Below, in pieces: positions 1-30,201 of a DNA stretch of 30,201 nucleotides (within the stretch, counting starts at the first letter, position 1; each line of letters opens with the position of its first letter). This DNA comes from a virus, in the IMG/VR virus record IMGVR_UViG_3300035698_017862, positions 1-30,201 of that record; one strand, 5' to 3'. Made by a program: the position numbers and the translations under genes. The notes below the pieces were generated by a model that was not told the DNA's origin, ran no database searches, and saw nothing but the letters and a program-made list of their open reading frames with translations.

Positions 1-127
1 GAAGAGAAGCATTGAGCAAAATCAAACTATATTTCAAAAGGTTCAAGAAAAGGGTCAGGAAAGCGTACAAGCAGAAGCTGAGGCCAAAGCTGAGGAAGAT
101 GGGCTCATTATTACCAAGGTCCCAAAA
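1..127. repeat. Direct terminal repeat, left copy (circular overlap)
   Basis: These 127 bases are identical, base for base, to the last 127 bases of the window. The reading frame that enters here is the continuation of the frame leaving the right end, so the sequence closes into a 30,074-bp circle. The length of 127 equals a k-mer size commonly used by short-read assemblers, so I read it as an assembly overlap and not as a packaged terminal redundancy. Confidence 0.95.
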
Positions 128-202
128 TTAAGTGTTGGCAAGTATGCAAAGACGACTCAACAAGACGCAGACGTTATAGAAGAGGCACTTAAAGATGGCT
201 AA
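1..202 (+). CDS. Unknown protein upstream of terminase (3' part; gene crosses the junction)
   Basis: This is the C-terminal part of a 154-residue protein whose start is at 29812. Across the circle the frame is continuous and ends with TAA at 200-202. The stretch from the start of the window is highly charged and Gln/Glu/Lys/Ala rich and looks helical, probably a coiled coil. The last residues overlap the start of the small terminase gene (ATG at 195) by 8 bases, so the two are likely translationally coupled. I do not recognise the family. A role in packaging or head assembly is only suggested by its place directly before the terminase. Confidence 0.8.
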   Translation, partial: KRSIEQNQTIFQKVQEKGQESVQAEAEAKAEEDGLIITKVPKLSVGKYAKTTQQDADVIEEALKDG

Positions 203-593
203 GAAAACTACGAATAAAAAAGGATTACCAGGTCGTCCAACTGGGTACCGGGAGCAATACTGTGAACTGCTCGTTCAGCATATGTCTGAAGGTCTTTCGT
301 TCATGGCATTCGCTGGGACATTAGGCGTAACATCCGAAACTCTTTATGAATGGACGAGGAAACATGTCAAGTTCTCTTACGCCAAAAAAAAGGGAGAACA
401 ATCTAGCCTACTGTTTTGGGAGAAACTCGGCATCGATAACATCATCTCCGATGCAAGAGGGCAGTCATTAAACGCAGCTGTTTACTGCTTCAACATGAAG
501 AATAGATTCAGATGGAAAGATCGAATTGAAGAGACAGTTACGCATAAAGGTAAGATAGAGTTTTACGAAGACGACGATGCCAGCGAAGATTAA
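195..593 (+). CDS. terS: Terminase small subunit
   Basis: A 132-residue protein directly upstream of, and overlapping, the terminase large subunit. Small terminases bind the packaging site on concatemeric DNA and present it to the large subunit. A basic N-terminal tail (Lys-rich, GRPTGY motif) is followed by a helix-turn-helix-like segment around residues 25-55 (GVTSETLYEWTRKH), which resembles the DNA-binding region of small terminases and of transposase-like HTH proteins. The middle keeps a typical NMKNRFRWKDR stretch seen before the acidic tail of many phage TerS proteins. The C-terminus is very acidic. Assignment rests on the HTH-like region, the NRFRWKDR-type motif and position. Confidence 0.85.
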   Translation: MAKKTTNKKGLPGRPTGYREQYCELLVQHMSEGLSFMAFAGTLGVTSETLYEWTRKHVKFSYAKKKGEQSSLLFWEKLGIDNIISDARGQSLNAAVYCFNMKNRFRWKDRIEETVTHKGKIEFYEDDDASED

Positions 594-1854
594 ATGTCTC
601 TACACTCCTCTTCCGTACCAAAAGAAGTTTCATCAATCTAAAAAGCCAAAGGTCTTATTGTCAGCTGGGTATGGCGCAGGAAAAACCTATTCACTTGTGA
701 TGAAACTACTCAAGCTTTGTACTGAGAACAGAAATCTCCCTGGTGGACTTCTTTGCCCAACACTTAAGATGTTCAAGCGTGACGTTCTCCCCACCGTAAA
801 AGAGATCTTCAACGCAAACGGAATCCCCTACACATTCCACAAGACAGACTATTACTTCTCGTTCCCGTTCACTGGAAACGTTGTCTATGTATTTCATAGT
901 GAGGATGACGGCGAATCGATCAGAGGACCCAACCTTGCATTCATGGCAATCAATGAAGTGACTCTTGTCACCAAGCCAGCCTTCGATGCAGCGATTGCAC
1001 GTATACGAATCAAGAAAGCAAAGATGAGACAGGTCGTCATGTCGGGTACTCCAGAAGGGGTACAAAACTGGGCATACGAATACTTCATTGAAAGCCCGAG
1101 AGCAGATACCGATGTCATCTTCGGGGACATGTCACTCAACACTCACATCTCAGAAGACTATGTGGACATGCTCTATGATTCTTACGATGAGCAGATGGCT
1201 AAACAGTTTGTTCAAGGACAGTTCATCAACCTCGTTGGCAAGCAGGCCGCTTACTCATTTGATCGGCATAAGCACACATCAGATAAGATTGAACGTGTTG
1301 ATGCCGCCCCTTTATGTATATCCATGGACTTTAACGTCAACCCGATGAGTGCTGTTCTTTGGTCTCACATCAAGAGAGCCGGTCGATCCTACTATCAAGC
1401 CTTCGATGAGATCTGCTTACAAGGCTCTAATACTTACGAAATGTGTCAGACCATTATCAATATGGTGGGCAAATATGACATGTACAATCAAATCATCATC
1501 TATCCAGATCCAGCGTGTCGAGCAAGATCCACTAAGGCAAGGGGTCTCAGTGACTTTGATATCTTAAAGCAACATGGGTTTATGGAGATTCGTGTCAAAG
1601 GAAGAGCGCCCACAATCAGAGACTCATTGAACGCGGTGAATAATCTATTTGATAAGGGTCAGATAATGATTCATCCTAGGTGTAAGAACCTTATTGCGGA
1701 TTTAGAACGGTGCACGCTCAAGGCTAGTGGGTTCGAGATTGATAAGTCTGATCCCAAGCGTACTCACTGGCTTGATGGTATGAGATACTTTATAGATTAC
1801 GAATCGCCAGTAGTTCAACGAGGAAAAAGATTACAAGAGGTAACCATTAGGTGA
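577..1854 (+). CDS. terL: Terminase large subunit (ATPase-nuclease)
   Basis: A 425-residue packaging motor that pumps DNA into the prohead and cuts the concatemer. The N-terminal ATPase domain has a Walker A motif GYGAGKT at residues 31-37 and a Walker B-type segment ending in INE with Glu127 as probable catalytic glutamate. A following SGTPEG segment fits the coupling motif. The C-terminal RNase H-like nuclease domain shows the expected acidic residues: Asp251 in SMDFN, Asp311 in YPDP and Asp400 in WLDGMRYF. Length is normal for the family. The start overlaps terS by 17 bases and the stop overlaps the portal start (GTGA), so the three genes form one translational unit. Confidence 0.96.
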   Translation: MPAKIKCLYTPLPYQKKFHQSKKPKVLLSAGYGAGKTYSLVMKLLKLCTENRNLPGGLLCPTLKMFKRDVLPTVKEIFNANGIPYTFHKTDYYFSFPFTGNVVYVFHSEDDGESIRGPNLAFMAINEVTLVTKPAFDAAIARIRIKKAKMRQVVMSGTPEGVQNWAYEYFIESPRADTDVIFGDMSLNTHISEDYVDMLYDSYDEQMAKQFVQGQFINLVGKQAAYSFDRHKHTSDKIERVDAAPLCISMDFNVNPMSAVLWSHIKRAGRSYYQAFDEICLQGSNTYEMCQTIINMVGKYDMYNQIIIYPDPACRARSTKARGLSDFDILKQHGFMEIRVKGRAPTIRDSLNAVNNLFDKGQIMIHPRCKNLIADLERCTLKASGFEIDKSDPKRTHWLDGMRYFIDYESPVVQRGKRLQEVTIR

Positions 1855-3485
1855 AATTTCTACACGACGATCAACTGCTTGATCCTGCATTTCGGAAAAC
1901 AATCATTAAAGAAATTACTGAGAATGCAGATGTCCTCTCAAGAAAGGCTGAAGCTTTACGGCGACACAACATCTATCGAGACAAGACAAGCCTTGAAGTG
2001 ATTAAAAACCTTTCTAAAGAGATGCAAGCAGACACCGTCATTCAAATGGCGAACCGAGCTGCCAATATCTCGATTGCTAAAAAGATTGTTGATAAGCTTG
2101 CACAAGCGTACGTCCCGGGAGTTATCCGGGTAGCTCCGGATGATGAGACTCAAACAGCAGTCGATGAGTTTAACTTCCTACTTAACTTTGATGCAGTAAT
2201 GAAGAAGATCGATCGGCTACTTGAGCTGCATAAGAACACATTGCTGCAAATCGTTCCTGTCCCTACTATACAGATCAACAAAGATGATACTCCTGAGTTT
2301 AAGTACAAGGTAAAAGCACTCGCCCCTTACCAGTACGATATTATTGAAGATTCCACCGACAAAGAGATACCCCGCGTGGTTATACTGACTGATTTCGTTG
2401 AGAGATCTAGAGGAGCTATTGAGGGGATCGCCTCTGGATCAGATGGACATAACCACACTCAAAAGGCTTCGGTCAACCTTCCTGGTAATCAACGAGAAGA
2501 GACAGTTGCTGATTCTCCAGAAGACGCGGGCACACAAGACAGAGAGTTTATCTTTTGGTCCAACAAATACCATTTCACTACCAACGAGGGTGGAGACATT
2601 GTTTCAGGACCAGATCAATTGCTAAACCCGATTCAAAAACTTCCTTTCGTCAACTACTCAGAGAATCAAGAGGGTGAGTTTTGGAGTAGAGGCGGAGAAG
2701 ACGTCATTGATGGGTCAATATTGGTGAACACTCTGCTGACTGACATGTTCGCAATTGCAAACGTACAGGGTTGGGGACAATTAGTAGCAACGGGTAAGGG
2801 AATCCCAACATCGCTTCAAGTCGGACCGCATAAAGCAATTGTCATTAATCAAGAGCTTGATGAGCCAACCCCATCGATCAACTATATCTCTGCCAATCCA
2901 CCTCTAGATAACTGGATGAAAATGGTTGAGATGTATGTCGCACTTCTACTGACTACTAATAACCTAGCTTCTAGGTCTGTATCTGGAACACTCAATGCCT
3001 CAGATGTAGCGTCGGGTATTGCTCAGCTGATTGAACAGGCTGAGAGCACAGTTGATTTAGAAGATCGACAAAGTTACTTTGCTGACAAAGAGCATGAGTT
3101 TTGGGATTGCCTCTCTCGGTGGCAAGAAGTCATGGGAGATTCTGTTACGGAAGAGATTTCTCAAATCCCGTTACTCAGATCACCAAGCGAATTGTCCATT
3201 ACATTCCTAAGCTCTAAGCCTGTGATTACAGAAGATCAGAAGCTTCAAAACATTAAGCTTAGAAAAGAACTCGGGATTAACACTCAACTGGATCTCATTC
3301 GATTAGACAACCCAGGACTGACAACAGAGGAAGCAGAAGAGAAGCTCAAATCAGTATTAGAAGAGAAGCTTTCTAGAAAAGGTGCCTTCATGGGTGAGTC
3401 CTTAAAGGGCATCGAAAAGCCGGTTTTTGATGACCCACTTCACAAAGAGATTGCAGGAACAATTAATAAAGACAAAGAAGAGTAA
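1851..3485 (+). CDS. Portal protein
   Basis: A 544-residue protein starting with GTG at 1851, overlapping the terL stop codon. Position right after terL, length and composition fit a phage portal, the dodecameric ring at the head vertex through which DNA passes. Near residues 375-410 is a polar Ser/Ala-rich stretch (RSVSGTLNASDVASG) followed by a long helix, which resembles the clip/stem region of SPP1-like and related portals. The C-terminal 90 residues are charged and helical (EEKLKSVLEEKL). No lysozyme or protease domain is fused to it. Function is inferred from context and general pattern. Confidence 0.88.
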   Translation: MKFLHDDQLLDPAFRKTIIKEITENADVLSRKAEALRRHNIYRDKTSLEVIKNLSKEMQADTVIQMANRAANISIAKKIVDKLAQAYVPGVIRVAPDDETQTAVDEFNFLLNFDAVMKKIDRLLELHKNTLLQIVPVPTIQINKDDTPEFKYKVKALAPYQYDIIEDSTDKEIPRVVILTDFVERSRGAIEGIASGSDGHNHTQKASVNLPGNQREETVADSPEDAGTQDREFIFWSNKYHFTTNEGGDIVSGPDQLLNPIQKLPFVNYSENQEGEFWSRGGEDVIDGSILVNTLLTDMFAIANVQGWGQLVATGKGIPTSLQVGPHKAIVINQELDEPTPSINYISANPPLDNWMKMVEMYVALLLTTNNLASRSVSGTLNASDVASGIAQLIEQAESTVDLEDRQSYFADKEHEFWDCLSRWQEVMGDSVTEEISQIPLLRSPSELSITFLSSKPVITEDQKLQNIKLRKELGINTQLDLIRLDNPGLTTEEAEEKLKSVLEEKLSRKGAFMGESLKGIEKPVFDDPLHKEIAGTINKDKEE

Positions 3486-3490
3486 ACACT

Positions 3491-3940
3491 ATGGCAGCAA
3501 ACGACGTTTGGTTTGACTTCGATCCTTTTGAAATAGCAGGAGTTGATCCAAAGAAAGGTAAGAAGAAAGCTGTCAAAGACGAGGTGAAAGCCTACCTACT
3601 TGAGCAAGTACTGTCCGATGTTTCTCAACAACTATCTAGTGTTACTGGTAAGAACTGGAAGGGTCTCAGCAAAGAGTACGCTAAGAAGAAGGGTAGCAAG
3701 AAAGCGAACCTGGAACTATCTGGTGACATGCTTGATTCATTAAAAGTTATTGAAAAGGATGGTGGTTTAAGAATCACTGTGGGCAAAAAGCAAATGCCAA
3801 AAGCAGACGGACACAACAACTGGACCGGAACAGATCTTCCCCCTAGAAAGTTCATCCCCAACGACGAGAAGAAAGAATCGTTTAGATCCGGGATTCAAAA
3901 AGAAATAGCGCGTATCGTTATGGATATATTGGATGATTAA
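3491..3940 (+). CDS. Virion morphogenesis / tail-completion-like protein (first of a related pair)
   Basis: A 149-residue basic protein. The core contains a long helix with KGLSKEYAKKKGSK, then the motif NLELSGDMLDSLKV and a late LPPRKFIPNDEKK segment. This order (helix, L-S-G-x-M-L-x-S-L, beta strands, P-R-x-F followed by a polar helix) is what I know from the phage virion morphogenesis (gpS-like) and HK97 gp10-like families, which act in head completion or head-tail joining. It lies between portal and scaffold, whereas these proteins more often follow the capsid gene. The next gene has the same motif order, so the two look like paralogues. It overlaps that gene by a single base (TAATG). Confidence 0.65.
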   Translation: MAANDVWFDFDPFEIAGVDPKKGKKKAVKDEVKAYLLEQVLSDVSQQLSSVTGKNWKGLSKEYAKKKGSKKANLELSGDMLDSLKVIEKDGGLRITVGKKQMPKADGHNNWTGTDLPPRKFIPNDEKKESFRSGIQKEIARIVMDILDD

Positions 3941-4440
3941 TGTCTATCGTTAAGTTCAAGAAGAAACAGCTGACAGACGCGATCAAGAGAATCAAGAATG
4001 CAACAGATGTTAAGTACAGCAAGGCCGAAGTAAGATCAGCAGAGTCCCTGTTCGTCAAAGAGATGAAGAAGATGATATCGGCTGGACTGTCTCCCATTAA
4101 AGGAAAAGGAAGATTTCCAGCGTACAAGAACCCCTCTAAATATCCTGGAAAAAAGAAGCCTAAGCGTCCAGTAAACTTGTTTCTAACTGGTCAACAGTTA
4201 GGCAGCTTAATCGCAGACATTACACCGGGACGATTATTTAAGGGATTATCTATATCATTCGGATATGAAAATGATCTCGCCTCAGACAAAGAAAAGGGGC
4301 ACCGAACAGGGCATATGGGTCAACCAAAGAGACCAACAATCCCAAAAGGTCGCGAGGAACTTTCACGAGTTATTACTTCAAAGCTCATTAAGCTATTCGT
4401 TAAGATCACACGAAAGAAGTTGAAACAATCATTAAAATAA
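3940..4440 (+). CDS. HK97 gp10-like / neck protein (second of a related pair)
   Basis: A 166-residue very basic protein. It holds KGKGRFPAY, YPGKKKPKRPVNLFLTGQQL and GQPKRPTIPKGREEL segments. The order (GRFP-Y, RPVNL-LTG--L-SL, then a P-R-x-I-P near the end before a helix) resembles phage neck and gp10-like head-tail joining proteins. It shares the same core order as the preceding gene (LSGDMLDSL versus LTGQQLGSL; PPRKFIPNDE versus PKRPTIPKGRE). Pairing with the previous gene in an overlapping unit suggests they work at the same site, probably the head-tail junction. The exact role is inference. Confidence 0.6.
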   Translation: MSIVKFKKKQLTDAIKRIKNATDVKYSKAEVRSAESLFVKEMKKMISAGLSPIKGKGRFPAYKNPSKYPGKKKPKRPVNLFLTGQQLGSLIADITPGRLFKGLSISFGYENDLASDKEKGHRTGHMGQPKRPTIPKGREELSRVITSKLIKLFVKITRKKLKQSLK

Positions 4441-4478
4441 ATAATCATTGGCGTATCAAAAAAGGAGAGTATATAATT

Positions 4479-5198
4479 ATGGGAAATGAAGTTCAAGGGA
4501 GTGGTACTCCCGTTGGTGAAAGTGGTACTGAAACCAATCAAGAACAATTGGTTCAAATGTCTTCGGAATCAAAAGTGTCTGAAGGTGAGACAGAGTCGAA
4601 GGTTGTTAGTTGGGATGACCACAAACGCGCTTTAGATGATATGCATCGTTTCAAGCGTGAGATGAATTCTTTGAAGGAGCAGCAAGAAAATCTGTCTTCT
4701 GAAAGAGAATCTGAAAAGATCGAACAACTAAAAGCTCAAGACAATTGGAAAGCTGTAGCAGAGCGAGAGCAAAAGTTACGTGAAGAGTCTGATACTAAAT
4801 ACAAAGGACTCCAACAAAACTTGTTTCTAAATGAGAAACATAGAGCTGTCGAACAGGCTGCGGTGAGGATGGGATTAAAACCTGAAGCAATGGATCTTCT
4901 TAGTAAGATGGATCTAGATGATGTTCAGGTTGAAGCGACTACATCTGGTAGGTTCTTAGTACATGGTGCTGAGAGTAAGGTGGAAGTGTGGAAGCGTCAG
5001 TACCCATCTCTTTTCAAGAACACTGTTGCACCATTTGTTAATGCAGGTGGTACCTCATTTCCTCCGACTACTGGAATAGTTTCTGGAGCAGACGTTGCTA
5101 AAGCTGAGAGGGTTTTCAAAAGAAGTCCTACACCTCAGAACAAGCAAGTGTTGCAGGAAGCTTTAAGCCAATACAAGAAACAAAAACTAAGCAAATAA
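4479..5198 (+). CDS. Head scaffolding protein
   Basis: A 239-residue acidic, low-complexity protein directly upstream of the capsid gene, preceded by an AAAGGAGAG ribosome site. The first 45 residues are Gly/Ser/Glu rich and probably disordered. Residues about 45-110 form a strong Glu/Lys/Gln coiled coil. The last 30 residues are basic (KRSPTPQNKQ and a Lys-rich end), like the coat-binding helix of scaffolds. Composition, coiled coil and position are typical of internal scaffolds that template the prohead and then leave. I see no head maturation protease gene nearby, so removal may occur without cleavage or via an unrecognised enzyme. Confidence 0.8.
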   Translation: MGNEVQGSGTPVGESGTETNQEQLVQMSSESKVSEGETESKVVSWDDHKRALDDMHRFKREMNSLKEQQENLSSERESEKIEQLKAQDNWKAVAEREQKLREESDTKYKGLQQNLFLNEKHRAVEQAAVRMGLKPEAMDLLSKMDLDDVQVEATTSGRFLVHGAESKVEVWKRQYPSLFKNTVAPFVNAGGTSFPPTTGIVSGADVAKAERVFKRSPTPQNKQVLQEALSQYKKQKLSK

Positions 5199-5215
5199 CC
5201 TAAGGGGGCCTTAAA

Positions 5216-6061
5216 ATGGCTGATTCAATTCATGACACAGCTACAGAATTCGCTGCATTGATCCCTGAGCTTTGGTCAAGTGCGTTTTATGACACACTTT
5301 TAGAAGCTCTTCCGTTCAATGACGTAGTAGACCGATCATACGAAGGTGAGATTCAACAACTTGGTGACACTGTTAATATTTCTCAATTTCCTCAGTTCGA
5401 CGTAGCTGAAGATATTGCTGAAGAGCAACGTGTTGATGCCGATGCAGTTACAGTTTCCAACCTTCAATGGGTTGTTAACCACCAAGTTGCAAAAGATTAC
5501 ATCATCACTGAGCGAGCAATGAGACAAGCATTGAACGGCGACAACGCCCTTCGTGACCTTGCTTTGCATGCCATCATGAAGAAGATGCAAGCAATCATCA
5601 TTGCAGACACTGTTCCTAGTGCTGCTGCTCCAGATCATCAAATTGCGTATGACTCTGGTTCAACTCTTGCCCTTGCTGACATTTTGGAAGCAAAAGAGTT
5701 GTTAGATGCATCAGATGTTTCTGATGACGGTTCAAGATGTATGATCGTCGATGCTGCACAAGCAAACGACCTTTACAACATCAATGGATTCGTTAGTCGG
5801 GACTTTGTTCCTGCTGGATCTCCACTTTCAAGTGGTGCGTTCCCAGCTCCATTGGTTGGATTCAACGTTAAGATGACTACAGAAGCTTCTGCAGTCACTT
5901 ACTTGTTTCACCCTTCTTACCTAACTGCTGCTGTTCAACAATCTCCTCAAGTTAAAGTTTTTGACTTAGGCGTTGACGGTAAACGTGCGGTTCGAGTGAA
6001 CATGACTGCTCTAATGGGCTCTAAACAACTCAGCGGGCTTCGAGTCGTTGAAATCGCATAA
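5216..6061 (+). CDS. Major capsid protein
   Basis: A 281-residue protein behind scaffold with a GGGGGCC-type Shine-Dalgarno region (taagggggcc). Features fit an HK97-fold coat protein: N-terminal helical segment (ELWSSAFYDTLLEAL), early beta region (EGEIQQLGDTVNI), a long spine-helix-like stretch with RAMRQALNGDNALRDLALHAIMKKM, a central A-domain-like alternating region with R-C-M-I-V-D, and a final strand with LSGLRVVEIA. It starts close to the mature fold, so no long cleavable delta domain is evident, in keeping with a separate scaffold gene. Codons are well ordered and the gene is flanked by scaffold and decoration-like genes. Confidence 0.87.
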   Translation: MADSIHDTATEFAALIPELWSSAFYDTLLEALPFNDVVDRSYEGEIQQLGDTVNISQFPQFDVAEDIAEEQRVDADAVTVSNLQWVVNHQVAKDYIITERAMRQALNGDNALRDLALHAIMKKMQAIIIADTVPSAAAPDHQIAYDSGSTLALADILEAKELLDASDVSDDGSRCMIVDAAQANDLYNINGFVSRDFVPAGSPLSSGAFPAPLVGFNVKMTTEASAVTYLFHPSYLTAAVQQSPQVKVFDLGVDGKRAVRVNMTALMGSKQLSGLRVVEIA

Positions 6062-6076
6062 GGAAAGGAGATACAA

Positions 6077-6508
6077 ATGACAACATTTAGAAATGATGGA
6101 AGAAACGTTCAAGAATATCTCTATGATTTTGCTGTTAACGGCGGCGCTACTGGCGCAATCGACTTGAGTGCAGGTAAAGCTATGCCTCAAGGTGCAATCA
6201 TTAAGAGTGTCACACTTAAAGTGGTTACTGCTGTAACTGGGACTAGTTCCACTGTTGCAGTTGGTAACACAACTGACCCAGACGGATACATGGCTGCCAT
6301 TGCTGAAGCGACTCTCGTTGATGAGTTTGTTTCTGGTGAAGGCGTTCAAGCCGGTGCCCTTTTGTGGGATGACACAAACGATCACGCAATCCCATTCTTG
6401 GTAAATTCTGCCAATGATGCGGTTTTCTCGATCACAGTTGGTACGGCTGACTTAACAGCAGGTAAACTACTTTTCATGGTAGAGTACCTATTGCCTAGCC
6501 AAGACTAA
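6077..6508 (+). CDS. Putative head decoration protein
   Basis: A 143-residue beta-rich protein with AGGAAAGGAG as ribosome site, 15 bases after the capsid gene and before a terminator hairpin. It is rich in Gly, Ala, Thr and Val with alternating hydrophobic strands (IIKSVTLKVVTAV, FSITVGTADLTAGKLLFMVEY). Such small beta proteins after the capsid gene commonly trim or cement the shell. I do not recognise a named family. Position and composition are the only support. Confidence 0.6.
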   Translation: MTTFRNDGRNVQEYLYDFAVNGGATGAIDLSAGKAMPQGAIIKSVTLKVVTAVTGTSSTVAVGNTTDPDGYMAAIAEATLVDEFVSGEGVQAGALLWDDTNDHAIPFLVNSANDAVFSITVGTADLTAGKLLFMVEYLLPSQD

Positions 6509-6522
6509 TATTAAAGCTACTT

Positions 6523-6554
6523 GGGCCTGGGGTTAATAACCCTGGGTCCATTTT
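6523..6554 (+). terminator. Rho-independent terminator-like hairpin after the head genes
   Basis: A 12-bp stem formed by 6523-6534 and 6538-6549 with a 3-base loop (AAT). Three of the pairs are G-U. It is followed by ATTTTAAAATT on the plus strand. It lies right after the decoration gene and would lower transcription from the head genes into the fibre and tail genes. The T run is short (four), so partial termination is more likely than a complete stop. Confidence 0.65.
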
Positions 6555-6560
6555 AAAATT

Positions 6561-6752
6561 ATGGTAAAAACAACACGACTTAGATACATCATGGCAAAAG
6601 ATCCAGATGACCTCACTCAGGCCGTAGAGAAATTGCCATTCAAGGTTGAAATTAAAAGCATCGAAAAGACAGGTTCAGCCTTCATTATCTTTTTTGTGCT
6701 CCCAGAAAATGAGAACATTAAGTTTAATAACTTAGATCTTCAGGGGGTTTAA
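6561..6752 (+). CDS. Small protein of unknown function
   Basis: A 63-residue ORF beginning right after the hairpin tail. It has no clear Shine-Dalgarno sequence at ATG 6561. An in-frame ATG at 6591 would give 53 residues. The pattern (LRYIMAKDPDDLTQAVEKL, then two beta strands with a FIIFFVLPE segment) is faintly like small phage proteins with a strand-helix-strand-strand fold such as DUF1737-type proteins. That match is weak. The first strand would be lost with the later start, so I keep the earlier one. It is followed at 4 bases by the next gene. Confidence 0.55.
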   Translation: MVKTTRLRYIMAKDPDDLTQAVEKLPFKVEIKSIEKTGSAFIIFFVLPENENIKFNNLDLQGV

Positions 6753-6756
6753 TGAC

Positions 6757-8079
6757 ATGGCGGTTGACGACGGCGGACTAGAGGTCCTTAAAAAGGCTGG
6801 CGAAGAAGTTACGCCCGGCGATAAATCCGATTATAAAATCAAAGTTCATATTGAGTCTGGCTCATCTTCGGGTACTGAGTACACTGAGGGTGACACAGAT
6901 GCCAGTATAACTGGTTCCGCATTACTGTGGGAGGACGCTGCGGATACTTTGGCGACCGTGTCTTCTGTAAACCCTCTTCCTGTGACAGTGATCTCTCCGG
7001 TTGGTGGTGGAACTGAATCTGCGGCAATACTAGTTACTGTTGCTAATGATTCTACAGGGGTTCTTTCGGTTGATGATAACGGTGCATCTTTGACCGTTGA
7101 TGGGACAGTCGATGCAACACAATCTGGCACCTGGAACATAACAAACGTTTCTGGTACAGTCAGCCTACCAACAGGAGCATCTACCGCCGCACTTCAAACA
7201 AGTAGCGAGGCCATATTAACAGCCATCGATGCTGATACTTCTACTCTTGCATCGGTTGATTTCGCCACACAAACTACCCTTGCTGCGCTTAACGCAAAGC
7301 TTGTTTCTGGTACAGACATAGGCGATGTCACAATCAATAACGCATCTGGTGCTTCTGCTGTTAATATCCAAGACGGCGGAAACTCAATTACTGTTGATTC
7401 TGCTAACTTAGTCACAATAGCCGGAGCGGTCTCTGGTTCTGAAATGCAGGTTGATATTGTTGCTGCACTTCCTACTGGATCCAACACCATTGGCGCAGTT
7501 ACACAAGCAACAGGTCCTTGGGAGATGAATGGAGATATAGCAAGTGATGCTGTTGATTCAGGAAATCCTATTAAGACCGGAGGAAAGTCATTAACAATTG
7601 GAGCCGATACAGTAATATTCGATGGACCAACACAGGTTGCAGCAAACGACCGTGTTAATTCTCTCTATGACAGACAAGGTTATCAGCACGTAAGAAACCT
7701 GAGCTACATCTCAGACCCAATTGCATTGACCGACATTGATGACACCTATGACAACGTAACAACCTCCGCAAACAGTGCGGACATTAACGGTCAGGGATTT
7801 AGAAGGTTTAGTTTAAGCTTAGAATTAGTTAGCGCAAATACACCAACACATATTCAATTCCTCTTACAAAAGAAGGACGCAACAGGAAACTATTGTGATG
7901 TTTTAGATGGTCCATGGGGATTTTTTGCCTACGAAGACACCTATGTCTCATCAGCAAAAACTCTCACATTTAGAGGCGAGATTCCCGGGGCTACATTTAG
8001 GATCAGAGTGGAGGCAACTGGGACAACCGCGTCCAACACATTCACGATCGATGACTCAGAAATAGAGTTGATTAGCTAA
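6757..8079 (+). CDS. Fibre-like virion protein (beta-repeat shaft with C-terminal sandwich)
   Basis: A 440-residue Ser/Thr/Gly/Ala/Asp-rich protein behind an AGGGGG ribosome site. Residues about 80-270 form short imperfect beta repeats (DGTVDATQSGTWNITNVSG, INNASGASAVNIQDGG, VTIAGAVSGSEMQVDIV), like fibrous shafts of phage appendages. Residues about 330-440 look like a compact beta-sandwich ending in DDSEIELIS, possibly a binding head. It lies between head and connector genes, not at the tail-tip end, so it could be a head fibre or neck whisker. It shares a TAATG junction with the propeller-like gene. Function is inferred. Confidence 0.6.
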   Translation: MAVDDGGLEVLKKAGEEVTPGDKSDYKIKVHIESGSSSGTEYTEGDTDASITGSALLWEDAADTLATVSSVNPLPVTVISPVGGGTESAAILVTVANDSTGVLSVDDNGASLTVDGTVDATQSGTWNITNVSGTVSLPTGASTAALQTSSEAILTAIDADTSTLASVDFATQTTLAALNAKLVSGTDIGDVTINNASGASAVNIQDGGNSITVDSANLVTIAGAVSGSEMQVDIVAALPTGSNTIGAVTQATGPWEMNGDIASDAVDSGNPIKTGGKSLTIGADTVIFDGPTQVAANDRVNSLYDRQGYQHVRNLSYISDPIALTDIDDTYDNVTTSANSADINGQGFRRFSLSLELVSANTPTHIQFLLQKKDATGNYCDVLDGPWGFFAYEDTYVSSAKTLTFRGEIPGATFRIRVEATGTTASNTFTIDDSEIELIS

Positions 8080-8816
8080 TGGCTGGAACGCTTCATATCT
8101 GGGAGCAAGGTGGAACACTTGTTAAGTCAATTTCAATGACGGGTGTTCTTGATCAGCCGCGAGGGATTTGCTACCTTGGGCAAAGGCAGTTTTTGGCAAC
8201 ATCTACTGCAGACGTTAGTTATTTTCACTTAAGTGATGATCTAAGTTCGATGTACAAAACAAAGCAGATCGATGGCGTTAATTCTCAGATACCAGGGTCA
8301 AGTAAAGGACTTCGTGGGATATGTACAGATGGTCAGTTTTTTTACTGCGGGTACGCTGGTTTGATATCGATATCTGGTGGTGTTAGTCAGTTTACAATGG
8401 ACGATTTTACCTACATTAGATCTCCGTGGTCTAACTCAGTGACTGAGGTGAGATCAGTCTGTTACGATGGTCGTTATTTTTATGCAACGTCTCCGTCATT
8501 ACCACAACTGTTGGTTGTTCAATTTTCTTTTGATGCATCACCATCATTGGTTTTTGTTATTAGAAAAGGCGGTAATACGGATATTCTTAATGCGTTAGAG
8601 TTCAATGGAAAAGATTTCTTTTACGTAAATGATAATGTCCCAAGGGATCTTTATGTTGGTGATCGTGATGCCACCAACATAAGCGGTAATACATCTACTT
8701 TTAACTCCCTCGAAGATGTTACTTTTGCTCCGGCTGAGGATTTCATTACTTCGTCACACTCACTATGGGTGAGTGGTACTAATCAAAAATACATCATTGG
8801 GGTGGAAATATCGTAA
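8079..8816 (+). CDS. Five-repeat beta-propeller-like virion protein
   Basis: A 245-residue protein overlapping the stop of the fibre-like gene (TAATG). It is built from five similar units whose cores start near residues 28, 79, 125, 171 and 212 (RGICYLGQRQFL, RGICTDGQFFYC, RSVCYDGRYFYA, NALEFNGKDFFYV, EDVTFAPAEDFIT). The spacing of about 41-51 residues and the aromatic strands match blades of NHL/WD-type propellers. Three units carry a Cys in the same core position. No enzyme motif is seen. With the preceding fibre-like gene it may form a surface appendage that binds host glycan or protein. I do not know a named phage family for it. Confidence 0.6.
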   Translation: MAGTLHIWEQGGTLVKSISMTGVLDQPRGICYLGQRQFLATSTADVSYFHLSDDLSSMYKTKQIDGVNSQIPGSSKGLRGICTDGQFFYCGYAGLISISGGVSQFTMDDFTYIRSPWSNSVTEVRSVCYDGRYFYATSPSLPQLLVVQFSFDASPSLVFVIRKGGNTDILNALEFNGKDFFYVNDNVPRDLYVGDRDATNISGNTSTFNSLEDVTFAPAEDFITSSHSLWVSGTNQKYIIGVEIS

Positions 8817-8817
8817 T

Positions 8818-9165
8818 ATGGCACAAACAAAGATAAGAGAGATACGGATTTATAAGGTAACGAAAGATGTTGTTGCCAGTGTTTTAGCCCAATTCCTTCC
8901 AGGGTTAACTGGGTCTGACATTTTGGATATATCAGGCGGTAACGATTCAACGTTTCCTCATCAATTTGTGATTCTTGGCACGGTCACCACTCCAGCTACT
9001 GGCGTTGTGCAAGAGAACATAAAAAAGATTGATGTAGCGTCTGCTTTTATTGTTACTGAGTTGATACATCTTTTGGATAACTCGATCACAGTAGATCAAT
9101 TATTAAGCGTAAATATACCAGAATCGGACCCTACGAACATCTGGTTTACATTGGAGATTAGTTAA
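8818..9165 (+). CDS. Unknown small structural-region protein
   Basis: A 115-residue protein. A GTG at 8773 would give 15 extra residues but lies inside the previous gene. ATG 8818 sits one base after that gene's stop and fits the spacing of the cluster. The protein has an N-terminal strand (KIREIRIYKV), a Gly/Asp loop region and a C-terminal strand (IWFTLEIS) that resembles the ends of its neighbours. I do not recognise it. By position it may be an accessory of the fibre/propeller appendage. Confidence 0.6.
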   Translation: MAQTKIREIRIYKVTKDVVASVLAQFLPGLTGSDILDISGGNDSTFPHQFVILGTVTTPATGVVQENIKKIDVASAFIVTELIHLLDNSITVDQLLSVNIPESDPTNIWFTLEIS

Positions 9166-9341
9166 TGGAAGACAAGAATTACATCCTGACACGTGAAGAA
9201 TTACTGTGCCTTGTTAATTACCTTAAAGTGAGGCCGTATGACGAGGTTAGTCAACTAATTAAAATGCTTGCCTCATTAAAACAGGTTAATATCTTAGATA
9301 AAGAACCTGAAGAGAAACCAGAGGCTGAGGTAGATGCTTAA
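9165..9341 (+). CDS. Small acidic protein, 58 residues
   Basis: A 58-residue frame filling the space between two genes. ATG 9165 overlaps the previous stop (TAATG), has a GGAG ribosome site 8 bases upstream, and its stop overlaps the next start (ATG 9334) by 8 bases. It has two predicted helices (TREELLCLVNYLK and DEVSQLIKMLASLK) and an acidic tail (KEPEEKPEAEVDA). The tight fit at both ends supports it as real. Function unknown. Confidence 0.7.
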   Translation: MEDKNYILTREELLCLVNYLKVRPYDEVSQLIKMLASLKQVNILDKEPEEKPEAEVDA

Positions 9342-10212
9342 CTTCAAAGATGCGCCGAAAGTATTTTGGGATGATAACGGTTCCTTTAGCGATATATCAG
9401 CATCTATGCTGTCTTACTCTACTGATTCAGAGACAGTTGTTTTAGTGGCAGCTGACGATAAGCTCTACTTTGGTAAGGACAAGCCATTTTCAACAATGTT
9501 TATGGAAATGGCTACCGCTAACACCAATGCCACAGTTATGACGGTTAAGTATTACGACGAGGACACAAGCGCCTTTGCTGCAGTCACCGATCTAATAGAT
9601 GACACCAAGGGGTGTACAAGATCCGGCTTTATCCATTTCAGAAACCCTTCGAGAGATATTGCTTCAACGAGCTGGGCAACCACTACGATCAATTCCACCT
9701 CCCAATACTGGGTAGAAATTACCTTTAGTGCTGACTTCTCAGCCAGTACCGCTATTCAAGGATGGAACATTGTTTACTCAGATGACAATGATCTTAAGAG
9801 AATTTATCCAAACGTTTCTAACTACTTACCAAGTGGAACATCGAGCGGCATCTTGTTTCATGAGCAATCACGGATTGACATAGTTAATCAACTCAGACGA
9901 GACGGCAAGTTTAAGATCCGCCTAGGGTCATCCAATAACACCGGCCTTCCTGCGCAGATTGATGATTGGGATTTCCTAGACGTCAGAGAGATTAACCTTT
10001 GGTCCTCTCACCTAGCGCTAAGCTATTTATTTGATTCAGTATCTACAGACCCAGCGGATAACTTCACGCGGTTATCAGAGAAGCATATGTCCAAGGCCAA
10101 TGAGGCTAAAGACGTTTACTACCTCTCAATTGATCGAGATGACGACGGGACCGAGGATACTGCTGAGATTTTAGGGACTCAAAATGTTAGCGGGACAGTA
10201 GTGAGACGATGA
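9334..10212 (+). CDS. Putative head-tail connector/adaptor protein
   Basis: A 292-residue protein. The N-terminal two thirds is beta-rich (residues 1-160: LYFGKDKPFSTMFMEM, TVMTVKYYDED, YWVEITFSADFSAST). The C-terminal 100 residues are helical: DVREINLWSSHLALSYLFDSV, then a DPADNFTRLSEKHMSKANEA helix and a DRDDDGTEDTAE loop. That helical end resembles head-completion adaptors, in which a helical bundle docks on the portal. The next gene is the tail-terminator candidate, which fits a connector position. The beta domain in front is unusual for an adaptor and may be an extra surface domain. It overlaps the next gene by ATGA. Confidence 0.5.
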   Translation: MLNFKDAPKVFWDDNGSFSDISASMLSYSTDSETVVLVAADDKLYFGKDKPFSTMFMEMATANTNATVMTVKYYDEDTSAFAAVTDLIDDTKGCTRSGFIHFRNPSRDIASTSWATTTINSTSQYWVEITFSADFSASTAIQGWNIVYSDDNDLKRIYPNVSNYLPSGTSSGILFHEQSRIDIVNQLRRDGKFKIRLGSSNNTGLPAQIDDWDFLDVREINLWSSHLALSYLFDSVSTDPADNFTRLSEKHMSKANEAKDVYYLSIDRDDDGTEDTAEILGTQNVSGTVVRR

Positions 10213-10652
10213 GCGAAAGCAAAGACGGATTAACTGAGATTGCAAGCCAGGTATCTACTACCCTGGGTGCTACATATTCTGAGCATAAGCGTGCGTTTGA
10301 TCTTGAGTCTTTGTCTGCAACTGAGCTTAACCTTGGATATAGCGCAATATGGCAAGAGGGCACTGAGGATGTTGCAAGGGTAGTCGGTGGATTACGGATA
10401 ACGCGAAACGTCCAAGTCAATATAACTTATAGAACTTTTACACATGCCACAGACAACAAAACAAAAACGGTGATGAATACTGCTCTTGATAATGAAGAGA
10501 CTTTAATTCAGGCGCTAAGGTTGTATAATTTTAGTACAATCTCCGGTAGGATCTTAAACTTGATTACTACTGATGTTCAACCGTTTGTGACTGAGGCTGA
10601 CCATTTCTTGAAAAACGAGATTGTTTTACAAGTTTACTATGTAGTCCCATAA
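10209..10652 (+). CDS. Putative tail terminator/completion protein
   Basis: A 147-residue protein just before the tail tube gene. It has an N-terminal helix (GLTEIASQVSTTLG), a central strand region with VGGLRITRNVQVNITY, a helix with MNTALDNEETLIQALRLY and a final strand (NEIVLQVYYVVP). This alpha-beta plan, the length and the position fit gpU/gp17-type tail terminators, which cap the tail tube and join it to the head connector. Assigned by pattern and order only. Confidence 0.55.
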   Translation: MSESKDGLTEIASQVSTTLGATYSEHKRAFDLESLSATELNLGYSAIWQEGTEDVARVVGGLRITRNVQVNITYRTFTHATDNKTKTVMNTALDNEETLIQALRLYNFSTISGRILNLITTDVQPFVTEADHFLKNEIVLQVYYVVP

Positions 10653-10664
10653 CAGGAGAGAATT

Positions 10665-11843
10665 ATGGCCATCAATCAGATTAAAACGCAAACGATCGTC
10701 GCGGTCAATGCAGAGTCCACTGAAGGAACCTACGCTGTACCAGCTGACGCGAGCACTTATTACTTTCAGCCCATAGCTGACTCCATTGAAGTTAGTCCTA
10801 GTAAGGATTTACTAGATCGAAATCTAATGACTTCGGAGCTCAGTTCTGCCACACCTAGACTCGGACTTGAGGGCGTAACAGCCAGTGTCGGAGTTGAGCT
10901 TCGAGCTTCTGGAACTGAGGGTGAAGACCCTGATTTCGGACTGTTCTTAGAGTCATTACTGGGTGCAAGAAGACAGGTTACTTCTCAGTTCACAACAGGA
11001 ACAAGCCACACTACTTCAGTACTTAACGGAACATCTGTTAGCAGTACTTTTACTGTTGGTGACACGATCATTATCTTAGATAGTGGCGATCACACCATGC
11101 ATACAGTGACTGCAACTGACGCAAGTACTTTAACTTACTCGCCAGTACGGGGATCAGCTCCTGCTGATGCGGTTGCTGTTTCAAAATCAACTACTTATTA
11201 TCCTGCTCAAAGTGGACACAAGTCATTGTCTCTTTCTACTTACTGGGCAAATCAAATTAGAGAAGCTTCAATTGGATGCAAAGTAGCTTCAATGAGTCTT
11301 GAGAATTTCACTACCGGTTCAACGGCGCAAATGACGTTTGGACTAGAGGGATTGAGCTTCACAAGAATTGATGGGGCAGCACCTCACACACCGGCATACG
11401 ACGCCGCTCTTCCTCCAGTCCTCTTGAACGCTTGTATCTATATCGACGGAGTAGTCATTAGTGTTAATGACCTTGGATTGAGTGTTGCAAACACTGTCTC
11501 CTTTGTTAAAGACCTATGTAGCTCTACTGGAAAGACTGGATCAAGAATTACTAAGAGGGAAATCACAGGAACGTTGAACCCGTACATGGATGACACGACT
11601 TTTGCAAACTTCACTAAGTTCAAAAACGGGACAACGTTTGCATTGATCGCCCAAGCCTACACACCTAGTTCAACAACAGGTGAGATTGAGCTTGGAACAG
11701 GGGTTCAGTTCTACCTACCAAGTTGTTTGATTACAGAAGTTCCAATCGGAGATGTCGACGGTATTTTGACAGACAACATTAGCTTCACAGCTGGTGGTGG
11801 AACAGACGGTACAGGCGACGAAATCTATATCGGAATGGTGTAA
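10665..11843 (+). CDS. Major tail tube protein
   Basis: A 392-residue protein with a CAGGAGAG ribosome site. It opens with a typical tube-protein phrase (TIVAVNAESTEGTYAVPADAS) and contains many beta strands with a Ser/Thr-rich insertion at about residues 120-185 that may be a surface domain. It ends in ITEVPIGDVDGILTDNISFTAGG, a pattern common in tail tube proteins. It lies upstream of the frameshifted chaperone pair and the tape measure gene, the standard order in siphoviruses and myoviruses. No sheath gene is seen, so a non-contractile tail is expected. Confidence 0.82.
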   Translation: MAINQIKTQTIVAVNAESTEGTYAVPADASTYYFQPIADSIEVSPSKDLLDRNLMTSELSSATPRLGLEGVTASVGVELRASGTEGEDPDFGLFLESLLGARRQVTSQFTTGTSHTTSVLNGTSVSSTFTVGDTIIILDSGDHTMHTVTATDASTLTYSPVRGSAPADAVAVSKSTTYYPAQSGHKSLSLSTYWANQIREASIGCKVASMSLENFTTGSTAQMTFGLEGLSFTRIDGAAPHTPAYDAALPPVLLNACIYIDGVVISVNDLGLSVANTVSFVKDLCSSTGKTGSRITKREITGTLNPYMDDTTFANFTKFKNGTTFALIAQAYTPSSTTGEIELGTGVQFYLPSCLITEVPIGDVDGILTDNISFTAGGGTDGTGDEIYIGMV

Positions 11844-12296
11844 GTGGTTAAGATTTATCCAAAAGATACCCGAATTGATATTAAGGTTGGGGATATGGTT
11901 TTCCAGGTCTCTCCCCTTGGTGTTAACGAGAGGTTGAAGCTCTCCTCGCTCAAACGGATGAAAAGCGGCGAGGATCAGACCGTCATTGTGCAATACCTAT
12001 ACGAGACATTGCGACTGTCTTTAAAAGACGTATCGGGTATTGAGACTGAGTCAGGTCCATATAAACTAAGACGGGATGCGGAAGGTTTCGTTCATCCCGA
12101 TTGTATGGATGAGCTCTCCCAAGTTGTTGAATTGCCTGTTGTTGCTAGTGCAGCATCTAATCAGATGAATGGATTTGAACCTGAAACTGACCTAGAAGGC
12201 GTTGAGATTCGACTTGGCTCTGTAAAAAAAAATACAGACAAGACGAAAGAATCCCAGTCGGACTCCTCTACCTCACCAACAAAATCCAAGAAGTAA
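11844..12296 (+). CDS. Tail assembly chaperone, short form (lambda G-like)
   Basis: A 150-residue protein starting with GTG immediately after the tail tube stop. It lies between tube and tape measure genes, the place of the tail assembly chaperones that hold the tape measure protein during assembly. The N-terminus is a strand-rich domain (RIDIKVGDMVFQVSPLGVNERLKL). The last 25 residues after the slippery site are low-complexity Lys/Ser/Thr (KSQ, SPTKSKK), typical of a sequence that is simply what follows when no frameshift occurs. A nine-A run at 12224-12232 places codons as GTA AAA AAA AAT, so ribosomes can slip to the -1 frame and make the long form. Confidence 0.82.
   Translation: MVKIYPKDTRIDIKVGDMVFQVSPLGVNERLKLSSLKRMKSGEDQTVIVQYLYETLRLSLKDVSGIETESGPYKLRRDAEGFVHPDCMDELSQVVELPVVASAASNQMNGFEPETDLEGVEIRLGSVKKNTDKTKESQSDSSTSPTKSKK
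12224..12233 (+). promoter_or_regulatory. Programmed -1 ribosomal frameshift site
   Basis: Nine A's followed by T, read in the zero frame as GTA AAA AAA AAT. Both A-AAA-AAA (12224-12230) and A-AAA-AAT (12227-12233) are canonical X-XXY-YYZ slippery heptamers. The -1 frame has a stop at 12203-12205, just upstream, and is then open through to TAA at 12743-12745. No ATG, GTG or TTG occurs in it before 12347. This is the arrangement of lambda G/GT and many other tail chaperone pairs. Confidence 0.85.
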
Positions 12297-12745
12297 GCGA
12301 GCTTACGCAGTCAGAGTATCTTCATCTTAAAAGCTCCCTTGAGGCTGTGTATTCACCTAAGTTTAACTGCAACAAATGCCTCTCTCAGTTTCAAAGCAGA
12401 TCCGATGGAGATCAAATGCTTGAGAAGAGTAGAAAGCAAAAAGGATGTTTTGAGGCTAAGGATTACGCGGTGCATAGTGTTAAGGTTAATGAGTTAGACA
12501 GAATTTATTACACTAAGTGTCCTGGAAACTTTTTCTCAGAAGAGATTTACACGTTGCTTGAGATGCATGAGGCATACGAAAGGGGTATGTTACCTTTTAG
12601 TGGTGCCTATTGTGACCAGCCGTATAAGATCATCGAAGTTTTTAGAGTGATAGAAGGCGCTAAGCAGGATAAAATAAATCAAGCACAACGTGAATCAGCG
12701 AGTAAAGCAGGGGTAAATGGCCGAAAAAGTCACGATCGTCGTTGA
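12230..12745 (+). CDS. Tail assembly chaperone extension (T-like part, -1 frame)
   Basis: The -1 frame part of the chaperone fusion. If slippage occurs on the A run, the fused protein has about 300 residues: 129 from the short form and 171 from here. The segment just after the slip reads as normal protein (IPVGLLYLTNKIQEVSELTQ). A free-standing start would be GTG 12347, with a poor ribosome site. A CNKC pair at the beginning of that part, with later GC and TKCPGNFF cysteines, suggests a small zinc-binding fold. The helical C-terminus (LLEMHEAYERG) ends inside the tape measure gene, overlapping its start by 29 bases. In known systems the long form is made in small amounts and recruits tube protein to the tape measure. 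Confidence 0.8.
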   Translation, partial: KYRQDERIPVGLLYLTNKIQEVSELTQSEYLHLKSSLEAVYSPKFNCNKCLSQFQSRSDGDQMLEKSRKQKGCFEAKDYAVHSVKVNELDRIYYTKCPGNFFSEEIYTLLEMHEAYERGMLPFSGAYCDQPYKIIEVFRVIEGAKQDKINQAQRESASKAGVNGRKSHDRR

Positions 12746-14537
12746 GGGCGAAGGAAACATCACTGAGTTCCTGAAGACCGCAGAGAAAGCTACTAAAAGC
12801 TTTAATGGTTCTGCTGAAAAGGGATTTAAAAAGTCATCTCGTGCGTTTGATGTATTCAAGGGAACGCTTGCCTCGTCTGCTGTTACCAAGAGTTTTGAAG
12901 CACTCAATCGTGCAGCGAAAGCGTTATTCAAAACGTTTGTCACTGACGGTATCCGTGCAGCACAAGTTCAAGAAGATGCAATCAATCAACTGAACATTGC
13001 ATTAGTACAGTCCGGACAATTCACAGCCGAGACATCTAAAGAGCTTCAGGCTTATGCATCTGAACTTCAAAACACTACCAAGTTTGGTGATGAAGCGATT
13101 CTCAGCACTCAAGCAATCATTCAGTCTCTTGGTCAGCTTGATAAAGAAGGATTAAAGAAAGCAACAGCAGCTACCCTTGACTTATCAGCGGCACTTGGAA
13201 TTGATTTAAATGCAGCGACTATCTTGGTTGGTAAAGCAGCAACAGGTGAGGTCTCCTCATTTAGTCGGTACGGTTTAACGATTCAAAAAGGTGCAACAGT
13301 ATCTGAGACTTTCGCAAGAGCACTAGAAGGAATTAACTCTAAGTTTGGTGGAGCAGCAGCAGGACAAGTTAAAACATTCTCGGGTGCCATTCAGCAATTA
13401 GAGAATACGTTCGGCGATACCACTGAGATCTTCGGAAGTTTCGTAACAGAAAACCCTGCAGTTATCCTCGCATTTAGTGGGATTTCTAAAGGCTTAATAC
13501 AGCTTCAAAAGGTATTAATCTCAAACAGACCATTTCTAACTTCATTCATTACGGGCTTTGTCGAGTTTGCAATCAACCAGGGGCCAACGATACTCAGTGT
13601 TGCTGAATCGATCAACATTGCATTTACAAGAGTAGAACAAACTCTTCGTGGGTCAGCGATTGCGGTTGCTGGACTTAAGACAGGTTTTGACATTGCAGCT
13701 AATTCGATCAACAAACTAATCCCAGGTCAAGATGAGTCGGTCGCTGCAACAGAGAGACAAATTGAATCACAGTTTGCTTTTATCGCTGCACAAGAAGAAG
13801 CGATTGTTCGATCAGAAGAGGGATTGATCAGAAGGAAAACTCTTTTTGAAGAAGCTGCTGTTATTGAGGCTGAGTTTAGAACATCAACACTAGAGGCTAT
13901 TAACAACGTAGAAGAAAACGATGTCGCATCTCTTGAGAGAAGATCAGCAGCGAATAAGAAGTTACTCGATCAGCAAAAGAAAGATTTAACGATCTTTGAA
14001 AAGGCTGATAAGACAAGCGCCGAACAACGGATTGCAACCACTCAAGATTCTCTTGGTAGAATATCTACACTTCAACGAAGTTCAAACTCAACATTGTTTG
14101 CCATCGGTAAAGCAGCAGCTATTTCTCAAGCAACCATTGATGGAATCTTAGCTGTACAAAAGGTGTTAGCAACCATTCCATTCCCATTCAGTATTCCGAT
14201 CGCAGCACTCGTTGGTACAGCAACGGCTGTTAACGTTGCAAAGATTGCATCCACTCCACCGCCGGCATTCCAAACAGGTTCAGCCTTCGTTGAAGGACGA
14301 CCAGGTACAGACAATGTTCCTGCATTCTTAACCAGAGGTGAGAGAGTATTTACTACTGAGCAAAACAAAGACTTCACTAGCTTCTTAGAAGAAGAAAGAG
14401 GTACTCCGGCATTGATTGCATCCCTACTTGGTGGCATTCAAGGGAGTGGTACTCCGATTGTGATTAACATTGGTGGAAGACAACTAGTCAATACGATTAA
14501 CGACGAAATTAGAGCAGGAGCAGTGTTAACGGTATGA
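12717..14537 (+). CDS. Tape measure protein
   Basis: A 606-residue protein with a CAGGGG ribosome site, overlapping the chaperone frame. It sets tail length and is ejected ahead of DNA. It is mostly helical: Ala/Lys/Gln rich N-terminal half, a coiled-coil region near residues 340-470 with NNVEENDVASLERRS, then a hydrophobic segment (IPFPFSIPIAALVGTATAV). The C-terminal end carries the AFVEGRPGTDNVPAFLTRGE motif that I know from many tape measure proteins. By the usual rule of about 1.5 angstroms per residue the tail would be around 90 nm. No peptidoglycan hydrolase domain is seen. Confidence 0.9.
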   Translation: MAEKVTIVVEGEGNITEFLKTAEKATKSFNGSAEKGFKKSSRAFDVFKGTLASSAVTKSFEALNRAAKALFKTFVTDGIRAAQVQEDAINQLNIALVQSGQFTAETSKELQAYASELQNTTKFGDEAILSTQAIIQSLGQLDKEGLKKATAATLDLSAALGIDLNAATILVGKAATGEVSSFSRYGLTIQKGATVSETFARALEGINSKFGGAAAGQVKTFSGAIQQLENTFGDTTEIFGSFVTENPAVILAFSGISKGLIQLQKVLISNRPFLTSFITGFVEFAINQGPTILSVAESINIAFTRVEQTLRGSAIAVAGLKTGFDIAANSINKLIPGQDESVAATERQIESQFAFIAAQEEAIVRSEEGLIRRKTLFEEAAVIEAEFRTSTLEAINNVEENDVASLERRSAANKKLLDQQKKDLTIFEKADKTSAEQRIATTQDSLGRISTLQRSSNSTLFAIGKAAAISQATIDGILAVQKVLATIPFPFSIPIAALVGTATAVNVAKIASTPPPAFQTGSAFVEGRPGTDNVPAFLTRGERVFTTEQNKDFTSFLEEERGTPALIASLLGGIQGSGTPIVINIGGRQLVNTINDEIRAGAVLTV

Positions 14538-15661
14538 GCAGCTTAGACTTTAGAATCATCGACACGAATCAAGCTTTTGAAACAACAACCACAGTCACTG
14601 CGTCTAGTTCTAATAGTTCTTTTCCAGTTTCAAACATGACTGAATTTAGTAGGTCAAGAGTATGGCGAGCGTCTGGTAACTTCGTCATTGATGCAACAAA
14701 CAATGCGCTAGACTTCGGAGAGAACGGTGGTGGTGAGCAAAACGCTACTCTTGCCAGCGCGACTTATGCAGGTGGTGCTGCACTCGCTGTTCAAATAGCC
14801 ACACAGATCAATGCAACAGGCAGTGAGACGTATACGGTTACCTACAGCGCCTCAACAGGTAAGTTTATATTCACTCAGACAAGTGGAACCAGTTTAGAGC
14901 TTAAGTGGGCAAGCGGAACGAACACTGCAACGGCATGCGGTGCTGCATTAGGATTTGATACTACTGATGAAACTGGCGCTCAGACTTACACCTCAGATAA
15001 CGTTTCTCTTCATACCGAAGAATGGGTTTTACTTAATCTTGGGTCTGCTAAGAATATTGACTCTGTTGCTGTGTTATTTGATCCGATTGTAGGGGTCACT
15101 CTTTCTTCAACAGCAGTGGTCAAGATTCAAGCTAATGCATCTGATTCATGGGCATCACCATCCGTTGATCAAACGCTGACACTAGACACGAATGATAATG
15201 TCTACACTCACTTCTTTGCTACCAATCAAAACTTTCAATACTGGCGACTCAACATAGTTGATGCAGACAATTCAAACATCTACATCGAGGTGCCTAAGTT
15301 GATCGTTGCAAAGGGTACAGCGCTTACTCAAAACCCAGACATTGGATTCACCTATACTCTCAAAGACTTATCGAATATCAAGAAGACGGATTACGGTCAT
15401 CTCTATGCAGATGAATTCCCTAAGCTAAGAGGCTTTAAGTTTGACTACAAGAACATGACTTATGGAGATGTTGAGACACTCCTCGATATCTTTAGAGTAG
15501 TGGGAAAGACCAGACCGATTGCCATATCAGTCGACTCTCAAGAGGCTCTATTCGATAAGGATCAAATGTTTTTGTACGGTGTATTCACAGGGGATTTCTC
15601 AACCAAGCATGTGATCACGACAATCTTTGATACGGGCATTGCTGTTGAGGAGACGATCTAG
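14534..15661 (+). CDS. Distal tail-like protein with beta-domain insertions
   Basis: A 375-residue protein overlapping the tape measure stop (ATGA). Residues about 1-45 are an N-terminal region with SFPVSNMTEFSRSRVWR. Residues about 60-145 hold a small beta module (LAVQIATQINATGSETYTVTYSASTG) often found inserted in phage tail proteins. Residues about 150-260 resemble a discoidin-like jelly roll (WVLLNLGSAKNIDSVAVLF, FQYWRLNIVDADN). The C-terminal 110 residues (KLRGFKFDYKNMTYGDVETLL, ending FDTGIAVEETI) look like a tail-hub scaffold. Position between tape measure and tail tip supports a distal tail or baseplate-hub role. The jelly roll may bind host glycans. Confidence 0.65.
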   Translation: MSSLDFRIIDTNQAFETTTTVTASSSNSSFPVSNMTEFSRSRVWRASGNFVIDATNNALDFGENGGGEQNATLASATYAGGAALAVQIATQINATGSETYTVTYSASTGKFIFTQTSGTSLELKWASGTNTATACGAALGFDTTDETGAQTYTSDNVSLHTEEWVLLNLGSAKNIDSVAVLFDPIVGVTLSSTAVVKIQANASDSWASPSVDQTLTLDTNDNVYTHFFATNQNFQYWRLNIVDADNSNIYIEVPKLIVAKGTALTQNPDIGFTYTLKDLSNIKKTDYGHLYADEFPKLRGFKFDYKNMTYGDVETLLDIFRVVGKTRPIAISVDSQEALFDKDQMFLYGVFTGDFSTKHVITTIFDTGIAVEETI

Positions 15662-18219
15662 TGGCTTTCGCTGACTTTGCACTAGACTCATCTAGCGAGA
15701 AGATTGTTTTAGTAAGAGTTAATCCATCCAAAAGACTCATGGGCTGGGTAGTACATTCCGGCACTGTTTATAAGCTAACTAGCTTTGATCACGATATCTT
15801 AGTCAGTGTTGAGGAGGCGGGAGTGGCATTAGCCGCAGCTGCTAGCATTGGTGCGGTATCAGCCAGTGAGTACTTCCACGATAAAGACAATCAAACCTTA
15901 TACTTAGAAACAGCTGGCTCTGTCCAACCCAATACAGTGTTCATTGCTCTTACCTTCTCGGAGTTCTTTACTAATGCAAGCGGTGTAAGAATCGCAAACG
16001 ATCTATCAACAGGTGATGATGTTCAATGGTTAGACCTCGTTGATTCCACCTCTGATTTCGGTGTAGCGATTGATTCACAAAACCAGTTCGGTGTAGCGCT
16101 TGAGGGTAAGGGATCTGTCTCATTCATTAATGACAATACTTATTGGGCATCTCGGTACGATAAGTTTACTTGGGAGAACAAGGACTGTTTTGTTTACATC
16201 TGGAACAGAGACCTTGCAGTTACTGAAGCAAAGATCATCTACATGGGTAAGATCAAAGGAAAGTCTTACGATATCAATAAGGTTAAGTTTAGTTTAACTG
16301 ACCTTCTGTCTGAGTTACGACAAACCATTACACTGGCTGACATGTCGGATGTATCTGGAGTTCTTGCAAACGAGGACATACTAAAGGCAAAACAGCGTCA
16401 ATTGTATGGCTATGTGAATGGAATGATCCCAACACCAATGGATCAGATGACGGATACCGGTTACCTACTATCAGGGACCGTGTCGATCAACAGAGCTTCC
16501 GCAACGGTTACAGGAGTGGGCACTTCTTTCTTGGCTCAGTTTAGTGCGGGGGATGAGGTTTCGCTTACTGGCGCAGACGATCCACTGACTGTTGCATCGA
16601 TTGCATCTGACACTTCCTTGACAGTTACTACTGACTTTGATGGAGCGGCTAATCTTTCTGGTGTTGCTTACAAGGTGCTACCAGAGATCAAGGATAAGCG
16701 GTACGCCAACCGGGTGTACTTCGTTGCAGGACATTCTTTAAAAGAACCAGCAACAACAGTATCCCTGTTTATCTCTTTCACACAGATAACAGTCGTCTCT
16801 TCTGAAGACTTCTTAACCGGTGATACAGTACAAATCAACAGTCAATCACTTAAGATATCAAACGTTGCTGGAAACAACCTCACATTTACAACTGCCCTAA
16901 ATGCAAGGCCGGACGTGGGTGATGCGATTGTTGTTGAGGCCGTTAGAAACGTTTACATTAACAACACCGTTTTATTAGAGGGTCGAGATTACACAGTTGA
17001 TGCAACGAACGGAAAGTTTACACTGGATCCACTAGCTGAGTTCAATGTCGCCAATGTTTTGTCGGTTACTGGAACGATTACCCTCAACAGCACAAGAGTG
17101 ATCACCGGATCAGGAACTCTATTCACAACTGAGCTTAAGACAGGAGACTGGATCAAAGATGCAGGTGTTGCGACCTATTACGAGATACTATCAGTTGATT
17201 CAGACACACAAGTTACCACACGCACAACCACACACACAGACACTGCGGTGAGTGCCTCAAGGAAACAGCCTGTTTATTACATCGAAGATGAGTCGGTAGT
17301 GAGTTGCGATTCCCTTGGGGCAACAGTTGACGGTGCTAAAACAGGGGTTTTCATTAAGACAGGTCCAGGGGTAGTGGAAGATCTCCTTAAAAAGGCGGGT
17401 TTGACATCACAGATTGAGACCTCAGAATTCACTACCGCTAAAAGTTTATCAGAAGAGCGCCTTGGTCTATTGATTCCAGAAGAGTACACAGACGAGAAAA
17501 CACCTGTGTTTAGATCTTTGATCAATCAAGTAAATCAATCTGTGTTCGGGACACTCAAACAAAACGCCTCTTTCAACCTCTCGTATGAATTACTACAGCC
17601 AAACAAAGCCACGTCTCTGAGTGTCAGTGAAGCGGATGTTCTTAAGTGGAACATTAAATCAAACTCAGATGATCTAGTGAAGACGGTGATTGTTGAGTAT
17701 GACAATCGTGAATACAACCGAATCACTGGTGAGAAGGGCGTAACAGAAGCAAGCAAGACGACGGATATTGGGCAGTACCTAGTGAAAACAAACGATGAGT
17801 TAAGACACCCATGCCTACTAGTGGACTCTTCAAGGGCTACTACCCTTGCTGAGAGACTGGCATTTATCTTAGAAATCTCATCAAGTGAGGTGACCTTTGA
17901 TATCAAAATGCTTGGGATGGAGTTGACTCTTAATGACAAGGTTGAATTTAGTCACCCTCTTTTATACGAAAGGGTTGGATCAACCGACACACGAAAGATT
18001 GCTGCGATTCAAAACCTTCAAAAGAATGTTAAAGATGTCACGGTAACTATTGAAGATTTAGGTAATAGCTTCTCTCGGTGCAGCGCAGTAACAGAGAATA
18101 CTGCGGGTAACTTCGATGAGGGGTCTAATTCCGAGCGAGCTAGAAACGGTTATATTACAGACGAATATGGCTTAATTGATAATTCTGCTGACACAGCGGA
18201 CGTTAATTTGATATTTTAG
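15661..18219 (+). CDS. Tail tip/hub protein (tail-associated)
   Basis: An 852-residue protein starting with GTG at 15661, overlapping the previous TAG, with a GAGGAG ribosome site. The N-terminal third (SSSEKIVLVRVNPSKR, WLDLVDSTSDFGVAI, FVYIWNRDL) is a structured region, perhaps the hub. Residues about 275-500 include repeated beta modules with VSINRASATVTGVGTSF and TLNSTRVITGSGTLF, which look like two copies of one fold. The C-terminal third (SFNLSYELLQPNK through VTIEDLGNS) fits a hub domain of siphovirus tail-tip proteins. Order and size suggest the central tail-tip protein that contacts tape measure and receptor-binding parts. No peptidase motif was found. Confidence 0.68.
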   Translation: MAFADFALDSSSEKIVLVRVNPSKRLMGWVVHSGTVYKLTSFDHDILVSVEEAGVALAAAASIGAVSASEYFHDKDNQTLYLETAGSVQPNTVFIALTFSEFFTNASGVRIANDLSTGDDVQWLDLVDSTSDFGVAIDSQNQFGVALEGKGSVSFINDNTYWASRYDKFTWENKDCFVYIWNRDLAVTEAKIIYMGKIKGKSYDINKVKFSLTDLLSELRQTITLADMSDVSGVLANEDILKAKQRQLYGYVNGMIPTPMDQMTDTGYLLSGTVSINRASATVTGVGTSFLAQFSAGDEVSLTGADDPLTVASIASDTSLTVTTDFDGAANLSGVAYKVLPEIKDKRYANRVYFVAGHSLKEPATTVSLFISFTQITVVSSEDFLTGDTVQINSQSLKISNVAGNNLTFTTALNARPDVGDAIVVEAVRNVYINNTVLLEGRDYTVDATNGKFTLDPLAEFNVANVLSVTGTITLNSTRVITGSGTLFTTELKTGDWIKDAGVATYYEILSVDSDTQVTTRTTTHTDTAVSASRKQPVYYIEDESVVSCDSLGATVDGAKTGVFIKTGPGVVEDLLKKAGLTSQIETSEFTTAKSLSEERLGLLIPEEYTDEKTPVFRSLINQVNQSVFGTLKQNASFNLSYELLQPNKATSLSVSEADVLKWNIKSNSDDLVKTVIVEYDNREYNRITGEKGVTEASKTTDIGQYLVKTNDELRHPCLLVDSSRATTLAERLAFILEISSSEVTFDIKMLGMELTLNDKVEFSHPLLYERVGSTDTRKIAAIQNLQKNVKDVTVTIEDLGNSFSRCSAVTENTAGNFDEGSNSERARNGYITDEYGLIDNSADTADVNLIF

Positions 18220-18237
18220 GAAGACAGGGGAAATAAC

Positions 18238-18738
18238 GTGGCATTTGTTACATTAACAGCAGCACAAATCGCAGTCGGCGAAGCTACTAAGAAGGAACTT
18301 TTCCAAAAGATTAAAGACAACGAAGACGATCATGAGACAAGGATCACTTCTATTGAGGCTTTTGCTAGCTATGTTATTCCCATTCGTTTTGAGATGCTGG
18401 GGAAATACAGCAACATAGCGACACCAAGCACGGGCGTTATGTACTACCGAGTGAACTTCGATGCGACGCTTTCGGGAGCTGTTATCATGATTTATGAAGA
18501 TGGTACTTCTGGAACAGTCGAGTGCGACATTCAAAAGAAGCGTGGTGCAGGTGCTTTCGGCACGGTATTCTCAACAAAGCCCTCGGTTGCATCCACAGGT
18601 GGAGACTTTACAGTCTCAACTAATGCTGTATTCTCGGACACAGATATTGACGCCGGAGATATTTTGAGATTCGATCTAACCAGTGCAATGGCTGGACCGG
18701 ATCTAGACGGTTTTGAGTTAATTTTAAATTATACATAG
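18238..18738 (+). CDS. Tail appendage protein with fibre-type N-terminus
   Basis: A 166-residue protein that begins with GTG 18238 behind AGGGGA. The N-terminal 45 residues (LTAAQIAVGEATKKELFQKIKDNEDDHETRI) form a helical coiled-coil start seen in many tail fibre proteins. The remaining 120 residues are a single beta-sandwich (VMYYRVNFDATLSGAVIMI, DAGDILRFDLTSAM). The plan of a trimer helix with a beta head suggests a short receptor-binding fibre or a hub-attached appendage. The family is not recognised by name. Confidence 0.6.
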   Translation: MAFVTLTAAQIAVGEATKKELFQKIKDNEDDHETRITSIEAFASYVIPIRFEMLGKYSNIATPSTGVMYYRVNFDATLSGAVIMIYEDGTSGTVECDIQKKRGAGAFGTVFSTKPSVASTGGDFTVSTNAVFSDTDIDAGDILRFDLTSAMAGPDLDGFELILNYT

Positions 18739-18747
18739 GAGTGAAAA

Positions 18748-19020
18748 ATGCCAACAAGTGTAGTAACCCATTTCCCAAACCCAAGTGCGATCGTAACCCA
18801 ACGCAATACGACTTCAATTTACACTATGGCGTCTGGTAAGTTCGGTGAGTTCATGGTGATTACAGCTGCGGCTTTTAATATTGATGGTGTAGCGGCCTTT
18901 GCGCCAGCGGGTTCGGTACAACTTGTATCTCCTACGGTTAAAATACTGGCAGGAACGACGTTGCAGCACCCGGTTGCAAGTGTAGCGAGCACGACAATTA
19001 TTTCAGAGTTTGATATCTAG
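18748..19020 (+). CDS. Small tail-region protein
   Basis: A 90-residue beta-rich protein with a TAGGAGTG ribosome site. It is Ser/Thr/Val/Ala rich (FGEFMVITAAAFNIDGVAAF, VKILAGTTLQHPVASV) and has no membrane segment or enzyme motif. It sits between appendage genes and is probably a minor virion component. Function unknown. Confidence 0.6.
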   Translation: MPTSVVTHFPNPSAIVTQRNTTSIYTMASGKFGEFMVITAAAFNIDGVAAFAPAGSVQLVSPTVKILAGTTLQHPVASVASTTIISEFDI

Positions 19021-19028
19021 GAGATACT

Positions 19029-19412
19029 ATGTGGTACATCAAAAGCACTATTACAAATGAAGAGTATGTTTGGTCGAACAAAAAAGAAGACGACTTCTTG
19101 CGGTATGTCCCAGGTTACTTGTCCAAGCTATCCGGACTTGCTCACACCAAAGACGACCTTGAAATTGCATTTGTCGCGGCAGAAGACGAGTTAGACGCCA
19201 GTCATAAGGTTCGTGTTTCAGATTCACATGACGTCATTGCTAAAAACGGTAAACTAATCGCCATTGAAATAGACAAAAATGGTGTGCATGGAGCAACAGT
19301 CAAGACTTACAAAAAGACGATGCTAAAAGAATGGCCATATGACGAAAGTGTCACGGACAGTAAGGGTCTATCAAAGTTTAAAAAAAATAAGTTTAACGAA
19401 ATAGCACAGTAA
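19029..19412 (+). CDS. Unknown protein before the lysis cluster
   Basis: A 127-residue basic protein with a TAGGAGAT ribosome site. It begins MWYIKSTITNEEYVWSNK, a strand-turn-strand start, followed by helical and beta parts (SDSHDVIAKNGKLIAIEIDKNG) and a Lys-rich end. No signal peptide or membrane segment. I do not recognise it. It could be a tail appendage accessory or belong with the lysis genes. Confidence 0.6.
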   Translation: MWYIKSTITNEEYVWSNKKEDDFLRYVPGYLSKLSGLAHTKDDLEIAFVAAEDELDASHKVRVSDSHDVIAKNGKLIAIEIDKNGVHGATVKTYKKTMLKEWPYDESVTDSKGLSKFKKNKFNEIAQ

Positions 19413-19427
19413 TTAAGGGGATAGCAT

Positions 19428-19646
19428 ATGGATATGCAAATCGTTTTAGAGATGTTGGCAGGAAAAGGCGGTTGGGTTGCTTTAACTCTTCAGATTCTTG
19501 GTGGATTAGTTGTCGTTGGGCAGATGGTTGTTGTTCTTACTCCATCTAAAAAAGACGATGAGGCGTTTGCTAAGCTTCATAAGATCCCAGTTCTTGGTCC
19601 ACTATTGAAAGCCATTATTGCTTTCGCTCCAATTCAAAAGAAATGA
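19428..19646 (+). CDS. Putative holin (small membrane protein)
   Basis: A 72-residue protein behind AAGGGG. A hydrophobic span at about residues 16-38 (WVALTLQILGGLVVVGQMVVVL) is followed by a charged linker (TPSKKDDEAFAKL) and a second weaker hydrophobic segment near residues 50-68 (IPVLGPLLKAIIAFAPI). Size, one or two membrane spans and a basic end fit holins, which open the inner membrane at lysis. It overlaps the next gene by ATGA. The endolysin is not adjacent: the M15 peptidase gene is about 8 kb away on the other strand. So holin is likely but inferred. Confidence 0.55.
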   Translation: MDMQIVLEMLAGKGGWVALTLQILGGLVVVGQMVVVLTPSKKDDEAFAKLHKIPVLGPLLKAIIAFAPIQKK

Positions 19647-19882
19647 TTGGACTCCTAACGTCTTTGTTTGGTCTTGCTGATACCTCTTTGCGCTACCTTG
19701 GCGAAAAAGAGCGGTTGAAGTTTAGAAACAAACTGTACGATATCAAGAAGAGAATACTCGATGAAAAACTCAAACCCTTGGACGACCGGGATGATGCTGC
19801 GATGGAAAAGATGTATCAAGAACTCCCGCTTGTCTTGGAAGGCATTAAGCTTGAGCTTGATTTGTCTCGCCCTGATAAGTAG
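19643..19882 (+). CDS. Small helical protein in lysis cluster
   Basis: A 79-residue protein coupled by ATGA to the holin candidate. The first 12 residues are hydrophobic (MIGLLTSLFGLA) but too short for a clear membrane span. The rest is a charged helical stretch (KFRNKLYDIKKRILDEKL) with an amphipathic end. The lipoprotein gene lies partly inside it in another frame, an arrangement like Rz/Rz1 spanin pairs. It lacks the usual N-terminal anchor of an inner-membrane spanin. Role uncertain. Confidence 0.55.
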   Translation: MIGLLTSLFGLADTSLRYLGEKERLKFRNKLYDIKKRILDEKLKPLDDRDDAAMEKMYQELPLVLEGIKLELDLSRPDK

Positions 19883-20273
19883 TTGTGCAGCACCTGAAAC
19901 AAGACATGATTTAATCAATCAAATCTTATCGCCAATGGCGGGTCACAAACCCTACCTTACTAACCAGGTGAGAGACCCAAAAGATCCGGCTAAGTTTGAT
20001 ATCAAGACATACGACCTTTCTGATCGCAAGGTGAGACACACTCTTTATCGTCTGAACTTTGTTTGCAAGGTTGGCAAAAAGCAGTTCCATATTTGTAAAG
20101 ACTTCGCTGGAGTTTGCAGAAACTACTACACGACCAAAAAGGGGAACCTATTTAGAAGATCTAAAAGAAAGAAACACACCACATTTTTAAAGATGACAGA
20201 CCAATATGAGTTTCTAGTTGGTGCTCGGATGAGGTGCTTCTCTGACGATGTCTATCAATTTGATATAATGTAA
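19794..20273 (+). CDS. Lipoprotein overlapping the lysis cluster (outer-membrane spanin candidate)
   Basis: A frame that begins inside the previous gene and runs beyond it. It has a signal sequence: basic n-region, hydrophobic LSLSLICLALIS and a lipobox LISSC with Cys31 (numbering from ATG 19794), followed by AAPE. Ala at +2 predicts outer-membrane sorting. Other starts are ATG 19761, ATG 19791 or TTG 19830, the last giving a 19-residue signal peptide of ideal length. None has a good Shine-Dalgarno, so translation may be coupled to the overlapping gene. The mature part, about 130 residues, is basic with four Cys and is longer than usual outer spanins, so a different lipoprotein role is possible. 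Confidence 0.62.
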   Translation: MLRWKRCIKNSRLSWKALSLSLICLALISSCAAPETRHDLINQILSPMAGHKPYLTNQVRDPKDPAKFDIKTYDLSDRKVRHTLYRLNFVCKVGKKQFHICKDFAGVCRNYYTTKKGNLFRRSKRKKHTTFLKMTDQYEFLVGARMRCFSDDVYQFDIM

Positions 20274-20277
20274 ATCA

Positions 20278-20511
20278 ATGAATGAGATGAAAGCACGCGA
20301 CTGGTTAATAGCAACTACGATAGCAGCACTAACAATGGTCGGTGTATCCTCTCAATTTATTTACACAAAAGCCGAAGGTCTCAATATGGAAAAGCGGCTT
20401 GATGAACAAAACGGCAATATGCGTGAACTCAAGGGTGACCTAAAAGAAGAACTTAGGCTGTTGAGAAAGAAAATTGACACGCTGATCTGGTATGAAAAGC
20501 GAAGAAAATAG
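20278..20511 (+). CDS. Membrane-anchored coiled-coil protein (inner-membrane spanin or XhlA-like candidate)
   Basis: A 77-residue protein starting 5 bases after the lipoprotein stop. After a short basic start (MNEMKARDW) comes one membrane span (LIATTIAALTMVGVSSQFIY, residues about 10-29). The rest (KRLDEQNGNMRELKGDLKEELRLLRKK) is a strong coiled coil. This is the plan of inner-membrane spanins, with the periplasmic coil reaching an outer lipoprotein, and the lipoprotein gene is next door. It also resembles small lysis-accessory proteins such as XhlA. The pair is inferred to act in the last step of lysis. Confidence 0.6.
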   Translation: MNEMKARDWLIATTIAALTMVGVSSQFIYTKAEGLNMEKRLDEQNGNMRELKGDLKEELRLLRKKIDTLIWYEKRRK

Positions 20512-20523
20512 GCAGTCAAAACA

Positions 20524-20560
20524 TTGACACAGGCGGTGTCACTTCGCATCCATTTATAAT
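20524..20560 (+). promoter_or_regulatory. Inverted repeat overlapping a -35-like box, with a -10 box abutting the next gene
   Basis: TGACAC (20525-20530) and GTGTCA (20536-20541) form a 6-bp inverted repeat with a 5-base gap. It overlaps TTGACA at 20524-20529. A perfect TATAAT lies at 20555-20560, but the gap of 25 bases is too long for a standard sigma-70 promoter. The TATAAT is 6 bases before the next ATG, so any transcript from it would be leaderless. A regulatory site is plausible but weakly supported. Confidence 0.35.
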
Positions 20561-20566
20561 AAGTCT

Positions 20567-20827
20567 ATGGCAAAAGGTCTCTCAAGTAGGTTTTGCGGAA
20601 AGCGGTGTATAGTTTATGCGTGTGCTCTTGAGGGTTCAATAGACTGCTTTATTGAGTCCCTCATCGAGGACTCGGGACTATTCTTCTACAAGATCAAACT
20701 AGAAAACGATGAGCACTTCTACTTGAATGTGGATAGTATCGACTGGATATTGGTCCTAAAGAAAGAGGAGAAACCAAAGCTTAGCCTAGTTCAACACAAT
20801 GTGGTGAGCATCCAGGTAAAGGCCTAA
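20567..20827 (+). CDS. Small hypothetical protein, possibly leaderless
   Basis: An 86-residue protein. Its ATG has no Shine-Dalgarno sequence, but a TATAAT box ends 7 bases upstream, the spacing of a leaderless start. It is a mixed beta protein (YKIKLENDEHFYLNVDSIDWILVLKK), possibly a small barrel, with no known motif. It is the last plus-strand gene before the minus-strand tailspike and may be regulated on its own by the inverted repeat upstream. Function unknown. Confidence 0.55.
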   Translation: MAKGLSSRFCGKRCIVYACALEGSIDCFIESLIEDSGLFFYKIKLENDEHFYLNVDSIDWILVLKKEEKPKLSLVQHNVVSIQVKA

Positions 20828-20848
20828 CTACTTGTAGTCCTCTAGGTA

Positions 20849-22264
20849 TTAAATCCGCTCTATATATAAAGAGTTAATCTCCTCGTCAGTTAATGTGTGC
20901 TGATTGGTTTGGTAATTTCCCTTCCTCATTTTGACCGGGACCTCCCAGACGTTTCCTTCTGTTGCGGGGTTGGGCTTTGTGAATCTGAAGACGCCATTTT
21001 CAATCCCGTATGGCTCCAAGTGTATCCCTGTGTTGGCACCCGAATTGTTTCCAGTCACGGTCACGTCCTCAACGTGCGCCTCGCGGCAAGATGAGATAGC
21101 CATCACTGGTCGGTCTCCATTAACCATGTCAAATTTGCAGTTCTTGACAATAACTTTGCCATTTCCAAACCCATTTTCATCAAAGTAGGACGGGTGCTGT
21201 GCGCTCGCACTTGTCACTGAGGCAACCATTCCGCCACCATATCCTTCGATTAAGTTACAGTTCTCCCAGGTGAGGGTTCCATCTAGGTTCCACCCCTGAC
21301 AACTAAGTGCGCTTGCTCCTTCTACGAATCCAGCCTGTTCACCCACGAAGTTCTTCACATGGAGATCTCCAGTTCCAGGTGCACCATGCTCGGTTCGATT
21401 GTTGACATGAAACATTGTTCGCTTTGTTCGCTTGGCCGTGCAGTCATAAACGAAAGAGTCGCCGCGGCTATTGTCTGAATAGATAAAGTGCTCTGGTAGG
21501 TTTGGGTATGAACCGGTTTCCCACTCAATAGTTTCAACATGATGAACATTTCGAATATCAAACTGAGTTAGGTACAACCTAAAGATGAATTGAGTCCCGT
21601 ACTGGGCATGGAGTTTCATATTATAAAACTTCAGACCCGTATAGTATTGGCCTCTGTCATGCAAAGTCTGAAGATTTGCTCCAGACGTAAGAAGCATCCG
21701 TTGTGATCCGTCTATGATGTCAAAGTCGTGAAAAAATAAGTCATGAGGTATTCCGCGGTTGTTTGAAAAGAATATCCCACCCCGTATCTTAGCGGTATCG
21801 TCCATTCCATAAATCTCTAAACCCTCAACATCAGAATTTTCGTTTGCTTGACCTGGCCAACCCCAAAAAACATTTGAAGGATCCCAAAGACTACTATCGC
21901 AAAACCTAAGACCACCAAAAGTTCCTACAAACCCAATTCTATCGCCTTTTTTAGCCAGCCTACAAGCCGTCGCAAGAGCGTGCCCATTTCCTGGATGAAT
22001 GGTGTTACTTTTTACTTCAATTACTTCATCACCCCGGGCGAACCAGTCAGGCCGAGTGTACCTAGTTCCACCGTTCGAGACTCCATCAAGCATCTTTCGG
22101 AGGACTATTAGTTGAATGGAAAGACTACGGAAGGTCGATGTTGATTCATCTTCAAGTATTCCTGTTTGGTTTTTAATCTCATCAATTTGATCTGATAAAG
22201 ATTCACTCATAGAGTTTAATTTTACTGAAAGCCTATCTAATGCTGCTAATATTTCGTCTTTCAT
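20849..22264 (-). CDS. Tailspike with right-handed beta-helix
   Basis: A 471-residue protein on the minus strand, opposite to the virion genes. Residues 1-60 are a coiled coil (ILAALDRLSVKLNSMSESL). A linker with GGTRYTRPDWFARG leads to a beta-helix body (residues about 75-440) with repeated short strands ending in Asn/Cys/Gly turns (TWENCNLIEGYGG, VIVKNCKFDM, VEDVTVTGNNSG). The plan matches trimeric phage tailspikes of the pectate-lyase-like superfamily, which bind and often cut surface polysaccharide. A TTG-start gene of 62 residues overlaps its start by ATGA. No head-binding domain is recognised, so attachment to the tail may go through the small upstream protein. Catalytic residues cannot be told by eye. 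Confidence 0.72.
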   Translation of the reverse strand: MKDEILAALDRLSVKLNSMSESLSDQIDEIKNQTGILEDESTSTFRSLSIQLIVLRKMLDGVSNGGTRYTRPDWFARGDEVIEVKSNTIHPGNGHALATACRLAKKGDRIGFVGTFGGLRFCDSSLWDPSNVFWGWPGQANENSDVEGLEIYGMDDTAKIRGGIFFSNNRGIPHDLFFHDFDIIDGSQRMLLTSGANLQTLHDRGQYYTGLKFYNMKLHAQYGTQFIFRLYLTQFDIRNVHHVETIEWETGSYPNLPEHFIYSDNSRGDSFVYDCTAKRTKRTMFHVNNRTEHGAPGTGDLHVKNFVGEQAGFVEGASALSCQGWNLDGTLTWENCNLIEGYGGGMVASVTSASAQHPSYFDENGFGNGKVIVKNCKFDMVNGDRPVMAISSCREAHVEDVTVTGNNSGANTGIHLEPYGIENGVFRFTKPNPATEGNVWEVPVKMRKGNYQTNQHTLTDEEINSLYIERI

Positions 22265-22449
22265 AGTTCTGCCACCTGTCCTTTTAGTGCGGATATTTCG
22301 TCCTGGACTTCGCTATTCTGTTTCCTGAAACTCAGGTCCAACGACTTTATCTCGCCATGAATTCGTTCTGCCTCTTTTAAAAAGCTTCCTTCTATTTCCA
22401 AAAGAAAAGCCTCAATAGACTTTAGTTTCTCGAGTATTTCTTGATTCAA
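22261..22449 (-). CDS. Coiled-coil protein coupled to tailspike (TTG start)
   Basis: A 62-residue all-helical protein (EILEKLKSIEAFLLEIEG, then KSLDLSFRKQNSEVQDEISALKG). I chose the TTG start at 22449 because the minus strand carries TTAGGAGATTCCAAC directly before it. The longer frame to ATG 22656 would add a stretch with unusual composition and no ribosome site. The stop overlaps the tailspike start (ATGA), so the two are co-translated. Length and heptad character resemble the N-terminal 60 residues of the tailspike. It could be an adaptor, a chaperone or a partner coil that mounts the spike. Confidence 0.62.
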   Translation of the reverse strand: MNQEILEKLKSIEAFLLEIEGSFLKEAERIHGEIKSLDLSFRKQNSEVQDEISALKGQVAEL

Positions 22450-22693
22450 GTTGGAATCTCCTAACGGTTTAAATAAAATAATGTGAGACAAGCATAACCC
22501 GTCCCACCTGGTCATTAACATTTTAAAAAAATTACGTTTAGACTCCCCGCTTACCATGTCCCGATAAAGCCTCTTTAAATAGCTAATAAAGATTAACACA
22601 TGCAATCGATGACACGCCACTATTTTTTGGTTGCTTTTATTATCTAATTGGTGCATGCTTTAACTATAAGACGCTAACCTAAGGAGAATTAAA
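22450..22693. other. Intergenic region between divergent modules
   Basis: These 244 bases are AT-rich and separate the minus-strand spike genes from the plus-strand recombination genes, so both transcripts should start here. I see no clear consensus promoter on either strand. On the minus strand TTATGC and TATTTA are 17 bases apart but weak. The plus-strand gene at 22694 has a good AAGGAG ribosome site. An ORF extension on the minus strand to 22656 is judged not coding. Confidence 0.45.
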
Positions 22694-22846
22694 ATGGTCG
22701 CATTCATTCTAATAGCAGCTTTAATCGGTTCGGTAACAGCAGTAGTTGGACCTCCCATCATCAATGGTGACGCGTACAAGACTGAAACGGAAGTCCGACA
22801 CGAAGAGGTCATCAAAGAACTCAAAGAGATTAAGGAGAACAAATAA
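22694..22846 (+). CDS. Small membrane protein, 50 residues
   Basis: ATG 22694 is preceded by AAGGAGAATTAAA. The peptide has one N-terminal hydrophobic stretch (FILIAALIGSVTAVVGPPII) and a charged helix at the end (EEVIKELKEIKENK). Its TAA overlaps the next ATG (TAATG). The strong ribosome site and tight coupling support it. It may act with the next membrane protein. Function unknown. Confidence 0.65.
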   Translation: MVAFILIAALIGSVTAVVGPPIINGDAYKTETEVRHEEVIKELKEIKENK

Positions 22847-23091
22847 TGTTTAACTTTAATCAATGGTTTGCCCAATGGGTATGTAGAGACTGTAAAGAAA
22901 TTGTTAGGGTAAAGAGCACCGTGAGCGGTCATATACTAATTGAGATCATTCTTTGGTTTGCCTTCATTATCCCTGGAGTGATTTATACAATATGGCGTGG
23001 AACCACTAGAAAGAAAGTATGTCAGGATTGTGGATCAGAAACAGTTGTTGTTTCCCACTCTTCGGCGGGGAAAAGATTTTTAAAGTGTTAA
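22846..23091 (+). CDS. Membrane protein with two CxxC knuckles
   Basis: An 81-residue protein with a CRDC pair at residues 13-16, a hydrophobic segment at about residues 28-48 (GHILIEIILWFAFIIPGVIY), then a CQDCG pair. The two knuckles could bind one zinc with the hydrophobic part folded as a hairpin, as in LITAF-like and similar zinc-ribbon membrane proteins. The role is unknown; membrane-linked host takeover or superinfection exclusion are guesses. It overlaps the next gene by 7 bases. Confidence 0.6.
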   Translation: MFNFNQWFAQWVCRDCKEIVRVKSTVSGHILIEIILWFAFIIPGVIYTIWRGTTRKKVCQDCGSETVVVSHSSAGKRFLKC

Positions 23092-23273
23092 AGAAAAAAA
23101 ACAGTGTTGGGAGACCAAGACGATATGACCAAGAAAGAAAACCCATCTCGTTTCGTGTAACAGAAGACATCCGGAAGTCCTTTGTTAATAAATGTAAAGA
23201 GTTGGGAATATCTCAACAAGACCTGCTCGAATCCCTGGTTGCTCGTGTGATCCGAGGAAAAATTAAACATTAG
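23085..23273 (+). CDS. Ribbon-helix-helix DNA-binding protein
   Basis: A 62-residue basic protein from GTG 23085. An upstream in-frame ATG (23019) would add 22 residues that overlap the zinc-knuckle gene and look non-coding in this frame. After a GRPRRYDQERK tail comes KPISFRVTEDIRKSFVNKCK, LGISQQDLLESLVARVIRG: a strand, a helix, a turn and a second helix. This is the ribbon-helix-helix plan of Arc/CopG/MetJ-type repressors. It is probably the regulator of this small operon or of the divergent modules. Confidence 0.7.
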   Translation: MLKKKNSVGRPRRYDQERKPISFRVTEDIRKSFVNKCKELGISQQDLLESLVARVIRGKIKH

Positions 23274-23280
23274 ATATGTA

Positions 23281-23309
23281 TTGACCACATCGCTCTTTGA
23301 GATTACTAA
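23281..23309 (+). promoter_or_regulatory. Candidate sigma-70-like promoter
   Basis: TTGACC (23281-23286) and TACTAA (23304-23309) are 17 bases apart, just after the RHH gene and 22 bases before the next ATG. The -35 matches five of six bases; the -10 is weak. It would drive the ERF module. Confidence 0.4.
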
Positions 23310-23331
23310 CCAGGCATCAAGGAGCGTATTT

Positions 23332-23547
23332 ATGACCAATGAATCACAAGAAAAACTGTGGGCAGTTTTAACTAAACACAAAAGAGAAGTAGTCACCATT
23401 GTAGCAAACGGAGAAACGGTCTCGCTTGTCACTGTCTATGAACCGGCGGTGCCAATCATGGTCGATTACGCTCGAGAGTCTGAGCACGACAATAATGACT
23501 TTGTCGTTGCTGAATACAAATTCAATCAAGAGGTAGAAATAAGATGA
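23332..23547 (+). CDS. Small protein upstream of ERF
   Basis: A 71-residue protein. I chose ATG 23332 since it follows CAAGGAG at good spacing; a TTG at 23281 would place the start inside the promoter-like region. It shows a beta-rich middle (EVVTIVANGETVSLVTVYEP) and an acidic end with EYKFNQEVEIR. It overlaps the ERF start by ATGA. Not recognised. Confidence 0.62.
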   Translation: MTNESQEKLWAVLTKHKREVVTIVANGETVSLVTVYEPAVPIMVDYARESEHDNNDFVVAEYKFNQEVEIR

Positions 23548-23975
23548 GCGATCAAACATATGGCAAAGAGTTTCTTAAAGCGTTTCTAGACTTCCAAACA
23601 GACTGCCCAGACCTAGTGATGGATAAATCCAACCCACACTTTAATTCAAGATACATTAGCCTTTCTGCAATCATGAAAACAATCAGCGATCCACTCGTTA
23701 ATCACAGTCTTGTTCTCACCCAAGGAACGATGCCGCTAGACCACGATGATCGAATCCGGGTCTTTACAAACATTATTCATCAACCGACTGGCCAATTTAT
23801 GGGTAGCTTCTGTGATGTGTTTTTGGCTAAGAAAAATGCTCACGGCGTTGGCGCATGTATAACCTACGGAAGACGTTACAGTCTTTGTGCTTTACTTGGG
23901 ATTGTTGCTGACGAGGATGATGATGGGAATGAAAGTATTGCTAAAACAAAAACAGATGGAGACGTAGACCTATGA
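23544..23975 (+). CDS. ERF-family single-strand annealing recombinase
   Basis: A 143-residue protein with the hallmarks of the ERF superfamily: HFNSRYISLSAIMKTISDPL near residue 30, then LVLTQ, and the C-terminal block ITYGRRYSLCALLGIVADEDDDGN. ERF proteins (for example P22 Erf) anneal complementary single strands and help circularise or recombine phage DNA. It is shorter than most (often about 200 residues), because the C-terminal tail is nearly absent. Neighbours are an SSB-like protein and, further right, RusA, which fits a recombination set. Confidence 0.88.
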   Translation: MSDQTYGKEFLKAFLDFQTDCPDLVMDKSNPHFNSRYISLSAIMKTISDPLVNHSLVLTQGTMPLDHDDRIRVFTNIIHQPTGQFMGSFCDVFLAKKNAHGVGACITYGRRYSLCALLGIVADEDDDGNESIAKTKTDGDVDL

Positions 23976-24223
23976 GTGAAAAAAGCGATGACAGAAAACA
24001 AGTAACCCTGGGTGGACTTTGGACAAAGGAAACAAAAAACGGAGACAAGTATCTCTCTGGTAAGTTTAACTTTTGTTACCTAAACATTTTTAGAAACAAC
24101 TATAAGAAAAAAGACACTGACCCTGATTGGGTGATGATGTTGTCTCAACCAGAAAAAAAACAAGACTCAAAACCTGCTGAAAAAAAACAAGAAAGTTTCG
24201 ATTCAGATGGTATTATGATGTAA
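23972..24223 (+). CDS. SSB-like / DUF736-like protein
   Basis: An 83-residue protein overlapping the ERF stop by ATGA. The N-terminal half (VTLGGLWTKETKNGDKYLSGKFNF) has the beta-barrel-like opening of DUF736-type and SSB-like small phage proteins. The second half is a Lys/Gln/Glu-rich linker ending in an acidic-hydrophobic tip (SFDSDGIMM), the layout of SSB C-terminal tails that recruit partner proteins. Context next to ERF supports ssDNA binding or a related recombination role. The family assignment is by pattern. Confidence 0.6.
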   Translation: MSEKSDDRKQVTLGGLWTKETKNGDKYLSGKFNFCYLNIFRNNYKKKDTDPDWVMMLSQPEKKQDSKPAEKKQESFDSDGIMM

Positions 24224-24474
24224 TGAATGATGTTTGCTCGACATGTGGTGGGACAGGCGAAATAGAGACTTGGTCCGATGGACTGGATCACGTCCCTTTC
24301 GTTAAATCCCTATTTGTCCCGTGCCCCCATTGCCGCAACGGGTTATCATACGGCAAAATCTACACAAAATTGATCACTGGTGACGCAGACGCTAAGAAAG
24401 CATTAGATGCCGCTGTAAGCGCTATAGAAAACTATCCCAATCCTGATCGACCGAAGCGCCGTCAAAAGGGCTGA
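24223..24474 (+). CDS. Zinc-finger protein with DnaJ-like CxxCGGTG motif
   Basis: An 83-residue protein (TAATG junction) with CSTCGGTGE near residue 5 and CPHCRNG near residue 34, together a four-Cys zinc knuckle of the DnaJ type. A helix (AKKALDAAVSAIEN) and a basic tail follow. Such small proteins are common in phage recombination or replication operons. Its 3' end overlaps the 3' end of the minus-strand gene by 53 bases. The exact role is not known. Confidence 0.68.
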   Translation: MNDVCSTCGGTGEIETWSDGLDHVPFVKSLFVPCPHCRNGLSYGKIYTKLITGDADAKKALDAAVSAIENYPNPDRPKRRQKG

Positions 24475-24898
24475 CAGACCCCTTAAAATCAGTCTGAGGT
24501 GGTTTCTGTGACCTATCGCTGCCCCGCTTTTTAGTCTCAAGCTCTAAATCTAGCTTTTTGAACTCCGCCTCGATGTTGGCGACGCACTGGTTCGTAACCT
24601 CCTCTGGGATCTCGACTGGCTCAGATCCAAACCGGTCTAAAATTTTGTCTTGAATTGAGTAAGATTTACCACAACACAGTTTGAATTGTTCAATACAGAT
24701 TGTTGCAATATGCAAAAACGCTTCGCCGGTTAATTTCTCTAGCTCAATGTTCTTCGGATCTTTTGCAACAAGTGCAATGGCTCGGTCGTAGTTGTTAAAA
24801 GCATGGGTCCAAATGTTGTTGTGGCTCTTGTCCGCCCACTCAATCACCCCGCTGGTATAAATTTGTTTTACTCCATCCAGTATGTTTTGACTTTGCAT
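24422..24898 (-). CDS. Helical protein with acidic-aromatic tail in replication operon
   Basis: A 158-residue protein. Start taken at ATG 24898 with AAAGGAC upstream; a longer frame to 25006 lies within the helicase gene. Helical body (NNIWTHAFNNYDRAIALVAKD and LTGEAFLHIATICIEQFKLC), linker with Ser/Lys/Pro, and a final GASVDQDWDSFL. The acidic end with aromatic and hydrophobic residues is like SSB tails and suggests binding to a replication partner. Overlaps the helicase by 59 bases on the same strand, and the zinc-finger gene by 53 bases on the opposite one. Family not recognised. Confidence 0.62.
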   Translation of the reverse strand: MQSQNILDGVKQIYTSGVIEWADKSHNNIWTHAFNNYDRAIALVAKDPKNIELEKLTGEAFLHIATICIEQFKLCCGKSYSIQDKILDRFGSEPVEIPEEVTNQCVANIEAEFKKLDLELETKKRGSDRSQKPPQTDFKGSVSPFDGASVDQDWDSFL

Positions 24899-25766
24899 AA
24901 AAATGTCCTTTCGCAAACCCTTCACGTTCGTCGTACCTAACACCGTTTTCAGTTTTAAAATAAATCTTTGAACCAACAGCTCGCCCGCGTCGTCGCATCT
25001 TTGCAATCATCAACTCACGATCACCTGGTTGTGCAAGTCCAGAGTCAAGCGCTTCTTGCGAAACACGGTTCCACAAGAAAATATTCGCAGACTCCTGTAC
25101 GGCTGTACTTGATCCCTTCACGTCAAACTCTGATTCAACACGACCACTGATTGTTTTTTTTGGGTGCATGATCATAATCAAGTGAATCGGAACTTCTTTG
25201 CAGAACATAATTAAATCATGAATGACTTTGTCCATCTCTTGAACTGCTTTATTCGCACTGACCACTTCCAAAAAGAAATTAAGATTGTCGATGATAGCAA
25301 CGCGGACACCATTTGTTTCTTGCATGAATCTAAGTTCATCCATCAGCGTTTCTGGTTTGAATCGGTCTTCGTATTTCGATAACCAAAGCGGGGCGTTTTT
25401 TAACTTCGTTTCGTTCTCAGTAAAAAATTTTTCAACTTTTTTTTCATCAACGAGGTCTCCGGTGTTCCAATCATGATCATCCATAACAGAAATAATTCTT
25501 CGACCATAATCAACTGGGCCTGTCTCAACGCTTGCAACAAAGTGCGGAACGTTGTCTTTAACAAAGCATTCCGAAAGGTTGCTTACGAAAGTTGTTTTAC
25601 CAACTCCCGTTGCTCCACACAAAATTGAAAACTCGTTTGGTCTAAATCCACCCGTTGCCTTTTGAAGTAACTTAAAACGCGTGACGTTTGCAGCAGGTTG
25701 AATTGTTAAGACACTGTTAGTGATGTCAGGTATTAAGTATCTAAGCTTTATTGAATCGCGCGACAT
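24840..25766 (-). CDS. RecA-fold replicative helicase (DnaB/Twinkle-like ATPase)
   Basis: A 308-residue protein made of the C-terminal motor of DnaB-type helicases. Walker A GATGVGKTT is at residues 51-59, after a FRPNEFSILCG strand. A Walker B strand (VAIIDNLNFFL) follows at about residue 159. Later segments (LIMIMHPKK, SGRVESEFDVKGSSTAVQESANIFLWNR, IAKMRRRGRAVGSKIYFK) match the hexamer-type motifs H3/H4 and arginine-finger region. It lacks the DnaB N-terminal domain and any primase domain, so it depends on host primase and probably on a loader. Gene order with the initiator suggests unwinding of the phage origin. Confidence 0.85.
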   Translation of the reverse strand: MSRDSIKLRYLIPDITNSVLTIQPAANVTRFKLLQKATGGFRPNEFSILCGATGVGKTTFVSNLSECFVKDNVPHFVASVETGPVDYGRRIISVMDDHDWNTGDLVDEKKVEKFFTENETKLKNAPLWLSKYEDRFKPETLMDELRFMQETNGVRVAIIDNLNFFLEVVSANKAVQEMDKVIHDLIMFCKEVPIHLIMIMHPKKTISGRVESEFDVKGSSTAVQESANIFLWNRVSQEALDSGLAQPGDRELMIAKMRRRGRAVGSKIYFKTENGVRYDEREGFAKGHFYAKSKHTGWSKTNLYQRGD

Positions 25767-25774
25767 AGGACTTC

Positions 25775-26521
25775 CTACAAATCATCGATCGTTCCTGCAA
25801 CCAAAGAATTTGAGTTCGCGGAATTAGATTTTCCCCAATCAGGCTCCAAAACATCTTTCCAGATTTGTTTACTCATGAACGTGTCAAACTGCGGGATGTA
25901 CTTTGGCTCGGTGGCGGCGGCGCGGTGGAATGCGGCGAATTGAAGAGTTGCCTGGCTTAGCTTTTCAAGATCATCGAGGGAAGAGATCTGGGCCTTGGCC
26001 AATTTGAGGCCTCTCTGCTTTCCAACCTTCCGAGGGTAATCTTGATAGATAAGCTCAAGATCACTGAATGTAATCCGAACTTTTTCCCTTTGGTGAAGTT
26101 GACTGTCTTGCTCAAGAGTTTGAGCATATATCAATCTATCTATCCCTCTATCTAGGGCCAGATCCGTACGCTCCGTATCGTTTAAACACGTTTCAACACG
26201 TTCAAACACGTTTTCTTTGTAACTAACCGTAATCATTGAGTTGGATTTTAGCTTTTTTATGCAATTCTCAATTGTTGCTGTTTTTGACTTAATAAAATCT
26301 GAAAAGTACTCATACTTGATGATAATTGTCGATGATCGCTTGTGATGAGCATAACTGATCAAGCAAATGGCCACATATCGCTCGGCGTCAGTGAGTCCCC
26401 AAAAACCGTCTGAGGTAAACCAAAGGTTCGTGAGCTTGAACCATTTAGCATTAGCAACGTCCGCTCTTGCCTTGTAGTCGTCTAAATTATTGATCGTAAT
26501 GGTGATGCTATCGTCGTGCAT
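25775..26521 (-). CDS. Replication initiation-like protein (winged helix, lambda O-type)
   Basis: A 248-residue protein. I take the ATG at 26521, since its minus-strand leader carries ACGGAGGAATA, a near-ideal ribosome site. A longer frame to 26656 lacks one and is AT-rich. After a short beta start (DSITITINN) comes a helical winged-helix region (WGLTDAERYVAICLISYAHHKRSS, then TIENCIKKLKSNSMITV), like phage O-type and replisome-organiser proteins. The C-terminal third has the YPRKVGKQRG-AKAQI pattern and ends with YIPQFDTFMSKQIWKDVL, as in DnaT/DnaD-like helicase loaders. It is likely to bind the origin and bring the helicase to it. Confidence 0.75.
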   Translation of the reverse strand: MHDDSITITINNLDDYKARADVANAKWFKLTNLWFTSDGFWGLTDAERYVAICLISYAHHKRSSTIIIKYEYFSDFIKSKTATIENCIKKLKSNSMITVSYKENVFERVETCLNDTERTDLALDRGIDRLIYAQTLEQDSQLHQREKVRITFSDLELIYQDYPRKVGKQRGLKLAKAQISSLDDLEKLSQATLQFAAFHRAAATEPKYIPQFDTFMSKQIWKDVLEPDWGKSNSANSNSLVAGTIDDL

Positions 26522-26630
26522 TATTCCTCCGTTGTTTATTGCGTCACAGCGGAGAGTATGAGATTGTTTCCCCGCTGTTTTCTCGTGGGTAAAGCCACGT
26601 TTTTTAAAGCTATCAAAGTTCATTAGTTTG

Positions 26631-26667
26631 TTACCTAGGGCCTGGCTAATCGTCAAGCTCTAGGTAA
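26631..26667. repeat. Inverted repeat in the divergent replication/RusA intergenic region
   Basis: TTACCTAGGGC (26631-26641) and GCTCTAGGTAA (26657-26667) form 11-bp arms with one mismatch, around a 15-base centre. It lies between the divergent initiator (start 26521) and RusA (start 26680), a place for operators or an origin. Its right arm ends 12 bases before the RusA ATG. Confidence 0.6.
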
Positions 26668-26679
26668 TGATGAAACCGC

Positions 26680-27168
26680 ATGAGCCTTAACGAAGCCCGC
26701 CCCTTGTCAGCAGAAGAATTCGATAGCATTGAGATTGAAGGATTCCCAATCCCACCATCGGCAAACCATCTTTATTCAACCTTTGTTAGAAACGGAAAGA
26801 TCATTCGCGTCTCATCAAAAGAATATGCCCATTACAAAAGAGAGTGTGAAAAGTACTTTCTTTATAGAGTTCAAGAGTTTGATTTCGCAAGACAGTTCAT
26901 GCAAGACCAAGTCAAAAAGCACATGGTGTTTCATGTTAAGAGAACTTTTTTTTTAGACTACTCAAAGATTTACACCAAGAAACAAACAGTAAAAAAGTAT
27001 GACGTGACCAATCGAATTAAGGCGTTAGACGATCGGGTGTTTGACCACCTTGGTGTGGACGATAGTTATATCTTTAGCGGAGAAGAAATAAAAATTCAGT
27101 CACACAGAAACGAAGTAGATATTGAAATAACAGCGGTTGACCCAGTTGTTTATCTCGAGCAAAAATAA
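26680..27168 (+). CDS. rusA: RusA-family Holliday junction resolvase
   Basis: A 162-residue protein. The N-terminal PIPPSANHLY motif is followed by KKYDVTNRIKALDDRVFDHL with Asp108, Lys114, Asp117 and then LGVDDSYIFSG (Asp127, Asp128), the acidic active-site pattern of RusA endonucleases. These cut four-way junctions and resolve branched replication products before packaging. Length is slightly more than the usual 120-140 because of an extra 20 residues at the start. ATG 26680 has no strong ribosome site. It stands apart from the minus-strand replication operon. Confidence 0.85.
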   Translation: MSLNEARPLSAEEFDSIEIEGFPIPPSANHLYSTFVRNGKIIRVSSKEYAHYKRECEKYFLYRVQEFDFARQFMQDQVKKHMVFHVKRTFFLDYSKIYTKKQTVKKYDVTNRIKALDDRVFDHLGVDDSYIFSGEEIKIQSHRNEVDIEITAVDPVVYLEQK

Positions 27169-27172
27169 GTAT

Positions 27173-27263
27173 GGCCTCGGTAGCCATAGGGTTGTGGCAA
27201 CACTTACAGACTAGCTGGATGCTGACAGTAATTGTTTCTTGGGTTCGACTCCTGCCGGGGCCA
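27173..27263 (+). tRNA. tRNA-like element (8-bp acceptor, T-arm; no clear anticodon arm)
   Basis: GGCCTCGG (27173-27180) pairs with CCGGGGCC (27255-27262) in 8 bp, followed by A as discriminator. GCCA (27183-27186) and TGGC (27195-27198) make a D-type stem after TA. A T-arm-like GGG-TTCGACT-CCT lies at 27241-27253. In between, AACACTTAC (27199-27207) and GTAATTGTT pair with one mismatch as a long stem. I cannot place a normal 7-base anticodon loop, and no CCA is encoded (ACCC). An ordinary tRNA gene is therefore doubtful. A degenerate tRNA, a tRNA-like regulatory RNA or the 3' end of a host tRNA at an old attachment site remain possible. Confidence 0.45.
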
Positions 27264-27295
27264 CCCAAGTGGTAGGATTTACAAAGGGGGAATTT

Positions 27296-27376
27296 ATGAA
27301 ACAATGTGCATGGGTTGCGTTTTCGGTTTCATTAGGATTACTTGCTTTTTACTTAATTGGTCATATGTTGAAGTAA
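27296..27376 (+). CDS. Very small membrane peptide, 26 residues
   Basis: ATG 27296 is preceded by AAAGGGGG with 5-base spacing, the strongest ribosome site in this area. The peptide is almost one membrane span (WVAFSVSLGLLAFYLIG) with basic ends. It starts just after the tRNA-like element. The longer frame from 27304 overlaps it and is in the -1 frame. Function unknown. Phage membrane peptides of this size can act in lysis control or exclusion, but that is a guess. Confidence 0.5.
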   Translation: MKQCAWVAFSVSLGLLAFYLIGHMLK

Positions 27377-27555
27377 CAGATATCATTGGTGGTTTTGTTT
27401 ACGGGATCACTTATCTACTGAACTCTGGCGGGACACACAAACTCGATTCACATTCAAAGTTTGTCTGCTGGGATATGCATCAGTGGAGAGCGTCTAACGA
27501 TCACTTCATCTTTAACCCCTATAAAGAGGTTAAACCTAGGATGCTTTATTGCTAA
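27304..27555 (+). CDS. Possible 83-residue ORF overlapping the membrane peptide
   Basis: In the -1 frame relative to the 26-residue peptide. It could begin at ATG 27304, with a ribosome site 13 bases away (poor). The first part would overlap the peptide. The second part (DIIGGFVYGITYLLNSGG, then a His/Asp/Trp-rich end with SKFVCWDMHQWRASNDHF) reads as plausible protein. It may be independent, a product of frameshifting from the peptide, or the two may be one gene split by an indel. Confidence 0.4.
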   Translation: MCMGCVFGFIRITCFLLNWSYVEVTDIIGGFVYGITYLLNSGGTHKLDSHSKFVCWDMHQWRASNDHFIFNPYKEVKPRMLYC

Positions 27556-27593
27556 AGATTGATTGTTTAAAAAAAGAATGATAGCAACGCGTC

Positions 27594-27770
27594 ATGAAGG
27601 TGTTACGTAAAAAGGATATAATGGAGAAACTCTCAATTTCAAGATCGCTATTTGAAAAGCTACGAAATACAGATGATTTTACAAATGAAATCCAATTGTC
27701 CGAGAGGTGCATCGGATGGATGGAATCCGACATTGAAGACTGGATGAAAAGATTACCAAGAGGAGAATAA
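27594..27770 (+). CDS. AlpA-like HTH DNA-binding protein
   Basis: A 58-residue protein with the pattern of the AlpA family: LRKKDIMEKLSISRSLFEKLR (winged helix start), a loop, then IQLSERCIGWMESDIEDWMKR. AlpA-type proteins are MerR-like regulators or excisionases of phages and prophages. ATG 27594 keeps the whole domain. ATG 27621 has a better ribosome site (AAGGAT) but would cut off the first helix. It is convergent with the endolysin gene, whose stop is 7 bases away. No integrase was found near it, so regulation is more likely than excision. Confidence 0.7.
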   Translation: MKVLRKKDIMEKLSISRSLFEKLRNTDDFTNEIQLSERCIGWMESDIEDWMKRLPRGE

Positions 27771-27777
27771 ATACTAT

Positions 27778-28191
27778 CTAAGGTTTAAAAAACCGTCTGT
27801 TTAATCCTGGAATTCCTTCGTCTAGATGGACCCAGTTTGAACCAGGTAAGTTCTCCATTCGGATATCAAACTCTTCTAACTTAGGTTCTAGCTTCTCTCT
27901 TATATGATCCGCGCTAAGACCAAGGATTTGAAAATCAATTGCTTTGCCTTTGGTGTGATAAGAAGACTGCGAGCCGCCAATTGTATCATTATAAATCGGG
28001 GGACGGATCCCACTCGTGACAATCATTGGCTTATTTAAGAAACTTCGTACCTCTTGAACCTTCAAAATAAACAACATCATGTTCTCGTATTGCGATTGAG
28101 ATGGAAAAGCATAGATGCGCCATTGCGCTAGCCAAAGAACTTCGGCCCACCTAAAATTATCGGACAATGAAACGTTTAAATCTATATTCAT
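27778..28191 (-). CDS. Endolysin: peptidase M15-type (D-Ala-x-D-Ala / L-Ala-D-Glu peptidase)
   Basis: A 137-residue protein from ATG 28191 (a GTG just before would add one residue). It has the M15 fold signature: SGIRPPIYNDTIGG, SSYHTKGKAIDFQ with zinc ligands His79 and Asp86, and NWVHLDEG with His122. These peptidases cut peptide cross-bridges of peptidoglycan. Its size is that of a catalytic domain with no cell-wall-binding module and no signal peptide, so it needs the holin for release. It is on the minus strand, about 8 kb from the holin and spanin candidates. A promoter-like pair lies just upstream. Confidence 0.85.
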   Translation of the reverse strand: MNIDLNVSLSDNFRWAEVLWLAQWRIYAFPSQSQYENMMLFILKVQEVRSFLNKPMIVTSGIRPPIYNDTIGGSQSSYHTKGKAIDFQILGLSADHIREKLEPKLEEFDIRMENLPGSNWVHLDEGIPGLNRRFFKP

Positions 28192-28197
28192 CACTTA

Positions 28198-28226
28198 ATT
28201 ATTGACTAATAACATATAAGACTCAA
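28198..28226 (-). promoter_or_regulatory. Minus-strand promoter candidate for the endolysin
   Basis: On the minus strand TTGAGT (complement of 28221-28226) and AATAAT (complement of 28198-28203) are 17 bases apart. The -10 matches five and the -35 four of six consensus bases. The -10 ends 6 bases before the endolysin ATG, so the message may be leaderless. The divergent metallophosphoesterase starts at 28239. Confidence 0.45.
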
Positions 28227-28238
28227 AACTTTTAGTAC

Positions 28239-28943
28239 GTGACAAGAAACAAATTTGTCAAGGATGCTAAGAGTTACTTGATCCTAGGCGATGTACACGC
28301 ACCATGGCAAAACGACAAGGTAGTCGCCGCATTTCTCGAAAGGCTTCAAAGTCGGAAATGGGATTACGTGGTTCAAGTCGGAGATTTATACGACTACTTT
28401 AGTGCTTCAAAGTACGCCCGTACGCATGACCTTTGCACTCCCGAAGAAGAAGTAAGAGAAGGCCGGGAATGGGCCGTAAACTTTTGGAAAGCCGTTCAAC
28501 GGATGCAGCGTAAAGCCACTTGTATTCAACTACTTGGAAATCACGATGAACGCCCACTGAAGAGAGTCCTAGAAAAGTCACCCGAACTTTATACATTCTT
28601 TGACTTCAAATCTCCCTTTCAATTCGCAAACGTAAAGATTGTCCAAGCAAGGGAAGAGTTAGTTTTAAACAACATAGTTTTTTGCCATGGTTGGTATGGA
28701 AAACTAGGTCAGCACATGAGTTACTTTAATAAATCCGTTATCTACGGACACACCCATAAAGGCGGCATAGTTTTCCAACCTAAATCTTATTCAAAGGAAG
28801 TTTTGTTTGAGATGGATGTAGGCACTGTCTTAGACTTCAAAGCAGTTCCTGCTAAGTATGGAATGAGTACTGTGACTAAGTGGACTCATGTTTGGGGCGA
28901 GATTGATGAGTACGGCCCTAGGTTTGTTCCTTATCTGAAGTGA
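28239..28943 (+). CDS. Calcineurin-like metallophosphoesterase
   Basis: A 234-residue protein starting with GTG 28239. All family motifs are present in order: GDVHAPW (residues 17-23), GDLYDYF (48-54), GNHDE (100-104), FCHGW and YGHTHKGG. These bind two metals and hydrolyse phosphoesters or cyclic nucleotides. The substrate cannot be told from sequence. Phage members have been proposed to act on nucleic acid ends, nucleotide signals or proteins. It is complete, with a charged insert after GDLYDYF. The start has no clear ribosome site, with a TATAAG box at 28215-28220 upstream. Confidence 0.85.
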   Translation: MTRNKFVKDAKSYLILGDVHAPWQNDKVVAAFLERLQSRKWDYVVQVGDLYDYFSASKYARTHDLCTPEEEVREGREWAVNFWKAVQRMQRKATCIQLLGNHDERPLKRVLEKSPELYTFFDFKSPFQFANVKIVQAREELVLNNIVFCHGWYGKLGQHMSYFNKSVIYGHTHKGGIVFQPKSYSKEVLFEMDVGTVLDFKAVPAKYGMSTVTKWTHVWGEIDEYGPRFVPYLK

Positions 28944-28971
28944 TCATCTCTTCACTCCTTAATTATTCTTC

Positions 28972-29029
28972 GGGCCAGTCGCGACTCTGGCTATGTTGGA
29001 TATTATTCTGACCTCAATCCAACAGGCCC
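28972..29029 (+). repeat. Nested inverted repeats forming alternative hairpins
   Basis: GCCAG (28974-28978) pairs with CTGGC (28987-28991). TGTTGGAT (28994-29001) pairs perfectly with ATCCAACA (29017-29024). GGGCC (28972-28976) can pair instead with GGCCC (29025-29029). The first and third pairings share bases and exclude each other, which gives a two-state structure. Confidence 0.6.
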
Positions 29030-29069
29030 AATTTGCGTGTCTCCAGTGATCACTTAATTAAGATTCCCA

Positions 29070-29083
29070 GCTCAAAATTGAGC
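29070..29083. repeat. Small inverted repeat
   Basis: GCTCAA, two A's, TTGAGC: a 6-bp perfect inverted repeat around a two-base centre. It is of operator size and one of several dyads in the non-coding region. Confidence 0.5.
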
Positions 29084-29112
29084 CAGCATCACAGCTTCCC
29101 ACGACGCCGCAG

Positions 29113-29153
29113 AAAAAAAAACGGGGTGATCAGCCATCGAAACCAATCACCCC
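29113..29153 (-). terminator. Rho-independent terminator-like hairpin on the minus strand
   Basis: On the minus strand GGGGTGAT, a 15-base loop and ATCACCCC make a perfect 8-bp stem (29123-29130 with 29146-29153). It is followed by G and then nine T's (complement of A's 29113-29121). It would stop minus-strand transcription arriving from the late-operon side. On the plus strand there is no T tract. Confidence 0.7.
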
Positions 29154-29255
29154 TAATACGCTCAACTTAAAAGAACCGCATCAAGGAGTCTCTTGAACTA
29201 ACTAAATATGAAACTTCACCCCATTGGGCAATAATAATTTTTACAATCCAAAAGT

Positions 29256-29273
29256 AATAATGTTAACGTTATT
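29256..29273. promoter_or_regulatory. 18-bp near-palindrome, operator candidate before the late operon
   Basis: AATAATGTTAACGTTATT is symmetric around GTTAAC with one mismatched pair. It lies 9 bases after a TACAAT box (29242-29247, five of six -10 bases, no clear -35) and just before the AAGGAGGT ribosome site of the next gene. A repressor or activator could act here on the late operon. Confidence 0.5.
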
Positions 29274-29296
29274 GAACAATAAGAAGGAGGTAGTGT

Positions 29297-29809
29297 ATGG
29301 CTACTGCAAAAAAACAAACATTAGAAGTATTCGATAAACATTCCGTCGCATTTCAACATCACTTATTCAAGGCAAAGGTAGCGAGTTTTAAGAAGAACGT
29401 TTCTTACACTCAAAGAAACCCGATGATTGTCACCGTTGACCATGGTCATCATTACCACTCAGTGGATAAAAAAGGCCGAGAACAAGTCAAGACCACTGCA
29501 ACAGCAGGTCACTTCCACATGGTTACCCTTGTTGAAAAAGACGGCAAGATGCAGATCGAATGTGGTCCAGCAGTAAGAGAAGTTTACAGCGGCAAGCAAC
29601 GTGGCGGTCAGCCAAAAAGAGTGATCGAGCCTGTTACTTATGCAACAGAAGACTCTGACAGACCTGTTCTAGACGACCACATACACGAGATGGAATACCT
29701 AGGCTCCGAGACACTCAGCTTGAAAGACCAAAACAAGAATGAGCAAGCTCTGAAGATGATTCAATCCGCTCCAACTCCTAGTAAGCAATCTGGCATATCT
29801 GAGAGTTAG
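29297..29809 (+). CDS. Histidine-cluster protein, first gene of the late operon
   Basis: A 170-residue protein with a perfect AAGGAGGT ribosome site. Three His clusters stand out: DHGHHYH at residues 48-54, GHFH at 71-74 and DDHIHE at 126-131, plus HH at 21-22. The spacing between strands (TATAGHFHMVTLVEKDG) suggests beta hairpins that bring His together for metal binding. The tail is polar. The gene is followed two bases later by another unknown gene, then terminase. It may be a virion or packaging accessory. I know of no assigned function. Confidence 0.7.
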   Translation: MATAKKQTLEVFDKHSVAFQHHLFKAKVASFKKNVSYTQRNPMIVTVDHGHHYHSVDKKGREQVKTTATAGHFHMVTLVEKDGKMQIECGPAVREVYSGKQRGGQPKRVIEPVTYATEDSDRPVLDDHIHEMEYLGSETLSLKDQNKNEQALKMIQSAPTPSKQSGISES

Positions 29810-29811
29810 AC

Positions 29812-30201
29812 ATGCAATCCCACGTCACTGAGGTATTCACCAAAGCGATTAAGCATTTGTACCCAAACGACCCAACCATGCAACGCTTCTTGCTCAACCA
29901 CGAGAGAAAGCCTCTTTGCATTGTTAGGATTTGTAAACAAATCAATAAAGCTTACAAGAAGGCACGAAAACAGATTCACCCAAAGGTATTTGACCGACTG
30001 GTTACTGATATTGCTAAACAATTTGCACACAATGCTAAACTAATGAGAGACCAACAAGATTTGTCCGACTTGGAGAAGAGAAGCATTGAGCAAAATCAAA
30101 CTATATTTCAAAAGGTTCAAGAAAAGGGTCAGGAAAGCGTACAAGCAGAAGCTGAGGCCAAAGCTGAGGAAGATGGGCTCATTATTACCAAGGTCCCAAA
30201 A
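29812..30201 (+). CDS. Unknown protein upstream of terminase (5' part; continues at 1-202)
   Basis: ATG 29812, two bases after the previous stop, begins a frame that runs off the window and continues at base 1 of the circle, ending at 202 (154 residues in all). N-terminal half: VTEVFTKAIKHLYPNDPTM, a Cys-containing segment (LCIVRICKQINKAYKK) and basic helices. C-terminal half: Gln/Glu/Ala-rich helix. It is coupled to terS by an 8-base overlap. Not recognised; its place suggests a packaging or DNA-end function. Confidence 0.8.
   Translation, partial: MQSHVTEVFTKAIKHLYPNDPTMQRFLLNHERKPLCIVRICKQINKAYKKARKQIHPKVFDRLVTDIAKQFAHNAKLMRDQQDLSDLEKRSIEQNQTIFQKVQEKGQESVQAEAEAKAEEDGLIITKVPK
30075..30201. 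repeat. Direct terminal repeat, right copy (circular overlap)
   Basis: Identical to bases 1-127. Shows that the contig closes on itself within a coding gene; the unit length is 30,074 bp. Confidence 0.95.

Follow-up and report, generated by a model that had tools for sequence, protein, structure and literature searches.

A candidate lambda-type -1 frameshift at a run of nine A's in the tail assembly chaperone genes of an uncultured phage family

A conserved -1 frameshift in long-tailed phages was reportedly described by Xu, Hendrix and Duda in 2004. The conserved -1 frameshift of the tail assembly chaperones of these phages, lambda G/GT included, has been reviewed (PMC5009743), and efficient slippage at nine A's is known from bacteria and from Thermus dnaX (PMC5009743, PMC1088944). 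Here we describe a stretch of 30,201 nt from an uncultured phage (the window; IMG/VR record IMGVR_UViG_3300035698_017862), in which the computed gene order is tail tube (putative), ORF1, ORF2 and tape measure. This is the order typical of tail assembly chaperone genes. The best explanation for the locus, to which we give a probability of about 0.78, is that short and long forms of a tail assembly chaperone are made by a ribosomal -1 slip at a run of nine A's (A9). The features are as follows:

10665..11843, plus strand: gene for a putative tail tube protein, 27% identical to a protein annotated as tail tube in Agrobacterium phage JP1; its TAA stop abuts the ORF1 start
11844 (GTG)..12296, plus strand: ORF1, putative short form of the tail assembly chaperone (gpG-like), 150 aa, from the ORF reading and the predicted fold
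12206..12296, plus strand: overlap of the two frames; at 91 nt, one of the longest in the family
12222..12233, plus strand: candidate slip site GTA AAA AAA AAT, with the A9 run at 12224-12232 and then a T
12234..12296, plus strand: zero-frame tail of the short form past the slip site, 20 codons and a stop, of low complexity (TDKTKESQSDSSTSPTKSKK)
12233..12745, plus strand: ORF2 (-1 frame), putative gpT-like part that extends the long form at its C terminus, from codon usage, conservation and predicted structure
12368..12379, plus strand: CNKC, which supplies the first two of four cysteines that closer relatives share
12717..14537, plus strand: tail tape measure protein gene (phrog_3336, E 6e-17; phrog_9483, E 6e-14), sharing 29 nt with the end of ORF2

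Layout, slip site and predicted folds

A sequence-only reading of this DNA had placed the two ORFs between tail tube and tape measure, which the JP1 and PHROG matches bear out; the upstream protein shares 24-27% identity with isolate tail proteins, of which one is annotated as tail tube. The same reading had described the junction, and each part of that description holds. The zero-frame codons are GTA at 12222, AAA AAA, and AAT at 12231-12233, and both overlapping slippery heptamers, A AAA AAA (12224-12230) and A AAA AAT (12227-12233), lie in phase. In the -1 frame, a TGA at 12203-12205 precedes an open stretch from 12206 to the stop that ends at 12745; the earliest ATG, GTG or TTG there is the GTG at 12347, a poor start since its GAGG sits just 2 nt upstream. 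The fusion, predicted at about 300 residues, has a computed length of 300, and past the slip the short form ends in a low-complexity tail, as had been claimed. Elsewhere in the window, on the minus strand (24840-26656), a DnaB-like helicase gene (phrog_239, E 9e-36) adjoins one for a replication initiation protein (phrog_270, E 7e-11).

Under the frameshift explanation, most ribosomes would read ORF1 through the stop at 12294-12296 to give the 150-residue short form, which would be expected to coat the tape measure protein as lambda gpG does. A minority would slip back one base at the A9 and continue in the -1 frame to 12745, giving the rarer 300-residue fusion, whose extra domain would, by analogy with lambda gpGT, recruit the tail tube protein. 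For this phage we infer the occurrence of the shift, the ratio of the products and their binding partners; judging from the sequence, the fusion itself is very probably made.

A9 runs as such are not rare in the window (3 observed on both strands, 1.84 expected), and it is the phase and place of the run that count. The other two A9 runs lie at 29113-29121 (plus strand) and 26946-26954 (minus strand). When we scanned 4741 in-gene segments of equal length (91 nt) from this phage, none held an in-phase A AAA AAN, and 7.8% held any in-phase XXXYYYZ. The longest stop-free off-frame stretch in the other structural genes of the phage is 106 codons, and none reaches 180. We count against the frameshift explanation the 64-70 nt that separate the slip site from the zero-frame stop, a distance among the longest in the family (the median from heptamer to stop in relatives is 13 nt).

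Pfam and PHROG scans of ORF1 and ORF2 gave no match, and scans with 67 members of each gave nothing reliable. Since known chaperones diverge strongly, missing homology in these collections is no defining failure for membership in the lambda G/GT type. The AlphaFold2 model of ORF1 (pLDDT 88.2) was closest among solved structures to YqbN (3klu, Z 6.8), a Vibrio PICI protein (5ir0, Z 6.6), the HK97 tail assembly chaperone (2ob9, Z 5.0) and rbstp2171 (3fgx, Z 4.9), with the next row at Z 2.3, and many of its matches among predicted viral structures (BFVD) are annotated as tail assembly chaperones. Over 88-90 residues the HK97 chaperone and Bacillus YqbN are thus like ORF1 in predicted fold but unlike it in sequence (7-9% aligned identity), and they belong to a different sequence family. 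ORF1 is predicted to have the tail assembly chaperone fold; the Z values are only supportive, but they agree well with the place of the gene.

The AlphaFold2 model of ORF2, taken from 12260 on, has a pLDDT of 95.3; no neighbour stands out among solved structures, where the best match has a Z of 4.5 and the matches are helical proteins. PDB sequence profiles gave chance-level matches only for both proteins (zinc fingers for ORF2). A CNKC-type cysteine set had been noted in the fusion, and it is present, with C49, C52, C75 and C99 invariant in an alignment of nine closer relatives (A2), but it is not universal across the wider family. A zinc site, if present, is therefore not essential to the family.

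Frame relation and heptamers in relatives

Since searching IMG/VR directly with ORF1 alone or ORF2 alone gave no matches, we gathered relatives from IMG/VR via the tail tube and tape measure proteins, together with an ORF2 profile. A tail-tube profile found no match in GTDB genome contigs. Scanning every stop-to-stop stretch with profiles of ORF1 and ORF2, whatever its frame, gave 177 IMG/VR loci with both ORFs, or 91 after dereplication at 90% ORF2 identity; another 22 loci were left unpaired, including distant isolates and loci matched by one or neither profile. We found ORF2 in the -1 frame at all 177 loci, with none fused and none in +1.

An in-phase X XXY YYZ heptamer lies within the overlap at 87 of the 91 dereplicated loci; in an earlier set of 67 loci, the overlap held one in 63 cases compared to a single case in equal-length stretches just upstream. 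The heptamers are mostly A AAA AAG (39 loci), G GGA AAG (15) and A AAA AAA (14), followed by C CCA AAG (6), A AAA AAC (4), G GGA AAC (2) and a few others. The four loci missing a canonical heptamer in the overlap count against the frameshift explanation. At L078, L091, L108 and L012, ORF2 is in the -1 frame yet the overlap is without a canonical heptamer. The sequence-only reading had looked to relatives for a conserved A run and a conserved frame relation: the frame relation is kept throughout, while the A run varies in length (none, A6 to A9) with ORF2 always staying at -1. Together, the frame and heptamer counts support its main claim of a programmed -1 frameshift in tail chaperone genes; that the ribosome, and not RNA polymerase, slips at this particular A9 is what we infer.

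Other junctions were seen in the same collection. At L016 (1265-1280) the junction reads AGG GGG GAA TAA and includes GGGGGAA, a motif reported for SEA-PHAGES chaperones (PMC10885494). Two tape-measure relatives with an apparently different chaperone have an A9 at the junction and an open -1 frame, L014 (4662-4670; GAC AAA AAA AAA GAC) and L017 (4669-4677; GAA GAA AAA AAA AGT).

The conserved frame relation bears on whether the two frames could be an artifact, with a true run of A10 and a single open frame, or else a broken, decayed gene. Homopolymers are prone to error, and the window comes from one virus contig; however, the -1 relation is kept in 177 contigs (91 lineages at 90% ORF2 identity) as well as in isolate genomes, and many of these loci have heptamers without long homopolymers. 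We consider an assembly error or a decayed gene extremely improbable.

Isolate phages have the same layout, with ORF2 in the -1 frame in every one: P24, JP1, RcZahn, P11VFA, I4 and RHph_Y1_11. The nearest cultured relative that we found is Alteromonas phage P24 (MK241539.2), although its tail tube homologue is only 25% identical; its ORF1 ends GAA AGA AAA AAC TAA, and, as in the window, a -1 ORF precedes the tape measure gene, here with a CDNC motif. The slip heptamer is A AAA AAC in Agrobacterium JP1 and Rhodobacter RcZahn, G GGA AAC in Rhizobium P11VFA and I4, and A AAA AAC immediately 5' of TGA in RHph_Y1_11. Annotation of the second ORF varies among these records. In P24 (L002, 5982-6283) the annotation omits the -1 chaperone ORF lying between ORF1 and tape measure; in Rhizobium phage RHph_Y1_11 (L008 2920-2970, L007 1-382) it is unannotated and split by the record start, with A AAA AAC TGA at the record end; and in Agrobacterium phage JP1 (L003, 6519-6704) the annotated gene is a 5'-truncated form of a -1 ORF opening near 6351.

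ORF2 could instead be made without any frameshift, as a separate protein starting at GTG 12347 or another weak start and coupled to ORF1 termination. GTG 12347 does stand 5' of the CNKC motif, and the ORF2 of RcZahn has a TAATG start. The 2-nt spacing of the GAGG speaks against this, however, as does the DNA from the slip site to GTG 12347, which has coding-like -1 codon usage (per-codon log-likelihood -4.04 vs -4.35 and -4.49), is conserved in relatives and is confidently predicted by AlphaFold2 to form two helices. A protein begun at GTG 12347, residue 30 of the model, would lose these conserved helices 1 and 2. Relatives with a conventional ORF2 start had been named as the finding that would tell against a frameshift, and we found no conserved start: the first start codon falls anywhere from 9 to 237 nt past the slip site, and the first ATG, GTG or TTG lies inside the conserved ORF2 domain at 50 of 67 loci. 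What is conserved instead is the heptamer and the frame relation. Since the stretch before the GTG is coding-like, conserved and helical and the start positions in relatives are scattered, a separate start is very improbable.

Stimulatory signals and the slipping machine

In E. coli dnaX, frameshifting is stimulated from the 5' side by an upstream Shine-Dalgarno sequence (PMC5009743). Across the 87 heptamer sites we found that Shine-Dalgarno-like motifs of the AGGA/GGAG/GAGG type peak 10 nt 5' of the heptamer, with 20 at exactly 10 nt and most others at 7-13 nt. The window has no such motif 4-16 nt 5' of its heptamer, the nearest being an AAGG some 25-30 nt away. A stimulating stem downstream of the slip site had also been suggested as a check; we folded the RNA and found no downstream stem in the window that beats shuffled sequences (z +0.3 to +1.3), and downstream structure is only weak family-wide (mean z -0.67 vs -0.10, p 0.03). 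Since the window has neither an upstream Shine-Dalgarno motif nor a downstream stem, we do not file it as a dnaX-type stimulated frameshift.

For the family, the Shine-Dalgarno-like spacing and the non-homopolymeric heptamers favour slippage by the ribosome, as mixed heptamers such as G GGA AAG, C CCA AAG and G GGA AAC fit the ribosome and not RNA polymerase. In this phage too, the ribosome is probably the main slipping machine.

A nearly identical protein product would result if RNA polymerase added one A (A10) or lost two (A7) at the A9 and ordinary translation then gave the fusion, so that only the slipping machine would differ. A run of nine A's is well documented for slippage by bacterial RNA polymerase, and it is the length found in the window. 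Among slip sites of the 91 loci, run lengths are A6 25, A7 11, A8 11, A9 14 and A10 or more 0, rising again at exactly nine, compared to A7 117, A8 17 and A9 2 in the background (747 kb of flanks from the same loci). The missing A10 is no argument by itself, since the background is also without A10. The A9 runs are found in all three codon registers, and A8-A9 sites mostly lack a Shine-Dalgarno-like motif (present at 4/25 vs 39/62 of the others; Fisher p 1e-4), although this contrast is not significant when relatedness is counted (about 8 independent pairs). The near-identical contigs that we compared included no A9 sites. On the other hand, an in-phase ribosomal heptamer lies inside every A8-A9 run, so the two machines cannot be told apart from the sites; branches with G GGA AAG or C CCA AAG offer RNA polymerase no long homopolymer; and lysine enrichment at the codon preceding the heptamer could have lengthened the runs.

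Since the A8-A9 sites are poor in Shine-Dalgarno-like motifs, runs are enriched at nine, and slippage at A9 is documented, we regard polymerase slippage as a live rival for this phage, albeit an unlikely one. We likewise raise only tentatively the idea that in some lineages, including this phage, a Shine-Dalgarno-stimulated ribosomal -1 shift was replaced by polymerase slippage at an exact A9. If true, transcription would set how much short tail chaperone is made relative to long. With its many slip sites, which vary in heptamer and in having or lacking upstream stimulators, the family could help to find out how phages tune the short-to-long ratio and whether transcription can take over from translation as the step that slips. 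The finding also gives a rule for annotating the family's missed second ORF.

Comparison with known systems

Like the window as we interpret it, the dnaX gene of Thermus thermophilus and the A9-bearing IS elements express more than one frame at an A9 tract; there, RNA polymerase is the machine that slips (PMC1088944), whereas for the window we favour the ribosome.

The lambda G/GT genes share with the window the order of tail tube, short form, overlapping -1 frame and tape measure, and an X XXY YYZ heptamer close to where the first ORF ends. In fifteen dereplicated relatives the heptamer is GGGAAAG, that of lambda itself. Unlike lambda, the window uses an A9 (A AAA AAA / A AAA AAT) with no stimulator detected, and neither Pfam nor PHROGs recognises any of its family's proteins. 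The lambda G/GT logic first proposed for this locus is supported by the gene order, the overlapping -1 ORF without a proper start, the conserved heptamer and the predicted fold of ORF1. Altogether, this is an ordinary but well-supported case of a known lambda-type trick in a chaperone family that is itself unlisted, and with it a large, mostly uncultured family absent from Pfam and PHROGs joins those with a lambda-type chaperone frameshift.
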